A DNA stretch of 64,000 bases from Acidobacteriota bacterium (GTDB lineage: Bacteria; Acidobacteriota; Terriglobia; Acidiferrales; UBA7541), in the NCBI GenBank assembly GCA_013289585.1, contig JABCZR010000007.1, positions 1 to 64,000 on the forward strand, in the 5' to 3' direction. Positions 1 to 64,000 of this stretch are shown one piece after another. Under the pieces are notes generated by a model. That model was not told where the DNA came from. It was given only the letters and a program-made list of their open reading frames with translations, and did not search any database. Positions within the stretch are counted from its first letter, which is position 1; every line of letters begins with the position of its first letter. A program made the position numbers and the translations under genes.

Positions 1-60
1 AGACGCTCTCAGAACAGAATTGTTAACAGCCAGGCCGCAACGAAATACGCGACCAAGTGT

Positions 61-132
61 CAACTCCTGATTTGTCGCATAAACGGACGTATAAAGTATT
101 ACTTGTCCGGTTTCCGCGTTTACCAGGCACTG
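61..132 (-). repeat. Attachment-site-like palindromic element, copy a
   Basis: On the plus strand the left arm begins CAACTCCTGATTTGTCGC and the right arm is GCGTTTACCAGGCACTG. The arms are imperfect inverted repeats. An inner stem is formed by AAACGGAC at 81-88 and GTCCGGTTT at 105-113, closing over a loop that contains TATAAAGTATTACTT. The same 15-nt loop string recurs in copy d. It sits 69 nt upstream of the first gene. Confidence 0.7.
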
Positions 133-200
133 AGCATCAAGTACGTGATTCGGGGCCAAACTGCACGCCAAATCTGATGCTGATATGCTAAGCACTTACC

Positions 201-1097
201 ATGCAGAACGTGAAAGTCACATCCAAAGGCGAGAAAGGCCCCGTACCAGCGCGCCTGTTCATGCTCTTTGCGCGAAAATCACCGATGGCCGTTATTTTTC
301 GACGTGGCCCCTCCAAGTGGGTACAACTCATCAAGTGGGACACGAAGTCGGACACTTTTGAGCCAGGCCAATGGTTTAATGGCCGAATTTACGAGAAACG
401 ATCTGACCTTTCGCCTGACGGCTCATTGCTTATCTATTTTGCGCAGAAAATTTCGGCGCGCAGCAAAAAAGACCAGGAGTACACCTACGCATGGACGGCG
501 ATCAGCAGGCCTCCCTATCTGACAGCGCTGGCGCTGTGGCCTAAAGGAGATTGCTGGCACGGGGGTGGTTCTTTCAAGAATGGCAGAGTAGTTCTTTTGA
601 ACCACAAGCCCGAAGTCGCAACACCACACAAGAAGCATAAGCCACATCGGCTGTTGGTAATTCCGAATCCGCAAGCGCACGGTGAAGATGATCCAATCTT
701 CTCGCAACGCCTGGAGCGCGATGGGTGGCAATTGAAAGAAACGTGGCAAGTCGAGAATCGTGGATACCCGAAGATGTTTCACACGATTCAACCGGAGGTA
801 CGTCAGAAGGCTAATCCGAGCCGCACGCACGTAATCCAGTTGACGCGGTCCATCGAGTGTCACGACTACGCGGAGGATTTTGCTCTTCGAAGCGCGAAGC
901 AATTTCATGTCGCGAACATTGCGAGGGCCAGCTGGGTAGATTGGGACCAGCAAGGCCGATTGGTCTTCGCACAGGATGGGAAGATATTTGCAGCCTCCAT
1001 CAAGAGTGACAGCGATCTTGTTGAAAAGCTGCTCGTCGATCTGAATGCGTCGAAACCTAAGCCACTGCCTTCTCCTGAATGGGCAACGAAATGGTGA
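201..1097 (+). CDS. Hypothetical protein, cassette gene 1
   Basis: This 298-residue protein matches no family I recognise. It has no signal peptide or membrane segment and is rich in Trp, Lys and Pro. Phrases such as LSPDGSLLIYFAQK and WVDWDQQGRLVFAQDGKIF look like blades of a beta-propeller, so a cytoplasmic propeller fold is possible, but this is only an impression. It starts with ATG at 201, 69 nt after copy a of the array element. Its TGA stop lies 8 nt before copy b. It is on the opposite strand to the next cassette genes and to the recombinase. The tight fit between two elements is what one expects of a single-gene cassette. Confidence 0.65.
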   Translation: MQNVKVTSKGEKGPVPARLFMLFARKSPMAVIFRRGPSKWVQLIKWDTKSDTFEPGQWFNGRIYEKRSDLSPDGSLLIYFAQKISARSKKDQEYTYAWTAISRPPYLTALALWPKGDCWHGGGSFKNGRVVLLNHKPEVATPHKKHKPHRLLVIPNPQAHGEDDPIFSQRLERDGWQLKETWQVENRGYPKMFHTIQPEVRQKANPSRTHVIQLTRSIECHDYAEDFALRSAKQFHVANIARASWVDWDQQGRLVFAQDGKIFAASIKSDSDLVEKLLVDLNASKPKPLPSPEWATKW

Positions 1098-1105
1098 CGC
1101 GCACC

Positions 1106-1188
1106 ACTGGCTCCTGATAAGTCGCCTTACCGGACATTGAGGATTGGGCCAATTCCACTCCGGTTTGCGCGTTTACAAGGTACTGACC
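1106..1188 (-). repeat. Attachment-site-like palindromic element, copy b
   Basis: On the plus strand the left arm reads CTCCTGATAAGTCGC and the right arm reads GCGTTTACAAGGTACTG. The left arm contains the inner inverted repeat GTAAG-like/CTTAC around TCGC. The paired arms leave one unpaired T in the left arm, as in copies a, c and d. It begins 8 nt after the stop of the first gene and ends about 20 nt before the stop of the next, convergent gene. Confidence 0.7.
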
Positions 1189-1208
1189 AGGCTGTGGAAT
1201 GGGACCGT

Positions 1209-1694
1209 CTAGCGCTTGCACATCCAAATATTGCCCACACGCTTCAACCGGAATTTTATGGGATTGGCAACTCCCTCTACTCTTATCGTTCCTCGGAACT
1301 GAGTTGAATCAAGCATCCCTTCTATTCTGACGAGCTGTGTTTTGACAATTTCCTTTTCAGAGGGATGTTCGATGAGGTGCTGCACCCAGCTTCCTTCTAC
1401 CGTTAACTTCCCGTCAGAAATCTTCCCGGACATACTTATGCCGTCCTCATTTGGCTCGCCTTGATAAATATAGAGCCGTGCATCAATGGCATGGTCATGG
1501 AGCTGATGAAGCGCCAGCTCATATCCAACGACATCGCCTGCTTCTTTGGAGAAAAACGCATTTGAATAAATTTGCATGTGAGCGGTCCGAGAACATTCAT
1601 CCTCGGATGCGTTAGGATTTGCGCTAAGACAAGCCCACGGGGTTAAGCCGACCAACAACGCGAGGGTAACGCGAACTCCACTGCGAAATCTCAT
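1209..1694 (-). CDS. Exported hypothetical protein, cassette gene 2
   Basis: A protein of about 161 residues with an N-terminal signal peptide (MRFRSGVRVTLALLVGLTPW followed by ACLSAN), so it is probably exported. A Cys at the end of the hydrophobic stretch could be a lipobox, but the context is weak. The mature part is a small, probably beta-rich domain with Cys residues near both ends of the mature chain (DECSR and WMCKR), possibly disulphide-linked. I do not recognise the family. The ATG at 1694 is preferred over an upstream GTG at 1712 because it gives a normal signal peptide. It lies between elements b and c, in the same orientation as the recombinase. Confidence 0.65.
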   Translation of the reverse strand: MRFRSGVRVTLALLVGLTPWACLSANPNASEDECSRTAHMQIYSNAFFSKEAGDVVGYELALHQLHDHAIDARLYIYQGEPNEDGISMSGKISDGKLTVEGSWVQHLIEHPSEKEIVKTQLVRIEGMLDSTQFRGTIRVEGVANPIKFRLKRVGNIWMCKR

Positions 1695-1738
1695 GTTCCA
1701 AAATCCTAGCACAGCTCTTTAGGGCAGACGTGAAGACG

Positions 1739-1836
1739 CCAACTCCTGGTAAGTCGCGTTACCGGACAATGAGAATTGCCTGATCGGCAAGTCCAGTCCG
1801 AGGACTTCCGATTAGTGCGTTAATCAGGCACTTGCC
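1739..1836 (-). repeat. Attachment-site-like palindromic element, copy c
   Basis: This is the longest and clearest copy. The plus-strand left arm is CCAACTCCTGGTAAGTCGC and the right arm is GCGTTAATCAGGCACTTG. These are complementary apart from scattered mismatches and one extra T in the left arm. The centre holds further pairable sequence (GATCGGCAAGTCC and GGACTTCCGATTAG). The copy fills the gap between two minus-strand genes. Confidence 0.75.
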
Positions 1837-1861
1837 AGCCAGTCTCCCTCAATTTTAATTA

Positions 1862-2602
1862 TCAATGGTCGAGGCAGGGTATCCGAAAACTCAAGGTGAC
1901 AGAAAAATTGGTTGGCTTGCCTCCAGAGGAAACTGTGAATCTCCATGTGCGAACAGTTTCCACTGCCAGCTTATCGAGAAGTTCATCCAGCGATTTCGTG
2001 ATTCGGACATCCGTGACGCTTCCATCTGGGTTTACAAGGATGGAGAGGTAAAGCTGTCCGCGACGCCGTTCGGCTCTCGCAGTCTCAGGGTAAGGAGGTA
2101 ATGGCTGAGATACCTTGCCAATAATCTTCAAATCGCCGTCCTTTTCATGTTCCGTAGGCACGATGGTTACAACTATTTCACCCACGTCACTCCCTTTGCC
2201 CTCGGGACACGCCTTGGTCATGCTGTATGTCATTTCGGCTTTGGTAGACGCGGGGGCCTTCCGAGGAGGTTCAAACTGCCACTTTTTCGCCGCATCCACA
2301 GATGACTGTAAGAGCTGCGAAGGACCGCTAAGCGGGCGAACATCTGTCACTTTTCCACGCGCATCGACTGTCAGGCACAGAACTACCGTTCCTTCGATGT
2401 TGTTCTTCTCTGCCTCCTCGGTATAAGTTCCAGGAAGCGTCTTTGTAGTTGGCTTTAGGATTTCACTAGTAGCGCATTCGTTCTGCCGAGAATTTGTATT
2501 CTGGGAGTGGGCGGTCTGTGGGGCTAAGAGATTGAAACCATAGGCGGCAAACGTAACCCAAAGAACAGCCCGGATAGATGTCCGTGGAAGACTGGGCAGC
2601 AT
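1862..2602 (-). CDS. TonB C-terminal domain protein (two domains), cassette gene 3
   Basis: This protein of about 246 residues has a signal peptide or membrane anchor (residues 1-34, ending near TAHSQ) and two TonB C-terminal-type domains, at about 57-125 (VDARGKVTDVRPL, WQFEPP) and 160-243 (VNPDGSVTDVRIT, TWRF). The family passes energy from ExbBD to outer-membrane receptors, or acts as a periplasmic scaffold. Here the protein lacks the Pro-rich linker of classical TonB. An upstream ATG at 2677 would add 25 residues, but that ATG lies inside repeat copy d, so the internal ATG at 2602 next to the hydrophobic signal is chosen. No exbBD genes are nearby. Confidence 0.8.
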   Translation of the reverse strand: MLPSLPRTSIRAVLWVTFAAYGFNLLAPQTAHSQNTNSRQNECATSEILKPTTKTLPGTYTEEAEKNNIEGTVVLCLTVDARGKVTDVRPLSGPSQLLQSSVDAAKKWQFEPPRKAPASTKAEMTYSMTKACPEGKGSDVGEIVVTIVPTEHEKDGDLKIIGKVSQPLPPYPETARAERRRGQLYLSILVNPDGSVTDVRITKSLDELLDKLAVETVRTWRFTVSSGGKPTNFSVTLSFRIPCLDH

Positions 2603-2645
2603 GTAGGTCCCTTTTGAAAACTCTACACCTGTCGCCGTCTTCCGG

Positions 2646-2720
2646 GTCAAGTCCCGGTAAGTCGCCTTACCGGACATATAAAGTATTACTTTACTTGATT
2701 GCTCGTTAATCAGGAGTTGG
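2646..2720 (-). repeat. Attachment-site-like palindromic element, copy d
   Basis: The left arm contains a perfect 8-bp dyad, CCGGTAAG-TCGC-CTTACCGG (2654-2673). The right arm is TCGTTAATCAGGAGTTGG, the best match to the inverted left-arm end CCAACTCCTG seen in copy c. It shares TATAAAGTATTACTT with copy a. An in-frame ATG in this copy adds a spurious extension to the TonB-domain gene. Confidence 0.75.
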
Positions 2721-2894
2721 CGTTCTCCATCAGCAACTGGATCAGTGTCTTTTCACTCGCCTTGAGCGCGACAGAGGGTTAATCTTTCGTGACATGGACA
2801 ATGGTGTGTTGCCGATTAAAGAGAACTAGCCAGTTCCTCCATGCTGGAAGCTATTTAGCCTGAAGCGGTGATTCTTAGCGGATCTAGTGCGAAG

Positions 2895-4448
2895 TCACTT
2901 CATTTCTTTCAGCTTTTTGAGCATTTCGACGGCATTTTGGTTCTTAGGATCGAGTTGCAGGGACTTCTCATAGTTCTGGATAGCCTTTCCCTTCTGACCA
3001 GCTTTCAAGTACGCTTCGCCGAGGCTGTCGTAGACGTTGCCGGATTGCGGGTATTCGAGCACATTTCGCTGGAAAACTGCAATTGCGTCGGGGGTCTTGC
3101 CAGCGGAAAGCAGCATGTACCCAAGCCGGTTGAGTGTGGCTTCATCCACCTTTTGCGCCAGGGAATTCGTTTTCTTCAGTTCTTCATAGTGCTGGAGAGC
3201 CGCCGGTGAACCCTTCACCTCTGCAATTAGAAACAACGTCGTCATCGTGTCACTTCCGGTCTTGTAGTTCCAAGCGTATTCCCTAGCCACACTGCGGAGC
3301 AGCAAATCGCCGACAGCGATGCCGTTGTCAGAATTGGCCATTATGACGAGGCCCTTGCCGCTCTCGGTGTTCATAGTGAGCAGCGCTTGAAAGCCTTCGT
3401 CCGCTCCGTTGTGCCCAAACTGCCCGGGATTCTGCTTGTCGAGGAAGAAGCCGAGCCCCGCCTCTTCCAGCACAGGAGTGAGCATTTCGTTCGTGATCTT
3501 CTGAGATAAGACACGGTTCGACTTGCCATTCTTCGAGAGAGCGATCTCGATGGCGAAGTGGGCGAGGTCCGTGGGGGTTGTCCACAGCCCCGCAGCGGCC
3601 ATTTCCGGATAGATGTGCCATTTCTTGTGGACTTCCCTACCATCGCTATACGTTCCACCGGCCGTGACAGAGGCGCGGTTTGGAGGGAGCGGTTGTTCAT
3701 AGCTGCTATCGGCCATACCAATTTTGTCGAGCACGGTTTCGCGGAGGAGAGCAGGAAATGGCATGCCACTCACATCCATCATCAGAAGTTGTTCGATTGT
3801 GACGCCGCCACCCGAATATCGGAGTTTTGTGCCAGGCACGAAATCCACGCGAACGGGGGCGGTGTTGGTAGGTTTCTCGCCGTTAAGGATCTGAACAAGG
3901 GTTGGGAGCGGAGCATCGGCGTCATAGCCGGGGAAGCCGTGAACTGTGAGACCCCCTGTGTGGGACATCAAACGCCGCAGCGTCACCTTTTCAGATTGTG
4001 TGAATTCATTTTCCGGCACTTTCCAAGTCTTGAGTTTGTCGTTCACATTTTCGTCCAGAGCAAGCTTTCCCTGTTCGACCATGTAGAGAGCTGCTGTGGC
4101 TGCGACCGGCTTGCTGATCGAACCCGCCTGGAAAAGTGTCTTGGGCGTGACGGGCACTTTGGAGTCAGCCGCGGTTACGCCATAACCCTTGGCCCAAATG
4201 ACCTGGAAGTTGTCGATGACCGCGATGCTGAGGCCGGGAACTTTGAACTTCTCCATCAAATCCTGCAAAGAAAGCCTAATCAGGGGTTTGTCTTCGCCCT
4301 GCAGAATAACTGCGGTGTTCTCCTCAATTTGCCGGATGCGTTCGGCATTGCCAGACATGGGGGTCGATTGTGGTCTGGCGGCGGACGCCATACATGCGGT
4401 AAGGGCAACGGCAAACCCAAAACCGGTAGTCGATTTCGTGAACAGCAT
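2895..4448 (-). CDS. Serine hydrolase (beta-lactamase class C-like) with TPR tail, cassette gene 4
   Basis: This 517-residue exported enzyme has a signal peptide (residues 1-25) and a class C beta-lactamase/esterase domain. The nucleophile motif SISK is at about 110-113, a YSGGG segment stands where YxN is expected, and QFGHNGADEGF supplies the third (HxG) motif. The last 150 residues form TPR-like helices (KNQNAVEMLKKLKEM at the end). Relatives hydrolyse esters, D-amino peptides or beta-lactams, so the substrate cannot be told. The ATG at 4448 follows a GAAAGGAA ribosome site and leaves a clean signal peptide, so the longer frame to 4532 is not used. It lies between elements d and e. Confidence 0.85.
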   Translation of the reverse strand: MLFTKSTTGFGFAVALTACMASAARPQSTPMSGNAERIRQIEENTAVILQGEDKPLIRLSLQDLMEKFKVPGLSIAVIDNFQVIWAKGYGVTAADSKVPVTPKTLFQAGSISKPVAATAALYMVEQGKLALDENVNDKLKTWKVPENEFTQSEKVTLRRLMSHTGGLTVHGFPGYDADAPLPTLVQILNGEKPTNTAPVRVDFVPGTKLRYSGGGVTIEQLLMMDVSGMPFPALLRETVLDKIGMADSSYEQPLPPNRASVTAGGTYSDGREVHKKWHIYPEMAAAGLWTTPTDLAHFAIEIALSKNGKSNRVLSQKITNEMLTPVLEEAGLGFFLDKQNPGQFGHNGADEGFQALLTMNTESGKGLVIMANSDNGIAVGDLLLRSVAREYAWNYKTGSDTMTTLFLIAEVKGSPAALQHYEELKKTNSLAQKVDEATLNRLGYMLLSAGKTPDAIAVFQRNVLEYPQSGNVYDSLGEAYLKAGQKGKAIQNYEKSLQLDPKNQNAVEMLKKLKEMK

Positions 4449-4849
4449 TGAAGGAAATTCCTTTCGGCCCGGACGCGGAAATGATACACGCCTATACGCT
4501 TTGCTGGACGACGAAGTTCCCCGGTTGGCCAACTGACCGCTGAGGGTGTGGATTTTGGACTATTGGCACTTGATGTACGATAACGGCGGCGGTCTCAATG
4601 GGTCGACGCAACACTCAGCTCGAACCCACCTTGCATTGAAAACAAGAGCTAAAATCGCTGGCTAGGTTGGATCAGCCGGAACACTACCCTGGTTAGGTTT
4701 TGGCCGAGTACAGCCAAACAGATGGGTTCTTCCGGGGAAGCATTGTCGAATCAACGCATTGGATGGTGTTGCAGCGACCGGTTGAGCTGGCAGCGTTAAT
4801 CAGGACTTGGACCATCATTCCAAGCCGTATCAAATTCGCTCGAGTAATC
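4449..4849. other. Intergenic stretch holding array element e
   Basis: About 400 nt between the hydrolase start and the lipoprotein stop. It must contain the hydrolase promoter and ends with half-site e. A weak left-arm match (CCTGGTTAGG at 4688-4697) could make a complete but degraded element of about 125 nt. No open reading frame here looks real. Confidence 0.4.
4793..4810 (-). repeat. Attachment-site-like element, half-copy e
   Basis: The right arm GCGTTAATCAGGACTTGG is intact and matches copy c at all but two or three positions. The left arm is missing or badly decayed (possible trace at 4688-4697). It lies 40 nt beyond the 3' end of the beta-propeller lipoprotein gene, the expected place for a site following a minus-strand cassette gene. 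Confidence 0.6.
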
Positions 4850-6631
4850 TTATGTGCCTATCGTCCCTATGAGCGTCAAGGCACCGGTGGCAGCATCGAT
4901 GCTGTACATGGAGACGTCGTTCGAGCCGGAATTCGTCACATAGGCGAACTTGCCGGACGGATGGATGGCTATCGAGGTAGGATTCGATCCCGCAGCTATC
5001 ATTCCTGTGGACGTTAGGGCTCCTGTGGTCGCGTTGATGGTGTACATCGAGACATCGTTCGACTGGAAATTCGTCACATAGGCAAACTTGCCGGTGGGGT
5101 CCACGGCCACGGATAAAGGAATTGTTCCTGCAGCTATCGACCCTATAGACGTCAAGATCCCCGTGGTGGCGTTGATGCTGTACATCGATACGTCGTTCGA
5201 GCCGGAATTCACGACATAGGCGAACGTACCGGTAGGATCCACGACTATGGAGATGGGGGCCGGTTCTGCGTTTATTGTTCCTGCTGCTACAGTTCCAATG
5301 GACGTTAAGGCGCCGGTCGTGGCGTTGATGGTGAACATCGATACGTTGCCAGCCGATCCAGGAGTGCCGCTCGCAGTCGCGAGATAAGCGAACTTGCCAG
5401 ATGGATGCACGGTCACCGAGACGGCAAAGCCGTCTACTGGGATCATTCCTGTGGACGTTAAGGCGCCGGTCGTGGCGTTGATGGTGTACATCGCGACGCT
5501 GTTTGGCTCACCGGCCCCATTCGGCACGTAAGCGAACTTGCCGGATGGATCCACGGCCACCGACTCGGGAACGCACAATCCCTGGCAATTCCCCATTATC
5601 GATCCTGTGGACGTTAACGCCCCAGTTGTGGCGTTGATGGTGTACGACACGACGCTGCCATCATTGCTAAAATCATCCCCCGCATTTGCCACGTAGGCGA
5701 ACTTGCCAAACGGATCTACGGTCACCGATTCGGCGGTGTAATCTAGAGAGGACACCGGCGGTCCTATGGGCGCTAGGGCGCCGGTGGCGGGGTTGATCGT
5801 GTACATGGACACGTAGCCAACAACGCCACCATTGCAGCCCGCATTCGCCACATAGGCGAACTTTCCGGCAGAATCCACAGCGATCGACTGCGGAGCAACT
5901 CCTCCTGGCGTTGTGGTGAAGGTCAAGGAGTTCGAGCTACCACCGCCGGGTGGAGGATTGAAGACTGTGACCGCCGCTGTCCCTGCTGCGGCAATGTCAC
6001 TCGCCGGAACCTGAGCGGTGAGTATTGTCCCCAAGCTATTGCTATCAAGAGTGGTCGGCAGGTCGGTGCCGTTCCAGCGCACGACTGAGCTGGGCACAAA
6101 ATTGCCCCCACTTATAGTAAACTGATTATTTACTGAATCAACGAACTGTTCTCCTGCGGGGACGCAGTTTGGATAGAAAGAATTGATCGTCGGGACGGGG
6201 TTAGGGCCGCCGCTGGTGATGGTGAAGTTTATCGGATTGGAGGTGCCACCGCCGGACGCGGGGTTGGTCACTGTCACGGCCAGCGTGCCGGTTGAGGCGA
6301 TGCTGGAAGCAACGATGGCCGCAGTCAACTGCGTGGAGTTGACGAACGTGGTGGCGGGCGCTGCCCCGCCGAAGTTGACCATTGAAGCAGCGACGAAATT
6401 GGTCCCATTGATCGTGAGCGTGAAAGCCGCACCACCGGCCGCGGCAGTGTTCGGCGAAATTGTGGTGATCGTCGGAGTGGGTGACGGGGACTGATTGTTG
6501 ACTGACTGGCCCGTGCCTCCTCCGCATCCCCACACGCCGATCACCGTGGCGATAACGAGTGCAAAGGCTCCCAAATGAAATCTCACGTTCGTGAATGATC
6601 TAAGTAGCTCGAGTGTGCGCGAATTTTGCAT
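4850..6631 (-). CDS. IPT/TIG-domain lipoprotein with YVTN-type beta-propeller
   Basis: The protein has about 593 residues. A lipoprotein signal ends in VIGVWGC. Two IPT/TIG Ig-like domains follow (about 50-130 and 135-230, each ending in NPxxGGGxSN), then a seven-or-more-bladed propeller in which units like [11 protein letters not shown] and [17 protein letters not shown] recur every 45-50 residues. It resembles the lactonase/YVTN surface-protein family common in Acidobacteria. Enzymatic activity is not shown, and binding or surface display is likely. The blade repeats are nearly identical at DNA level, so unequal recombination is plausible. ATG 6631 has GAGG six bases upstream. It shares the interval between elements e and f with the regulator at 6933. 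Confidence 0.8.
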
Positions 6632-6932
6632 CGTCAACCTCAATGCCGCGATCGCGATAGCACCAGAAAAGTCATCAAGGGCGTCATTAAACGATCAGAC
6701 TGAGAATCCGCCCAAAGTAGATCGCAGAGTGTCCTTTCTCGGCATCGCGCCGCCAAAACTGCCGCGGACTGGCATGAGGCGCAATGGTGGGGGCATGGTC
6801 TGTGGATGTTTTTGTTCTGATCGTGCAGCTCTTTGAATTCAGGGGGGTTGCGGCAATCTCGTAAGTAGTCCGGCCGATATTCCTTCCGCCCACTCTTTAG
6901 TGGTAAACTGCCGCCACGCTCGAAACCTTCCT

Positions 6933-9239
6933 ATGGCACTTACCGCCCGAACACGCGGGGCCCGCTTCGGCGACTTCGAGGTGGACTTGCGTTCGGGCGA
7001 GTTGCGCAAGCACGGCATCCGCCTGAAGCTTCAGGATCAACCTTTCCAGGTGCTCGCCCACTTGCTGGAACATCCCGGTGAAGTGGTTACACGCGAGGAA
7101 CTCCGTCAGAAGCTCTGGCCTGCGGACACTTTCGTTGACTTCGATACCGGTCTGAACAGCGCCATCAAGAAGCTGCGCGATGCGCTGGGCGATTCAGCCG
7201 AGGAACCCCGCTACATCGAGACTCTGCCCCGCCGCGGCTACCGCTTCATCGCTCACGTGGAAAACGGCGACCTGCCTGCTGCGGTTTCCATCGAAAAACG
7301 ACACGCGACGGTTCCCCCGGTCGCGCCAAGGTCTGAACCTCCGAAGAAACGCCGCTTCATCGTGGCGGCTGCCGTCGCAGCCTTCGTCGTAGTTGCCGCC
7401 CTTGTGACCTGGCGCGTCTTCTTCGCCCGGCCGGCGCTGACCGGGAGCGATGTCATTCTCCTGGCGAGTTTTGTCAACAAGGCTGGCGACCCCGTCTTCG
7501 ACAATCTGGATAAGGCGCTCGAAGTCAAGCTCGCCGAGTCGCCTTTCTTGAGCCTCCTGCCGGAGGCGGCGGTCCGCCAAACGTTGCGCTCGATGCGTCA
7601 TGAACCCGATGAGCGTGTTACGCAGGAACTCGGTATCGAAATCTGCAAACGGCAGGGTTTGAAGGCCGTCGTAGTCCCCGAGATTGACGCGATCGGGAGC
7701 TACTACCTGATCACTCTGGAAGCAATCGATGCGCAGAGCGGAAAACAAATCGCGCGGCAGCAGCAGGAAACAGACAACAAAGACAAAGTCGTGGCCGCCC
7801 TGGGAAAAGCGGCTTCGCAGTTGCGGCGGCAATTGGGCGAAAGCCTCAGTTCTCTGCAAAAGTACAATGCGCCGCTTGCTCTTGCCACGACCAGCTCCCT
7901 CGAGGCGTTGCAAGCCTACCGGACGGGCGTGCAGCGGAATCATTCGGGGAAGATCCGCGAGTCCATTCCCTTCTTTGAACGGGCCGTCGAGCTGGACCCG
8001 CAGTTCTGTTCTGCGTACATCATGCTCGGCAGTTCCTATCACGGAATCGGCGAAGACGAGGCTTCGCGGAAGAATTTCGCCCGGGCCTTTGAACTAAAAG
8101 ATAAACATCTTACGCAAGAAGAGAATTTTCTGGTTACCGCTACTTACTACTGGAACATAACGGGTAACCTCGAGAAGGAAAATGCCGTACTCACGTTGTA
8201 TCAGCAAGTGTATCCGCGCAGCGTCAATGCCGCGAATTTATTGGGAATCAACTACGCGCTGCTGGGGAGAAAGGAAGAGGCGCTGCAGGAGTTCAACTGG
8301 ACCATCGACCATTCCCCGGAACCCTCCGCCTTCGCTTACTCCAATAAGAGCCAAGCGCTCATGTCGCTCGGCCGGTTTGACGAGGCCAAGGCAATACTCA
8401 ATCAATGGCAGCAGAAAGGCTCGCTCTTCTCCTATCAGACGGACATGCTCTACCGTATCGCCTTCATCCAGAACGATACCGCCACGATGGACCGGATTGC
8501 CCGGGAGGCTGCGCCCGATGATACCGGCTGGCTCCAATTGCAGATGCAGTTCGCCTATCTACGCGGAGACATCAAGAAGTTCCGCTCACTCAGCGAAACC
8601 GAGGTGAACCTCGAGACACGCGGCGGCCAGGCGCAAGACGCCGCGGACGATCTTGCTGCGCGCGCCCAGCTCGAATCGTTACTCGGAAACTACGGCTTGG
8701 CTCGCAGCCTCTGTCGCCATTCCGTGGCGGGGGACACCGACGGCGCTACCGAGCTGTGGCGCTGTGCCGAAGCATTCGCAGACGGCGGCGATTTCACCCG
8801 CGCGGAAGCACTGGCGGCGAAACTCAACCGCATTGCTCCCGAAAACACCATCGAACAGAAAGTTCATCTGCCGCTGATTCATTCCATCGTGGATCGCCAG
8901 CGAGGAAACCCCTCGGAAGCCGCCGATTTGTTGCTCCAACCCGAACTTTACAAACACACGCTGGACGTTCCATATCGTCTCGGGCAGGCCTACTTGGCGT
9001 CAAACGAGCCGGCTAAGGCGGCCGCGCAGTTCCGAATGGTCCTCGATGCCCGCGACGCGGGCTGGTGGCAAGTGTACGCCCCTCTCGCCCAACTTGGCCT
9101 CGCGCGTGCCTATGCCGCGGAAGGGGATCGTGAGAAAAACCGTAAAGCCTACGAGGATTTTTTCGCTACGTGGAAAGAAGCAGACCCGGACATCCCCATC
9201 CTCAAGCAAGCCAAGGCCGAATACGCCAAGCTGCAGTGA
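6933..9239 (+). CDS. Winged-helix transcriptional regulator with TM segment and TPR sensor (CadC-like)
   Basis: The protein has 768 residues. Residues 1-105 form an OmpR/PhoB-type winged helix (FGDFEVDLRSGELRKHG, VTREELRQKLWP, RRGYRFIAHV). A membrane helix lies at about 145-170 (IVAAAVAAFVVVAALV), and the rest is a long extracytoplasmic region of TPR-like helices. Such ToxR/CadC-type one-component regulators sense in the periplasm and bind DNA in the cytoplasm. ATG 6933 is used because it opens directly into the wing domain. A GTG at 6900 would add 11 residues. It is divergent from the propeller lipoprotein, which it may control. It lies inside the cassette array, next to half-site f. Confidence 0.85.
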   Translation: MALTARTRGARFGDFEVDLRSGELRKHGIRLKLQDQPFQVLAHLLEHPGEVVTREELRQKLWPADTFVDFDTGLNSAIKKLRDALGDSAEEPRYIETLPRRGYRFIAHVENGDLPAAVSIEKRHATVPPVAPRSEPPKKRRFIVAAAVAAFVVVAALVTWRVFFARPALTGSDVILLASFVNKAGDPVFDNLDKALEVKLAESPFLSLLPEAAVRQTLRSMRHEPDERVTQELGIEICKRQGLKAVVVPEIDAIGSYYLITLEAIDAQSGKQIARQQQETDNKDKVVAALGKAASQLRRQLGESLSSLQKYNAPLALATTSSLEALQAYRTGVQRNHSGKIRESIPFFERAVELDPQFCSAYIMLGSSYHGIGEDEASRKNFARAFELKDKHLTQEENFLVTATYYWNITGNLEKENAVLTLYQQVYPRSVNAANLLGINYALLGRKEEALQEFNWTIDHSPEPSAFAYSNKSQALMSLGRFDEAKAILNQWQQKGSLFSYQTDMLYRIAFIQNDTATMDRIAREAAPDDTGWLQLQMQFAYLRGDIKKFRSLSETEVNLETRGGQAQDAADDLAARAQLESLLGNYGLARSLCRHSVAGDTDGATELWRCAEAFADGGDFTRAEALAAKLNRIAPENTIEQKVHLPLIHSIVDRQRGNPSEAADLLLQPELYKHTLDVPYRLGQAYLASNEPAKAAAQFRMVLDARDAGWWQVYAPLAQLGLARAYAAEGDREKNRKAYEDFFATWKEADPDIPILKQAKAEYAKLQ

Positions 9240-9298
9240 TTTCTGGTTGAGTTCGGTTGCTGCGCCTGGCGAATTTTGCATTTTCCCCCAATGAATCT

Positions 9299-9330
9299 AA
9301 CTTGCCTGGTAAGTCGTGCCGGACATGTGG
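9299..9330 (-). repeat. Attachment-site-like element, half-copy f beside the recombinase
   Basis: The left arm reads AACTTGCCTGGTAAGTCG, followed by TGCCGGACAT as in the other copies. No right arm is visible before the recombinase stop at 9342. A single arm next to the recombinase is what an attI-like primary site, or a truncated cassette site, would look like. Read on the minus strand it contains GTTAGAT, which matches the classical attC core GTTRRRY. That could be chance. Confidence 0.55.
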
Positions 9331-9341
9331 TTTTGAAGCCT

Positions 9342-10289
9342 TCACGGGCCGGGTTCAATTCCGATCTTGTCGTTTACTGCCTCTCTCAATCGCTGTTTGC
9401 ATCCGAGATACTTTTCCGTGGTCTGAACCGAGACGTGGCCCAGCAGAAACTGGATCTGTTCCAGCTCGCCCCCGGCGCTGTGGCAGAGACGAGCACACGA
9501 CCTTCGAAGGTCATGGGGCGCGAGTCTTACGATTCCAACCTGGCCTGCGTACTGCTTGACGACGTGCCACACCACCTTTTCGGTCATTTCCGTGCCCCAA
9601 GTCGTTCCCGTCCTGCAGACGCAGCGAAATAGGCGCCCGTTCGCGACGCTCGACGCTGCGAGCCAATCATCGACGGTTTGTTTGACCCACAACGGCACTG
9701 GTATGGTTCGAACGTGACCAGCTTTTCCTATCAGATCGACGATGGCCCAGTGATCCTCGCGACGTTGGAAGTGGTCAACCGTGAGTTCCGTCAGTTCGCG
9801 ACGCCGCAGGCCACACCCCAATAGCAAAGCAAGGATCGCGCGGTCGCGCTTACCCTTCAATGTAACAGGATCAGGGAGTTGCCAAAGCGTTCGAGCTTCC
9901 TCGGCCGTCAGCCAGTTCCCGAGGCGGCACCCGAGCTTCTTGGCGCCCTTCACGCGACGGATACCCGCGGCCAGGTCCGGGCTCAGGAGTCCGGTATCTG
10001 CTGCTTCATAGGCGAGTCGTCGGACCGCTGCCAGCCTGACGTTTATGGTCCCTGCAGCCAGATGCCGATCTTCGAGATGAAGCCGATAACGGAGAACGAC
10101 CGCTTTGTTAAAAGAAAGTCGCGGTGTGGAGCAATACCAGGCAACAAACTCGTCGATTGAATGCCGATAACTTCGCTGCGATTCGAACGATCTCAAGCTT
10201 ACGATTACAGCGATCTTGGCTTGCTCCAGATCGGGAAGGCCGAGCTTCGTTTTCAGTCGGTTATGCCTGCTCTTGAGCTTGCGCTTCAT
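9342..10289 (-). CDS. XerC/D-like tyrosine recombinase (site-specific integrase)
   Basis: This recombinase of about 315 residues has an N-terminal SAM-like core-binding domain (about 25-125) and a C-terminal catalytic domain. The catalytic set is complete: Arg in CGLRRRELTEL, HDLRR (HxxR), LLGHVSVQTT, and the nucleophile Tyr in TTEKYLG. The ATG at 10289 has a strong GGGAGG site 8 nt upstream, so the longer frame from 10358 is rejected. I see no IntI-specific insertion between the second catalytic Lys region and HxxR, so it is not a canonical integron integrase. It is transcribed toward half-site f and the cassettes. Its proposed role is cassette insertion and excision. Mobilising a genomic island is the alternative. 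Confidence 0.85.
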   Translation of the reverse strand: MKRKLKSRHNRLKTKLGLPDLEQAKIAVIVSLRSFESQRSYRHSIDEFVAWYCSTPRLSFNKAVVLRYRLHLEDRHLAAGTINVRLAAVRRLAYEAADTGLLSPDLAAGIRRVKGAKKLGCRLGNWLTAEEARTLWQLPDPVTLKGKRDRAILALLLGCGLRRRELTELTVDHFQRREDHWAIVDLIGKAGHVRTIPVPLWVKQTVDDWLAASSVANGRLFRCVCRTGTTWGTEMTEKVVWHVVKQYAGQVGIVRLAPHDLRRSCARLCHSAGGELEQIQFLLGHVSVQTTEKYLGCKQRLREAVNDKIGIEPGP

Positions 10290-10374
10290 GGTTAGCCGCC
10301 TCCCGACGACTAGCCATATCAGACTCCCCTTTTGGCAGCTCTCTGTCCGAGTGCCCAATTAAGGTCTCTGTGCG

Positions 10375-10409
10375 AAACCTAAGTGATTGCAATACCACGT
10401 CTTAGGTTT
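10375..10409. promoter_or_regulatory. Inverted repeat upstream of the recombinase
   Basis: AAACCTAAG (10375-10383) and CTTAGGTTT (10401-10409) form a perfect 9-bp inverted repeat with a 17-nt spacer, 86 nt upstream of the recombinase start. It could be an operator, an arm-type recombinase site or a terminator for the preceding gene on the minus strand. Poor T-richness after it argues against a terminator. Confidence 0.4.
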
Positions 10410-10531
10410 TAATTTACATCGTTCGCAACGAGGACACCGGGGGGGCGAATTTCCTCTCGTCGACCGAAATACTTTCATGCTTTCAATCGCTTACTATGCG
10501 AGATCTAGCACGCCGCATTCATCGAAACCTT

Positions 10532-13500
10532 CTATTTCGAGGCTCCCATCGCTGCCAAGCGATTTTGCGCCAGTCGGTAGGACGAGCCCGATACTTGCGA
10601 CGGTTTTTTGGGCTTCTTCACTTGATTGTAATCTGATGTGGCGACTTCGCGTTCGTCATATTGTTCGGCAATCCGCCCGAACCCGTACCAATAGTTGGAT
10701 TCCGGCTCGTCCAGGTTCAATAGATCCATGGCCTGAATCAGAATTTCCCGTGCTTCCTTTGTCTTGCCCATTTCGGCATACAGGCATCCCAGCGTGTGTA
10801 GAGCGGGTGCGTTGTTGTTCTGTGCGACTTGGGAGCTTTTGGTCGCGGCTTCTAGATCATCCTGACTCACCTTGCCTGTAAAAAGGGAGTTCCAAGCAAC
10901 GCTGTTCATGTCGGAACCCTCCGCTTTCCCCGCATCCATCAGTTGCCGGCCCAGTTCGTGCGCCTTAGCGTAGTCCTCTCGCGCTGCCGCTGTATAAATG
11001 AAAGCCCGCCTCACATCGGTATCATCGGGCAACCGCTTGGTCATTTCCTGTGCCAGTGCATCCGCTTCCGTAAACCGCCCAAGGCCACGCAGCGCGGTCT
11101 CATCGTCAAAAAACAACCGTTTCGAATCCCGGTATTGTTTTGCGAGTTCAGCCGCCAGCACATGCAGCTTCTCGTATTCCTCGAGGTTGTTATAGGCGCT
11201 TAATAGCCCGATTCCCAGATTCAGTTTGCCCGAATCGTCTTTTGCGGCGCTTCTCCCAGTTTCCAGGATATTCACTGCTTCGCGCGCCGTCTCTTTCGTT
11301 TGCGTGAGGATGGCCGCTGCCGCGTATTTCATTTGTTCCCCGTCCGCCTCTTTTCCCTTCGTCCACATGCGCGGAAACGCAAACCCCGCAAGCGGATCGT
11401 CCCCTCCGGCCAAGTGCTCTTCATCGCGAACCCAGTCCAGCAGAACCCGTGCACCGGCCGTATTCCCAGCCTGCAAGCGATCCAGAATTTCCAGTCCGAT
11501 TGAATTCGGCTTTTCTGCACCATCAAGGATCTTGTATTTGCCGTCCTCCTTGATCACCCACATGGTGATCTTGTTTGCGCCAGCAGGCCGGAGCGTGACC
11601 CTGTACCCCGTAGTGTCATCGCCTTCCGTTTGCACTTGCATCGCTGGCATGACCACATCCAGCATGATGTCCGCCGGAAATCCTGTTTTCGACAGAGCGC
11701 TGCGGATCACGCGTCCAGCCTTCAGCGTCCTTTCGATGTCCTCAGGGCTTGAATTCCGGATAACTCTCTGCGCGTTCCGGCTGTAGATTGCGCTCATCTT
11801 CTCCACTGTGATCTGGGGATCCAGTGTGATCAAAAACATCCTTGTGACCACGCCTGCCGGGCTGTCCTCAATTTTGATCTGCTCGTGTGGCAATGCTTTG
11901 CGTAGCATCAAGGCGAGTGCCATCGTCTTCGAAGCGTTGTTTCCGGAAGCTCCCGCGGCCATGAGTTCGGCCGCCGCCGGGTACTTCCGTGCCCGCATCA
12001 GCATTTCTCCTGCGCTCTTCAATACTGACTTCAGGTCATTTTCATTTCCGGTTCGTTTTCGTGCTTCCGTCATGCCAGCTTCTGTCCCGTTCAGGGCGGT
12101 ATCGCAGGCCACAATCACCCCGTTCAGCTGCGGATTTAGGCCTTCCGCATTTTTCTTCGCGGCTGCAAAATCCCCCGCGTAAAAAAGAGCAAACGCCGGA
12201 TTGTTCTTCAATCCGATTTTGGCCAGCTGCTCTTCCGTCAGGCTTTGATATTCCGCAGCCGCCTCCTTCATCTTGGCTCCCGGGCCGTAGCGTTCGCCCT
12301 CATCGTTGTATTCCAATAGAATTGCGAGATTCCCCACGATCTCTTTATCCTCGGGATCGAGTTTCTTTGCCGCACGAAACGCCGCTTCCGCTCCGGCAAA
12401 GTCGCTCCCGCGTCGGTACTGTCGTCCAACCAGATCGTATTCAAGAATCTCAGCCAGCGTCTTCTGGGCTAGGGCGGACAAAGGTTCGAGCTTTACAGCC
12501 GTGCGGGCCTCTTCCCGTGCCGCCTCCCCCATTCCAGCCGAAAGAAGTATTTTCGCCCTTTGCAGGTGATGTACGGCCTCTTTAGGGTGCCGCGCGATGA
12601 AAACGTGGCTGGCCTGAAACGCCTCCCGCATTTTTCCCTGGCTCATCAGCGTCTGAGTCGTCGGTTCGAAATAAACGAGAATGGCCGGGCCCTCGCGTAA
12701 AGAAACAACTTTTTCTCGTAGTTCTTTGGCTTCCTCGGCCGTGAGCCGCCGCTTCACCGTGTCAAACTGCAGGACAGCCTTCACCGACCCATCCCCCTCC
12801 ATTGAAAAGTCTTCTGTCAAAATGGCCGGGCCTAATGCCATCTTTACGCGTGGGGGCAACGGTTTTGCTTGGAAGCCCAGAGGCGGGAAGAATCTGTACT
12901 GCCATTCGTTTACAAAGGCCTCTGGCAATTGGTAATCGGCTGTGCGAGGTTTTTTAGGATTGTCCGTTGTGGCATCCGCGCTCTTTTCAGCTTCCTTCTC
13001 GCGCTGCTGCAATTCATTGGGAAGCCTGTAAAAAAGGCTTTCCAGACGGATGGCCGCGCTGGCGCTGTCTAAACCCGTGTACCCTCGCTTGGCCTCGCTG
13101 GCCTCGATGACGAGTTGCAATTGTTTCGACAAATCAGCCGGATCCGACCGATTGAATCGCCCTAGTTTCTCCGAGAGGTACTCATTGCCAATATAGTCTT
13201 TGAGATCCTTCCTGCTGTCCTTATCGTCGGCATCCGCGTAGGCGGATCGGAATCCGGATTCGAACACGCCGTGTGGCTCGGTTGTTTCGACCACCCGAGC
13301 CGGACCGTTCTCAGCCAAGTAAAATTCCCTCTTTTCCACCACTCGATTGTCTCGCGAGGAAGCTTCAGGTATTGCTACCAGCTCTGAGCTCTCAGCTCGC
13401 GCGATTAGTGCGAGTCGTCCCTGATCGGATTGGGGCAGCTGCCCAAGCCGTGCATATTCATCGGTCGGATCGATCCATAGATCCTGATTGCCCGGCACAT

Positions 13501-14659
13501 ACACGATGGCATGATCGAACAGACCCATCCCCGGGAGCTCGGCCTCGGCGTCGTGCCTCTGCCCTGCATTCAGAAGGGCAACAAACGAAGGAATTCCAGC
13601 AGCCCGCAGCATTGCCACCGCCAGCGTGGCCTTGTCCTTGCAGTCCCCGTATTTGTGCCGCAGTGTTTCTGCCGGCGCGTGTGGAACGATTGCAGCATCT
13701 CCAAACTCCACTCCCGTGTAGCGCACTTCCCGGCTCAAATACTGCAGAATGGCCGCGGCCTTGTCCTCACGGTTTGTTTTCCCTACAACCAGGCCGTTCA
13801 CGAGCGACTGAACATCCTTTTGCGATGCCTTCTCGTCGATGATCTTCGCGTAACCCTCGGCAACCGCCTGCCAGGAACCTCCGGTCGAAAACGCCACTTG
13901 GGGTTGTCCGGGAATCTCTTTGGGCAGATAGTCCTCGACTTCGTCCAACGCATCCATCGGGCCCTGCTCAAAAACGATCCGCACGCGGCCGCTTGCTTCC
14001 GTTTTTTGCGGCTTCACGTCAGGAAGCAGTTGCGACACGTAGCGCAGGGGCATGGAGCCAGGCGCTTCAAGAACGAGCTTCGAACTTTGCACTGGAACCA
14101 GACGCCCAAAATAGTTTCGAACGACGACACCGGCCCCGAAGAACGGCGCTCTTTCTTTCCAAACCTCTTCTTCTTCTACGACCGACCCCGGCGCGATTGC
14201 GGGCAGGGGCGCGCGCAAAGTTCTCCCGTCGCCATAAGTCTTGTCATTGTCATCGCGCGCCGGCGAGTCGGAAATGGTTTTCTGATCGAGCGCGTGGATT
14301 ACGCTATCCGGCGTGATAACTCGCGCGCGCACCGTGGGGCGCTCTTCGTGCCACGGCTCCCATCCGAGTGAAATGTCATCCCACCCCTCGGAGCCTTTTT
14401 GCGTCAGGACTTTGTAAACGAGATAGTGCGTTCGAATGGCTTTTCCATCCTCGTCAAAAACGTAGTTCTCCTCCTCATCTAGAACGATCACGTCAGTGCC
14501 CGCCTTGGGAGTAACGCTCGAGGCGGCTTTGTACAATGTCGTGCCCTCCGCACTAAACCGCGGAATGTCCCAGGCGCGCGCGTTGTCCGAACCGATTAAT
14601 CGAGAAGGAAGAACAAAAAGCCAGGCGCTCAGAACGACGAAGGCACGACATGGCAGCAT
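10532..14659 (-). CDS. DUF3857 / transglutaminase-like / TPR giant exported protein
   Basis: This protein of 1375 residues has a signal peptide (MLPCRAFVVLSAWLFVLPSR). A DUF3857 beta-domain spans about 55-260. A transglutaminase-like core spans about 290-410, with the Cys in HKYGDCKDKATL, the His in LFDHAIVYV and Asp in WIDPTDEYARLGQLP, so the Cys-His-Asp triad is present. The remaining 900 residues contain many TPR-like helices. The family is widespread in Bacteroidota and Acidobacteriota. The substrate is unknown, and a periplasmic or surface peptide- or protein-modifying role is inferred. It stands alone between the recombinase and the tRNA remnant and may belong to the same mobile region. 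Confidence 0.85.
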   Translation of the reverse strand: MLPCRAFVVLSAWLFVLPSRLIGSDNARAWDIPRFSAEGTTLYKAASSVTPKAGTDVIVLDEEENYVFDEDGKAIRTHYLVYKVLTQKGSEGWDDISLGWEPWHEERPTVRARVITPDSVIHALDQKTISDSPARDDNDKTYGDGRTLRAPLPAIAPGSVVEEEEVWKERAPFFGAGVVVRNYFGRLVPVQSSKLVLEAPGSMPLRYVSQLLPDVKPQKTEASGRVRIVFEQGPMDALDEVEDYLPKEIPGQPQVAFSTGGSWQAVAEGYAKIIDEKASQKDVQSLVNGLVVGKTNREDKAAAILQYLSREVRYTGVEFGDAAIVPHAPAETLRHKYGDCKDKATLAVAMLRAAGIPSFVALLNAGQRHDAEAELPGMGLFDHAIVYVPGNQDLWIDPTDEYARLGQLPQSDQGRLALIARAESSELVAIPEASSRDNRVVEKREFYLAENGPARVVETTEPHGVFESGFRSAYADADDKDSRKDLKDYIGNEYLSEKLGRFNRSDPADLSKQLQLVIEASEAKRGYTGLDSASAAIRLESLFYRLPNELQQREKEAEKSADATTDNPKKPRTADYQLPEAFVNEWQYRFFPPLGFQAKPLPPRVKMALGPAILTEDFSMEGDGSVKAVLQFDTVKRRLTAEEAKELREKVVSLREGPAILVYFEPTTQTLMSQGKMREAFQASHVFIARHPKEAVHHLQRAKILLSAGMGEAAREEARTAVKLEPLSALAQKTLAEILEYDLVGRQYRRGSDFAGAEAAFRAAKKLDPEDKEIVGNLAILLEYNDEGERYGPGAKMKEAAAEYQSLTEEQLAKIGLKNNPAFALFYAGDFAAAKKNAEGLNPQLNGVIVACDTALNGTEAGMTEARKRTGNENDLKSVLKSAGEMLMRARKYPAAAELMAAGASGNNASKTMALALMLRKALPHEQIKIEDSPAGVVTRMFLITLDPQITVEKMSAIYSRNAQRVIRNSSPEDIERTLKAGRVIRSALSKTGFPADIMLDVVMPAMQVQTEGDDTTGYRVTLRPAGANKITMWVIKEDGKYKILDGAEKPNSIGLEILDRLQAGNTAGARVLLDWVRDEEHLAGGDDPLAGFAFPRMWTKGKEADGEQMKYAAAAILTQTKETAREAVNILETGRSAAKDDSGKLNLGIGLLSAYNNLEEYEKLHVLAAELAKQYRDSKRLFFDDETALRGLGRFTEADALAQEMTKRLPDDTDVRRAFIYTAAAREDYAKAHELGRQLMDAGKAEGSDMNSVAWNSLFTGKVSQDDLEAATKSSQVAQNNNAPALHTLGCLYAEMGKTKEAREILIQAMDLLNLDEPESNYWYGFGRIAEQYDEREVATSDYNQVKKPKKPSQVSGSSYRLAQNRLAAMGASK

Positions 14660-15060
14660 TAGGAAAACCCCTTTGATGAAGTTATAGAAAGTATCGCGCT
14701 TTCACGGATACGGCAAGAGACTGAAGCACAGTGGGACAATCGAGGCGGCGTTTTCCGCGGCCTTGTGTTGACAGAGTGTAGAAGCGTGGCGCGTGGTGGG
14801 AATTCGGTATAACTTCGGTACAACTAAGGGCGAGATTTCGGGAGAAAGACCCTGTAAGCGACGCTTAGCAAAGCATTTAGAATTTCTGCCTCCTTTGTTA
14901 GAAGGCAGACGCTCTATCCAACTGAGCTACGGGCGCATTAGGCATTGATTTTAAGACATTTGCGCCTCGTGGGCACTCTGTTTTAGATGTATTGACCCTC
15001 TGCGTAAGGGGCAGACTCTCGAGTCCAGACGTTCAGGCCGAGCGCGAAGATTGATTGGGC
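14660..15060. other. Gene-poor stretch with a tRNA remnant
   Basis: About 400 nt upstream of the DUF3857 gene. It must contain that gene's promoter. The only recognisable feature is the half tRNA-Arg at 14898-14936 and the hairpin next to it. No convincing reading frame is present. Confidence 0.5.
14898..14936 (-). pseudogene. 5' half of a tRNA-Arg(UCU) gene
   Basis: On the minus strand the sequence starts with the acceptor strand GCGCCCG, then TA, a D-arm GCTC-AGTTGGATA-GAGC, and the 5' side of the anticodon stem TCTGC with loop CTTCTAA (anticodon TCT). After position 38 it does not continue as a tRNA: no GCAGA at the expected place, no T-arm GGTTCGA and no CGGGCGC acceptor strand follow. 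Beyond the break lies CAAAGGAGGCAGA, so TCTGCCT (14885-14891 on the plus strand) and AGGCAGA (14903-14909) form a 7-bp stem. Most likely it is a tRNA gene cut by integration or deletion in the anticodon loop. Confidence 0.7.
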
Positions 15061-15177
15061 GCGAGTCAGAGCGCGTACCTTGAATTATTTGCCGGCTTGA
15101 AGGGCGCGTACTACGGCGCCTCCTTGTTGCCCGGTTGCGCCGACTACGGCGACGAGTTTCTTATTTATGCGTTCCAT
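15061..15177 (-). pseudogene. NmrA-family NAD(P)-binding protein, N-terminal remnant
   Basis: From ATG 15177 the frame reads MERINKKLVAVVGATGQQGG, then AVVRALQAGK and a TAA stop at 15085-15087. Immediately after the stop the same frame continues FKVRALTR, the conserved second strand and NADP-phosphate-binding Arg of NmrA-like proteins, and then similarity ends. It is therefore a fragment with a premature stop and a lost C-terminus. It is divergent from a MarR remnant, a pairing common for NmrA-type reductases controlled by MarR regulators. Confidence 0.7.
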
Positions 15178-15310
15178 ATGCCGTGTGCCTCTCTTTCCTG
15201 AATTATTGATGTCGAGTCTATTGATATAGATATATGCTGCTGGACATCCGTTATACGAAATGTCAAAATAGTTTCGCCATGGACAAGAACTCCCGAGACC
15301 CGGTTCACTG

Positions 15311-15568
15311 TTGGCTGGTATGGGGAAAGGCCTTTCACGCCGGGTCGAGAGTTCTGAGGATCGGCGCGTCCGCGTCGTGTCGTTCACGACAAAAGGCAAA
15401 AAATTGATCGCGCCGATTTTTCGCAAACACGCAGCCGAAATCAGGAAAGTCTTTGCCGATGCCAGCCCGAAAGAGTTGCGAGCTCTTGAAGCGACATTGA
15501 AAAAGATTGGCAAGCGCGCCGAGAGTCTGGGGACCGGGGTCAATCCAAAGTGTTTAAGCCCACGATGA
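15311..15568 (+). pseudogene. MarR-family regulator, C-terminal remnant
   Basis: Residues RRVESSEDRRVRVVSFT followed by TKGKKLIAPIF are the wing and following helix of a MarR regulator, and the C-terminal dimerisation helix follows (KELRALEATLKKI). The N-terminal helices and the recognition helix are missing and no proper start is visible. The intact gene would have been about 150 residues; only about 85 remain. It ends 58 nt before an LLM-class oxidoreductase, which it may once have controlled. Confidence 0.65.
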
Positions 15569-15626
15569 CATAGCGGCGGAGTGCGCTGATCAATCGAAAG
15601 GAAAGTTGTCCTGGAGAATGACGTAA

Positions 15627-16679
15627 ATGCAGATTGGAATCGACAGTTTCGCAGCAGCTATCTCCGACCCAGCCACAGGTCTCACGCTCAGCCCGGTGGA
15701 GCGCATGCACCATCTACTTGAAGAGATTGAACTTGCCGATAAGGTCGGCCTCGACGTATTCGGCATTGGCGAACATCACCGGGCGGAGTTCCTCGACTCA
15801 GCTCCGGTTGTAATCCTCTCCGCTGCCGCCACGCGCACGGAAAATATCCGTCTCACCAGCGCAGTCACGGTTCTCAGTGCCTCCGACCCCGTTCGCGTTT
15901 TTCAGGAGTTCGCGACTCTCGACTTGATCTCGCGGGGCCGCGCCGAAATCGTCGCCGGTCGCGGTTCGTTCGTTGAGTCGTATCCCCTCTTCGGGCTGCG
16001 TCTTGAAGATTATGATTCGCTCTTTGCGGAAAAACTCGAGCTTCTCCTGAAAATCCGGGAAAGCACGAAAGTCCACTGGTCCGGAAAACACCGCGCAGCG
16101 CTTACCGGCCAGGCAATCTATCCTCGCCCGCTGCAGGATCCGCTCCCCATATGGGTAGGTGTAGGCGGCACGCCCGAATCTTTCGTTCGCGCAGGTATGC
16201 TCGGACTTCCTCTGATGGTGGCCATTATCGGCGGTGAGCCAAGGCGCTTTCGCCCACTGATAGACCTCTACCGCGAGGCTGGGCGTCGCGCCGGTCATTC
16301 GCCCGAGCAACTCACCGTAGGTCTTCATTCCGTCGGCTTTCTCGCGGACACCACGGACGAAGCCGCAGAAATATTCTTTCCAGGCTATGCGCACACTTTT
16401 ACCGAAATCGGCAAGGAACGCGGCTGGCCACCCGCCACGCGCGCTCAGTTCGACACGCTGCGCGGACCTACCGGCGCGCTGCTAATCGGCGACGCTAAAA
16501 CGGTCGCGAAAAAGATCCTTTATGTGAATGAAGTTCTCGGTGGGATTTCGCGCGTCACATTCCAAATGGGTGTCTCCACGCTGCCACACGAAAAAATGCT
16601 GCACGCCATAGAAATCCTCGGCACTCGAGTAGCGCCTATCGTCCGGAGCGGGGCGAGGGCCACTCCGTTGCGCGCGTGA
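15627..16679 (+). CDS. LLM-class flavin-dependent oxidoreductase (luciferase-like)
   Basis: This 350-residue protein has the bacterial luciferase-like TIM-barrel fold: [17 protein letters not shown] near residue 45, [32 protein letters not shown] near 115 and [16 protein letters not shown] near 190. Members reduce or oxygenate substrates with FMN or F420, and the substrate here is unknown. The ATG at 15627 is preceded by a GGAAAG/GGAG-rich stretch. It follows a MarR remnant and precedes a frameshifted SDR, so it may be the surviving member of a broken redox operon. Confidence 0.85.
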
Positions 16680-16756
16680 TGAATCAGACTCTTCAGGACG
16701 AACTCCGTTGGCGGACAACAGTTCTAAAGATGGCGCGCGAGCGCTGAGGGAGGCAG

Positions 16757-17495
16757 ATGAAAACCTCAACAACGCATCGGGGGCGAGTAGCGTTGGTCAC
16801 AGGAGCCGGCCAAGGCATCGGTCAAGCGATAGCGCTGGCATTGGCAGAACGGGGCGCACGAGTAATTGCGACCGACCTCAAGTCCCCGCACGAAACCGTG
16901 CGTAAGATTGGTCCCACGGCGTGCGCACTTCAACTGGATGTGACCCTAGAAGATGATTGGCGTTCCGTACTCCTCAAGAGCCGAGATGTAGGGGATGTGG
17001 ATATCGTTGTGAACAACGCTGGCTATTTTCCAAATCGCTCTATCGACGAGCTGGATCTGCCGACGTGGCGAAAGACGATGGCTACGAATTTAGACTCACA
17101 CTTTTTGAGTGAAGTATTTCTTGCCAACGATGAGGAAGAAGAAGTGGGGCCGCTTCATCGGAATATCGTCAAACATGGTGGGGTTAGCAATACCAGGCAT
17201 GAGCCACTATATCGCTACAAAGATGGGAATCATCGGCTTTATGAGAGGCTTGGCGAATGATGTTGCAAACGACGGCATTACTGCGAACGCGGTGTTGCCC
17301 GGTCTTACGAATACACTGGCAACCGCGCCGCAATCGGAAGAGCAAAAACGCGCCACATGGGAACAGCAAGCCATCAAGCGCCTCGGAGAACCGGAGGATG
17401 TTACGGGTGCGGTTTTATTCTTAACAAGCGACGATGCCGCTTTCATCACTGAGCAATCAATTGTCGTAGACGGCGGTCAATATCGGATCGGATAA
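16757..17495 (+). pseudogene. SDR-family oxidoreductase, frameshifted
   Basis: The first frame (16757 to about 17105) gives the Rossmann start VALVTGAGQGIGQAIALALA and the NNAG motif, up to TNLDSHFLS. The protein then resumes in another frame from about 17109 (KYFLPTMRKKKWGRFI) with the active-site segment SHYIATK (YxxxK) and the end IVVDGGQYRIG. The join fits a 2-nt loss near AGTGAAG at 17106-17112, since family members have two residues between FL and the basic residue. All catalytic parts survive on the two pieces, so recent inactivation or a sequencing error is likely. It would be about 246 residues if intact. Confidence 0.8.
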
Positions 17496-17544
17496 AGCAA
17501 GACCAAGTTTCGTTAGAAACCCGCACCTACACTGGAATTCCGAA

Positions 17545-18210
17545 TTATTGTTGGAAAACCAGCGGAGGTCCGCCGGTCCATTTCCATTTCAGGCTGACAT
17601 TTACTTCGACACGGTTGGCGATCTTGATGAAGGGGATGCCCTTGTTCATCCCGTAGTCCTTGCGATCGAAAGCCATAGTGCCGTCGATGCTTCCCGAGGT
17701 TGATCCCTTGCCGGTAGATGTAAGCGTGAGTTTTTCGGTTTTCGTGACGCCGCGAATGGTGAAGTCGCCCTCTAGGTCGAATGTGTTTGGGCCGGTCTGA
17801 ACGACTCTCGTGGATTTGAAGGTGATGATGGGAGAGTTTTTCACGTCAAAGAAGTCCTTGCCCTTCAATTTGTTGTCTTTCAGACCGCTGCCGGTATCCA
17901 CGCTGTCAGCTTGGATCTCGATGTCCAAAACGCCGCTCCTCGCATCCGTGGAGGAAAACTTTATGCTGGCGCTCCATTTGTCGAAGGTACCTTTGATAGG
18001 TACCGAAGAGTCGACACCAAATTTGATGGTGCTTTCTACGGGCGTGACTTCGTACACCGGAACTTGGGCACGGTTTGCCGAGGGGAAAGCGCAAAACACA
18101 ACCAGCCATAGAACGGCCATCGGTGACGTGTGAGTTCTTACTCTCGCGGGGTCGCGCTTGCTGCAGATGTGGGACCAGTTCCCCCTTGCTTTAAGCCCTT
18201 TTAAGTCCAT
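17545..18210 (-). CDS. YceI-family periplasmic lipid-binding protein
   Basis: The protein has about 221 residues. After a basic leader and a hydrophobic stretch (MAVLWLVVFCAFPSANRAQ, about residues 31-49) comes the YceI lipocalin-like domain: VESTIKFGVDSSVPIKGTF, GKDFFDVKNSPIITFKST, FTIRGVTKTEKLTLT, and a final VNVSLKWKW. The family binds isoprenoids or other amphiphiles in the periplasm and is often induced by stress. ATG 18210 has GGGAGG and AGGGA upstream. A start at 18120 would give a more typical short signal peptide. It lies about 50 nt downstream of the NAD(P)-binding gene and may share its transcript. Confidence 0.85.
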   Translation of the reverse strand: MDLKGLKARGNWSHICSKRDPARVRTHTSPMAVLWLVVFCAFPSANRAQVPVYEVTPVESTIKFGVDSSVPIKGTFDKWSASIKFSSTDARSGVLDIEIQADSVDTGSGLKDNKLKGKDFFDVKNSPIITFKSTRVVQTGPNTFDLEGDFTIRGVTKTEKLTLTSTGKGSTSGSIDGTMAFDRKDYGMNKGIPFIKIANRVEVNVSLKWKWTGGPPLVFQQ

Positions 18211-18259
18211 AAATTCCCTGCCTCCCAATTCACTCTGTTCCCGCGGCCGAGACCCTGGG

Positions 18260-18958
18260 TCACCCTATGGCGGGATGAATCCGTTGGACCATGGCTCGGA
18301 TGTCGCGGTTCTCGAAAACCTTTGCTCCGCTGTCAGTTCGTTGGACGGCGGCGTCCACCATGGCACGTGCCAAGTCGTCGGCACGAATCACCTGGTTCGG
18401 AAACAGCAACTGGAACGCGGGGTAGACAGCGCGCATTAGGCGATAACTGAAACTCGGTTCTTGTCGCGGCTCTACGGGGTAGATGTATGCGGGCCGGAAG
18501 AGGTAAACGCGCGGGAACCCGGCCGCGATCAATGCGTTCTCGGCCTCTCCCTTGTATCGCGCGAAAGCGATCCGACTTTTTCCCGTCGGGTCCGCGCCGC
18601 TTCCGCTCAAGAATGAGAAAGCCGCGTTGGGGCTGCTGGCGTGCAGAACTCGGGCGAACTCGATGGTGTAGTCCACGGTTATCCTACGTAGTTCGGCGTC
18701 GGACACCACGCCGGTATAGGCGCCCAAACAAAAGATTGCTGCGTCCTGACCCGAAAGCACCTGCGACAGTGAGGAGCAGTCGGCGAAGTCACGATGCAGG
18801 ACTTCCTGCAGCTTTGGATGTGAAATGCCCAGCTTCCGGCGCACGATAGCAGTTACACTTCCAACGGCGGCGTCCTCGAGTGCATAGCGAAAAGCATATC
18901 CACCGACCATTCCAGTCGCACCCACGAGCAGAAGACGCTTCTGGCTCATCTGTGTCAT
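18260..18958 (-). CDS. NAD(P)-binding atypical SDR / HTATIP2-like protein
   Basis: The protein has about 232 residues. The N-terminal nucleotide-binding motif is LLLVGATGMVGGYAFRYAL, and later segments include AIFCLGAYTG, FSFLSGSGADP and FARYKGEAENALIAAGFPRV, typical of atypical SDRs that bind NAD(P) without the classical YxxxK. The ATG at 18958 overlaps the TGA of the preceding NTF2-like gene (ATGA), showing translational coupling. Function is unknown; relatives act as oxidoreductases or redox sensors. It belongs to the operon divergent from the LysR gene at 20692. Confidence 0.8.
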   Translation of the reverse strand: MTQMSQKRLLLVGATGMVGGYAFRYALEDAAVGSVTAIVRRKLGISHPKLQEVLHRDFADCSSLSQVLSGQDAAIFCLGAYTGVVSDAELRRITVDYTIEFARVLHASSPNAAFSFLSGSGADPTGKSRIAFARYKGEAENALIAAGFPRVYLFRPAYIYPVEPRQEPSFSYRLMRAVYPAFQLLFPNQVIRADDLARAMVDAAVQRTDSGAKVFENRDIRAMVQRIHPAIG

Positions 18959-19419
18959 GAGAGCGCTCGCTCGTCCAACCAGTCGACATAGAGGAGACGC
19001 TCCGAAAAAAACCATACGCCTTCCGACTTGACGAACGTGTCAAGGTAACGCAGCGAGGCGACCATCAAGCGTCGTTTTCCGCCCTCCACCGTGACGTGAT
19101 GTGCCAGGCAGTAAGCTTCTCCGGTAGCTCGATCAGCTGTCAGCGTGAAGATCGTGCTCTGTCCGACGAAGTGCGTGGTGGCGGCGTACTTGTTCAGGTC
19201 TGCGAAGACGGGAGCGAGCGCCTCGCGCGAATGCAGTTCCTGGGAGGGCGTCGGATCTTTGGCGTTCATAAACACCACGAAGTGCGTGTCTGGGGTGAAG
19301 AGCGACATTTGACCTTTCGCATTGCGACGGTCGGCGCAGTGTGCGTAGGCCTCGACGAGCTCACGGATCGCGAGGCGGTCAGCGGCTTCGGCGGGAGAGA
19401 TAGTAACGTGCTTGCTCAT
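18955..19419 (-). CDS. NTF2-like / SnoaL-type protein
   Basis: The protein has about 154 residues in a single alpha+beta cone fold. RLAIRELVEAYAHCADRRN at about 20-38 and an MSLFTPDTHFVVF stretch match the SnoaL-like polyketide cyclase/dehydratase group, with His and Asp residues lining a pocket. These proteins act as small hydratases, isomerases or binding proteins, and no reaction can be assigned here. ATG 19419 has a GGAGA-type site. It is the middle gene of the operon, 59 nt after the alpha/beta hydrolase and overlapping the next gene by 4 nt. Confidence 0.75.
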   Translation of the reverse strand: MSKHVTISPAEAADRLAIRELVEAYAHCADRRNAKGQMSLFTPDTHFVVFMNAKDPTPSQELHSREALAPVFADLNKYAATTHFVGQSTIFTLTADRATGEAYCLAHHVTVEGGKRRLMVASLRYLDTFVKSEGVWFFSERLLYVDWLDERALS

Positions 19420-19478
19420 GGGCTGGTCTCCTTGTTGAATTCGTTCAGGCACGACAAGAGTGGAGAACTGCATGACTC

Positions 19479-20471
19479 TTAGGCTGGTGACGCTGCTGAT
19501 GCCGCAACATCCGTTGCAGCATGCGCGCTCAGCGGCCCGACGAAGTTGCTCGCCGACGAAGGCTTGCTTGCGTTTTGGTAAAGCGGCACGAGCTGAGCCA
19601 TGGCCTCCTTGACGAATTCGGGCGTGTCGTACATGGCAATGTGGGTCGCGCCCTCGACGATGTGCAGACTCTTGTCGCGGCTCCCGACGCGCCTAAAGGC
19701 ATCCTGGCTGAACCACAACGATCCAGCCCTGCTGCCTGCGATGAGCCGGAGGGGCTGCGTCAGAAGCTGTTCCGCCAGATGAAAGGCGTCGTAAGCGACC
19801 AACCGAGCCAGGCTGTGTACCGGAACGACGCTCGGCGCGTTGGGGTGCTGCGCCCGCGGCGTGTGGTAATACTCCCAAGCCTCCCGGTAATCGGGTGCCT
19901 GCCCCTCTTCGCGCTTCTGCGGCGCGAATGGCAACATCGCCATGCGCTCCCCCTTGGCCTCGGCCGTTCGCGCCTTCGCCGCCATTTCCAAAAGTGTAAA
20001 GGCCTGGCTCATGTCCGCGACGGTGCCCTCGTAGCCGGCGCGATACATTGCGCCGAGGTTGATCGCGCTCACGGTGCCGACGGCCTTGATGCGTCGGTCG
20101 GTCATGGTCGCATGGATGGCATAGCCGCCGCCGGAGCAGATCCCGAGGACACAAATCCTCTGCTGGTCGACAAATCCGAGCGTGGTCAGATAGTCGACGG
20201 CAGCGCGGATGTCCTCGACGCGAGCGTATGGGTCTTCCTTCTGGCGTGGCTCGCCGCCGCTCTCCCCCTGATAGGACGCGTCGTAGGCAAGCGCGACCAT
20301 GCCCTCGTCAGCAAGCTTGGCGGCATAGAGCCCAGCAGTCTGTTCCTTGACGCCGCCGGCGGGATGAACGCAGACGATCGCCACGTAGCTGCGGTCTTTC
20401 GAGAAATCTTTGGGGAGGTGGAGGTTGCCAGCCATCTTGATCGGACCATTGGAGAAGGTGACCGTATCCAT
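19479..20471 (-). CDS. Alpha/beta hydrolase, dienelactone-hydrolase-like
   Basis: The protein has about 330 residues. The nucleophile elbow is LGICSGGGYA (Ser in place of the Cys of true dienelactone hydrolases), a conserved CVHPAGG segment forms the oxyanion region, and the catalytic His is in EGATHIAMYD, with the Asp probably in the Ile-Ala-Gly-Ser-Arg region before it. It resembles the YcjY/DltE-like peptidase-esterases acting on small substrates. ATG 20471 is chosen because the upstream 36 codons are not conserved-looking. It is the first gene of the operon and is divergent from the LysR regulator, with 220 nt between starts. Confidence 0.85.
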   Translation of the reverse strand: MDTVTFSNGPIKMAGNLHLPKDFSKDRSYVAIVCVHPAGGVKEQTAGLYAAKLADEGMVALAYDASYQGESGGEPRQKEDPYARVEDIRAAVDYLTTLGFVDQQRICVLGICSGGGYAIHATMTDRRIKAVGTVSAINLGAMYRAGYEGTVADMSQAFTLLEMAAKARTAEAKGERMAMLPFAPQKREEGQAPDYREAWEYYHTPRAQHPNAPSVVPVHSLARLVAYDAFHLAEQLLTQPLRLIAGSRAGSLWFSQDAFRRVGSRDKSLHIVEGATHIAMYDTPEFVKEAMAQLVPLYQNASKPSSASNFVGPLSAHAATDVAASAASPA

Positions 20472-20673
20472 TGTTTCTGTCCTTTGATATTTGTCTACTC
20501 CGTCGTGAAGTTCTGCTTGCTGCTTCACGCGCGAAGGATGGCGCCATCCAGAAAGAAACACAATTGGACCTGGACCCATGACCCAATGCGTTCAGGACTA
20601 GCGCTTTGATGTCTGGCCGCGACTTTGCAATAATCGTGATCGATACGTCTAAGATTTTGTTTTTATCGATCTA

Positions 20674-20688
20674 ATACCTAGAAGGTAT
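20674..20688. promoter_or_regulatory. LysR-type T-N11-A box
   Basis: ATACCT-AGA-AGGTAT is a perfect 6-bp inverted repeat of the T-N11-A form recognised by LysR regulators. It lies only 3 nt before the LysR start codon and overlaps its ribosome-binding site, the classic place for autorepression. It may also serve the divergent hydrolase operon. Confidence 0.6.
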
Positions 20689-20691
20689 CAA

Positions 20692-21594
20692 ATGGAACTT
20701 CGGCATTTGCGCTATTTCGTCAGCGTTGGAGAAGAGCAACATTTCGGACGAGCCGCCGAGCGCCTCCATGTCGCTCAGCCGGCCCTGTCGCGGCAGATCC
20801 ATGATTTAGAGAGGGAGATGGGATTCCTTCTGTTCGACCGATTGCCCCGAGGAGTCCGACTAAGCGCGGCGGGCAAACTGTTCTTGAGCGAGGCGCGACG
20901 TATCTTGCAAGACGTCGATGAGGCGAAGCGGCGCGCCGAGCGGATTGCCCTCGGCAAAGCCGGTACGCTTCGAATCGGAATTGCGATGGCGCTGTCCTGG
21001 CATGGGATGGTTGTGGAGTCCTTTCGCGAATTCCGGCGCCGCCAGCCAGATGCGGAGCTAGTGCTGCATCATCTACTTTCTATTCATCAGGTCGAAGCCG
21101 TCTTGTCCGGCCGACTAGACGCCGGGTTTGCCGCCGCCATCACGCCGTGGAACAAGGATTTGGCACATTGGGAGTTCGCGCGGGACAGAATTTTACTTGC
21201 AGTGCCCAAAGGTCATCCCCTAACAAAACGAGGAAAGATTCGGTTGCGTGATCTACGAGACATGCCGTTTATCTGGTTCCAGCGCTTGGCCAATCCAACC
21301 TTCGATGATCAATTGATGCAGGAGTGTGCCCGCGGCGGCCTAAGCGCTCCACGCATTGTTCAGGAGGCAACGGATCGCGATACCTTGCTAGGTTTTGTCC
21401 AATGCCGGCTCGGGATCGCTTGGCTAACAGAATCCATACGTTGGCACTGCCCCCGAGGCATCGTTTTGCTTCCAGTTGTTGATATGAATGTCCGGCTCTC
21501 GTTTAACCTAATCTGGAAGAAGGACAATTCGTCGCCCTTGCTACAGAAATTTGTGGATCAAGTACAAGAGACAAAAATAACCCCGCGAAATTGA
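20692..21594 (+). CDS. LysR-family transcriptional regulator
   Basis: This 300-residue protein is of standard length. The N-terminal helix-turn-helix is MELRHLRYFVSVGEEQHFGR with the recognition segment QPALSRQIHDLEREMGFLLF. The effector-binding domain starts near residue 92 (TLRIGIAMALSW). The gene is divergent from the alpha/beta hydrolase operon at 19479-20471, the usual arrangement for a LysR activator and its target. A T-N11-A box sits just before its ATG. The inducer is unknown and may be a substrate of the hydrolase. Confidence 0.9.
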   Translation: MELRHLRYFVSVGEEQHFGRAAERLHVAQPALSRQIHDLEREMGFLLFDRLPRGVRLSAAGKLFLSEARRILQDVDEAKRRAERIALGKAGTLRIGIAMALSWHGMVVESFREFRRRQPDAELVLHHLLSIHQVEAVLSGRLDAGFAAAITPWNKDLAHWEFARDRILLAVPKGHPLTKRGKIRLRDLRDMPFIWFQRLANPTFDDQLMQECARGGLSAPRIVQEATDRDTLLGFVQCRLGIAWLTESIRWHCPRGIVLLPVVDMNVRLSFNLIWKKDNSSPLLQKFVDQVQETKITPRN

Positions 21595-22254
21595 ACAGAC
21601 GCACGCGAAATGGAAAATCGCACGCTCGGTCTGGACTTTTATCGGTTCGCCTCAGCAGAGGACAGTCGCTCCCGCCAAAGCTCCCAACCTCATTTCTGTG
21701 CGCACCCTGCGTCGTCATCGATCCTGGTAGAGTCCATGCATCGCACCAGCAGCCATCTTCTGGTCTCCTGGCGATTCCCAACCGAAGTTCTAAGGGCAGT
21801 ACGGACCCGCGGTGTCACAATGGCGAGCATAGCTGCAACAGGGCTTCGAGAATTGGCACTTAGTTCGGCGAACAAGGAGCGTGTGAACATGCGCAGGGAA
21901 AACTGCGTGGGTTAAAGGTTTTATCGAAACGCCCGCGTTCGACGGCGTGCTTACAGCGGTTCAGTATACGCGAACGCGGGAGTTCCGATGGTTCATAGGA
22001 CTATGGGCTAACTTCTTTTCCCAAGGCCTCCTTTGGTCACCTACGACCCGTACATTCTGAACAAAGTGACCCCTGCGCGGGGCAGGTCACATCCAAATGC
22101 CCAGAGGCTTGGTCAAGCGTCAAGCGAACTCACTCTGAAAATATTATGACCCTGTAACTTATTGTAAATAGAATAGATAACAGGTCATATGAACCGCTTC
22201 TCTTGATGAGATTCTCCATGCTATAGTGTCACATCGTTTTGGAGTCGCCAGCCT
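21595..22254. other. Gene-poor stretch with inverted repeats
   Basis: About 660 nt without a convincing gene; the short frames here have no recognisable domain or ribosome site. It contains a perfect 10-bp inverted repeat CCCGCGTTCG (21932-21941) / CGAACGCGGG (21971-21980), extended after one mismatch by AAC/GTT. It also contains GTGACC (22066-22071) / GGTCAC (22085-22090), with a second GGTCAC at 22035. The last 100 nt are AT-rich and probably hold the promoter of the gene at 22255. Confidence 0.5.
21932..21980. repeat. Inverted repeat, 10-bp arms
   Basis: Perfect arms CCCGCGTTCG and CGAACGCGGG are separated by 29 nt and extended by AAC/GTT after one mismatch. No T-run follows on either strand, so it is not an evident terminator. 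It could be a protein-binding site or the ends of a degenerate small element. Confidence 0.4.
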
Positions 22255-24453
22255 GTGGCCAAAACCGATACCACCGTCAAAGTGAGATTTGGTCTCTTCG
22301 AGGTTGATCTGGCTCGCGGAACCCTCACCCGTCACGGGATTCCGCTCCGGATTCAAGAGCAGCCCTTTCGCATCCTGGAGATGCTCCTCCGGCAGCAGGG
22401 GGAGATTGTCACACGAGATCAGCTCCGCCAAGTCCTCTGGCCCGAGGGTACCCATGTCAATTTCGATGGAAGCCTGAATGCCGGGCTGAAGAAACTTCGC
22501 GCGGTATTGCAGGATGACGCGGAGAATCCCCGATTCATCGAGACCATCCCGCGCCAGGGCTATCGCTTCGTGGCGCCAGTGCACACTATCAATGATATGC
22601 CGGCAACTGTGCTAGCCGGACAGATTGCTGGTCTAGAGAATGGTGACTCATCTCTTGAGGTACGCCTGCGCCTTCATCCCGAATTTTCTCAGGAACTCAC
22701 CGCAAGCGCCCCCTGGGACCGGCAGCGAGCTGAACGCGCGCAGCGCTGGTTTGACTTCCTGCTGCTTGCCATCGCCATCCTCTTTGGATCCTGGCTCTTG
22801 TTTTTTATCGTGTACCCCGTCCCGCGGCCCAGCGTGCAGCGCATGAATCGCATCACCAACGCCAGCCGGATTGACGAGTGGGGCGGCATCGTCTCTGACG
22901 GTACACGGATTTTCTTTCTGGAGCATGAGGCCGGACGCTGGAAACTCATGCAGACTTCGGTGGAAGGCGGTAACGCGGAGCCGATACCCGCTCCTTTCGA
23001 CAACACACGGCTGTTCGCCATTTCTCCGGATCATTCGCAGTTTCTTATCGGCCAATTCACACGCCGCGATGATGAGATGCCACTGTGGCTCTGGCCGGTT
23101 CAGGGCGGCGAACCGCGCCGCCTAGGTAAAGCCACGGGGCGTGATCCAGCATGGTCACCCGATGGGACGCAGATAGTTTTCGTGCGCGGGCAAAACCTTT
23201 ACTCCATCCGTCGCGATGGAACTCAGCTTCGCCAGCTACTGCATATCGACGGTGATCCGCGCGCACCAGCATGGGCTCCCGATGGCGAAAACATTCGCTT
23301 TACGGTCGATCACGGTGAGGACGGCACTCCATCGATCTGGCAGATGACCGCGGATGGCAACGGCGCACACCCACTCCTTCCGGGCGCTACACCGCCGGCC
23401 ACTCAGTCCGCTGGGAACTGGACGGCGGACGGCAAGTACTTCCTCTTCTCCGGCTGTGAGCAGTACGAATGCAATCTTTGGGCTATGCGCGATGCCTGGA
23501 GCTGGTTCCGGCGTTCTCACCATACACCGTTTCCGCTGACCAGCGGCCCGGACGTTTTGCACGTAACTATTCCCACGCAGACGGGATCCCGAATTTTCGC
23601 CTTCAGTTTCCGCTCGCGCCGCGAGCTTGAAAATCTCGATCCTAAAACGATGCGCGCTTCCATGCTCAGCCTCGATACCCTTGCTCAGGAAGCCAGCGTC
23701 TCGCCCGATGGGCAGATGGTGGCTTATTCGAACCGTCCGGACGGCTCGCTTTGGAGGAGCAATACGGACGGCTCCCAGCGCCTGCGATTAACAAGTGCAC
23801 CCCTTGGAGCTTTGTCCCCGCGCTGGTCTCCGAAGGGCGAACAAATTCTCTTTACCGGCGTTCGCCCCGATCAGCCCCGTCAGATTTATCTCCTCGCTTC
23901 CGACGGCGGAGCACTGCGTCCCGTCCTGCCTAAAGGCTGGGAGGGAGCGAGCGCGGATTGGTCGCCGGACGGTTACCGTATTGCGGTCATTATGCGTAAT
24001 CTCAAGATTCATCCCCGCTATGCACTGTTCACTCTGGAGCCCACCACCGCCGTCTGGAAGGAGGTGCCGGATTCGACGGATTTCAGCGAGCCCCGCTGGT
24101 CGCCGGACGGAAACTACATTGCTGCACTCGATGGCGCCAACCATCAACTGATGCTCTTCGATGTCCAGAAGAAAAAATGGGCTCCCATCGCGTCGGGTGG
24201 ATTCCTGGAGGCACCTCACTGGTCCCCCGACAGCTCCTTTATTTATTTCCAGGATCAACTGGATGAACAGGAGTCCGTGTTTCGGGTCGACGTCGCCACT
24301 CAGAAGGTCCGGCTTGTCCTTGGGTTTGGAGAGATTCTTCGAGTAAGCGCCACGCACTGTTTTTTCAGTGGATTGGGCCGCGACGGTTCGATTTATGTGA
24401 TGCTGGAGCGAGGACTCACGGATATTTACGCGCTGGACCTCGATCTTCCGTGA
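22255..24453 (+). CDS. Winged-helix regulator with TM segment and PD40 beta-propeller sensor
   Basis: The protein has 732 residues. Residues 1-108 are an OmpR-type winged helix (FGLFEVDLARGTLTRHGIPL, VTRDQLRQVLWPEGTHVNF, RQGYRFVAPV). A membrane helix is at about 163-183 (DFLLLAIAILFGSWLLFFIV). The periplasmic part is a TolB/WD40-like propeller with repeated WSPDG motifs. It starts with GTG at 22255; no ATG gives the full wing domain. Like the gene at 6933 it is a one-component sensor-regulator, but with a propeller instead of TPRs. No obvious target is adjacent; the oxidase operon ends head-on 32 nt downstream. Confidence 0.85.
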   Translation: MAKTDTTVKVRFGLFEVDLARGTLTRHGIPLRIQEQPFRILEMLLRQQGEIVTRDQLRQVLWPEGTHVNFDGSLNAGLKKLRAVLQDDAENPRFIETIPRQGYRFVAPVHTINDMPATVLAGQIAGLENGDSSLEVRLRLHPEFSQELTASAPWDRQRAERAQRWFDFLLLAIAILFGSWLLFFIVYPVPRPSVQRMNRITNASRIDEWGGIVSDGTRIFFLEHEAGRWKLMQTSVEGGNAEPIPAPFDNTRLFAISPDHSQFLIGQFTRRDDEMPLWLWPVQGGEPRRLGKATGRDPAWSPDGTQIVFVRGQNLYSIRRDGTQLRQLLHIDGDPRAPAWAPDGENIRFTVDHGEDGTPSIWQMTADGNGAHPLLPGATPPATQSAGNWTADGKYFLFSGCEQYECNLWAMRDAWSWFRRSHHTPFPLTSGPDVLHVTIPTQTGSRIFAFSFRSRRELENLDPKTMRASMLSLDTLAQEASVSPDGQMVAYSNRPDGSLWRSNTDGSQRLRLTSAPLGALSPRWSPKGEQILFTGVRPDQPRQIYLLASDGGALRPVLPKGWEGASADWSPDGYRIAVIMRNLKIHPRYALFTLEPTTAVWKEVPDSTDFSEPRWSPDGNYIAALDGANHQLMLFDVQKKKWAPIASGGFLEAPHWSPDSSFIYFQDQLDEQESVFRVDVATQKVRLVLGFGEILRVSATHCFFSGLGRDGSIYVMLERGLTDIYALDLDLP

Positions 24454-24485
24454 TCATCCGCAAGGCGTTGGATGCTGGCAAACAA

Positions 24486-24737
24486 CTAATCCTCGTTGAA
24501 CTGGTTCCGCTTTTTGTAGGCCATCACCGTCAGCCCAATGCAGATCAGCACCGGGGGAACGACCAATATAAGGATACCGCTGCGTAAGGCCTGGATTACA
24601 CGCGAGCCGGCACCGGCAGCTTGCGTGTAACAGAGCGCGCAATTTTGCCCAAAGGTCGAGCAAGGAATCCAGAGGGGCGCGAGAAAAGCCATCATCCGGC
24701 ACAACCAGCGGGTTCCGATCGTAATTCTCGAATTCAT
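24486..24737 (-). CDS. Small membrane protein at the end of the oxidase operon
   Basis: The protein has 83 residues, with an N-terminal hydrophobic signal or helix, a CALCYTQ segment, and a second helix (ILILVVPPVLICIGLTVMA) followed by a basic tail. The two Cys in CxxC could bind metal or form a disulphide. I recognise the pattern as a small protein that accompanies acidobacterial caa3-like oxidase operons, but no function is known to me. It lies 30 nt after the subunit IV gene on the same strand. Confidence 0.65.
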   Translation of the reverse strand: MNSRITIGTRWLCRMMAFLAPLWIPCSTFGQNCALCYTQAAGAGSRVIQALRSGILILVVPPVLICIGLTVMAYKKRNQFNED

Positions 24738-24767
24738 TCCCTGAAATTCTCCAGCTCGGCACCCATC

Positions 24768-25079
24768 CTAATGCGCGAACGGCCGGAAATGCAACAACCG
24801 AAAACTGTCTGTCCATATCATGTTCATCATCAGCAGGACAAAGATCAACGCCGGAATCAACGTCAAGAACAAGCTGCGGCGCTCCTGAGCGAGGTGCATG
24901 AAGTACATTACCGCCAGTGCGCCGCCGCACACGGCAAGCGCCAGCAAGATGACGAGCAGGGAGACGGTCGAGGTTGTCCTGTAGGCAATGAAGACTTCGA
25001 GTACAGCTATGGCCAGCAGCACAAAGTAGACCGGAAGATACTTAGCAATCACGTTTCCTGAAGGAGCTGAAGCCGCCAT
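24768..25079 (-). CDS. ctaF: Cytochrome c oxidase subunit IV
   Basis: The protein has 103 residues and three membrane helices (about 14-33, 39-60, 72-92). The GGALAVMYFMHLAQERRS segment between helices 2 and 3 is typical of prokaryotic subunit IV (CtaF/CyoD superfamily), which helps assemble the oxidase core. It lies 22 nt after a subunit III gene, in the standard I-III-IV order. The gene symbol is by family; identity as CtaF rather than CyoD rests on the CuA-type subunit II upstream. Confidence 0.85.
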   Translation of the reverse strand: MAASAPSGNVIAKYLPVYFVLLAIAVLEVFIAYRTTSTVSLLVILLALAVCGGALAVMYFMHLAQERRSLFLTLIPALIFVLLMMNMIWTDSFRLLHFRPFAH

Positions 25080-25101
25080 TGTCGTTTCCCTCCGCGTCTG
25101 C

Positions 25102-25758
25102 CTAGCGCGACAGATTCAATAGATAGATGAGTGGCACTACAAACATCCAAACCAAATCAACGAAGTGCCAGTACAAACCGGTGGCTTCCACGTGGCCCGC
25201 GGTCAGGCTCCCCCGCGCGAATTTCCGCGCGACAACCGCAATAGCCACGACACCGCTGACCACGTGCAGCAGGTGCAACCCCGTAATGCTGAAAAATGTC
25301 GCACCAAAAAGCGGCGAACCCCAAGGGTTCTGAAACAAACGCACACCTTCGTCGATCAGCCCGAACCATTCCCGAATATGCAATCCCGCGAAGATCACTC
25401 CCAGCAGAATGGTGGACCACAGAAAGCGGCCCGCTTTGGCCTTGTCACCTGCCTTCGCAGAATCCACCGCTCCAAGCATCGTCAAGCTGCTGGTCACCAG
25501 CACAAACGTCATGATCATCACATTCAGGATGCTGGGATTGAACTTGAACGGTGCGGGCCAATCCGGGCTCGCCGTCCGCAGATAGCCATATCCGAACAAG
25601 AGCGCCCCAAACGTCACCGCGTCGGAGATGATGAAGAGCCACATCGTCAACTTCCTCGATGGGATGGCAAAGGGCGAAGCTTCCATCAAGGCGGCTCCGT
25701 ACCCATGCACGGCCATGTCGGACTCGCTCACTGTATGTCCCCCTTCTTTTCCGTTCAC
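25102..25758 (-). CDS. ctaE: Heme-copper oxidase subunit III, second copy
   Basis: The protein has 218 residues and about five membrane helices. It contains the subunit III signatures LTMWLFIISDAVTFGALLFG, TGLHLLHVVSG and GLYWHFVDLVWMFVVPLIYL. It starts at GTG 25758, overlapping the stop of the preceding subunit III paralogue (GTGA), so the two are translationally coupled. Subunit III stabilises the catalytic core and the proton uptake site. Having two different subunit III genes in tandem is known in some alphaproteobacterial and acidobacterial clusters. Confidence 0.85.
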   Translation of the reverse strand: MNGKEGGHTVSESDMAVHGYGAALMEASPFAIPSRKLTMWLFIISDAVTFGALLFGYGYLRTASPDWPAPFKFNPSILNVMIMTFVLVTSSLTMLGAVDSAKAGDKAKAGRFLWSTILLGVIFAGLHIREWFGLIDEGVRLFQNPWGSPLFGATFFSITGLHLLHVVSGVVAIAVVARKFARGSLTAGHVEATGLYWHFVDLVWMFVVPLIYLLNLSR

Positions 25759-26357
25759 AGCCTCGTTCCGATCACCAGCAGCAGGTAGAGCCAGAGAACT
25801 CCCATGAAATGCCAGTAAATCGCTATAGCGCCAAACAAGCTTTGGCCAAACGTGCGGAGGCTGCCGGCCAGCCGCCCGATCAGGTAGGCAAGTGCGGCAA
25901 TTCCACCGAACAGATGCAATACGTGCATGGCGGTAAACACGTAAAAGAAGCTGCTATTGGAGTTTGTTGCGAGATAAAGTCCCTGCGTCGCAAGGGACCG
26001 CCATGCCAAACATTGCCCGGCGACGAATGCCAGACCCAGGATTAGCGTGACTACCAGCCATGCCATGCCGGCAGCTGACTCATCCACTTCCGGCCCGAGC
26101 CCTTTTGCGATGCCGCGCCGCGCCTTCTCTAACGTAAGGCTGCTAAGCAACAGAGCCAGGGTATTCGCGTAAATCACCGGAGGCAGAACAATATGCGCCG
26201 CTTCACCCGATCCTTGCCTCACATACAGAGCACTGGTGAATGCCGCAAACGACATCGTGATTGCAAAGATGCCCACCCAGATTCCGCTGCGCGATGCCCG
26301 ATCCGGCCCCGCCAGATGTGATGGCGAAACTATTTGTGTATAAGTGCCTGAAGCCAT
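25755..26357 (-). CDS. Heme-copper oxidase subunit III, first copy
   Basis: The protein has about 200 residues and five membrane helices: GIWVGIFAITMSFAAFTSAL, a helix with VIYANTLALLLSSL, MAWLVVTLILGLAFVAGQ, FTAMHVLHLFGGIAALAYL and IYWHFMGVLWLYLLLVIG. The HxLHxxGG and YWHF-W patterns identify subunit III, though it is more diverged than its neighbour. ATG 26357 has GGGGAACA upstream; the longer frame to 26549 overlaps the subunit I gene and is rejected. It is coupled to the next gene by a 4-nt overlap. Confidence 0.85.
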   Translation of the reverse strand: MASGTYTQIVSPSHLAGPDRASRSGIWVGIFAITMSFAAFTSALYVRQGSGEAAHIVLPPVIYANTLALLLSSLTLEKARRGIAKGLGPEVDESAAGMAWLVVTLILGLAFVAGQCLAWRSLATQGLYLATNSNSSFFYVFTAMHVLHLFGGIAALAYLIGRLAGSLRTFGQSLFGAIAIYWHFMGVLWLYLLLVIGTRL

Positions 26358-26392
26358 TGTTCCCCGTTCTTTTCGAATGCTCGATGGTCTGC

Positions 26393-28156
26393 TTACACTT
26401 GCTCGGGCGAATCCTGCATCACGAAATCGCCTTTTGAGCCCTTCACTCCGTACTGATACGGGTCGTGGTAAATGACCGGATGCTTGCCGCCAAAGTTGTC
26501 CCAGGGGGGAGGAGAAGGAATGCTCCATTCCAGGGATGTGGCATTCCACGGGTTCTCGCTAGCCTGCTTGCCGCGAAAACGGCTGTGAATCAGGTTATAG
26601 AGAAAAATGAACTGCGCCGCGCCAGTAACAAAAGCGGCAATGGAGATAAATTTGTGCACCGGCATCAGCGGCGCCATGAAGTCATCCACGAACGACGAAT
26701 ACCGCCGCACGTTGCCCACCAGACCCAGGTAGTGAAATGGCATAAAGATGCAGTACGTCCCGATGAACGTAATCCAGAAGTGCAGCTTGCCGAGAGTTTC
26801 GTTCATCATGCGCCCCGACATCTTTGGGAACCAGAAATACGTCCCCGAAAAGATCCCAAAGATCGCCGCAACGCCCATCACCATATGGAAATGCCCTACG
26901 ACAAAATAGGTCGCGTGCAGGTAAATGTCGATGGAAGGCTGCGCCAGAAAAAATCCGCTGACACCGCCGCTGACAAACATGGAAACGAATCCCAGTGCAA
27001 ACAGCGAAGCCGCATTGATCTGCATATTCGCGCCATACAGGCTTCCCAGCCAGATCAACGTGATGATCGTCGCCGGAATCGTGATGGTCAGCGTCGGAAA
27101 CGAAAAAAGAAGCGAGGAAGTCGGATTCATCCCGCTCACGAACATGTGATGGCCCCAAACCATCCAGCTCAGGAATCCGATGGACATCATCGAATAAATG
27201 AGCACCTTGGCGCTCAACATCGGCTTGCGCATGTTGGTGATCAGCACATGCGAGACGATGCCGATGGCCGGGAGGATAGCAATGTAAACCTCGGGATGGC
27301 CGAAGAACCAAAAGAGATGCTGCCACAGCAGCGGTGATCCGCCGGCGTGGTTCTGCAGACGATCGCTGATCACCAGTCCCGCCGGAATAAAAAAGCTCGT
27401 GCCCGCCATGCGATCGAGCAACAGCAGCAGGCAGGCCGGGAGCAGTACCGCGAACGCGAGCAAGCCAATCGCCGAGGTGATGAACCACGCCCACGTGCAG
27501 ATCGGCATACGCATAAACGTCATGCCTTTTGCGCGCAAGTCCAGAGTCGTAGCAATGAAATTCAAAGACCCGAACAGTTGCCCTACGCAGAAAATCGCGA
27601 TGGACATTGCCCAAAGACTTTGTCCCCATGCCAATCCCGGTCCAGCGTCCTTTCCGACTGCGCTGAGCGGCGCATAAGCGGTCCACCCGGAGATCGGTGG
27701 GCCATCGGGAATGAAGAACGCGAGGATCAGAACGATGAACGCGCAAAAGGTAATCCAGAACGACATCATGTTAAAGCGCGGGAACGCCATGTCTTCCGCG
27801 CCAATCTGGATGGGCAGGAAGTAATTTCCAAAGCCCGCGAATGGCGCGTTAGTCAGCACAAAAAACACCATCAATGTTCCATGCATCGTCAGCAAGGAGA
27901 GGTAGTACTCCGGCGTGATAACGCCACCCGGTGCTCCCGTTGACGATAAAAGTTCGAGTCCCGGAACTTTCGTCGTCGGCCAGACCAGATGAAAGCGCAT
28001 CAGCCACGACAGCCCCATGCCTATAAACACAGCCACCAGCCCGAGGCCGTAATACTGCTTGCCGATTACTTTGTGATCCAAGCTGAATACATGCTTGCGG
28101 ATAAATCCTTCCGGCGGAGCATGAACGTGTGCCGCCGGGACGACTGCTTCTTCCAT
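26393..28156 (-). CDS. ctaD: Cytochrome c oxidase subunit I
   Basis: The protein has about 587 residues and twelve or more membrane helices. Ligands visible are LLTMHGTLMVFF (low-spin heme His), FGHPEVYIAIL (CuB His and the cross-linked Tyr of A-type oxidases), VWGHHMFVSG (two CuB His) and YFVVGHFHMVMG (heme His pair). The HPEVY motif marks an A-family, proton-pumping oxidase. It reduces O2 to water in the cytoplasmic membrane. ATG 28156 has a GAGGTGAG site a few bases upstream. It lies 69 nt after the subunit II gene. Confidence 0.95.
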   Translation of the reverse strand: MEEAVVPAAHVHAPPEGFIRKHVFSLDHKVIGKQYYGLGLVAVFIGMGLSWLMRFHLVWPTTKVPGLELLSSTGAPGGVITPEYYLSLLTMHGTLMVFFVLTNAPFAGFGNYFLPIQIGAEDMAFPRFNMMSFWITFCAFIVLILAFFIPDGPPISGWTAYAPLSAVGKDAGPGLAWGQSLWAMSIAIFCVGQLFGSLNFIATTLDLRAKGMTFMRMPICTWAWFITSAIGLLAFAVLLPACLLLLLDRMAGTSFFIPAGLVISDRLQNHAGGSPLLWQHLFWFFGHPEVYIAILPAIGIVSHVLITNMRKPMLSAKVLIYSMMSIGFLSWMVWGHHMFVSGMNPTSSLLFSFPTLTITIPATIITLIWLGSLYGANMQINAASLFALGFVSMFVSGGVSGFFLAQPSIDIYLHATYFVVGHFHMVMGVAAIFGIFSGTYFWFPKMSGRMMNETLGKLHFWITFIGTYCIFMPFHYLGLVGNVRRYSSFVDDFMAPLMPVHKFISIAAFVTGAAQFIFLYNLIHSRFRGKQASENPWNATSLEWSIPSPPPWDNFGGKHPVIYHDPYQYGVKGSKGDFVMQDSPEQV

Positions 28157-28225
28157 GTACTCACCTCGTTCAATGGCACCGCAGATCAGTCCGCTTCCAA
28201 CGGGCCGCCGATCCACGGGCTGGGA

Positions 28226-29029
28226 CTATTGTTCCGACGCCTTCTCTTTCAACCACTTGTCAAAATCTTCCTGCGACAACACGTTGAGATACGCTTTCAT
28301 GTTGTAATGCCCGAGCCCACACAGTTGCGTGCACACGATCTCGTACTTCCCTGTCTTGGTTGCCGTAAAATGGACAGACAAATCCAGCCCTGGAACAAAG
28401 TCCTGCTGGATGCGCAGCTCCCGCACGTAGAAAGAGTGGCCCACATCTTTGGCATGCATCAGCAGATGAATTTCACGATTGACTGGTATCGCCAGCTCCG
28501 CCGTTACGATATCGTCCCGCGCCTCCACATCGTTGGCAGGATCCAGCCCGAAGTAGTTTCCGTTCCCTTCGTCAATTTTGTCCGGATGTAGCGGCGCAAA
28601 CTTTTCATCTGCTCCGGGATAACGGAAATAGAAGGCGAACTGGCCCGCCTGTGCCTGGACCTGCAATGCGTCCGGCTTCGGAGCCGTGAAGTAAACCTCG
28701 GCCCACGCCTTCTGCCCCAGAACGCCCAAGGCCAACACTTCCGTGCCCACGAAAATGAACGCCGTCGCCACCATCAATTTTGCGCCACCCGGCAAATGCT
28801 TTACCTTGACGCCATTCTTGCGGCTGGAATATTTCCAGACGAAAAATGCCAGCAGCAGTTGGGCGCCGAGAAAAGCAAATCCTGCCTCGGCCATGGTGTC
28901 CGACAACTGTTCGTCGATCGCGTGCCCATGGGTCGAGATATCCACCGGTTGCACGTACATATGCGTCAGAATGGGATAGGCGGACGCCAGCGCAATCAAC
29001 GTTAAAATTACGGCAAAAAACTTTCCCAC
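28226..29029 (-). CDS. ctaC: Cytochrome c oxidase subunit II (CuA, no fused heme)
   Basis: The protein has 267 residues with two N-terminal membrane helices (about 5-25 and 48-66; a third hydrophobic stretch near 85-105) and a periplasmic cupredoxin domain. The CuA site is complete: His in DVGHSFYVREL and CTQLCGLGHYNM (Cys, Cys, His, Met). Gln stands where Glu is usual in CxExC; that residue binds copper through its backbone, so CuA should still form. There is no C-terminal cytochrome c domain, so electrons must come from separate carriers such as those encoded upstream. Confidence 0.93.
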   Translation of the reverse strand: MGKFFAVILTLIALASAYPILTHMYVQPVDISTHGHAIDEQLSDTMAEAGFAFLGAQLLLAFFVWKYSSRKNGVKVKHLPGGAKLMVATAFIFVGTEVLALGVLGQKAWAEVYFTAPKPDALQVQAQAGQFAFYFRYPGADEKFAPLHPDKIDEGNGNYFGLDPANDVEARDDIVTAELAIPVNREIHLLMHAKDVGHSFYVRELRIQQDFVPGLDLSVHFTATKTGKYEIVCTQLCGLGHYNMKAYLNVLSQEDFDKWLKEKASEQ

Positions 29030-29115
29030 TGTCCCTCGCTTCTGCCCGCACAGGCTCCGGGCGCTCTCAGCGCTCGATAATCAGCTTTTGTTTCGATCGG
29101 AATCCTGGTTTCTCT

Positions 29116-29829
29116 CTAGTACGGCTTCGCCTTGAAGACGAAGTTCACGGTTTTCGTCTCGCTCCCTGTAATCGTCACTTCCTGCGACTGGTCGCCGTAG
29201 GATTCATGCCAAGCGGTGATGGTGTACTTTCCCGGCGGCAAGTTTGGAAGTGTGAAACTTCCCTCGCCCTGTGATACCGCGTAGTGCGAGTTCTTCAAGA
29301 CCGCAAAATTTCCATGCATCCACGGGTGAATATTGCATTTCACGGGGATGAACTCCGGCTTGTCATACTTCTCGGAGATCGGTGGAGTTCCCGGCGGCTG
29401 CGACTTGTTCCACTCCCGGTTCACCTTCGGCAGCGGGTGGATGTTATGCGAGGTCTGATCGTCGTTCGCGATTTCCAGCGTCTGGTTCACTTCGAACGCC
29501 AGCACATGCGGCAAATACTGGCAGCCCTTCTGCGTGAACTTTGCGGGCTGGCCAGGCGCCGTCGAATCATCCGGCGCGCCCGCGGAAATATATACGACGA
29601 CATTTTCAAGCGCATTATTGGGTCCGGTCACCACTGTTTCCGTGGTGATCGGTGTGGCATGCTGCTGCGCGCAGCTCGGCTCTTTCGACATATCGATCGG
29701 TTTCTGCTTGGCCGGGGTGCCTTCATACGTCACTTTGCCGCTGATCGTGCCGCCGCTCGGTCCTGCATAAAGAGCTGCGGACACCACAAGCACGGCTACT
29801 CCCGCCACGAATCCTTGTTTTATACCCAT
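29116..29829 (-). CDS. Exported cupredoxin / carboxypeptidase-regulatory-like protein
   Basis: The protein has 237 residues with a signal peptide (GFVAGVAVLVVSAALYAG). A cupredoxin-like domain at about 90-195 shows SHNIHPLP (His ligand) and KCNIHPWMHG (Cys, His, Met), a plausible type 1 copper site. The C-terminal 60 residues (GEGSFTLPNLPPGKYTITAW) form a carboxypeptidase-regulatory-like beta-sandwich. It may carry electrons to the oxidase or supply copper to it. It lies between the diheme cytochrome and subunit II, in one operon. Confidence 0.8.
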   Translation of the reverse strand: MGIKQGFVAGVAVLVVSAALYAGPSGGTISGKVTYEGTPAKQKPIDMSKEPSCAQQHATPITTETVVTGPNNALENVVVYISAGAPDDSTAPGQPAKFTQKGCQYLPHVLAFEVNQTLEIANDDQTSHNIHPLPKVNREWNKSQPPGTPPISEKYDKPEFIPVKCNIHPWMHGNFAVLKNSHYAVSQGEGSFTLPNLPPGKYTITAWHESYGDQSQEVTITGSETKTVNFVFKAKPY

Positions 29830-29869
29830 ACTCGTTACTCCCCCCTAAAATTCAGCACTCTCCAACAGA

Positions 29870-30739
29870 CTACTGTTTCACTCCGGAGCCCGTGGGGGTC
29901 CCGTAGATTTTCTTAGCTGCCACTTGCTCCGCGCCTTCCTTGGTCGATTCCCACAAGGTTAGTTCCGGACTCTTGTGGGTCACTTGCAGCGTCCGGAGGA
30001 AATGGACAAGGTCCCACGCTTCTTCCGGTTTGATAACATCCGCGAACGAGGGCATCGGTGTTCCGTCCAGCCCCGTCATGAAAATCTTGTAGAGGTCATG
30101 ATTGGTTACGCCGCACTTGAACCGCCAGCCAACCGCGAAGTCATACGGCTTAATGGGCTGGTCATTGCTGTCGGTCAGCGTCGCGGCCGACGGTCCGTCT
30201 CCATAGCCTTCCTGGCCGTGACACTTCCAGCATTCCAGCTTCTCGAAAAGTTCGTGTCCATGTCTGATGCTTTCGAGCGTGAGTTTCGGCTCCGGGGGAA
30301 CCGTGATGGGCGTGCCGGGTTTTTCGGTCTTCCAGCGCGGCGAGAAGGACTTGATGAAAGCGATCAAATCAGCGCGGTTCTGATCGGTCAGCTCGATCCA
30401 CGACGGCATATTGGTCGTGTTAAAACCCCGTCCAACCGAATTGTAGAGGTCTTCGTCGATCGGAAGGGTCCCTGTGGGCGTCGAACGGCACTTGAATACC
30501 GCCGCGACAAAGTTTCTTGGTGTCGGATTGAGGTAGGGAGCGTTTTCGCCCTCGCCATTCCCGCGAAAACCGTGGCATCCCCAGCAATACCGGAAGTACA
30601 GGTGCTTGCCCGCATCGGTATTCCCACTGAGCTTGCCGATGTGAGCGTCTACCTGTTGCCCTGGTGTAAGCGCGGGAAAAACGGCGATTGCAATGACTGC
30701 CAAGAAGAGCTGGATGGATTTCATCTTCAGTGTGCGCAT
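29870..30739 (-). CDS. Diheme periplasmic cytochrome c
   Basis: The protein has about 289 residues with a signal peptide (MKSIQLFLAVIAIAVFPALT) and two class I cytochrome c domains. The heme sites are YCWGCHG at about residue 53 and CWKCHG at about 168. Likely Met ligands include TNMPSW and TPMPSFADV. Its position makes it the probable electron donor for CuA of the oxidase. ATG 30739 has AGGTGG upstream; a GTG at 30748 is also possible. The gap to the upstream gene is only about 10 nt. Confidence 0.88.
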   Translation of the reverse strand: MRTLKMKSIQLFLAVIAIAVFPALTPGQQVDAHIGKLSGNTDAGKHLYFRYCWGCHGFRGNGEGENAPYLNPTPRNFVAAVFKCRSTPTGTLPIDEDLYNSVGRGFNTTNMPSWIELTDQNRADLIAFIKSFSPRWKTEKPGTPITVPPEPKLTLESIRHGHELFEKLECWKCHGQEGYGDGPSAATLTDSNDQPIKPYDFAVGWRFKCGVTNHDLYKIFMTGLDGTPMPSFADVIKPEEAWDLVHFLRTLQVTHKSPELTLWESTKEGAEQVAAKKIYGTPTGSGVKQ

Positions 30740-30750
30740 CGTCTCCACCT

Positions 30751-32187
30751 TTAAAACGCGAAGTCAAAGCCAAACAGTAGACTGCTGGTGGTTAAATCCA
30801 GCCCATTAACTGGCGAAGCGCCGCGTTGCCGGATGATGGCGTACTCATTGTGGAACGCGAATCCCGCTCGGCTGGAAATGAACGGGTAGTATCGGAACCC
30901 GACGGTCAATACATCATCGTTGCCGAAGTTCCCCGGATTAGTCGCGAACACCTGGCGGGACATCCTTACCAGCTCGTAGCGATTAATCAGAATGAGCTGA
31001 GGACTTACCGTGTAGTGCGTCTCGAACAGACCGCCGTTCCACGTCGGCGCCTGTGCTCCCACCGGGAGCGGCGCGGTGGCCGGAGTGTTCGAACCGAGGA
31101 ACGCGTTATCCCATCCATGGAAATACATCGTGGTGACATCGACTTTCTTGATGTACCACTGCCCAATTAGTCCCAATCGGTAAAAGCTCTTGTTCCCAAT
31201 TCCCGTGCCTGGAACTCCGACCCCACCCTGTGTGAACTGAAAATAAGTCGGGGCCTGTCCGAGGTAAGCAAATCCGCCGACGCGCTGAAGTCCCAGGCTT
31301 CCAACCTGAAACGCTTGGCTGGCGGTAAAATATCCGCCGTAGCCGCGATTGGTCGGTAGGCCCGGTTGCCCATCGTTCGAACTGAGCAGCGAGGCCGAAT
31401 ACCTGGTCCGGTCGTCCTTGGAATGCCCCATCACTTCCACTCCAACTTGGTTGTCGCCAATCCCAAATGTATAACTTTCTGCGACAGCCCCTGGGTTTGC
31501 TGGGTTTCCCGGCGACACCAACGGTTGGAAATGGTAGTTCGTATACGTTCCCGCCACGCTTGTGAGCGTCAGGATGCGCTTTTCGGAGAGCAGGTTATCC
31601 AGTTCGAACTTGCCCATTTTGATGTTGAACCAACTGCTGCCGAAGAGATTGTCGAGGCGCGCCCAAACGGATTCGAAGTGAAATGCCCCGGTATTGTCCG
31701 AGGATGGCAACACATAAAACGAAAAATTCTTGGCTAGCGTGCCGCCCGTATGAAAGTCCAAGCCGCTCCAGTCAAAACCGTCTGTCGTGACTTTACCCTC
31801 GGCCGTATTCGGGCCGGCTGGTCCGTCAACCAGCGTGCGGTTTTGGCTCTCTCGGTGCCAAATGGGTGTGATGCGGAACGTCACCGGCCAATACGCCGGT
31901 TGTTGGTAGATCGGAGCGTCGCGATCGTTCCCCAACTGATAGCCGTTATCCTTGAATGCCTGCCCGAACGCGCTAAGCATCGGCCAGGCAAGATGGCATG
32001 CCGAGCAAGGCATTCCATACTTGCGCGCGAATGCTGGGAGCGCCCTGACCTTAACGGAGGGCAGCGGAAGCGCATCGGCGGGGCGGCTATTCCCGAGAAC
32101 GATGGCGATAATCAGTAAACCGGACAGAAGTGCGGATGCAGCCCGCGATAGTCTTTTCTCTACTGTCTGAGATACCCGTTCGAACAT
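30751..32187 (-). CDS. Monoheme cytochrome fused to a predicted outer-membrane beta-barrel
   Basis: The protein has 478 residues with a signal sequence (about 13-39). One heme c site, YGMPCSACHLAWP, is near residue 60. The remaining 380 residues are Gly- and aromatic-rich alternating strands ending in LLFGFDFAF, with a terminal Phe typical of outer-membrane barrels. This suggests a porin-like protein with a heme at its periplasmic mouth. It is the first gene of the oxidase operon. A barrel with a single heme could move electrons across or to the outer membrane, but this is inference. No homologue function is known to me. Confidence 0.75.
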   Translation of the reverse strand: MFERVSQTVEKRLSRAASALLSGLLIIAIVLGNSRPADALPLPSVKVRALPAFARKYGMPCSACHLAWPMLSAFGQAFKDNGYQLGNDRDAPIYQQPAYWPVTFRITPIWHRESQNRTLVDGPAGPNTAEGKVTTDGFDWSGLDFHTGGTLAKNFSFYVLPSSDNTGAFHFESVWARLDNLFGSSWFNIKMGKFELDNLLSEKRILTLTSVAGTYTNYHFQPLVSPGNPANPGAVAESYTFGIGDNQVGVEVMGHSKDDRTRYSASLLSSNDGQPGLPTNRGYGGYFTASQAFQVGSLGLQRVGGFAYLGQAPTYFQFTQGGVGVPGTGIGNKSFYRLGLIGQWYIKKVDVTTMYFHGWDNAFLGSNTPATAPLPVGAQAPTWNGGLFETHYTVSPQLILINRYELVRMSRQVFATNPGNFGNDDVLTVGFRYYPFISSRAGFAFHNEYAIIRQRGASPVNGLDLTTSSLLFGFDFAF

Positions 32188-32624
32188 ACTGCCTCCTCTG
32201 CATGCCGATCAGCAGCAACCCAGCTTGCTCTTGTTTTCTGGAATGTTCGGACAGGGAGGGAAATGCATACACTTACCCTGCTGTGCCTGAGAGGCCAGCA
32301 AAGTTCGTGCGCCGTTCGAAAATGATTTTTAGACAGCACGCCCATAGAGATTCTGACCCTTTTCTTCGTGACAAAAAAGAACGGGTCAATCCCCAAGTCC
32401 CTGAACCGTCGCGGACTTTACTCCCGCAAAAAAGCGAATGCAAGAGTTTTCTTATTCGAATTACATTTTTTTTTGCAATTCCCGTTACGGTCGGGTACTA
32501 GACCTCTCCGCGAAATCCTTGTTCTCCCATACAACGCGGATACCAGCTTCCGCCATCTCTTGCGTCGACTGCTATGCCTGGAACTTTTTTCAGGGTTGAC
32601 AGTTCTTCATCCCGCGGGGTACCA
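32188..32624. other. Divergent promoter region of the oxidase operon
   Basis: About 437 nt between divergent genes. TGACCC (32354-32359) and GGGTCA (32383-32388) form an inverted repeat, extended after a bulge by TTCTT/AAGAA, and could be an operator or a hairpin. A TTGACA at about 32595 lies close to the gene at 32625. T- and A-tracts occur near 32460-32475. No gene is seen. Confidence 0.45.
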
Positions 32625-33596
32625 ATGAAACGCCTCACGCCAAAATTCTGTCTAACGAGGGGATCAGTTACGCTTCAAGAAGCCATGCGACCTGCTGACT
32701 TGCACGCAAAACCGGCAACTGCCGTCTGGGGACTCTCTATACTCAGGTCTCTGGGGGCGTTGGCTGCTGCCTTGCTTTGGGTTCTTTCCACTGCGACATG
32801 GCTTTTCGCCGCGCACGATCACGACGAACCCAGCCCAGGCTACGTGAAGGAATTCTCGGCTTCGCTCGACGATACTCTGCAGGCGCTCCAGGAAGTTCTG
32901 CAGGATCAGACCATCCATGGAACGTATGTCTTCGACAAGGTGAGGACACTTACCGGGGCGAAGATCGTGGAATCTACCCCGTTGTTCGCGCCCTGGAACA
33001 GCGCCGGCAAGGTTTTCTACAAAATTCTCCCGGGCGCGATTGCTCCGCGGCATTTCCGGGAATCTGCGGATCAGGGAACCATCGCGGTTCGTTTCGTTGT
33101 CACCGGCGTTAGTCCAGAGCGCACGCGTTTGCGCATTGATGCGGTCTTCGTCGAGGATGCCCACCGTACCGTCCACGCTTCCGACGGTACGGTGGAATCC
33201 AGTGAGTACAAAGTCTTTCAAGACCACCTTCAGGCGATTCAATTTGCGGCGCAGGAAGCGATCGACGCCAGGCGCCGCCGGGATAGCATCACGCTCGCCC
33301 ATCAAACTGTGGTTCAGGAGCGTGAGGATGAGAATACCCGTTTGGCCGCGGCGAATTCGTCCGTGCAGGATCTCGAGCAACAGTTGAACGCGTTGCGGCA
33401 TCAAGTGGAAAAAAGAGTCAAGGCTCCGGGGGCCACCTTGAAGGCAGCGCCATTTCACTCGGCCGCCAATGTAGCCAACGTTGGCGCCTACACGGAGGTA
33501 GTGATCGTGATCGTCACGCCTCACTGGTACGGGGTCGAGACACCGGACGGCCAGCACGGGTGGCTTCCTTTGGACGAATTGGAATCCCTTCCGTGA
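32625..33596 (+). CDS. Exported protein with coiled coil and SH3-like tail
   Basis: The protein has about 323 residues. A hydrophobic segment (SLGALAAALLWVLSTATWLF, about 40-62) serves as signal or anchor. A beta-rich domain follows (about 80-190), then a coiled coil (DENTRLAAANSSVQDLEQQL, about 230-265) and an SH3-like end with WYGVETPDGQHGWLP. It lacks recognisable catalytic motifs. It overlaps the next gene by 4 nt (GTGA) and shares its layout (beta domain, coiled coil, SH3), so the pair probably arose by duplication and works together in the envelope. Confidence 0.65.
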   Translation: MKRLTPKFCLTRGSVTLQEAMRPADLHAKPATAVWGLSILRSLGALAAALLWVLSTATWLFAAHDHDEPSPGYVKEFSASLDDTLQALQEVLQDQTIHGTYVFDKVRTLTGAKIVESTPLFAPWNSAGKVFYKILPGAIAPRHFRESADQGTIAVRFVVTGVSPERTRLRIDAVFVEDAHRTVHASDGTVESSEYKVFQDHLQAIQFAAQEAIDARRRRDSITLAHQTVVQEREDENTRLAAANSSVQDLEQQLNALRHQVEKRVKAPGATLKAAPFHSAANVANVGAYTEVVIVIVTPHWYGVETPDGQHGWLPLDELESLP

Positions 33597-34894
33597 AGAG
33601 ACTCAAATCCACTCTTTGCCACTCAGCGATCCTCCTCTCCTTGATGCTATCGATGACTTGGATTTCCATTCCGCCATTTTCCTGTGCCCAAGCTGTCCCC
33701 TACGCGCGCACGTTTCCCAAATCAAAAGTAGAAGTCGAAAAGGCACTGAAGGAACTTCAGGCTTACAGTGGTCAGAAACTTCCTGTCATTGAAGGTTTTG
33801 TCGCTACCGGCGATCAGCCTCTCGATCGTTACGAGCGCGCCTACTTCCAATACTCTATTGACATGCTCTCCACGTCGCCTCAAGCCACCACGGTTCGCGT
33901 CACCGCAAAAATCACCGCCTGGCATGTCGATCCTTCGCCTTGGAAATCGGGCTATGAAGTCCTGCCTTCAAATGGGCGCCTGGAACTGGATTTGCTCGAT
34001 CGGCTCGGTGAAAAATTCGGCGAGAAGCCCGTAACTTCCGTTCTAAAGTCCGAGGTACAAGCCCCAACGCCCAAGCTCAACCTCTCGACGGGCTTGCCGG
34101 GCGGTTCCCCTCAACCCGGTAAGAGTTCTGCAATGCTAGGTTCATCTGCGGCAGCACCGAGCGCTGAAGGAATGGAGGAAGTCGCGGCTCTTCGTGCAAA
34201 GCGCGAAGCCGAAGAAAAGCGAATGCTTCAGCTCACTTCTGAGCTGCAAAGCTGGCGAGACGTACAACATAACCAGGCCCACCCCCTGAATCTCGTCGTG
34301 GTCAAAAAAACCGGCACCCCGGTGCTAGCGCGGCCCGCGGAAGATGCCCATGTCCTTTTTGCCGCTGCCGAAAATGACGAATTCGAATTTATCGAAGCCG
34401 AAGGACCATGGATTCACGTGGAGATTTCCGGCGCTTCGCGCGGATATATTCGGCGAAGCGGCTTGGAATTGCCGGAGTATATCGCCACACGCCTGAAATC
34501 GCCGAACGGGACTGCTTCCGATGAAAAACAGGAACCCTTTCGCATTGAGCGTGAAGAAACCGCCGCTTTCCCCGGCGATTGGGATCCACTGCGCGGGAAA
34601 TCCGTGAAGATCTATACCGTGCAGCCCGCTTCGCAGGACCCCAAGGAAACCGGCGCCGCTGCAAAGCTCAATTTCGCATTCTCGATTTTTCAAAAGTTCT
34701 CAACTGAGTCCGTCACAGTAACACCTCCGGTGGAGGGTGTCGTCATCATCTTCGACTCGGCCGACGGGGGAATCATTGGCACCACGCTTCTCAACGTCCA
34801 GCAGTTCGCTGGTGGCTCTCTTCCGCGCGATAATTTCTGGAAGCAGTGTTACGTGGATCCGCCAGAGGCCTTTCGGCCCAATTCTAAACCGTAG
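33593..34894 (+). CDS. Exported protein with coiled coil and SH3b domain
   Basis: The protein has about 433 residues starting at GTG 33593, which overlaps the TGA of the previous gene. A signal peptide (SAILLSLMLSMTWISIPPF) is followed by a beta-rich domain (about 40-150), a coiled coil (VAALRAKREAEEKRMLQLTS, about 200-225), an SH3b domain (about 235-300, VLARPAEDAHVLFAAAENDE, WIHVEISGASRGYIRR), and a C-terminal domain of unknown type. SH3b domains often bind peptidoglycan or proline-rich peptides. No enzyme signature is present. Confidence 0.65.
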   Translation: MKRLKSTLCHSAILLSLMLSMTWISIPPFSCAQAVPYARTFPKSKVEVEKALKELQAYSGQKLPVIEGFVATGDQPLDRYERAYFQYSIDMLSTSPQATTVRVTAKITAWHVDPSPWKSGYEVLPSNGRLELDLLDRLGEKFGEKPVTSVLKSEVQAPTPKLNLSTGLPGGSPQPGKSSAMLGSSAAAPSAEGMEEVAALRAKREAEEKRMLQLTSELQSWRDVQHNQAHPLNLVVVKKTGTPVLARPAEDAHVLFAAAENDEFEFIEAEGPWIHVEISGASRGYIRRSGLELPEYIATRLKSPNGTASDEKQEPFRIEREETAAFPGDWDPLRGKSVKIYTVQPASQDPKETGAAAKLNFAFSIFQKFSTESVTVTPPVEGVVIIFDSADGGIIGTTLLNVQQFAGGSLPRDNFWKQCYVDPPEAFRPNSKP

Positions 34895-35132
34895 GCCTCC
34901 ACGCCATATTCCGATGGGGAGAAATAACATGCGAAAAGGAATCTCAATCTTCCTGGTGGGAGTCACACACTTCCGCAGCCAGGTGAAACACGATATTCGC
35001 GGCCGGAACCCGGCAATAATCGCTACGCCGGCCACGGTGAAACTTCTCTGGGACACCCGAACTAGCAGCAAGAACTCGGTGCGAGTGGCTGTGATACGCG
35101 GAGAAGATCTCCCAGCGCGTGGAGCTGAAAAG

Positions 35133-36239
35133 TCAGGCTTCGACGATATGCATTCGAATGGCGTAGCGCACGAGGGCCGCGGTTGAGTGAAGATCCAGTT
35201 TGAGCATCATACGTGCCCGATAAGATTCCACAGTTCTGGTGCTGATCTCCAGTGCCGAGCCAATCTCCTTATTCGATTTGCCATCGGCGAGGAGATGCAG
35301 GACTTGCCGCTCTCGCGGGCTCGGGCAACCGGCAGGTGGTTCGAACTCGGCGCCTGACTCCCCGGGAGAGGTGGAGGCCGCAGCGTGTGCGCCTGCCACT
35401 GCAGAAGGCAGTGACACCGGCATGGGCTCTCGGGTCCCGGCCAAACCCAGCGCCGAGCTCACCAAAGCAATCTCAATCCGCATCTCGGAAACGTAGCACC
35501 GCAAGGTTAAGGAACTCTTGAGCAGGTCCACCGAACGCTGGACCAGCTCCAGTGTCCGTATGGACAAATCGGTGAACTCTCCGCCGAAACGATGGCCGTC
35601 GCCGGAATTGCTTGTCTGGAATTTGTCCGTAAGGCGACACAGTTGCACTTCCACACTTCTTCGCTTCGTGACTTCGGAAAAAGTTGCAGCTACCAGCTGG
35701 ACTTTCCCCAGTCCATCCCCGATAGGATAGAAGTTCACAATCCAGCGGCTGGATTCTCTTCGAGCAGGAAACCGTACGGTCCACGGAAAATTGGATACTG
35801 AGTTGCCCGTAGCCCACACGCGTTCGAACGCAGGCTCCAGATTGCAGGCTTCGTTTCCGAAGCTTTCGCGGATTGTTTTTCCGAGGTGCGCGCTGACCGG
35901 CGCTCCACTCAACTTCGCCAAAACGGCGTTTAACGCCCTGCAATGCAAACCCCGGTCGTAAACGGCAACTCCAAAAGTAAAATTGTCAAACCGGCTGGCC
36001 AGTGAGCGGAGTGTTATCTCAAAAGACGGGGTGGTCACTTCCCCGCGTCCCGCACATAAGGATTTGTGCGGCCATTCCTGCAATTGACGGCAGCCGTCCA
36101 AGGGCCCCATCCGACGATTCTTCAAAGCTTCATCGGAACGGCTTTCGCACCTTCCGGTGAACGCCAACCGGTCATGCATGGGCTGCTCTTTCTTTACGAT
36201 GTGGGGGACATCAACACCAGGGATATCCGTATATATCAA
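35133..36239 (-). CDS. PAS-LuxR transcriptional regulator
   Basis: The protein has up to 368 residues. A PAS-like domain (about 80-200: GVAVYDRGLHCRALNAVLAK, LVAATFSEVTKRR) is followed by a linker and a C-terminal LuxR/NarL helix-turn-helix (PSPRERQVLHLLADGKSNKE, TRTVESYRARMMLKL). It lacks a receiver domain, so it is a one-component regulator or is driven through the PAS domain. The true start is uncertain; the first 65 residues look unlike coding sequence and a GTG near 36035 would open directly into the PAS domain. It is next to the CheB-CheR-PAS gene, suggesting one pathway. Confidence 0.8.
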   Translation of the reverse strand: MIYTDIPGVDVPHIVKKEQPMHDRLAFTGRCESRSDEALKNRRMGPLDGCRQLQEWPHKSLCAGRGEVTTPSFEITLRSLASRFDNFTFGVAVYDRGLHCRALNAVLAKLSGAPVSAHLGKTIRESFGNEACNLEPAFERVWATGNSVSNFPWTVRFPARRESSRWIVNFYPIGDGLGKVQLVAATFSEVTKRRSVEVQLCRLTDKFQTSNSGDGHRFGGEFTDLSIRTLELVQRSVDLLKSSLTLRCYVSEMRIEIALVSSALGLAGTREPMPVSLPSAVAGAHAAASTSPGESGAEFEPPAGCPSPRERQVLHLLADGKSNKEIGSALEISTRTVESYRARMMLKLDLHSTAALVRYAIRMHIVEA

Positions 36240-36290
36240 AATATAATGGAATAGTTAAGACCTCTTCGGATAGATATCTAAGACAGAATA

Positions 36291-37229
36291 TTAGGGTTTA
36301 TTTCTCCCGGCAGCCTGGGCCGGCAGCTTCTCTGGAGCAATGTCAACAATGGTGATCACCGCGCCGTCAATCTTGTTCTCCAAAGTGCGGTAAGGAAGGA
36401 TCTTGAACTGGTAATGAATGCCCGTGCGGTCAGTGAGCTCCGTCTCCACCGTGCGAAAATCCGACATCACGCGCAGCACCATGGACTGCAGGTCCGTGAT
36501 TTCAATGGTGGGATTGATGTTCGAAAGCGGACGGCCAATGTCGCCGGCGATAAGGCCGAGAAACTTCTGCGCCTTGGGTGTAAACCGCCGGATCGTGAGG
36601 TCGCTCCCGATCATGATGACCGCAATATCGATGCTGGAGAGCAGGTTCAGCAGGTCATTATTGACGTGCGTAATCTCCAGATTGCGATTTCGGAGTTCGT
36701 CGTTAACGGTGGTCAATTCCTCGTTGGCTGACTGTAGCTCTTCTTTGGCTGTTTCCATCTCCTCTTTGGTGCTCTGCAATTCCTCGTTGCTCGAAAGGAT
36801 CTCCTCGTTGGCGGACTGCAATTCTTCATTCGTCGCTTCCTGCGTTTCAATTACGGATTGCAGATATTCTTTCGTTGCAGCCAGTTCCTGCTCGAGCTTC
36901 GCGGTTTTTCCCGAGGCAAGTTCAGTTTCTTCGCCGGGCCGGACGGCTCGGCGGGAATGAGCCTTTGGCTGCGGTTCCGGCGGGGCTTCCTGGAAAACGA
37001 TAGCCCGGTTGATCGCGTTTCGGAGCTCCATCTGGAGCCCTTCGCGAGCCATTTTCAGCAGGCTCAGGCTGGCATGGCCAGGCGCCAGCTTTAGATAACG
37101 GTTCACATTTCCCCGCGTGTGAATGATTTCCATGTCCTCATTAATAAAGACGGTCGCCGGAGCGTAATGCGTGAGAAGCCGACGGTCGAATTCTTTTTGC
37201 GCCTCCGCGTAGTTCCAATTCGAATCCAA
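36291..37229 (-). CDS. PAS and coiled-coil part of a CheB-CheR-PAS protein (after a frameshift)
   Basis: This 312-residue piece reads WNYAEAQKEFDRRLLTHYAP and ATVFINEDMEIIHTRG (PAS-like), then a long heptad coiled coil (EELQSANEEILSSNEELQST, about 130-185), then a PAS domain with IAVIMIGSDLTIRRFTPKAQ. It continues the protein encoded from 38800, in another frame. The join is near 37245, where VRPPAKQLDSNW would be restored by a one-base change. It ends after the PAS domain without a histidine kinase, as in many CheB-CheR fusions. Confidence 0.8.
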   Translation of the reverse strand: MDSNWNYAEAQKEFDRRLLTHYAPATVFINEDMEIIHTRGNVNRYLKLAPGHASLSLLKMAREGLQMELRNAINRAIVFQEAPPEPQPKAHSRRAVRPGEETELASGKTAKLEQELAATKEYLQSVIETQEATNEELQSANEEILSSNEELQSTKEEMETAKEELQSANEELTTVNDELRNRNLEITHVNNDLLNLLSSIDIAVIMIGSDLTIRRFTPKAQKFLGLIAGDIGRPLSNINPTIEITDLQSMVLRVMSDFRTVETELTDRTGIHYQFKILPYRTLENKIDGAVITIVDIAPEKLPAQAAGRNKP

Positions 37230-38800
37230 CTGCTTGGCAGGCGGACCGCGCCATACTCTCTTTGCTCGGCGGGGGAATTGAGCGAGAAAGTGACCATCTG
37301 GCGCACGGCAGTGGCTTTTTTTGAGAAGAGCTTGTGCGCGCGGTCTTCGGTGGCAAACAAGCCGCTCGTGGTGCCCAATCCTTCGGAACTTCCAAGCACG
37401 AGAAAGCCGCCAGGCCTCAAAGCATAGTGAAAGAGAGAGATGACTCTGTGCTGGTGGGCCGTCTCAATATAGATGAGCAAATTGCGGCAACAAATGAGGT
37501 TCATCTGGGAAAAAGGAGGATCATTCAGGATATTGTGCTGAGCAAAGATACACATGTCCCGGATGCCTTTGCTTACCCTGTAGCCGCTTTCCGTCCTGGT
37601 GAAGAATCTGCGAAGCCGCTCGGTCGAAACGTCTCCCTGAATGTTCTCCGGATAGACGCCGTTGCGCGCCTTGATGACGCTCGATTCATTCACGTCCGTG
37701 CCGAAGAACTGAATGGGAACCTGGGAAGCTTTATCGCCGAGAAATTCGAGAAGCGCAATCGCCACCGAATAGGTCTCTTCTCCGGAAGCGCACCCGGGAG
37801 TCCAGATTCGAATGCCGCGCTCTCGGGAGAGACCTTTCTGGACGGCGGGGAAAACCGTGGCTTTCAGGGCATCGAACACGCGTGGATTGCGGAAGAAACT
37901 GGTGACACTAATCAACATGTCCTGGTACAGCGCCTTGATCTCGGTGGGGTTGGTTTGAACGAAATTGAGGTATTCCTCGATTTTGTCAATCTTGTGAACT
38001 ACCATGCGGCGCTGAACCCGTCGCAATATGGTGCTTTGCCGGTAGTGGGTAAAGTCCACTCCTGCGTACCTTCGAAGGACCTGGAAAACTGTGCTTAGTC
38101 CCTTGCTTGCGGGTGGGGCGGGATCGACCGCTGCAGGAACAATCTCGCGAGCCACATAGGGATGACGCGCGATTCGCGCAAGCTCCCTGGCGATCCCTTT
38201 GGGAGGAAGCACGTAATCCACATAACCCGCGGCGACAGCGCTTCGTGGCATGCCGTCATACTTGGCCGAAGCTCCGTCCTGCGCGAAGGTTACGCCACCG
38301 TGGGCTTGAATTTCCGACAGGCCCAGCGTGCCATCCGAGCCAGAACCGGACAAAATGACGCCAACGGCACGATTGCCCTTTTGTTCCGCGAGCGCGCGAA
38401 GAAAATGATCGATGGGCATGTGCAGTCCGTGCGATTCTTCGCGCGGGCTGAGATGCAGTGTCTGACTGGAAATGGACATCGTCGTGTTCGGAGGAATGAC
38501 AAAGACGTGATTGGGCTCCGCCTGCATGCCGTCGGAAACTTCCTTCACGCTCATCGCCGTCTTCCTGGCGAGCACTTCCGTCAGCATGCTGTGATGTTTC
38601 GGGTCGAGATGCTGGACCAGGACAAATGCCATGCCCGTGTCGACGGGGAGGCAACTCATCAGATCGCTGAGGGCTTCGATGCCGCCCGCGGAAGCGCCAA
38701 TGGCGACAATCGTAAGCTCGTTCTCCGCCGCAGGCTGAATCTTCTCCGGCGTTTTTGGCGTTTTTCGTCGAGTGCCTCTCGCCTCGGATTTCGGCGTCAT
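37103..38800 (-). CDS. CheB methylesterase - CheR methyltransferase fusion (frameshifted 3' end)
   Basis: The CheB domain (about 25-215) shows VAIGASAGGIEALSDLM, the His in VQHLDPKHHS and LSGSGSDGTLGLSEIQAHGG, so the Ser-His-Asp triad is complete. The CheR N- and C-domains (about 235-500) show FFRNPRVFDAL, IWTPGCASGEETYSVAIALL (SAM site) and NLICCRNLLIYIE. ATG 38800 follows AAGGAGATGC, an excellent ribosome site. After about residue 520 the frame goes wrong (ending FTRGEM); the real continuation is in the frame ending at 36291. These fusions usually act in sensory signalling outside classical chemotaxis. Confidence 0.9.
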   Translation of the reverse strand: MTPKSEARGTRRKTPKTPEKIQPAAENELTIVAIGASAGGIEALSDLMSCLPVDTGMAFVLVQHLDPKHHSMLTEVLARKTAMSVKEVSDGMQAEPNHVFVIPPNTTMSISSQTLHLSPREESHGLHMPIDHFLRALAEQKGNRAVGVILSGSGSDGTLGLSEIQAHGGVTFAQDGASAKYDGMPRSAVAAGYVDYVLPPKGIARELARIARHPYVAREIVPAAVDPAPPASKGLSTVFQVLRRYAGVDFTHYRQSTILRRVQRRMVVHKIDKIEEYLNFVQTNPTEIKALYQDMLISVTSFFRNPRVFDALKATVFPAVQKGLSRERGIRIWTPGCASGEETYSVAIALLEFLGDKASQVPIQFFGTDVNESSVIKARNGVYPENIQGDVSTERLRRFFTRTESGYRVSKGIRDMCIFAQHNILNDPPFSQMNLICCRNLLIYIETAHQHRVISLFHYALRPGGFLVLGSSEGLGTTSGLFATEDRAHKLFSKKATAVRQMVTFSLNSPAEQREYGAVRLPSSWIRIGTTRRRKKNSTVGFSRITLRRPSLLMRTWKSFTRGEM

Positions 38801-39146
38801 GCATCTCCTTACAATTTGTCCCCGAGCGCGCTTGCCCGAGACCAAATGCCCCAGTGAGGCCGGTTGAAAACAATGCCAGAATTGTTCGCCGTAGATTACG
38901 TACCTTTTTCACTAATAGCAAGGGCGGGTCTACATAATTCCAATCTATTCCGGTAAACGGCTACAACCAGCGCTCGGCCGGAGAGTTGCAGGAGTGTGTC
39001 TAATCGGTGTCACGGTGCATGACGCGACTCTACATGGGGGACAAAACACTCAGAGGGATTACCTTATTCTCAGGAAAAATCGCGACCTACAAGCTTGGTG
39101 AAGCTCATTCGCCGCGCGATGATGCAGGCGCATCCTGAAATGTGGC
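38801..39146. other. Intergenic stretch, nothing recognised
   Basis: About 346 nt between the CheB-CheR start and the aminomutase stop. It presumably contains the CheB-CheR promoter. I see no gene, strong hairpin or repeat. Confidence 0.5.
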
Positions 39147-40526
39147 TCACGCCGCAGCGTGCCGCCACCAGTCCTGTCCGGAGGCGGGCAAAGTGTAGAC
39201 AGGATCGTAGTATTCGTAGAGGCGCGTGAGGGCTTCTGGATCGTTGGCTTCGATACCGGTCTTATAATTTTTCGTCCAGTAGGAGATGCCTTTCTCGCGG
39301 TCGTATTCCTTCAACTGCTGCACCCAACGTTTGCCGACAAACGGGACATCGCAAACGATACGCGGCGTAGCAAATCCCGGCAAATAGCCCATGATATCGA
39401 GTTGCAGTTGTTGCGCCTCGTGAATCGCCAGACGCCAGTGCTCCGCGTTAGGGATCATGTCGCACTGGTAGAAGTAATACGGGATGATCTTGGCGTGATC
39501 CATCAGCGTAAAGCAAAGATCGAGCAGCTCTTTGGGCGAAGTGTTCACTCCGCGCAGGAGTACACCCTGATTGCGAACGTCGCGAAAGCCCATGTCGAGG
39601 AGTTTGCGAACCGCTTTCGCCACGAGCGGCGTCAACTGACGAGCATTGTTGACGTGCGTGTGCAAGGCTAGGTCGATTCCGCGCTCATGTGACTTCTTCG
39701 CGAGCCTCTCGAGGCCACTCAGCACCTCGTCCTGCAAAAAATGCTGTGGAATTCCCAGCAAACCTTTTGTGGCCAGCCGAATGTCCTTGATATTGGGAAT
39801 GTCCATGATGGCCGACACAAACGATTCGAGCTGAGCGATGGGCACATTTGCCAGGTCGCCACCGGATACCACCACGTCGCGCACCGCAGGTGTCTCGCGA
39901 AGATAGTCGAGCATCTGCTCGTAGCGATCCTTCTGCGGAATCTGGAAGCGCATCTTGACCACTTGAGGAACGTCGTTGCCGACAAGATCCATCCGCGTAC
40001 AGTGTCCGCAATACTGCGGACAAGTGGAAAGCATTTCCGCGAGAACTTTGGTGGGATAACGATGCGTGAGTCCTTCGACGGCCCACATGTCGGCTTCGTG
40101 CAAACTGTCCCGGCTGGACTTCGGATGGCTGGGCCATTCCGGGTTGCGATCGTCGAAAGCAGGCAACATGTAACGCCGCACGGGATCGTTCCAGAGATCT
40201 TTCTCATCCATGGTGTTGAGCATTTGCGGAGGGATGAGAATGGACATCGTGGCGCGCTCTTTGATGTCCCGTTCCATGCTTTGCAGAAGATCTTGCGGCA
40301 GCAGTGGCCCGAAAACAGCCTGGAGTTCCTTCAGATTTTTTACCGTGTGGCGGCGCTGCCAGAGGGCGGTTTCCCACTCAGTGGCAGTTACATCCTTATA
40401 GCCAGGAAGCCGGCGCCAGTCCGGCTCGACGAATGCTCGTTCGAGCGGGTACTTGAAAGGCTGCTCGCCCCCACCCACTTTGCCTGCGGGGTGCCAAACG
40501 GGCCGCGCTGTTTTCGTTTCAATCAT
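39147..40526 (-). CDS. kamA: KamA-family radical SAM enzyme (lysine 2,3-aminomutase-like)
   Basis: The protein has 459 residues. The radical SAM cluster motif is CPQYCGHC (CxxxCxxC) near residue 175. Family segments follow: VVVSGGDLANVPI, LALHTHVNNARQLTPLVAKA, GVLLRGVNTSPKELLDL and YYFYQCDMIPNAEHWR. The enzyme uses SAM, a 4Fe-4S cluster and PLP to move the alpha-amino group of lysine (or a related amino acid) to the beta carbon. The cluster motif differs from the usual CxxxCRHC by having Gly before His, and the substrate could be other than lysine. It stands alone, divergent from the TPM gene. Confidence 0.85.
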   Translation of the reverse strand: MIETKTARPVWHPAGKVGGGEQPFKYPLERAFVEPDWRRLPGYKDVTATEWETALWQRRHTVKNLKELQAVFGPLLPQDLLQSMERDIKERATMSILIPPQMLNTMDEKDLWNDPVRRYMLPAFDDRNPEWPSHPKSSRDSLHEADMWAVEGLTHRYPTKVLAEMLSTCPQYCGHCTRMDLVGNDVPQVVKMRFQIPQKDRYEQMLDYLRETPAVRDVVVSGGDLANVPIAQLESFVSAIMDIPNIKDIRLATKGLLGIPQHFLQDEVLSGLERLAKKSHERGIDLALHTHVNNARQLTPLVAKAVRKLLDMGFRDVRNQGVLLRGVNTSPKELLDLCFTLMDHAKIIPYYFYQCDMIPNAEHWRLAIHEAQQLQLDIMGYLPGFATPRIVCDVPFVGKRWVQQLKEYDREKGISYWTKNYKTGIEANDPEALTRLYEYYDPVYTLPASGQDWWRHAAA

Positions 40527-40728
40527 CTCTACAACCCTTTGGCCGCACGAGGTTTCCCCTGGAAAACCGGGACCGTCTGTTCAGGAGAATACGGAGAGGA
40601 AATTCCGTTCACTTAAGGATACGATGAATCGTGAAATAAGAAAACAAGGTCGGAGAGAAACTTGATCACGCTTTACAGGGAGTTGGACCTGGCCCTATAG
40701 TCTTCTGACGGCCACATCCCGGCTCTGA

Positions 40729-41556
40729 ATGAAATATATCCGCCTCTTTCGAATCGCGTCGCTTCCCTGCTTGCTTCTACTTGGAGCTTGCCTTGCTGCG
40801 GGGGAAGACACGAAAACGATTCATCCCAGCGGCTACGTCACAGACTTGGCCGGCGTCATCGCCGCGGATACCAGAGGGCGACTGGAATCGCTGTGCAACG
40901 AAGTGGAGCTGAAGACCAGTGCACAGATGGCCGTTGTGACGGTGAACTCGCTCGATGGCGAGAGCGTTGAAACTTACGCAGTGGATCTCTACAAACAGCT
41001 TGGAGTTGGAAAAAAGAAGGATAATCGCGGCGTGCTGCTGCTGGTCGCTCCTCGCGAGCGCAAGTACCGCATCGAAGTTGGGTATGGGCTCGAACCGGTG
41101 ATCAACGACGCCCGAGCCGGCGATGCCGGCCGCGCAATGGTGCCATACCTGCGGCAGGGCGATTACAGCAAAGCCACGGAAGTAGCTGCGTGGCAGTTGG
41201 CGAAGTACGTGGCCGATGATTCGAACGTGACGTTGAGCGGTCAGCCGCCCGTGGGCCGGCTGCGAAATGACGAAGGTGGCAGCACGTTTATTGGACTGTG
41301 GGTTGCGCTTGGCGTGATCGTGCTCTTTGTCATTATCGGGAATCTGTCTTCGCGAGGCGGTGGTCAGCGAGGGAGCGGATCAGGTGGCAGCGGGTTGCTC
41401 TGGTTTCTCCTGGGAATGCTGGCAAACAGCTCCGGAGGACGTTCAGGAGGCGGCGGAAATTGGGGTGGAGGCGGGGGCTTTGGCGGCGGTGGCGGTGGGT
41501 TCGGCGGATTTGGTGGCGGGAGTAGCGGGGGCGGCGGCGCCTCGGGAAGCTGGTAG
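40729..41556 (+). CDS. TPM-domain membrane protein with Gly-rich tail (YgcG-like)
   Basis: The protein has 275 residues. The N-terminus is a signal peptide or lipoprotein signal (CLLLLGACLAAGE). The TPM domain spans about 35-150 (VTDLAGVIAADTRGRLESLC, YRIEVGYGLEPVINDARAG). A membrane helix follows near 190-210 (FIGLWVALGVIVLFVIIGNL), then a 55-residue tail of Gly and Ser ending in GGGGASGSW. TPM proteins have been linked to photosystem repair or phosphatase activity; in bacteria the role is unclear. They often neighbour LemA, as here. Confidence 0.85.
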   Translation: MKYIRLFRIASLPCLLLLGACLAAGEDTKTIHPSGYVTDLAGVIAADTRGRLESLCNEVELKTSAQMAVVTVNSLDGESVETYAVDLYKQLGVGKKKDNRGVLLLVAPRERKYRIEVGYGLEPVINDARAGDAGRAMVPYLRQGDYSKATEVAAWQLAKYVADDSNVTLSGQPPVGRLRNDEGGSTFIGLWVALGVIVLFVIIGNLSSRGGGQRGSGSGGSGLLWFLLGMLANSSGGRSGGGGNWGGGGGFGGGGGGFGGFGGGSSGGGGASGSW

Positions 41557-41580
41557 CACCTGGCGAAAGGAACAAGAGAA

Positions 41581-42333
41581 ATGCTTTCCAAAGACGCAAA
41601 GCTTACGGAATTAGTGAACCGGCTGAAGGAATTCGCGGCAACGAACCTTGAATGCGCCATTTTGTTCGGTTCTGCGGCGCGCGGCGATTTTCGTCAGGGA
41701 CTTTCTGATCTCAATGTCGCCTGCATTCTTCGCTCACTTGCCGTTGAGGAGTTGGGCCGGTTGGCGGACGTGGTGAAGTGGTGGTGCGTGGAGCAGAAAG
41801 AACCGGCGCCTCTATTCTTCACCGGGGATGAATTGCAGCAGGCCGCCGATGTTTTCGCGATCGAGATTCTCGATATGAAGCGCGACCGGCGGGTGCTCTA
41901 CGGCAAAGACGCCGTCGCAGGAATTGAGGTCCCGATGAATCTTCATCGCGTGCAGATCGAACACGACCTGCGTACGATGATATTGAAACTGCGTCAGCAC
42001 TATCTACGATCGCCTGGGAATGCGAAAGAGCTTGCCCCGGTTCTAAGGAAGTCTTTTTCCGGAGCACTCACGCTTCTGCGTCATACCATAATTGCTTTCG
42101 GAGAAGATCCCCCAGCCGGCGAACACGAGATCGTCGCGCGCGCAGCGAGCCTGACAGGCGCGAGCGCGTCGGCTTTCGACGCGCTCCTGCCGCTTCGCGA
42201 AACCGGTGAATTTCATGGCGAAATAGTTCCGGTATATGGTGCGTATTTGAAAGCATTGGAAAAGATTTCGAGCGCGCTGGACAAGCATCTGCCGAAACGG
42301 GAATGGCAGCGCGTAAAGCATACCCAATCGTGA
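41581..42333 (+). CDS. Nucleotidyltransferase-fold protein with altered active site
   Basis: The protein has 250 residues. The start contains AILFGSAARGDFRQGLSDLN, the GS-x10-D signature of the polymerase-beta nucleotidyltransferase fold, but the usual second Asp of DxD is Asn (DLN). The rest is helical (KINGF/HEPN-like region about 110-240). It could be a minimal nucleotidyltransferase of a toxin or antitoxin type, or a non-catalytic relative. It lies between TPM and LemA genes, with gaps of 24 and 22 nt, so it is co-transcribed with them. Confidence 0.7.
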   Translation: MLSKDAKLTELVNRLKEFAATNLECAILFGSAARGDFRQGLSDLNVACILRSLAVEELGRLADVVKWWCVEQKEPAPLFFTGDELQQAADVFAIEILDMKRDRRVLYGKDAVAGIEVPMNLHRVQIEHDLRTMILKLRQHYLRSPGNAKELAPVLRKSFSGALTLLRHTIIAFGEDPPAGEHEIVARAASLTGASASAFDALLPLRETGEFHGEIVPVYGAYLKALEKISSALDKHLPKREWQRVKHTQS

Positions 42334-42355
42334 ATCTGACGGAGCCGAGGTCCAT

Positions 42356-42982
42356 ATGAAAAAAGGTCTGGTGGTCTTGATCGTTCTAGTCGTGATTGCC
42401 CTGATACTCGGAAGTTCGTTTGTCAGCCGCAGAAATCAGATGGCTATCAAGCGGGAAGCCGTAAATGCCGCCTGGGCGCAGGTGGACGTGGTCCTGCAGC
42501 GCCGTGCGGATTTGATCCCAAACTTGGTGGAGACGGTGAAGGGTTTTGCGGTGCAGGAGCAGATTGTGTTCGGCGATATCGCGAAAGCACGTTCCGCCTT
42601 GTTGGGCGCGCATTCACCGGCGGAAAAAATCGCCGCGAACGGACAGCTGGATTCAGCGTTGGGACGCCTGCTCGTGGTCGTCGAAAACTACCCGCAGCTG
42701 AAGTCCAACGAGAACTTCCTTCGTCTTCAGGACGAGCTGGCCGGCACGGAGAATCGCATTGCCGTGGAACGTCGGCGTTACAACGAGGTCGTACAGGACT
42801 ACAACACGTATATTTCGCTCTTTCCGAACAGCCTCGTCGCCAGCCTGGCCGGATTCGCTCGCAATGATGCGTACTTCAAGACGGACGAAGGTGCGCGGCA
42901 GGCTCCCAAACTGAATTTCGACTACGGCAACAAGCCGGCGACACCCACGCCCGCACCAGCTCCGGCGCCGGCGAAACCATAG
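42356..42982 (+). CDS. lemA: LemA family protein
   Basis: The protein has 208 residues. One N-terminal membrane helix (VLIVLVVIALILGSSFVSRR) is followed by the LemA helical domain: NAAWAQVDVVLQRRADLIPN, LVETVKGFA, LKSNENFLRLQDELAGTENR, IAVERRRYNEVVQDYNTYI. The C-terminus is a Pro-Ala-rich tail. LemA proteins sit on the outer face of the membrane and frequently pair with TPM-domain proteins; their biochemical role is not established. A stem-loop terminator follows its stop codon at once. Confidence 0.9.
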   Translation: MKKGLVVLIVLVVIALILGSSFVSRRNQMAIKREAVNAAWAQVDVVLQRRADLIPNLVETVKGFAVQEQIVFGDIAKARSALLGAHSPAEKIAANGQLDSALGRLLVVVENYPQLKSNENFLRLQDELAGTENRIAVERRRYNEVVQDYNTYISLFPNSLVASLAGFARNDAYFKTDEGARQAPKLNFDYGNKPATPTPAPAPAPAKP

Positions 42983-43002
42983 CCAGCGCGGCTGGCGGTT
43001 TT
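42982..43002 (+). terminator. Terminator after lemA
   Basis: GCCAGC (42982-42987), loop GCG, GCTGGC (42991-42996), then GGTTTT. A 6-bp GC-rich stem and a short T-run directly after the lemA stop fit a Rho-independent terminator for the TPM operon. Confidence 0.65.
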
Positions 43003-43051
43003 CAGGCTGAGATGAATCCGCGTAGAGCTCGTTCGAATGGGCGCGCGAAGA

Positions 43052-43537
43052 TTACAGTAACGCGAGCTGCTTACGAATTTTCGCCACAATTTCTTCCGGC
43101 AAGCGGGATACGTCGATCGTGATTGCATCGGCCGGTTCTTCAAGGTCGGCGAATTGGCTGGCCAGAAGTTGCTCCGTGGCGTAATGGCCATGTCGCGAAT
43201 GCAATCGCTGGCGAAGAAGTTCGTAACTCCCTTTCAAGTAGACCAGCTTCACGGCTGAATTAATTTGAAGCTGCTCGCGATAACTGCGTTTGAGAGCGGA
43301 GCACGCCAGAACAACATTCCTGCGTTGCGCGTCCCACTGCAGCATGGCGTTTCGAATGGCATTCAGCCAGGGAGCGCGGTCGTTGTCATCGAGCGGGATT
43401 CCGTGCGCCATCTTCTCGATATTCGCGGGGGAATGAAAGCTATCGCCATCCACAAACTCCCAGCCAGGCTGTGCAGCCAGCAGTTCACCAACAGTAGTCT
43501 TTCCGGATCCGGCAGGCCCCATCAGGAGGATGATCAC
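43052..43537 (-). CDS. gntK: Gluconokinase
   Basis: The protein has 161 residues, the usual length of GntK. The Walker A loop is MGPAGSGKTTVGELLAAQ at the N-terminus, followed by FVDGDSFHSPANIEKMAHGI and PLDDNDRAPWL, the gluconate-binding region, and ACSALKRSYREQLQ. It phosphorylates gluconate to 6-phosphogluconate in the cytoplasm. It is the last gene of an operon after the Rieske oxygenase, 17 nt away. Genes for glucose-6-phosphate dehydrogenase and glucokinase lie 5-8 kb further on. Confidence 0.92.
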   Translation of the reverse strand: MIILLMGPAGSGKTTVGELLAAQPGWEFVDGDSFHSPANIEKMAHGIPLDDNDRAPWLNAIRNAMLQWDAQRRNVVLACSALKRSYREQLQINSAVKLVYLKGSYELLRQRLHSRHGHYATEQLLASQFADLEEPADAITIDVSRLPEEIVAKIRKQLALL

Positions 43538-43554
43538 GGCAGCGTCTGTATCAG

Positions 43555-44688
43555 CTACACTTGGCCAAGGAATTCGCCGAGCAGCATGTGAAAGTGGTGA
43601 ACGCCATTTTCTCGCTTCACGGAATACCGCCCGCGATCGTAGGTTGAAGAGCGGAGGCCTCGTTGCACATTTTCGCAGAGACCGATGTCTTCCTGCTGTA
43701 CTTCATCGCTGAAAGCTACCGAGCGCTTGATGCGCTCCTTATTGGCCGCCGACTCCAGATCGTGAAAAAACCATTCGAAGATGGTTAGAGTCTTCTCGTG
43801 CGAAAGCGGCACGATCAGGTTCGTCGAAATGTTGTCGGGATAAATGTTGATCATGAGGTTGGGAAACACCCAGAAATAAAGCGCCTGCTGTAGGCCCGTG
43901 CCGGGCGCGTACATGCGCTCGCCAGCGTCCTCGGATTTCTGGGCACGGATCGGAGCGAACTGCTGTGAGTAGTAGCGAAAAGTATCCGTGCGGTATTGCG
44001 CGTAATCGATTTCGCGCATCAAGCCAGGATGCGCGATGGGAATGTGATAGCCCTCGAGGTAGTTGTCAACGTACACCTTCCAATTGCAATCGATGACATA
44101 GTCCCGGCGTTCCGCAAACTGCAATCCTTCGAACCGGAAGCCCTGCGCCTGTTGGGGAATCTGGCCGAGGAACGCGGAAAGCGGCTCGGCCTTGGCATCG
44201 AAATTCACGAAGATGAACTGTTCCCAGGTCTCGCAGCGGAGCGGCACCATGCCCATCGTGCTGCGATCGAAGAATTCGACGCCCTCGACGTCCGGCGTGC
44301 CGATCAACCGGCCATCCAGCGTGTAGGTCCATCCATGATACTGGCAGCGCAGAACATTTTTGCAGCCGCTGCCCAGCGCGATGGGTCCGGCGCGATGACG
44401 GCAAACGTTGCTGAAGGCGCGCAGCACACCGTCCTTGTCGCGCACCACGATGATGGGTTCGCCGGCCACATCGGCAGTGAAAAAACTTTCCAGATCGGAA
44501 ATCGTACGCTTCAAGCCGTCCACTTCCCCGCACTCCCGGCTGAGCGTCCCGACGAGTTGCCAGGTGCGGCGAAAAATCCGCGCTTTCTCGATCTCCAGAA
44601 TCGCCGGATCTGTGTAGAAACGCGATGCGAGAGTTTGCGCGCTCTCGATTTGTTCGTGCACGTCCAGGTGTAGTGGTTTCGTGATCAT
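43555..44688 (-). CDS. Rieske non-heme iron oxygenase, alpha subunit
   Basis: The protein has about 377 residues. The Rieske 2Fe-2S ligands are CRHR and CQYHGW (Cys-x-His ... Cys-xx-His) near 87-110. The mononuclear iron site is in VDNYLEGYHIPIAHPG near 200. These enzymes use O2 and an external reductase to hydroxylate or N-dealkylate substrates such as aromatics, betaines or carnitine. No reductase gene is adjacent. The ATG at 44688 is preferred; the longer frame to 45096 overlaps the upstream dehydrogenase and is not coding. It lies 43 nt downstream of that dehydrogenase. Confidence 0.88.
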   Translation of the reverse strand: MITKPLHLDVHEQIESAQTLASRFYTDPAILEIEKARIFRRTWQLVGTLSRECGEVDGLKRTISDLESFFTADVAGEPIIVVRDKDGVLRAFSNVCRHRAGPIALGSGCKNVLRCQYHGWTYTLDGRLIGTPDVEGVEFFDRSTMGMVPLRCETWEQFIFVNFDAKAEPLSAFLGQIPQQAQGFRFEGLQFAERRDYVIDCNWKVYVDNYLEGYHIPIAHPGLMREIDYAQYRTDTFRYYSQQFAPIRAQKSEDAGERMYAPGTGLQQALYFWVFPNLMINIYPDNISTNLIVPLSHEKTLTIFEWFFHDLESAANKERIKRSVAFSDEVQQEDIGLCENVQRGLRSSTYDRGRYSVKRENGVHHFHMLLGEFLGQV

Positions 44689-44731
44689 CGAAAAGTATTC
44701 CTCGTCTTCAGCAAGCGACGCTTCACCGGTT

Positions 44732-46225
44732 CTAGAACTTTCTTGTCTCCTGGCGCGACCAGCGTTCCACAACGATCTTCGATTCGGTAAAGAATTCGAC
44801 CGCGTCGCGTCCTTGACCGTGAAGAATTCCAAAGAAACTTTCTTTCCAGCCGCTAAAGGGGAAATAGGCCATCGGCGCAGCAACGCCGATATTGATGCCG
44901 ATATTTCCTGCGGGAGCTTCGTAGCGAAATTTGCGAGCCGCGGAACCGCTAGTGGTAAAAAGTGATGCTTGATTGCCATAGGGGCTGCGGCGCAGGAACT
45001 CCATCGCTTCGTCAATGGAATCGGCGTGGACCAAGCTGAGCACAGGGCCGAAAATTTCCGTATTGGCAAGCTGGCTGGAGGATGGCAAACCATCAAGAAT
45101 TGTAGGCGTCAAAAAATTACCGAATTCGTAACCGGAAATCTTCGTGCCGCGGCCATCGAGAATCGCCTTTGCTCCCTCTCCAACACCCGCGGCGACGAGC
45201 GACTCGACGCGTTGCTTGCTCTGCGGAGTAATGACCGGGCCCATTTGGACGCCGGCGTCCAAGCCGTTGCCAACTCGAATTGTGGAAGCAGCGCGCGCAA
45301 TGGAGTCACGGAACATTTTTTGTGCTTCCCCAATGGTGACGGCCACGGAAACCGCGAGGCAGCGCTGGCCCGCGCAGCCGAAGGCGCTGTCACTGATGAT
45401 CTGCGTCGCGAGCTCCATGTCCGCATCAGGCAGAACAATGACGTGATTTTTTGCCCCGCCCTGGCACTGCATGCGCTTGCCGCTCGCCGCTGAACGCGTG
45501 TACACGTGCTTGGCGACCGGCGTGGAACCGACAAAACTGATCGCACGAACTTGCGGATGGCCGCACAGCGCATCCACGACGGTACGTCCGCCATTGACGA
45601 GGTTTACAACGCCCTTTGGCAAGCCCGTCTTTTCGAGGAGCTCTAAGACATGCCGCATCGTAAGCGGAACGCGCTCGGAGGGCTTCAGAATGAACGTGTT
45701 CCCGCAAGCGATGGCATAGGGAAGAAACCAAAAAGCAATCATCGCCGGAAAATTAAATGGAGTGATGGCCGCGACCACTCCGAGAGGCTGGCGAATCTGC
45801 ATTTCATCCACGCCCGGTGTCACGTCCTCCAGGTTGTAGCCCTGCATCATCATGGGAATGCCGCAGGCGACTTCAACGTTTTCGATCCCGCGCCTCAGCT
45901 CCGCTTTCGCTTCTGCAAAAGTCTTTCCGTTTTCAAGCACGATCAGACGCGAAAGCTCGTCGAGATTTTCTTCCAGCAGATTTTTTAGCTTGAAAAGATA
46001 TTGAACGCGTTCGCCGGGAGGAGTGCGGCGCCAGGCAGGAAAGGCATCGGCAGCGGCCTGAACGGCTACGTCGACGTCGGCGGAGTTCGAAAGGGGCGTG
46101 CGTGCAAGCAGTTCGGCAGTCGCAGGGTTGGAAACGTCCGCGTATTCAGTCGTGGTGGATCGGCGCCACGCGCCATTTACGTAGTTCAGGAGTTCGGTCA
46201 CTTGGGTTGTCACCGCACTGCTCAT
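44732..46225 (-). CDS. mmsA: CoA-acylating methylmalonate-semialdehyde dehydrogenase
   Basis: The protein has about 497 residues in the aldehyde dehydrogenase fold. [20 protein letters not shown] and [17 protein letters not shown] match MMSDH, and the catalytic Cys is in [12 protein letters not shown]. The enzyme converts methylmalonate or malonate semialdehyde to propionyl- or acetyl-CoA, in valine, inositol or beta-alanine breakdown. ATG 46225 has a GGAGCT-type site. It is first in the operon with the Rieske oxygenase and gluconokinase. A broader semialdehyde substrate made by the oxygenase pathway is possible. Confidence 0.92.
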
Positions 46226-46680
46226 ACTCAGCTCCTTGGCCTCGTGGTGGCGCAGCGGCAATGCCTTTCTGGGCCAGCGTTATAAAGAATTCGTCGAGGT
46301 AGTTTACCAAAAAAATGTAAGGTTGCGCGCCAATCATGGCCGGAAGAGCCCGCAATGGAAGTTGGGCGACGATCCGATCTCACAGGCTGGCCGAAAGCGC
46401 TGGATGTTCGTCAACGACACACAAGCTGGAGAGATGGAGTTGGAATCACAACCTGTACTCCCGTCCAGCGAAGAGATGGTGAATAGGAAAGCGCCTTCGT
46501 ACTACTAACATTATCGCCACAATTCGGTACCCCTGAAACTTATTGGAAAAAACCGGGTTCATACTAAAAGAGGCCGGAGAACCGCGAGTTGAACCGGCGT
46601 TTCTATTACATTGAATCTGGTTATCATTTTCGTCGAATCACCTGACGAAACGCAAAAGTCCGCTAGGAGGGATTGCTGTC
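46226..46680. other. Divergent intergenic region
   Basis: About 455 nt between mmsA and the YXWGXW gene. No real gene is seen. The last bases hold a strong ribosome site (AGGAGGG at 46667-46673) for the gene at 46681. The AT-rich stretch at 46500-46560 may contain promoters. Confidence 0.5.
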
Positions 46681-47646
46681 ATGCGTAAACTGATCTCGAT
46701 TCGCTCGTTGCTTCTGGCGCTCATTGTTTCTCTCGTGCCAGCCGCTTCCTTTGCACAAATTTCCGTCGGCGTGTCCATCCGCGTTGGCCCGCCTGCGTTA
46801 CCGGTCTACGCGCAGCCGATTTGCCCGGGCGATGGGTACATCTGGACGCCCGGCTACTGGGCCTACGGCGATGCCGGTTACTACTGGGTGCCTGGAGTTT
46901 GGGTGATGCCGCCGCGCGTGGGCGTGCTGTGGACCCCCGGATATTGGGGCTGGAGCGGAGGCGTCTACGTATTCCACGCCGGTTATTGGGGCCCCCATGT
47001 TGGCTTTTATGGCGGCGTGAACTACGGATTCGGTTATGGCGGCGTGGGCTTTGGCGGCGGCGAATGGAGAGGCGGGCATTTTGCCTATAACACCGCAGTG
47101 ACCAACGTGAACACCACGGTCATCCATAACACCTACGTGAACAAGACCGTCATCGTGAACAACACGACGGTGAACCGCACCAGCTTTAACGGTGGGCCTG
47201 GCGGGATTTCCGCGAGGGCGACTTCCGCAGAAATGGCCGCAAGCCACGAATCGCATATTCAACCGACCACGGCGCAAGTCTCCCACCAGAATTTTGCCCG
47301 CAGCGACAGGTCAAATTTGGCGTCTGTAAACAACGGCAGGCCCGCCACACCGGCGATGAGCAAAGTTAACGCGCGTGAAGCGAATCAGCAGGAACGCATC
47401 GGCAACGGTGTGAAGTCCGGGCAACTGACTCCTGGCGAAACCAGAAACCTTGAAAATAAAGAAGCGCACATTAACAACGAAGTGCGCAAAGACCGGCAGG
47501 CCAACGGTGGCAAGCTAACACCGGCGGAGCGTCAGCAGGTCAACCATCAGCAAAACAACGTCAGCAAAGATATCCACAATGACAAACACAACGCCAAGAC
47601 CGATCGGCCGGCTACGAAAGAGGGTGGCGAGCATCCGCATCGGTAG
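46681..47646 (+). CDS. YXWGXW-repeat exported protein
   Basis: The protein has 321 residues with a signal peptide (about 1-25, ending SFAQ). The repeat region shows the YxWGxW/PGYW signature: GYIWTPGYWAYGDAGYYWVP, GVLWTPGYWGW, HAGYWGPHVGFYG. An Asn/Thr-rich stretch follows (about 130-165), then a polar C-terminal half with NLENKEAHINNEVRKDRQAN. The family is abundant in Acidobacteria and some Proteobacteria. Envelope or surface function is likely but unproven. A strong AGGAGGG ribosome site suggests high expression, and a bidirectional terminator follows. Confidence 0.88.
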   Translation: MRKLISIRSLLLALIVSLVPAASFAQISVGVSIRVGPPALPVYAQPICPGDGYIWTPGYWAYGDAGYYWVPGVWVMPPRVGVLWTPGYWGWSGGVYVFHAGYWGPHVGFYGGVNYGFGYGGVGFGGGEWRGGHFAYNTAVTNVNTTVIHNTYVNKTVIVNNTTVNRTSFNGGPGGISARATSAEMAASHESHIQPTTAQVSHQNFARSDRSNLASVNNGRPATPAMSKVNAREANQQERIGNGVKSGQLTPGETRNLENKEAHINNEVRKDRQANGGKLTPAERQQVNHQQNNVSKDIHNDKHNAKTDRPATKEGGEHPHR

Positions 47647-47674
47647 TTGGTTCTTAGCGATCGCCGATTCCGTT

Positions 47675-47715
47675 CAAAGAGCCCCAAGTGCAGAATTTGT
47701 GCTCGGGGCTCTTTG
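47675..47715. terminator. Bidirectional terminator
   Basis: CAAAGAGCCCC (47675-47685) and GGGGCTCTTTG (47705-47715) form a perfect 11-bp stem with a 19-nt loop between two convergent genes. The A/T-rich base of the stem serves as a T-run on either strand, so it can stop both transcripts. Confidence 0.8.
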
Positions 47716-47719
47716 CATT

Positions 47720-48268
47720 TCACCAAGAAGGACGATTCGGCTTTGCTGCGGCTTCATGGCGCGTTCGGTAGGCGAGCCACCCCATCGTAGCGAGCATTCC
47801 GAGCCATCCGAGGGCGCGCATGATTCCACCGATTTTCTGGTCCTGGGCGAGAATTCCCCATTGCGTGAAGAGTATTGTCCAATCACTCTCCTCAGAGCCA
47901 ACCAGCGGCAATGATGCCGTGCGCGCGTCGGCCATGTAAGTGCCAATATAGGGAAAGTTTTCGAAGAACCAGAAGATGGAAAAGGCAAACCCCAAAGCTT
48001 CGCGCTGCCAGAAGAAAGCCGCGGCGCATAAGAGCGGCACGATCAATTCACCGAGCGTTCCTCCGAGGATCATGATGGTGTGGCCGAACCAACTGAAGAA
48101 AAAGTGGCCGCCTTCATGAATGATCAGATTGACGTAATCGGGGAACAGAAATCCGGAACTGTCAAAATAGGCGTACAGAAGAAACAGCGCGTACACGCAG
48201 AGCCAGGCGATCCCGGCCCCGCGCGAAACAGGTTTCCATTCTCCGAATTTGTCTTCGAGAAAGGCCAT
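47720..48268 (-). CDS. Membrane protein with HExxH motif (M50-like)
   Basis: The protein has 182 residues and about four or five membrane helices. A helix contains NLIIHEGGHFFFSWFGH, an HExxH zinc-protease motif within the membrane, and LGGTLGELIVPLL follows. This resembles the core of site-2-type (M50) metalloproteases, but the protein is short and the usual NPDG/LDG motif is not evident; an Asp lies in SEESDW. It might be a minimal intramembrane protease or a non-proteolytic relative. It is 113 nt downstream of glk, on the same strand, and ends at the shared terminator. Confidence 0.7.
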   Translation of the reverse strand: MAFLEDKFGEWKPVSRGAGIAWLCVYALFLLYAYFDSSGFLFPDYVNLIIHEGGHFFFSWFGHTIMILGGTLGELIVPLLCAAAFFWQREALGFAFSIFWFFENFPYIGTYMADARTASLPLVGSEESDWTILFTQWGILAQDQKIGGIMRALGWLGMLATMGWLAYRTRHEAAAKPNRPSW

Positions 48269-48381
48269 TTTCTCAAGCCTAACAAGCGCGACTCATTGGA
48301 GAAAGATCTTCAGAAGAGAGTGTTTCGCCTTAGGAATATGAAATCGCGAGCCAACGCCCGCGGCCTTGCGCGCAAGGGTGG

Positions 48382-49386
48382 CTATCTGTCGACCGCTGCC
48401 AAGGCTTCGTATGCTGCGCCGAGTAGTGGCGCAGACTCATTGAGGACGATGGAGACCGGGATATTGCTCAAAAGCCCTTCAAATTTCCATTTGTCCTTGA
48501 ATGCGTGGAAAAAAATGCCGTCCTTAATTTTTTCGAGGATTTTGACGGCGATACCGCCGGCGACGTAGACGCCGCCCAGCGCCAGAACTTTCAACGCCAG
48601 ATTCCCTGCTTCCGCGCCGTAAATGGCTGTCCAGAGATCCAGCGTGTCGGCGCAGACGCGGCAGGATTTGTCCAGCCCGCGGCGAGTGATCTCCGGCGCG
48701 GGATCGGCGTCGGGATCCTCGAACGACGCGTGCTTCACATTGGGCGCGAGGAATTCATGAATGGTGCGAAAGCCGCGGCCGGAAAGGATGAGTTCCCAGC
48801 TCACTTGGGGATAGCGCCGGCGCATGAAGCGCAACAATTCGATCTGTTGCTCGGTGTGAGGAGCGAAATCGGAATGCCCGCCTTCGGAAGGCACGACGCG
48901 GTATCGGCCCCCATCCCAGACAAGAATGGATTGACCTAGGCCAGTGCCGGCGGCGAGCAAGGCACGCGTCCCGCCCGGTTCGGGAACTCCAGGATTTAGC
49001 ACGCAGAAATCTTCCGGGGCGAGATGTTCGAGGCTGTGGCCGGTCGCGCCGAGATCATTGAGCAGCAAGACGTTGGGAACAGCAAGTTCCTTGACGAGTG
49101 TCTCCGTTTCCACCACCCACGGAAGATTCGTTGCCCGCACGCGGCCGTTGATGACCGGGCCGGCGATGCCAAAACCCGCCGCGATGATACGCTCGCTCCC
49201 CAGATGATCGGCAGCTTGCCGCGAAAATTCCTTGACGATCAAATCGAACTGCGCGAATTCCTTGCTGGCAAATCGTTGCTTGAAGACAGGAATGAGTGTT
49301 CCGCCCTTTTCCGAAAAGAGCGCGAGATTGCACTTCGTGCCGCCGACATCGCCAGCGAGAATCACCTGTTTCCCCCGTATTTTCAC
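48382..49386 (-). CDS. glk: Glucokinase
   Basis: The protein has 334 residues. The phosphate-1 loop is ILAGDVGGTKCNLALFSEKG, and GFGIAGPVINGRVRATNLPW plus LLLNDLGATGHSLEHL form the glucose site. LAAGTGLGQSILVWDGGRYR and SEGGHSDFAP follow, typical of the Glk family rather than ROK kinases. It phosphorylates glucose with ATP. It lies 28 nt after zwf in the same operon, which couples glucose phosphorylation to the oxidative pentose or Entner-Doudoroff route. Confidence 0.93.
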   Translation of the reverse strand: MKIRGKQVILAGDVGGTKCNLALFSEKGGTLIPVFKQRFASKEFAQFDLIVKEFSRQAADHLGSERIIAAGFGIAGPVINGRVRATNLPWVVETETLVKELAVPNVLLLNDLGATGHSLEHLAPEDFCVLNPGVPEPGGTRALLAAGTGLGQSILVWDGGRYRVVPSEGGHSDFAPHTEQQIELLRFMRRRYPQVSWELILSGRGFRTIHEFLAPNVKHASFEDPDADPAPEITRRGLDKSCRVCADTLDLWTAIYGAEAGNLALKVLALGGVYVAGGIAVKILEKIKDGIFFHAFKDKWKFEGLLSNIPVSIVLNESAPLLGAAYEALAAVDR

Positions 49387-49414
49387 GATCGATTCTTTGA
49401 GCTAGCTGTTGCAG

Positions 49415-50938
49415 CTACGGGTTACACCAATGTCTCCCGTCATGTTCAAGGAGAAGATCGGATTCCCGAGGTCCCCAGCTGCCGGACGGATATTGTGGCA
49501 CAGTGGCGGTCTTCGCCGCGCTCCAGACGTCGAGAATGGGATCGACCAGTGACCAGGCTGCTTCCACACTATCGCCTCGATCGAAAAGCGTAGCATCGCC
49601 GCGCAGGCAATCGTTAAGAAGAGTCGCATAGGCGCTTCGCGTGGCGCCGCCAAATCCTTCGCGGTAACTGAAGTTCATCGTAACATTTCCAATGCTCATC
49701 TCCGTTCCCGGCCGCTTCGCGCCAAAAGTGACGGAGATACCTTCATCCGGCTGGATGTTCAAGTACAAACGGTTGGGCTCAATGTCGCGCTCGCGAAAAA
49801 CGATGTGTGGCGCGCACCGGAACTGGATCATGATTTCGGTGGTGCGCTTGGCGAGGCGCTTGCCGGTTCGAAGGTAGAACGGGACGCCCGCCCAGCGCCA
49901 GTTGTCGATCAATAATTTGGCGGCAACGAAAGTTTCTGTTTTGGAAGCGGGATTCACGCCCGGCTCCTGCCGGTAGCTAGGCACCGGTTTATCGCCGAGG
50001 TTTCCGGGCGCATACTGCCCGCGAACCACCGATTGCGCAACCATTTCCAGGTTGAAAGGGCGAATGGACTGCAGAACCTTGAGTTTTTCATTGCGTACCG
50101 CGGTGGCGTCAAACGATGCAGGAGGCTCGACGGCGACGAGCGAAGTTAGCTGCAGAACGTGGCTCTGAATCATATCGCGCAGCGCGCCCGTCGATTCGTA
50201 GAATCCGCCACGCCGCTCCACGCCGAGCGTTTCCGCCGCCGTGATTTGGACATGGTCCACATAATTGCGATTCCAGAGCGGCTCGAAAATTCCGTTGCTG
50301 AAGCGCAGGACCAACAGATTTTGCACCGTATCTTTCCCCAGATAATGATCGATGCGATAGACCTGTTTCTCTTCGAAAACATTGAGTACGCTCTGATTCA
50401 ATTCTTTTGCGGTGGCCAGATCCCGCCCAAAAGGCTTTTCAATAATGATGCGCACCCAGGAATCCGGTGTAGCGGGGCGGGCCAGTCCAGCGCGGCCTAG
50501 TTGTTCGACAATGTCGGGATAGACTTCGGGCGGCGTAGAAAGATAAAAAAGGCGATTACCGCCGAGCTTTTTGGAAGCTTCCAGATCGGAAAGGCGCTTG
50601 CCGAGCTGCGCGTAGGCTTCCTGATTGTTGTAATCGCCAGGGCTGTAGTAAAGGTTGGATGCGAATCCGTCCCATTCTTTGGGATCGATAGGCCCGACTT
50701 CCGAAATACTTTTGGCCGCTTCGCCTGCGGTGGCGCGGAAGCTCTCGTCGGTCATGGGCGTGCGCGCAAAACCCACGAGTGCGTAGCGTGGCCCCAACGC
50801 ATCATGAATGGCGAGATCATAGAGCGCAGGAATGACCTTGCGCTTGGCGAGGTCGCCCGACGCACCAAAAAGAATTACCGAGCACGGCTCGGCCACACCT
50901 CCGTACCCTGAACCAGATCGATTCGTATCCGCAGCCAT
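49415..50938 (-). CDS. zwf: Glucose-6-phosphate 1-dehydrogenase
   Basis: The protein has about 507 residues, normal for the enzyme. The NADP loop is [20 protein letters not shown]. The substrate site [20 protein letters not shown] is intact. It oxidises glucose 6-phosphate to 6-phosphogluconolactone. ATG 50938 is preferred over a frame start at 50989 because it is preceded by a GGGGAGAAAG site. It leads the zwf-glk operon and is divergent from the iron-trafficking gene. Confidence 0.95.
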
Positions 50939-51208
50939 TTTCTTTCTCCCCGTGAATTGCTTCTCGTTCAGGCGAAATGCGACTCCCAAAACTATACCTC
51001 AACCCCACATTTTCCAAGCCCGGAACGCTACTTGCGGCGTTTTGATGGTGAAGGGAGTTCACTTCCAGGCATTCGAGGCTTTCCGGATTGGGCGGCCGAT
51101 AATCAGTCAGCCCGCAATCTCCCGGATTGCCGGACGGCTTGAGCCCAGCTAGGAATTTACGTGAAGTTGCAGTAAGGTGAAACGAACGGAGTTTGCGAGG
51201 AGAGCAGA

Positions 51209-51541
51209 ATGGCCAACGAGTCTTGCAGTTCCGGACCAGCACCGAGCGAACCGGTCAAGCCGGGCACGCGTATGGTGCACTGCGTCAAGTTCGGCAAGGA
51301 ATTGCCGGGATTGGATCGCGTCCCCTGGAGAGGAGACCTCGGCAAACGCGTCTACGAAAGCGTTTCGAAAGATGCGTGGAAGCTGTGGCTGGAGCATTCC
51401 AAAATGGTCATGAACGAGTACCGCTTGAATCCCTTGGATCCCAATTCACAGAAAATCATGGAAGAGCAGATGGAACAGTTTTTCTTCGGCGAAGGCTCGA
51501 AATTGCCAGAAGGCTACGTCCCACCCAAAGCAAAAGGCTAA
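51209..51541 (+). CDS. yggX: Fe(2+)-trafficking / oxidative-damage protection protein (YggX)
   Basis: The protein has 110 residues. RMVHCVKFGKELPGLDRVPW and GDLGKRVYESVSKDAWKLWL, then NEYRLNPLDPNSQKIMEEQM and QFFFGEG, are the YggX signature, including the N-terminal Cys that matters in oxidative stress protection. The first 20 residues are an extension beyond the usual 90-residue protein. It protects Fe-S enzymes and handles labile iron. A GAGGAGAG ribosome site precedes ATG 51209. Aconitase, a Fe-S enzyme, is nearby. Confidence 0.92.
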   Translation: MANESCSSGPAPSEPVKPGTRMVHCVKFGKELPGLDRVPWRGDLGKRVYESVSKDAWKLWLEHSKMVMNEYRLNPLDPNSQKIMEEQMEQFFFGEGSKLPEGYVPPKAKG

Positions 51542-51546
51542 TTGCC

Positions 51547-52848
51547 CTAGTTATTCATTCTGCGCGTTGCGGGATGTTCCACAGGCAGACGCGGCGTAAT
51601 CGAAAACGCCAATTTTTCATGAGCGTGCCGGATGGCTTGCTCCACTTCCTCGGGCCGCCCCCCCTTCGCAAAGAGAAATCCGAGATAACTTGAGCCCTCC
51701 GGCCACGCCGCAATGTAATCGTGCAGCCGCGCTGTGATTAGCAGGTCAGAAATCCCCGGAACGGCTCGTGCCTCGTCTTCTCCGGCCACCGCTTCCAGAA
51801 CACCGCTCTTCGGCACCGGAATCATCATCACGCCGGAAGCGATGGATTCGCGCGGCCAGTTCGTCCCGGGGAATTCGAGGGCATGCCGCAGAAGCAGTTC
51901 TTCCAATCCAATGGCTTCTTTTTCGCCGGATAGGAATCGGAGCGCGCGTGCGCAGAGTCCCCCGATAGGTCTCGGAGCGACTTCGAGCGGCCAGACTCCG
52001 TGCTCATTGATTCGAAACTCCGCGTGAATCGGTCCATGCGAGAGTCCCAGCGCCCGGGCGGCATCGCGCGTACATTGCTGGATGGCATGTTGTTCCCCAT
52101 CGGAAAACCGCGACGGCGTCACGTAGATGGTCTCCTCGAAATAGGGACCTTCGAGCGGATCGGGCTTATCGAAAATGGCCAGGACGCGAAGCTGGCCGTC
52201 AGTAATCAGGCCTTCGGCGGCCACTTCCCTGCCGGGAATATAGCCCTCCACCAGCATGCGATCCAGATTTGGCTCGCGGGTGGAGCGAATCTCAGGGGAC
52301 TCCAGCAGCCGGCGGATGCGCGCCGCCGCTGCAAGGAATTCGTCACGATTGTTAACGCGCATTACGCCTTGACTTGCTGAAAGCGAAAGAGGCTTCAGCA
52401 CGCAGGGAAACTGGATACCCAGTAGAGCGGGCTCCGGCGCAGGGCTTACCGGAAGATCTCGAAACCACGGCACGCGCAATCCCGCTTCACGAAACACTTC
52501 CCGCATGCGCGGCTTGCTCCGGCAAGCCTCCACGGCGGCAGGATGGTTGTAGCGCACACCGAGTCCGCGCGCGGCGTAAGCGGCCGCGACAGCAGGACGG
52601 TCGCCCAGCGCAAGTATCCCGTCCACATTCTGGCCACGCAGCGCCTCCATCACAGTGTATGCAGCGACTTCCGGATTTTCGAAATGCACTGCGATGGCCC
52701 GGTCGCCCCAAGGATCTTCCAGTTGGTGGCAACGATCCGTAACATAAACGAGGTGAACGCCCAACTTCAGTGCGGCTTCTTCAAAACTGCGCGTCTGATA
52801 ACCGAGTTTTGCGGTGAAGAGCAGCAAGCGTTTGGATGAAGTGGTCAT
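51547..52848 (-). CDS. ATP-grasp domain protein
   Basis: The protein has 433 residues. It has a pre-ATP-grasp Rossmann region (about 1-120), a lid segment with FPCVLKPLSLSASQGVMRVN near 180 (ATP-binding Lys and Ser/Gly loop), and a metal site with IHAEFRINEHGVWPLEVAPR near 290 (Glu, Asn, Glu-like). These enzymes form an amide or thioester from a carboxylate and a nucleophile via an acyl phosphate. It is 23 nt after a CCAEP-motif radical SAM gene, so the two probably act together on one product. The substrate is unknown. Confidence 0.85.
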   Translation of the reverse strand: MTTSSKRLLLFTAKLGYQTRSFEEAALKLGVHLVYVTDRCHQLEDPWGDRAIAVHFENPEVAAYTVMEALRGQNVDGILALGDRPAVAAAYAARGLGVRYNHPAAVEACRSKPRMREVFREAGLRVPWFRDLPVSPAPEPALLGIQFPCVLKPLSLSASQGVMRVNNRDEFLAAAARIRRLLESPEIRSTREPNLDRMLVEGYIPGREVAAEGLITDGQLRVLAIFDKPDPLEGPYFEETIYVTPSRFSDGEQHAIQQCTRDAARALGLSHGPIHAEFRINEHGVWPLEVAPRPIGGLCARALRFLSGEKEAIGLEELLLRHALEFPGTNWPRESIASGVMMIPVPKSGVLEAVAGEDEARAVPGISDLLITARLHDYIAAWPEGSSYLGFLFAKGGRPEEVEQAIRHAHEKLAFSITPRLPVEHPATRRMNN

Positions 52849-52871
52849 GCGCGATGGCTTTCTCTATTGAA

Positions 52872-54326
52872 TCAGACGAAGCCATCGGCGGTGGCCAGCA
52901 CTGTCTTGACTGAAGGTTTCGCGACGCCAATCGAGACCAGCTGATCGCGGGTCGGTTCGGCGCAGCAGTACCAGGGCTCGCTTAGATAAGGAACGCCGAC
53001 TTCAGCATGTTGCTTAGCAGCGATCGACGGAGCACGGCGACCTGCCCCAGCATGCGCCGCTTTCCAAATGCGTTCGAACGTACCGGCCCGCGATTCTTTC
53101 TGGCGTTCGGCAGCGGCGGCAATTTCCTGCACGCTTTCGCCGAGAGCATCGAGACGCGGATCTGGATTTTTCCAGGGATAGGCCAGTGACTGCGGATCGA
53201 ACCGCCCGATCAGCCGTCTCACATCTTCCAATTCGAGCATTCGCGAGCCTTCCGGAATGAGCAGCCGGATGCCGAGCTGAATGGGCGCCACATTTTCGAT
53301 CAATGATTCTTCGTGCAGGACGCGAAGCAGATCGAGGTAGCCCTCGAGAGTCGTCCACGGCGTGAAGGGCACAAACGTCGGATGCAAGGTCATGCCAAGT
53401 TCAGTGAAAATCTTGACGACGTGCAGGAAATCTTTGCGCGTGTGACGCTTGTCCAGAAACTCCAGAACAGCGTCATCCACAGACTCCACCGCGCTTATGA
53501 CGAAGAGGCACCCTGTATCGCGGAGTGTGGCCAAATGTTGCTCGTACTTGCGCAGGTGCTCGATTTTGATCGTCACGTCGTAAGTCAGCTTCGGAAACTG
53601 GCTATGAAACTCCTCGACAAGCTCCATGGCGTGGCGAATGCCATTGAAAAAATCCGGGTCGCCGAAGGAGATATGTTGCGCACCTGCCGCAGCCTGCCGG
53701 CGGATGTCTTCGAGAACTACATCGCGGCTGACGATTCGAAACACTCCCTTGTATACCGGCACGATCGGACAGTGCCGGCAAAGATGTTTGCAGCCGCGGC
53801 TGGCTTCCGTCGAGCCAACAATGCGATAGCCATCTCCGGGAACGATCAAGTGCGCGTATTTTTCTATGCCGGGAAGACCAGAACGGTCCGGCACTTCGAA
53901 CGCCAATCGTCCGAGTGAGATAAGAGGTTCGGGTTGCTGCGCGAGTCTCTCCTCGCCGCTCAAGGCAAGGCGTTCGGCAAGATGCACGAGCCCTTCTTCA
54001 AACTCGCCGCCAAGAAAAGTGGAAACTCCAAGTGTGCGGAGGTAGTCCACATTCATCGGCGCATACAGGCCGTAGCAACACAAATGGGCGCGAGGATTCA
54101 GTTCGCGCAACGAAGGAATCAATTGCGCAGCCAGCCGAGTGGCGGTGTGCATCGGCAAGTAGATAGCGACCAGCGCGGCATGTTGAACCGCGGATTCGTC
54201 GAGCTCCTGCCGCGCCAGATCCAGAGAAACGACATGGTGGCCACATTTCCGCAGCCACGCCGCGGGCGAGGCCAAGCCAAACGGCTGCCGCCCAAGTTCG
54301 TAGGTCGAAATGAGAACGATGTTCAC
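52872..54326 (-). CDS. B12-binding-type radical SAM protein with CCAEP motif
   Basis: The protein has about 484 residues. An N-terminal cobalamin-binding-like Rossmann region (about 1-150, LISTYELGRQPFGLASPAAW) is followed by the radical SAM domain with CKHLCRHC (CxxxCxxC) near 200 and AGAQHISFGDPDFFNG. Near the C-terminus is SEPWYCCAEPTRDQ. I recall a named group with a CUAEP or CCAEP tail in which the first Cys can be selenocysteine; here it is Cys. Function is unknown to me. The GTG at 54326 opens into the Rossmann fold; an ATG at 54353 is possible. It is co-directional with the ATP-grasp gene. Confidence 0.85.
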   Translation of the reverse strand: MNIVLISTYELGRQPFGLASPAAWLRKCGHHVVSLDLARQELDESAVQHAALVAIYLPMHTATRLAAQLIPSLRELNPRAHLCCYGLYAPMNVDYLRTLGVSTFLGGEFEEGLVHLAERLALSGEERLAQQPEPLISLGRLAFEVPDRSGLPGIEKYAHLIVPGDGYRIVGSTEASRGCKHLCRHCPIVPVYKGVFRIVSRDVVLEDIRRQAAAGAQHISFGDPDFFNGIRHAMELVEEFHSQFPKLTYDVTIKIEHLRKYEQHLATLRDTGCLFVISAVESVDDAVLEFLDKRHTRKDFLHVVKIFTELGMTLHPTFVPFTPWTTLEGYLDLLRVLHEESLIENVAPIQLGIRLLIPEGSRMLELEDVRRLIGRFDPQSLAYPWKNPDPRLDALGESVQEIAAAAERQKESRAGTFERIWKAAHAGAGRRAPSIAAKQHAEVGVPYLSEPWYCCAEPTRDQLVSIGVAKPSVKTVLATADGFV

Positions 54327-54411
54327 GCCGCTACCAGTATAGCCGCACGGCACCTAGATTCGATTTCGGTTATCATAGAGGGCTGTGCACCGTAGCGAAA
54401 GGACCGTTTGA

Positions 54412-57078
54412 ATGGCCATCAACGCGGGCAATTCTTTCCGTACGCGCGACAAGCTCAACGTCGGCGCCCAAAGCTTCGACATTCATCGCCTGGAGTTTCT
54501 CGAGAAACAGGGCGTCTGCAGTCTCGCGAAGCTTCCCTTTTCGCTGCGCATTTTGCTCGAGAATCTCTTGCGCTGTGAAGATGGCCGGTTCGTCCACGCC
54601 GAAGATATCCGCGCATTGGCGGGCTGGCGACCGGGCGCTCCTGAAAAAGAAATTGCGTTCATGCCTGCGCGCGTGCTGCTGCAGGATTTCACCGGCGTCC
54701 CGGCAGTCGTCGATCTCGCCACCATGCGCGAAGCCTTCGCGCGCATGGGAGGCAATCCCAAGCGAATCAATCCCCTCTTCCCCGCCGAACTAGTCATCGA
54801 CCATTCCGTGCAGGTCGATAGCTTCGGCAATGTAAATGCCTTCGGCTTGAATGCCGAACTCGAATTTCAGCGCAACGTCGAGCGCTACTCCTTCCTTCGC
54901 TGGGGCCAGACGGCATTCAACAATTTCAAAGTCGTGCCGCCGGATACCGGGATTTGCCACCAGGTAAATCTTGAATATCTTGCACGCGTCGTCTGCGCGA
55001 TGCCGTCAGGCAGCCGGATGGAAGCTTACCCGGATTCCGTGGTGGGAACGGATTCGCACACCACGATGATCAACGCGCTAGGCGTTTTCGGCTGGGGCGT
55101 TGGCGGCATTGAGGCAGAGGCCGCCATGCTCGGCCAACCTTCTTCGATGCTCATTCCTGAAGTTGTGGGCTTCCGGCTACACGGGCGTCTGCGCGAAGGC
55201 GCGACCGCCACGGACCTTGTCTTGACGGTCACCGAAATGCTGCGCAAGAAGGGTGTCGTCGGCAAGTTTGTCGAATTCTTCGGCTCCGGCTTGTCCAGTC
55301 TGAGCGTGCCCGATCGCGCGACCATCGCCAACATGGCCCCCGAATATGGCGCCACCATGGGCTTTTTCCCGGTCGACGCCGAAACGCTTGCGTATCTGCA
55401 CTTCACCGCTCGAGGCCAAGAGCACATCGCGCTCGTCGAGGCTTACTGCAAAGAGCAGATGCTCTTTCGCAACGACGAAACTCCCGCGCCGCTCTTCAAC
55501 GACACGCTAGAACTGGACCTCGGAAGCGTTGAGCCCACCGTTGCCGGACCCAAGCGACCGCAAGACCGCGTGCCATTGCGCCAGGCAAAGTCCTCCTTTA
55601 CGAAAGTCGTGGAGGGCACGCCGGATAAGCATGTTAGCGTTCGAAACAATGGAGACTCCTTCGATCTTTCCAGTGGCGCCGTGGTCATCGCCGCGATCAC
55701 CAGCTGCACGAACACATCAAATCCATCGCTCATGCTGGGTGCCGGTCTACTGGCGAAAAAAGCGGTCGAGCGCGGCCTGCATGTGAAACCATGGGTGAAG
55801 ACCAGCTTGGCCCCCGGCTCGAAAGTGGTGACTAACTATCTGGCAGCCGCAGGGTTGACGCCGTTCCTCGAAAAACTGAATTTCCACCTGGTTGGCTACG
55901 GGTGCACAACCTGCATCGGCAACAGCGGCCCGCTCTCGGAACCCATCGGCGCCGCCATCAAAGACAACAACCTGATCGCCGTGGCCGTGCTGAGCGGCAA
56001 TCGTAATTTTGAAGGCCGCATTCATCCACTCGTTCGCGCCAACTACCTGGCTTCGCCGCCACTCGTCGTCGCTTATGCGCTCGCGGGCCGCATGGATGTG
56101 GACCTCACGACAGAGCCGCTTGGAAACGACACGGCCGGCAAGCCGGTTTTCCTGAAAGACATCTGGCCCTCTCCGCAGGAGATCGAAAAAACAGTTCGCG
56201 CCGCCGTCACCACCGCGCAATACAGCAAGGAGTACGCTGAAGTATACGAGGGCGACGCGCACTGGAAGTCCATGCCAATTCCACAAGGCGATATCTACAA
56301 GTGGGATCCGAAATCGACCTACATCAAGATGCCGCCCTATTTCGAAAACATGCCCAAATTGCCTCCAGCTCTTGCGGATATTCACGGCGCGCGCGTTCTC
56401 GCCGTTCTCGGCGACAGCGTCACCACGGATCACATTTCTCCCGCGGGCTCAATTCCCGTCGACTCAACCGCCGGCAAATACTTGATCGCCAACGGCGTGA
56501 AGCCGCATGAGTTCAACTCGTACGGCGCGCGCCGCGGCAATCACGAAGTGATGATGCGCGGCACGTTTGCGAATATTCGCCTGCGCAATCAGCTGGCGCC
56601 GGGCACGGAAGGTGGCTGGACGCTTTACCTTCCCGGTGGCGAAAAGATGGCCATCTACGATGCCGCCGTCAATTATCGCGAGGCCGGCGTGCCTCTTCTG
56701 GTCATCGCAGGCAAGGAATACGGCTCCGGCTCCTCGCGCGACTGGGCCGCAAAAGGTGCGCGATTGCTGGGCGTGCGCGCCGTCGTCGCCGAAAGCTACG
56801 AGCGCATCCATCGCAGCAATCTCCTCGGCATGGGCGTGCTCCCGCTCGAATTCAGAAAGGGCGAGAATCGCGAATCGCTCGGCCTGACGGGCCATGAAGT
56901 TTTCGAAATCGAAGGCGTTTCCGCTCTTGCGCCCAAATTGCCGATCACCGTGCATGCAAAGTCTGCAGACGGCAAAGTCAAAACGTTCTCCGTCATCGCG
57001 CGCGCGGACACTCCCGAAGAAGTCTCCTACTATCGCCACGGCGGCATCCTGCAATACGTTTTGCGCCAGATGCTGTAA
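54412..57078 (+). CDS. acnA: Aconitate hydratase A
   Basis: The protein has 888 residues, the length of AcnA/IRP-type aconitases. The 4Fe-4S ligands are the Cys in [11 protein letters not shown] near 435 and the pair in [14 protein letters not shown] near 500. Other signatures are [35 protein letters not shown] and [17 protein letters not shown] in the swivelling domain. It isomerises citrate and isocitrate in the TCA cycle. It is divergent from the radical SAM gene and is not in an obvious operon. Confidence 0.96.
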
Positions 57079-57271
57079 TTCAAGTTGAAGTTTAGGGATT
57101 GCACGTGTTCCGCAACTCGTTTGAGATGGAATCCTTCGTCCTGATGAATGGCAAGATGTCTTCTGAAATTGAAGTGGCGCATCGGCCGGGGTATGATGCG
57201 CGGGCACAATCTGAAAAATCATAGAGCAAGTCGGCCGCACATCTCGCACACGCGAAAGGACTGAAAATTTC

Positions 57272-58519
57272 ATGAGCATTCGAATTGCCCGGCTGTTCTT
57301 CCTGTTGCTGCCGTTGTTTGCAATGTCTGTTCAGTCGCAAACAAATCCGGCGCCGCGGCTCGTGGCCATCAAAGCCGGCAAGTTGCTAGACCCGGAGACC
57401 GGAAAAACCGCCGTCAATCAAATCATTCTGGTAGAGGGAAAAAGGATCAAGGAAATCGGCGGCAACGTCGCTATCCCCGCGGAGGCGAAGGTCGTCGATC
57501 TTTCGAACGCCACGGTCCTTCCAGGCCTCTTCGATGCGCACACGCATCTGTGCATGACGGTCATTCCCAATCGCGATCACGGCGACTACTTCTTCACCAC
57601 GCTGTTGGATCCCACGGGATATCGCGCCATCGAGGGCGTAGCAAACGGCATGGCCATGTTGCAATCCGGCTTTACAACCGTGCGCGACATCGGCAATGCA
57701 GGCAACTACGCGGATACGGACCTGCGCATGGCCATCGAAGATGGATGGGTGCAGGGACCCACGGTAGTCAATGCCGGCATCATCATCGCTCCTTACGGTG
57801 GACAGTTTCACCTTCAGCCGGAGAAAAAAGATTTGGCAACGCCGGAATATCTGTTTGCGGATTCGCGCGACGAGATGCGCAAAGCCATCCGCCAGAATCT
57901 TCATTTCGGCGCGAAATTCATCAAGATTGTGGTCGACGATCAGCAATACATCTACTCCGCCGACGACATCCGCTTCATGGTGGCGGAGGCACACGCGGCC
58001 GGCGTGAAACTCGCCGCGCATTGCTGGACGCATGCCGGCGCGCGCAACGCCGCGGAGGCCGGAGTCGATTCCATCGAACACGGTTTCCAGATGACCGACG
58101 AGGACTTGCAGCTCGCCAAGAAGAATGGCGTCACGTTGGTGGGCACGGAGTTCACCGAAAAGTTGAGCAACGCCGCCGAGCACAAGATCTGGGTCGACCG
58201 GCTGCGCCGCGCCTACAAAATTGGAATCAACATGGCGTTCGGCACGGATGTGGATGTTGCTATGCCGGGCGAAACGCGTGGAACGCTGGCCATCGACTAC
58301 ATTCAAAGCTGGACGGAAGCCGGCGTGCCCGCTACGGACACGCTTCGAGCCATGACCGTGAATGCCGCGCGGCTCCTCGGCGTGGATAAGGAGCGTGGCT
58401 TCCTCAAGCCCGGAATGGCCGCCGACATCATTGCCACTCCCGAAAATCCCACCGAGAATATTCAAACCCTAAAGAAGGTATCGTTCGTCATGAAGGACGG
58501 AGCAATCATCAAGCAATAG
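57272..58519 (+). CDS. Exported amidohydrolase (imidazolonepropionase-like)
   Basis: The protein has 415 residues with a signal peptide (IARLFFLLLPLFAMSVQSQ). The TIM-barrel metal site shows FDAHTHLC (HxH), KFIKIVVDDQ (possible bridging Lys), LAAHCWTHAG and SIEHGFQM (His ligands) and FGTDVDVAMPGE (Asp). This is the PF01979 group often acting as Xaa-Pro or other dipeptidases in the periplasm. The substrate is not known. ATG 57272 is preceded by a GAAAGGA site. It ends 45 nt from the convergent lgt gene. Confidence 0.87.
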   Translation: MSIRIARLFFLLLPLFAMSVQSQTNPAPRLVAIKAGKLLDPETGKTAVNQIILVEGKRIKEIGGNVAIPAEAKVVDLSNATVLPGLFDAHTHLCMTVIPNRDHGDYFFTTLLDPTGYRAIEGVANGMAMLQSGFTTVRDIGNAGNYADTDLRMAIEDGWVQGPTVVNAGIIIAPYGGQFHLQPEKKDLATPEYLFADSRDEMRKAIRQNLHFGAKFIKIVVDDQQYIYSADDIRFMVAEAHAAGVKLAAHCWTHAGARNAAEAGVDSIEHGFQMTDEDLQLAKKNGVTLVGTEFTEKLSNAAEHKIWVDRLRRAYKIGINMAFGTDVDVAMPGETRGTLAIDYIQSWTEAGVPATDTLRAMTVNAARLLGVDKERGFLKPGMAADIIATPENPTENIQTLKKVSFVMKDGAIIKQ

Positions 58520-58564
58520 CGTAGCCGCGATAAGACTTGAATCTGCGGAAAAGCCACGCGCCGG

Positions 58565-59380
58565 TCAGACGGCCGCTGCTCGCGGAGTCGCTCCGCTCTT
58601 GATGCGCCAGAGCAGCAGCAATCCAATCACAATGGAAATCAGGCTGGCAGTCTGGGCGTTCGAAAGCCCGAAGAACGATCGTGGATTAATGCGGATGAAC
58701 TCGATCAGAAAGCGCGCCGCGCCCGTCAAAATCAGGTAGCCACAGAAAACCTCGCCACCGGGTCGCACGCCATTCAGCGCCCTCTTCCCCAACCACCACA
58801 GAAACGCCGCGATCGCCAGCCAGATGAAAAACTCATACAGCGGCGTCGGATGCACGCGTTCCATGGTGGGAACGACGCCATTGGGAAAACTCATGCCCCA
58901 CGGCAACGTCGTCGGCACGCCATAATCTCCATCCCCGGAAAGCAAGCAGCCAATTCGGCCAATCGCGTAGCCCACCGCGGCCGCCGGTGAACAGATGTCC
59001 AGAAATTCGAGCAGCGGAATGCGAAAGCGCTGTGCCAGAATCGCCAGCGCCACAAACCCACCCAGGAAACCGCCAAACCACGCGAATCCAAACCGGCTGA
59101 TTAACATCGACGGGTCCGCAAGCAACTCGCGCGGAGCTTCCAGCACGTGATACAGCCGCGCGCCCACCAATCCGGCCAATCCGGCAATGCCGATAATGAG
59201 AAACCCCTCGTCTTTGGCTCCCTCGGCTCCTGATATTTTGCCGGAATGATATTTCTGCAATTGCCCGCGCCTGCGATTGAAATCCGCCTGAAGAACGTAC
59301 GCCGCGACCAGCAGTCCAGTCGCGACCATGAGTCCAAACGTGGGAATCGTTAAGGGTCCAAGGTGCAGGAATGGGATCAT
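58565..59380 (-). CDS. lgt: Prolipoprotein diacylglyceryl transferase
   Basis: The protein has 271 residues and about seven membrane helices. The conserved core includes YAIGRIGCLLSGDGDYGVPT (Lgt signature region with the essential Arg), VHPTPLYEFFIWLAI and RFLIEFIRINPRSF. It moves diacylglycerol from phosphatidylglycerol to the lipobox Cys of preprolipoproteins, which several genes in this window encode. Cys replaces the usual Asn after GRIG. A hairpin just upstream includes an AAGGAG sequence and may limit translation. Confidence 0.88.
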   Translation of the reverse strand: MIPFLHLGPLTIPTFGLMVATGLLVAAYVLQADFNRRRGQLQKYHSGKISGAEGAKDEGFLIIGIAGLAGLVGARLYHVLEAPRELLADPSMLISRFGFAWFGGFLGGFVALAILAQRFRIPLLEFLDICSPAAAVGYAIGRIGCLLSGDGDYGVPTTLPWGMSFPNGVVPTMERVHPTPLYEFFIWLAIAAFLWWLGKRALNGVRPGGEVFCGYLILTGAARFLIEFIRINPRSFFGLSNAQTASLISIVIGLLLLWRIKSGATPRAAAV

Positions 59381-59386
59381 CGATAA

Positions 59387-59407
59387 ACGAAGGATTGGCT
59401 CCTTCGT
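59387..59407 (-). promoter_or_regulatory. Hairpin containing the possible lgt ribosome site
   Basis: ACGAAGGA (59387-59394) and TCCTTCGT (59400-59407) form a perfect 8-bp stem with a 5-nt loop. In the lgt transcript the 5' arm carries AAGGAG, about 18 nt from the ATG. This is too far for a normal ribosome site unless the hairpin folds, or it could hide the site. The nature of this control is inference. Confidence 0.35.
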
Positions 59408-59543
59408 GAGTATACATGACGTCAGGGCGCTGCCTGCGCGTCCAGCGATGGGAAAATCGATATGAGGTCAGGGCTTGATCGAGCCGACAGGCGACTTTCA
59501 GGACATCATGGAACGTAGGATCGATCATTCCCCGGCGAACAAT

Positions 59544-59813
59544 TCATGCATCTCGTGCGGTACGGAACGCTTTTCCGCCGGCTTCCACCGCCCCGGCCAC
59601 ACTGGACTTCACGTCGTCCACAGTATCTTTCGCCCGGCGAGTCCAACGCTTTCCCATTGCTGCCGCGTCATCTATGCCCTGCTTCACTGTGTCGGCAATA
59701 TACTCGCGCGTTTCTTCACCCGAGGACGGGGCGAGAAGCAACGCCAGCAACGCGCCTACCCCAACTCCCACCGCAAATATTGTAAACCTATCTGCCCATT
59801 GGTTCTGACTCAT
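59544..59813 (-). CDS. YtxH-domain stress protein
   Basis: The protein has 89 residues. One N-terminal membrane helix (FTIFAVGVGVGALLALLLAP) is followed by SSGEETREYIADTVKQGIDD, the YtxH signature, and a long amphipathic helix. These proteins are general-stress-induced and membrane-associated; their mechanism is unknown. It precedes a CsbD gene by 49 nt of opposite sense reading, on the same strand (CsbD upstream), a pairing typical of stress regulons. Confidence 0.85.
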   Translation of the reverse strand: MSQNQWADRFTIFAVGVGVGALLALLLAPSSGEETREYIADTVKQGIDDAAAMGKRWTRRAKDTVDDVKSSVAGAVEAGGKAFRTARDA

Positions 59814-59862
59814 CTCATCCGTCCTCTAAACCTGATTTTTGACTGCCATGCACAAAAAAAAT

Positions 59863-60042
59863 CTATTTTCCGAGAGCTTTCTCTACTTGGCCCAGTTTCT
59901 TCCGCACCTTCCCGGCTAACTTTTCTCCAATTCCTTCGCCTTCCAGGTCGGGATCATTCGTCAATTCGCCCACTTTTTCCTTGATCGAGCCCTTCACTTC
60001 GTGGACCTTGCCCGCAATCTCATCTTCTGTACTTGGCTTCAT
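59863..60042 (-). CDS. CsbD family stress-response protein
   Basis: The protein has about 59 residues. It is highly charged and matches the CsbD fold in DEIAGKVHEVKGSIKEKVGE and KLAGKVRKKLGQVEKALGK. CsbD-like proteins are general stress proteins of unknown mechanism. ATG 60042 is preceded by a GAGGGGCTAACAAG site; a frame start at 60078 adds 12 unlikely residues. It lies just upstream of the YtxH gene on the same strand. Confidence 0.85.
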   Translation of the reverse strand: MKPSTEDEIAGKVHEVKGSIKEKVGELTNDPDLEGEGIGEKLAGKVRKKLGQVEKALGK

Positions 60043-60259
60043 CTTGTTAGCCCCTCTTGCCAGATTTGGATTCGGCACTGGGCAAGCCGCCCCAACTGTT
60101 CTGGGAGCACTATGTTAGGAAAAACGATGGTGAATTGCTGTACACATCGAGACACAATTGGAGGATCTTCATTTCTTAGACGTCGCACAAACAACTCTTC
60201 GGGTGAGTGCAACCCTTGTCTTAGTATCAGCTTACGAAGTGGCCACGCGGATCCGTGGG

Positions 60260-61588
60260 CTACTGTCCAACGGACCGAGGTTGCCGATGCAGGACCGCGC
60301 CCAGAACGAGCCAGATAGCTAGCGCGATCCATTCCGCAGGCGAAAAGTGTCCTGGTATTACCGGCAGGACTTTCATCAAGAAGAGCAGCAACGAGACAAG
60401 GATTCCCAGTCCGGTCACAACGCGCATCGAAATCCTTTTTTCCACCAGCCAGAACGACACACAGGCTGCCAGCCATCCCAATGCAGACGCCATCGACCCC
60501 ACTTCCGTTACGGGCACAAGCAGCGCATCGCCAAGCAGCACGCCTGCCAACGTCCCCACAGTTATTCCAATCACCGCCACGGATGGCGTCCGGAATTTTT
60601 CGTGAACTTCTCCGAATCGCGGCGCGATTGTCCGGCGGCGGCCATAAGCAAACAACAAACGGCTCGAAGCCACGAAGTTGCCGTTAAAGCACTGGAACAG
60701 CCCAAACATCGCCATGATGAGAATCAGCCGCACGGGCCATCTCGCCCCCAGGGCTTGTTCGAACGCAATCGCGGTAACGAAGCGCTTGCCCAGCAGTCCC
60801 TGCCATGGCGCTACATAAGCCACCGCCGCCACCGCGAGAACATAAAATCCTGCGCCGACAAAAAGAGCCATGGCGATCGCGCGGAAAAATCCCGTTGGTG
60901 GGAATTCCAGGTGTGCTTCCTCCGCCGCTTTTGGCGCCGATTCGAATCCCGTCATGAAATACGGCACGATCTGAAGCGTCAGGATAATGGAAATAAACGG
61001 AGTCGCGTGAAACGCCGGATGAAAATTGGCGGGCGCGCCGTACATCGCGCTGATCCCCAGCAGCACCGCGAAGAGCACGAGCATCGCCGTTGTCGTCCAG
61101 TTCTGAAAACTGGCGCTCAAACGGATGCCCCGGTAATTCAGCAGCGCAAGAAAAAGGGTCAGCGCGATCCCCAACAGCAGTCGCGGCAGGAAAACGGGCT
61201 GTCCCGCCACTCGATACAATTCGAACGAATTCAACGACGGGAAAATATAGGCAGCCAGCTTGCCAACTGCCACCGCTTCCCAAGGACAAACAATGAAGTA
61301 GGCCAGCAGCATCATCCAGCCGGTCAGGTAACTGACGATCGGAGGAAATACCTGGGCGGTGTAAGCCGCTTCTCCCGCGGCGTCTGGAAGCCGCTGCACC
61401 CATTGCCCGTAGACATAGCCGACGGGTAGCAGCAGGATCCCCCCAAGCGCAAACCCCATCATTGCCCCAAGCGGCCCGCCTCGGCCCAGCCAATCGTCCA
61501 TGACTACTAGCCATCCCACACCTACCATCGTCCCAAACGACAGAGCAAAGTAGTCCGACAGTCGAAGTTTGTGCGCCAGTGTCGCCAT
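60260..61588 (-). CDS. APC-family amino acid permease
   Basis: The protein has 442 residues and about twelve membrane helices. The N-terminus, RLSDYFALSFGTMVGVGWLV, has the unwound helix 1 motif of the family (G-x-G), and TGFESAPKAAEEAH lies in helix 6, a common substrate-contact region. It takes up amino acids or polyamines with protons. No adjacent metabolic gene points to a substrate. The gene is preceded by about 200 nt divergent from the phosphoesterase. Confidence 0.85.
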   Translation of the reverse strand: MATLAHKLRLSDYFALSFGTMVGVGWLVVMDDWLGRGGPLGAMMGFALGGILLLPVGYVYGQWVQRLPDAAGEAAYTAQVFPPIVSYLTGWMMLLAYFIVCPWEAVAVGKLAAYIFPSLNSFELYRVAGQPVFLPRLLLGIALTLFLALLNYRGIRLSASFQNWTTTAMLVLFAVLLGISAMYGAPANFHPAFHATPFISIILTLQIVPYFMTGFESAPKAAEEAHLEFPPTGFFRAIAMALFVGAGFYVLAVAAVAYVAPWQGLLGKRFVTAIAFEQALGARWPVRLILIMAMFGLFQCFNGNFVASSRLLFAYGRRRTIAPRFGEVHEKFRTPSVAVIGITVGTLAGVLLGDALLVPVTEVGSMASALGWLAACVSFWLVEKRISMRVVTGLGILVSLLLFLMKVLPVIPGHFSPAEWIALAIWLVLGAVLHRQPRSVGQ

Positions 61589-61802
61589 AGTTTTGAGTTT
61601 GCGTCCTGATTCTATACACCTTCGCCCGCTGCACCATCAGTTTTGACAAGCCTTTAACCTACCGCTAACACAAGCAGCTTAGAACTCTCTACGCACCAAA
61701 GACGGGCTCCGACGCGTCCGAATTGCGTCTTTCTCTTGGTGCGTCAGTCCCCTGTATTTTCAATTGTCGTTCAAGACTAAGAATTCCAAGGAGAGACGTC
61801 CT

Positions 61803-63413
61803 ATGCACCAGCGCTTTACCAGGGCCGTGGCGGTCGCGACCGCCATTGCGCTCATGCCGCTGTACCCAGCCTCTGCCAATGATCGGGATGATTTTCCAAC
61901 GAAGACTCCCATCAAGCATGTCGTTGTGATTTTCCAGGAAAATGTTTCTTTTGATCACTATTTCGCCACCTATCCACGTGCCTTGAATCTCCCCGGAGAA
62001 ACGCCATTTCACGCCAGGGAAAATACCCCCCAGGTGAACGGCCTCGAAAGCGCCGGCTTGCTCACCAATAATCCCAATGGCGTGAATCCCTTTCGCATCC
62101 CTCCCGCCTTCTCAGTCACCTGCGACGAGGACCACAATTACAACGATGAGCAGACCGCTTTTGATGGCGGCTTAATGGACAAGTTTGCAAAAGTCAGTTG
62201 CAACGACAAGAACCTGGGGCCGAACTCCACCATGGGCTACTTCGACGGCAACACGATTACGGCCATCTGGAATTACGCACAACATTTCGCCATGAGCGAC
62301 AACTCCTATGGCACCACTTTTGGTCCTTCCACTCCTGGCGCACTTAATCTCGTAGCCGGCAACACTTTCGGAGCAACACTCGTTCCTCTGAAAGCAAACG
62401 GCTCAGGCGCCAGCGGGTCTGGCTCCATCTCCAACGGTGGGCCTTCAGGGTCCGTCATCGGCGATCCACGGCCTGGCTTCGATGAGTGTGTCCAAACTAC
62501 TCCCGGCCTCGCTGGAGCAACCCAAATCACCATGAGCGGCAAAAACGTTGGTGACCTGCTCAACGCTCGGGGCATCACCTGGGGCTGGTTTCAAGGTGGT
62601 TTTGCGTCAACCGGCGTGGACGCAAAAGGCCGCGCAATTTGCGGAGCCCATCACTCAGGCCTCGCGGGCGACGACGCCCTAACCCAATCGAGCGATGGTG
62701 ACTACATTCCTCACCACGAGCCATTCCAGTATTACCAGCAAACGGTAAATGCCCATCACGTTCGTCCCAGCGATCCGGCTTTGATTGGGACCTCAAAGGA
62801 CGGGGCAAGCCATCAGTACGACCTGAGTGATTTCACCACCGTCCTCAATCAGGGCCGCCTTCCCGCCGTCACCTTCCTGAAGGCTGCCGCCTACCAGGAC
62901 GGCCACGCCGGATACTCCGATCCCATCGACGAACAGATCTTCCTGGTGAACACCATCAATGCGCTGATGCAGAGCCGGGAGTGGAATGAAACCGCGGTCA
63001 TCATCGCTTACGACGACTCCGACGGATGGTACGATCACCAAATGGGTCCCATCGTGAATCAGTCCAACGTGTCCGACGACCAGCTCCTCGGCCCCGGAAA
63101 TTGTGGTGTGGCCAAGCCCATTGATGCCAGCGGCACCATTCAGAACGGGCGATGCGGCTACGGTCCGCGTTTGCCGTTGCTCGTGATTTCTCCCTTTGCC
63201 AAGCGCAACTATGTCGATCACAGCGTTTCGGACCAGTCCTCAATTCTGCGTTTCATCGAGGACAACTGGAACCTTGGCCGCATCGGCAACGGCTCCACCG
63301 ATGCCATCGCCGGCACTTTAAACGGCATGTTTGACTTTGACAGGGACCATCATGGCCGGCGCCTGATTCTGGACCCCGCAACCGGCCAAGTTCTCGACGC
63401 AGGCGGAGAATAG
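61803..63413 (+). CDS. Exported phosphoesterase (AcpA/phospholipase C family)
   Basis: The protein has about 536 residues with a signal peptide (AVAVATAIALMPLYPASA). The PF04185 fold is shown by HVVVIFQENVSFDHYFATYP near 40 (metal- and nucleophile-binding ENxSFDHYF), AIWNYAQHFAMSDNSYGTTF, and YDDSDGWYDHQ with a late DHSVSDQSSILRFIEDNW. Members cleave phosphate monoesters or phospholipids outside the cytoplasm. ATG 61803 follows GGAGAGACG. It is followed by a stem-loop terminator. Confidence 0.9.
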   Translation: MHQRFTRAVAVATAIALMPLYPASANDRDDFPTKTPIKHVVVIFQENVSFDHYFATYPRALNLPGETPFHARENTPQVNGLESAGLLTNNPNGVNPFRIPPAFSVTCDEDHNYNDEQTAFDGGLMDKFAKVSCNDKNLGPNSTMGYFDGNTITAIWNYAQHFAMSDNSYGTTFGPSTPGALNLVAGNTFGATLVPLKANGSGASGSGSISNGGPSGSVIGDPRPGFDECVQTTPGLAGATQITMSGKNVGDLLNARGITWGWFQGGFASTGVDAKGRAICGAHHSGLAGDDALTQSSDGDYIPHHEPFQYYQQTVNAHHVRPSDPALIGTSKDGASHQYDLSDFTTVLNQGRLPAVTFLKAAAYQDGHAGYSDPIDEQIFLVNTINALMQSREWNETAVIIAYDDSDGWYDHQMGPIVNQSNVSDDQLLGPGNCGVAKPIDASGTIQNGRCGYGPRLPLLVISPFAKRNYVDHSVSDQSSILRFIEDNWNLGRIGNGSTDAIAGTLNGMFDFDRDHHGRRLILDPATGQVLDAGGE

Positions 63414-63474
63414 CTTCGTACCTCTGTCTGTGCCGCAGAGAAGTTGGTAGTCCACAATCTTGGGACAAAGAAGG

Positions 63475-63505
63475 GCTCGCTCCGCATTCCGCGTGGCGAG
63501 CTTTT
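63475..63505 (+). terminator. Terminator after the phosphoesterase gene
   Basis: GCTCGC (63475-63480) pairs with GCGAGC (63496-63501), with a 15-nt GC-rich loop, followed at once by TTTT. It fits a Rho-independent terminator 60 nt after the stop codon. Confidence 0.65.
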
Positions 63506-63607
63506 CTGTTTCTTAGCCAAAAGCACTCTGCCTTTTCGTTCGAGACAACCCCGCGCGGCCCTCGCTCATCCACTCACTCATCCTCCTCGGTGCAAGGAGT
63601 GATCATC

Positions 63608-64000
63608 GTGCGTTGGCTTCTTCCCGGCTTGTTAGGATTTTTGTGCCTTGCGGATGCGACATCCGCGAAACCTCCAGACGATACTTCGCCGCCAGGCGCC
63701 AATAGTTTCGCTGCGATTCTGCAGGCAACTCCCTCCATCAGCGAAATTTCGTTCGTCGGCCTCCGTCATATCTCTTCTGCAGCAATGGAGGCGCAAATCT
63801 CCTCGCAAACTGGCGCACCACTCGACGCTCGCAAGGTTGAGTCGGATGTTCGAACGCTCGCGCGCCTGGGCTGGTTCGAATCGATTCGCGTAGAAACACG
63901 CGCTCCCGACACATCCCCGTTACAGTCCGCGGGCGATCGCGAACGCATCGTCCTCCTCTTTTATTTGACCGAACTGCCCTTTCTTTCCAGTCTGAAATTC
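63608..64000 (+). CDS. POTRA-domain / BamA-like outer-membrane assembly protein (partial)
   Basis: The first 131 residues are present and the gene runs off the window end. A signal peptide (WLLPGLLGFLCLADATSA) is followed by a POTRA-like unit (about 45-130): SEISFVGLRHISSAAMEAQI, VESDVRTLARLGWFESIRVE and a final IVLLFYLTELPFLSSLKF. It is typical of BamA or TamA-type proteins that insert outer-membrane barrels. GTG 63608 has AAGGAG 8 nt upstream; GTG 63599 is an alternative. Confidence 0.75.
   Translation, partial: MRWLLPGLLGFLCLADATSAKPPDDTSPPGANSFAAILQATPSISEISFVGLRHISSAAMEAQISSQTGAPLDARKVESDVRTLARLGWFESIRVETRAPDTSPLQSAGDRERIVLLFYLTELPFLSSLKF

Follow-up and report, generated by a model that had tools for sequence, protein, structure and literature searches.

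A palindromic element family and a tyrosine recombinase at one end of a contig from a soil acidobacterium probably constitute an integron-like cassette system which is not itself an integron and whose recombinase belongs to a non-IntI clade. The stretch of DNA analyzed, referred to as the window, has a length of 64 kb. This reading, the central idea of the initial annotation, is supported by the breakpoints of shared units, the phylogeny of the recombinase, the missing IntI stretches and the two-site plan common to recombinase modules and elements. The element plan, the clustering of the elements, the units that end in core sites and recur in different contexts and the agreement in box sequence between elements and recombinase flanks at several loci were read directly from the sequences.

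Window position 1 is the end of the contig and lies inside an array, which is therefore cut off there. Four full elements on the plus strand, all in one common orientation, consist of a left core site, a loop and a right core site: a (55-137), b (1102-1192), c (1734-1840), which has the longest loop of the four, and d (2642-2722). Model R1 scored them at 77.8-93.1 bits; since it was built from these same copies, independent support comes from further copies elsewhere in the genome. Element e (4568-4812, plus strand) is a right half-site (4568-4589 plus 4793-4812) whose core-site spacer is broken by a miniature insertion of about 203 nt bounded by inverted repeats (4590-4792); the left half appeared by eye to be either decayed or missing. 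Element e is a weaker call than a-d and f. Element f (9299-9326, plus strand) is a single left-type core site with a GAC spacer, 15 nt past the stop codon of the recombinase (9342-9344). This left half-site, with a spacer 3 nt shorter, scored 24.6 bits with a gapped PWM; at the two gap positions tried, every other place in the 64 kb, on both strands, scored at least 3 bits lower. In the part of the window past 10 kb, the highest ungapped score was only 12.0 bits (24582-24611). In our interpretation, element f provides the recombinase module with its 3' attachment site. The copies and half-copies of a palindromic element described earlier were thus confirmed, with a-d full, f a single core site and e the weaker half-copy.

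The genes between the elements are rare among relatives, two of them occurring in 2/61 and 1/61 genomes, own genome included. Elements a and b enclose a gene (201-1097; 298 aa) that gave no Pfam, NCBIfam or PADLOC match; it is on the plus strand, a correction to the initial annotation. A homologue in another genome (G003) is located in the chromosome, where sites within 1.5 kb of it score 10 bits at most. Between b and c lies a minus-strand gene (1209-1712; 167 aa) without a Pfam match, which was found in the own genome only (1/61). The minus-strand gene between c and d (1862-2602, the likely start being at 2602) encodes TonB_C domains, and its homologues adjoin core sites on both sides, weakly, in G033 (C25) and on one side in G019 (C64). 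A longer ORF of this gene, to 2677, runs into element d. A serine beta-lactamase-like hydrolase with TPR is encoded on the minus strand between d and e (2895-4532; start codon uncertain). Two genes (4850-6643 and 6900-9239) lie between e and f with no element between them, a further correction to the initial annotation.

It had also been proposed that an element follows every one of four successive genes on the minus strand. Of the full copies in the window, three out of four conform, but this is no general rule: at 126 element places, the gene before the element had the same direction in 52 cases and the opposite in 56, and the gene after it the same in 52 and the opposite in 52, the nearest gene within 400 nt of the element being taken from plain longest ORFs of at least 100 aa. 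A first count, whose gene caller missed two window genes, had the same outcome (46:45 and 43:45). The genes thus show no preferred direction with respect to the element.

Throughout, an element comprises a pair of core sites in inverted orientation, with a loop between them that varies in type and length. Their spacers are GTC in 18/19 left sites and GTT in 18/19 right sites, and their boxes are CCTGGTAA/TTACCAGG or of the GTCCAAGTGG types. The 20-copy consensus has the boxes CCTGGTAA and TTAATCAGG and contains no GTTRRRY boxes. Within the palindrome, 80.5% of the cells were paired vs 81.9% in shuffles, with a two-sided change at 2 pairs; covariation was not seen, and folding is therefore unsupported beyond palindromy. 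Model R2, derived from A4 by sequence only, contained no base pairs; it was left out. An Rfam search of the first 11 kb with E up to 5 gave a sole match of 13.7 bits, located elsewhere, and nothing relevant. An RNA gene was considered and rejected.

In the own genome, 29 distinct element places were identified, of which 23 are no more than 5 kb away from a contig end, a zone that makes up 6.7% of the genome. The array on contig 4 consists of clustered elements at a spacing of about 0.3-2.5 kb. Among the drafts compared, elements were present in 31/36 genomes of the genus and in 1/25 outside it. They were found in 16/18 genus genomes with a close recombinase or fragment listed. Elements also occurred in 15/18 genus genomes without a close recombinase among the matches listed, a result of the kind that the initial annotation named as counting against its idea, though obtained here only in part. 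Window-type sites above 16 bits occurred on only 4/18 recombinase-bearing contigs of relatives, and model R3 found few elements near recombinases.

Cassette behavior of gene-bearing units is indicated by sequence segments common to different surroundings. Ten of the listed pairs were inspected at their breakpoints, and four were clean cases of a gene and its site recurring in differing contexts, with sharply defined junctions: L104/L233 (84% over 732 nt, with one end in a core site), L119/L231 (90.6% over 991 nt, with a further piece of 168 nt), L222/L221 (97.4% over 800 nt inside one genome) and L221/L231 (91.9% over 308 nt), the last three with core sites at both ends. Two of the four units end exactly after CCTGGTAAGTC or a similar sequence. 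In L227/L234, L192/L214 and L169/L198 one end also starts in a core site; by eye, the latter two pairs resemble IS30-type elements. Inspection of L182/L224, window/L231 and L040/L085 did not reveal a cassette boundary. Over 434 homology ends, 2 fell within 3 nt of a crossover where 0.55 were expected, a count that is dominated by other alignments and uninformative. Furthermore, the 3' flanks of two recombinase homologues diverge exactly at a site, each then continuing with a known box type.

The recombinase gene (9342-10289, minus strand) has a probable ATG at 10289 in an ORF open to 10358, and the catalytic motifs R, K, HxxR, H and Y were recognized by eye. A hairpin over its Shine-Dalgarno sequence (10290-10318, minus strand) is conserved in the family. 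In the phylogeny, the recombinase fell into its own clade, apart from three IntI proteins, with a support of 100/100, and its score against the IntI profile TIGR02249 was 38.5 bits vs a cut-off of 265 bits. Aligned with IntI1, Kovacikia IntI and the IntI of G057, it lacks both of the segments that IntI has in addition, one of about 14 and one of about 21 residues, which bears out the earlier statement that no IntI insertion is visible. The Xer profile scores were below the cut-offs as well (112 bits vs 335 for TIGR02224, 105 vs 330 for TIGR02225). The predicted structure was mediocre (pLDDT 73.8, pTM 0.57); its PDB matches were archaeal Xer, Cre, XerA, XerD and IntI4 at TM of about 0.4-0.5, and these model-based matches confirm a tyrosine-recombinase fold only. 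Recombinase presence is patchy, with several copies in some genomes, and several of the recombinases nearest the arrays were broken, namely those in G008 (two frames), G019 contig 234 (interrupted) and G033 (stop); a copy in Occallatibacter (L247) has an in-frame stop. Relatives occur in many soil acidobacteria, including the isolate Occallatibacter savannae, which has cognate elements, and a Granulicella tundricola plasmid typed as conjugative carries the recombinase alone. Phage records gave 7 weak matches.

In many acidobacterial relatives, the recombinase gene is flanked on either side by outward-facing core motifs, with a GTT spacer upstream and a GAC spacer downstream, and the palindromic elements repeat this pair of spacers in matching order. 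GGCGAC/GCCGAC was found at most 90 nt past the recombinase stop in 25/74 loci vs 3.8% in the control, and SCSGTT 45-130 nt before the start in 23/78 loci vs 7.5%, both motifs having been picked after looking at the data. Paired recombinase loci resemble each other upstream of the gene up to a point of divergence, which lies 60-95 nt from the start in 34/43 pairs. Strong single sites were present 67 and 109 nt upstream in 2/21 homologues. In L247 and L240, the element boxes match the flanking sites of the local recombinase. Minus-strand boxes above 8 bits occurred within 250 nt upstream at 17.7% of 79 loci vs 11.2% of control windows; a box-only PWM scan of 89 loci at a low threshold yielded mostly background, and a motif search run blind on the regions preceding the recombinase recovered the ribosome-binding-site hairpin and no att site. 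A subfamily-wise reading was clearer than the box scans. In the window, a putative 5' attachment half-site (10343-10362, plus strand) reads CTGTCCGAGTGCCC and is degenerate thereafter; it was placed by eye through similarity to L306/L314/L274/L279.

The main rival, which we regard as unlikely, is a tyrosine-recombinase transposon whose autonomous form would be the recombinase gene between inverted core sites; the elements would be MITE-like internal-deletion copies inserted between genes that are ordinary neighbors and no cassettes. The elements, like the MITEs known from such transposons, are short palindromes with the end sequences and spacers of the recombinase module, and module and elements have a common bracket plan with GTT/GAC spacers and boxes on both sides. 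The unbiased gene orientation and the persistence of elements in genomes without a close recombinase listed also fit this rival. However, gene units of 308-991 nt recur in unrelated surroundings and move with the elements, and their ends fall inside core sites, for two units precisely in the spacer, and not at the outer edge of the element. Moreover, the 800-nt unit duplicated in one genome is unexplained by insertion of an 80-nt element, and the clustering of the elements argues against this origin. Dispersed REP/BIME-like palindromes or host Xer sites that take no part in moving genes and adjoin the recombinase by coincidence would account for intergenic palindromes in most genomes of the genus, but this explanation is very improbable given the breakpoints in core sites, the clustering at contig ends and the same-sequence sites flanking the recombinase in several species. 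Xer sites consist of two inverted boxes with a spacer of about 6 nt, which the core sites resemble, and XerC/XerD/XerA are among the best profile and structure matches; in contrast to these proteins, the recombinase scores far below curated cut-offs, forms a separate clade, is patchily present and is associated with cassette-like arrays.

Integron attC boxes follow the consensus GTTRRRY/RYYYAAC, and integron cassette genes lie mostly in one orientation. The arrays described here resemble those of integrons, including sedentary chromosomal integrons and CALINs, in their mostly unknown single genes, in palindromic sites that pair inverted core sites across variable loops, in a putative recombination point that is sharply defined within a core site and possibly in a single attachment site beside the recombinase gene; the core-site pair R''L''...L'R' of attC is matched in form. 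A diverged true integron or CALIN with ordinary attC sites, its IntI elsewhere or lost, is nevertheless largely refuted and can scarcely be entertained: no IntI over cut-off was found in the 36 draft genomes of the genus, the Rfam search had its sole match elsewhere, and sites with boxes other than GTTRRRY flank a non-IntI recombinase. Unlike in integrons, putative attachment sites flank the recombinase gene on either side, orientation is unbiased and no covariation was seen in the palindromes. An IntI-dependent CALIN and ordinary REP elements were considered and rejected. Treponema denticola has an inverted integron, and the inverted placement suggested in the initial annotation holds in so far as the array in the window is found past the 3' end of the recombinase gene. 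In relatives, however, sites occur at the 5' and 3' sides of the gene, so that simple inversion does not describe the placement of the recombinase; moreover, the enzyme is not IntI.

For the integron-like cassette system, we propose that the non-IntI recombinase would act on short core sites made up of a box, a spacer of about 6 nt and an inverted box. A cassette element would comprise two such sites, inverted around a loop, as box-AAC-GC...loop...GGC-GAC-box on the strand first taken as coding. Recombination, mostly at the GAC-spacer site, would cut out and reinsert one gene plus a site, and would thereby generate arrays of unrelated single genes. The recombinase gene would lie between two outward-facing core sites (GTT/AAC upstream, GAC downstream) serving as attI-like entry points, element f being the downstream one in the window, and a cassette junction would be expected to read ...GGTAAGGC|GAC|TTACCAGG... 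or to be of the cognate type. We infer catalysis by the window recombinase and the existence of circular cassettes.

With somewhat less than even confidence, we further suggest that this may be a second, independently evolved cassette system of Acidobacteriota, in which the recombinase gene occupies the 'loop' of a large element version bracketed by AAC...GAC and the small palindromic sites are internal-deletion derivatives of the recombinase module. If true, this would provide a concrete model for cassette recombination sites arising from the attachment sites of the recombinase itself, and the origin of cassette sites would become a testable question. Integrons are the only bacterial gene-cassette platform known to us; the same logic with another enzyme, other site sequences and a recombinase module constructed like the cassette sites themselves would show that cassette platforms evolved more than once. 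Search tools based on IntI and attC are expected to miss such systems in soil metagenomes, and the relatives in soil acidobacteria, in an isolate and on a plasmid make both laboratory study and a search of soil metagenomes possible.

The palindromic element that separates single genes in the array is built from two core sites, each formed by two inverted boxes flanking a short spacer. In the aligned full copies the left core site has the consensus CAACTCCTGGTAA-GTCGCC-TTACCGGACA and the right one, inverted relative to it, the consensus TCCGGTTA-GCGCGTT-AATCAGGCACTTG; the loop between them varies in type and length. Counted from the rows of a 20-copy alignment, the left spacer was GTC and the right spacer GTT, each in 18 of the 19 copies with letters there. 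In the proposed helix 80.5% of the cells of the 20 copies were paired, and sliding the partner by one to three columns lowered this to 14-42%. Covariation was sought in this helix and not detected in these copies, shuffles pairing at 81.9%; the element is a real palindrome without covariation. An attC site of integrons likewise consists of two inverted core sites, with the box consensus GTTRRRY; the element matches this form, but its boxes differ. Inside core-site spacers, a regular-expression search revealed five copies of a miniature inverted-repeat element of ~205 nt without transposase (window 4590-4792 and, in fetched loci, L040:1013, L047:8772, L085:1967 and L116:7221). By eye, core-site halves lay on both sides of it in the window, L040 and L047, and on one side in L085 and L116. 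Its ends are suspected to be IS30-like, and it resembles the IS1111-attC elements known from integrons.

The recombinase (9342-10289, minus strand) matched Pfam Phage_integrase (E 2.6e-22). Its scores fell well short of the cut-offs: 112 of 335 bits for XerC, 105 of 330 for XerD and 38.5 of 265 for IntI. Two stretches of ~14 and ~21 residues were missing from it in an alignment with three IntI, in agreement with the initial annotation, which had described a recombinase without the IntI insertion. A study describes the insertion of integron integrases as not fully conserved within that subgroup, yet essential for integron function (PMC8138268). A maximum-likelihood tree with 28 rows placed the 18 family members on one side of a branch (support 100/100) and three IntI plus the seven remaining rows on the other. 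No IntI above the cut-off was found in the 36 draft genomes of the genus, and one of all 61 drafts compared (G057) encoded one, with 30 candidates scored in each of the richest genomes. A contig scan yielded 421 relatives of the recombinase, and among the best 80 of these all but one record carried an acidobacterial name. The genome itself harbors a paralogue on contig 13 (92%) and a partial copy on contig 9 (62%). Broken copies were detected in genome G008 (in two frames), in G033 (with a stop) and in locus L247 (with an in-frame stop), and on contig 234 of G019 (L200:500-4042) the gene is split by ~3.5 kb near the catalytic tyrosine. Relatives also occurred on nine viral contigs, one of them 69% identical across nearly the whole length, and on plasmids of Granulicella, Acidisarcina and Paludibaculum. 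The IMG/VR contig L318, classed as viral, encodes a close relative (69% identity), and a family member is present at 14992-15945 of the Granulicella tundricola plasmid pACIX905 (L360), which is typed as conjugative and is a possible vehicle for the system.

The flanks of the recombinase were compared. In the window, core site f lies 15 nt past the stop codon and reads CATGTCCGGCAC-GAC-TTACCAGGCAAG on the minus strand, and positions 10343-10356 (CTGTCCGAGTGCCC) are similar, by eye, to the upstream half-site of relatives. A strong left-type site was detected upstream at 2 of 21 recombinase places examined (G008, 67 nt before the aligned start, 31.8 bits; G035, 109 nt, 22.2 bits). In other subfamilies, upstream flanks of homologues were alike and then diverged; of 43 pairs above the score threshold, 34 did so at 60-95 nt. 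A CCGT or GCC-GAC motif was often close to the break, and CGT lay near it in 14 of the 43 versus 14.6% of control positions. With motifs chosen after inspecting the data, 25 of 74 loci had GGCGAC or GCCGAC, with A or T as the next base, no more than 90 nt past the stop (control stretches, 3.8%), and 23 of 78 had SCSGTT 45-130 nt before the start (controls, 7.5%); the set comprised 80 loci minus L248 and L273, and four more were without downstream sequence. The recombinase 3' flanks of G019 and G024 were alike up to GCGAACGCCACT and then ran on as TACCAGGACTTAGCC or ATACGTCCAGAAGACC, which are two known box types. As read from these sequences, element and recombinase module have a common layout, box-AAC-...-GAC-box, which encloses a short loop in the former and the recombinase gene in the latter. 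At the start codon (10290-10318) the Shine-Dalgarno sequence is sequestered in a hairpin (reverse-strand consensus CGGCCTCCnnnGCC), as is seen in some IS transposases. From 76 upstream regions (L238-L317) this hairpin was estimated to occur in 86% of the family, and its motif reached an EM log-likelihood of 359 versus 75-86 in shuffles.

In locus L240 and in an Occallatibacter savannae isolate (L247), the recombinase-side sites are of another box type, e.g. GACTTTACGTCAATGTGG, and full palindromic elements of the same box type lie ~1.1 kb (L240) and ~5.3 kb (L247) from the upstream sites. The Occallatibacter genome contains two more family members (L306, L314) and four further element matches with E below 1e-5: three are on contig 6, and the fourth shares the contig of the recombinase, ~33 kb away from it. 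Although it comes from few loci, this agreement in box type is the strongest indication that elements and recombinase family belong together. A third site type, GCGCGTTTCTCAGGACTAA, was observed at positions 749, 1448 and 4038 of L210 (G019 contig 199) near a 62% identical recombinase, which suggests further subfamilies with their own sites.

The window is bases 1-64000 of contig 7 in a 4.73 Mb genome of 32 contigs, and its position 1 is a contig end. A blastn-type search of this genome (E up to 10) gave 28 matches and covariance model R1, built from window copies a-d, gave 41, weak and opposite-strand ones included. Model R3 (18 pairs, trained on 20 own-genome copies) gave 38 matches, of which the 34 listed, minus five opposite-strand repeats, represent 29 distinct places. 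Among the matches listed, 23 of the 29 places were at most 5 kb from a contig end, a zone of 6.7% of the genome, and these occupied 11 of the 64 ends, places inside one array not being independent. The concentration near contig ends is probably due to arrays interrupting the assembly. Elements cluster, for example, in the last 8 kb of contig 4 and in at most the first 4 kb of contigs 6, 7 and 10. At E up to 0.01, R3 matched in 31 of 36 genus genomes versus 1 of 25 others, the latter weakly. The recombinase was patchy, with a homologue or fragment of at least 55% identity in 18 of the 36, among the matches listed. On the same basis, elements occurred in 16 of the 18 genomes with and 15 of the 18 without it, and element presence is therefore independent of that of a close recombinase. 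The mean number of matches was 10.1 (8.5 minus the model-training genome) in the former versus 3.8 in the latter, among those listed.

A blastn comparison covered all fetched loci, and the ends of ten pairs were inspected, L200/L211 being added later. Four inspected pairs were gene-bearing units in differing surroundings that end in core sites. Unit 1 (contig 13 of the own genome, G000, versus G019 contig 62; 84% over 732 nt) ends exactly after ...TAAGTC or ...CAAGTC. Unit 2 (end of G000 contig 11 versus G019 contig 64; 90.6% over 991 nt, with a nearby 168-nt piece at 82.7%) extends from right-site CGTT to left-site ATTAGT. Unit 3, shared by two G033 contigs (97.4% over 800 nt), ends exactly after AAGTC and inside a left site, and unit 4 (G033 versus G019; 91.9% over 308 nt) has both ends inside GAC-type core sites. 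Unit 4 is a neighbour of unit 2 in G019 and of unit 3 in G033. The window array genes were rare: the one between elements a and b (201-1097, plus strand) was present in 2 of 61 genomes and that between b and c (1209-1712, minus strand) in one. The c-d gene (1862-2602, minus strand) is of a widespread TonB_C kind, and core sites lie next to its two closest homologues, on both sides in G033 contig 25 (19.8 and 14.7-16.1 bits) and on one side in G019 contig 64 (33.2 bits). The a-b homologue of G003 (72%), with no core site above 10 bits in the surrounding 1.5 kb, is flanked by genes that we take to be rpsO-like and DUF2911-like; the matching place on contig 15 of the own genome shares these neighbours (81, 88 and 67% identity) and lacks the a-b gene, which would fit its capture or relocation. 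Of ten ORFs from own-genome arrays, seven were without a Pfam match (E up to 0.01), and PADLOC matched none of ten ORFs that included three from the window.

The initial annotation had described each of four successive minus-strand genes as followed by an element. Over 126 element places, counted along the presumed coding strand with the nearest ORF of at least 100 aa within 400 nt, this did not generalize: the gene before the element had the same direction in 52 and the opposite in 56 cases, and the gene after it in 52 and 52. A same-direction excess was also absent at cut-offs of 90 and 130 aa and for 74 left-site places, the largest departure across variants being 21 same versus 33 opposite; a separate count, whose gene caller missed two window genes, gave 46:45 and 43:45. 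In classic integrons gene orientation is strongly biased, whereas the arrays here are unbiased, which counts against simple cassettes. The enzyme, the box sequence and the sites flanking the recombinase contradict the reading as a true integron or CALIN. A recombinase transposon that has miniature copies is the strongest rival; it accounts for both the common plan and the unbiased orientation, but leaves unexplained the gene units ending within core sites in unrelated surroundings.

No description of such a system was found in the open literature, subscription papers and preprints being mostly outside this coverage. For a site-specific exchange of gene units, the sequences themselves hold the common plan, the breakpoints and, in a few loci, the box-type matching; catalysis, circles and strand form the proposed part. 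GAC-type core sites, and sometimes GTT/AAC-type ones, would recombine. Arrays would thereby gain and lose gene-plus-site units, and such units would also enter the sites flanking the recombinase.
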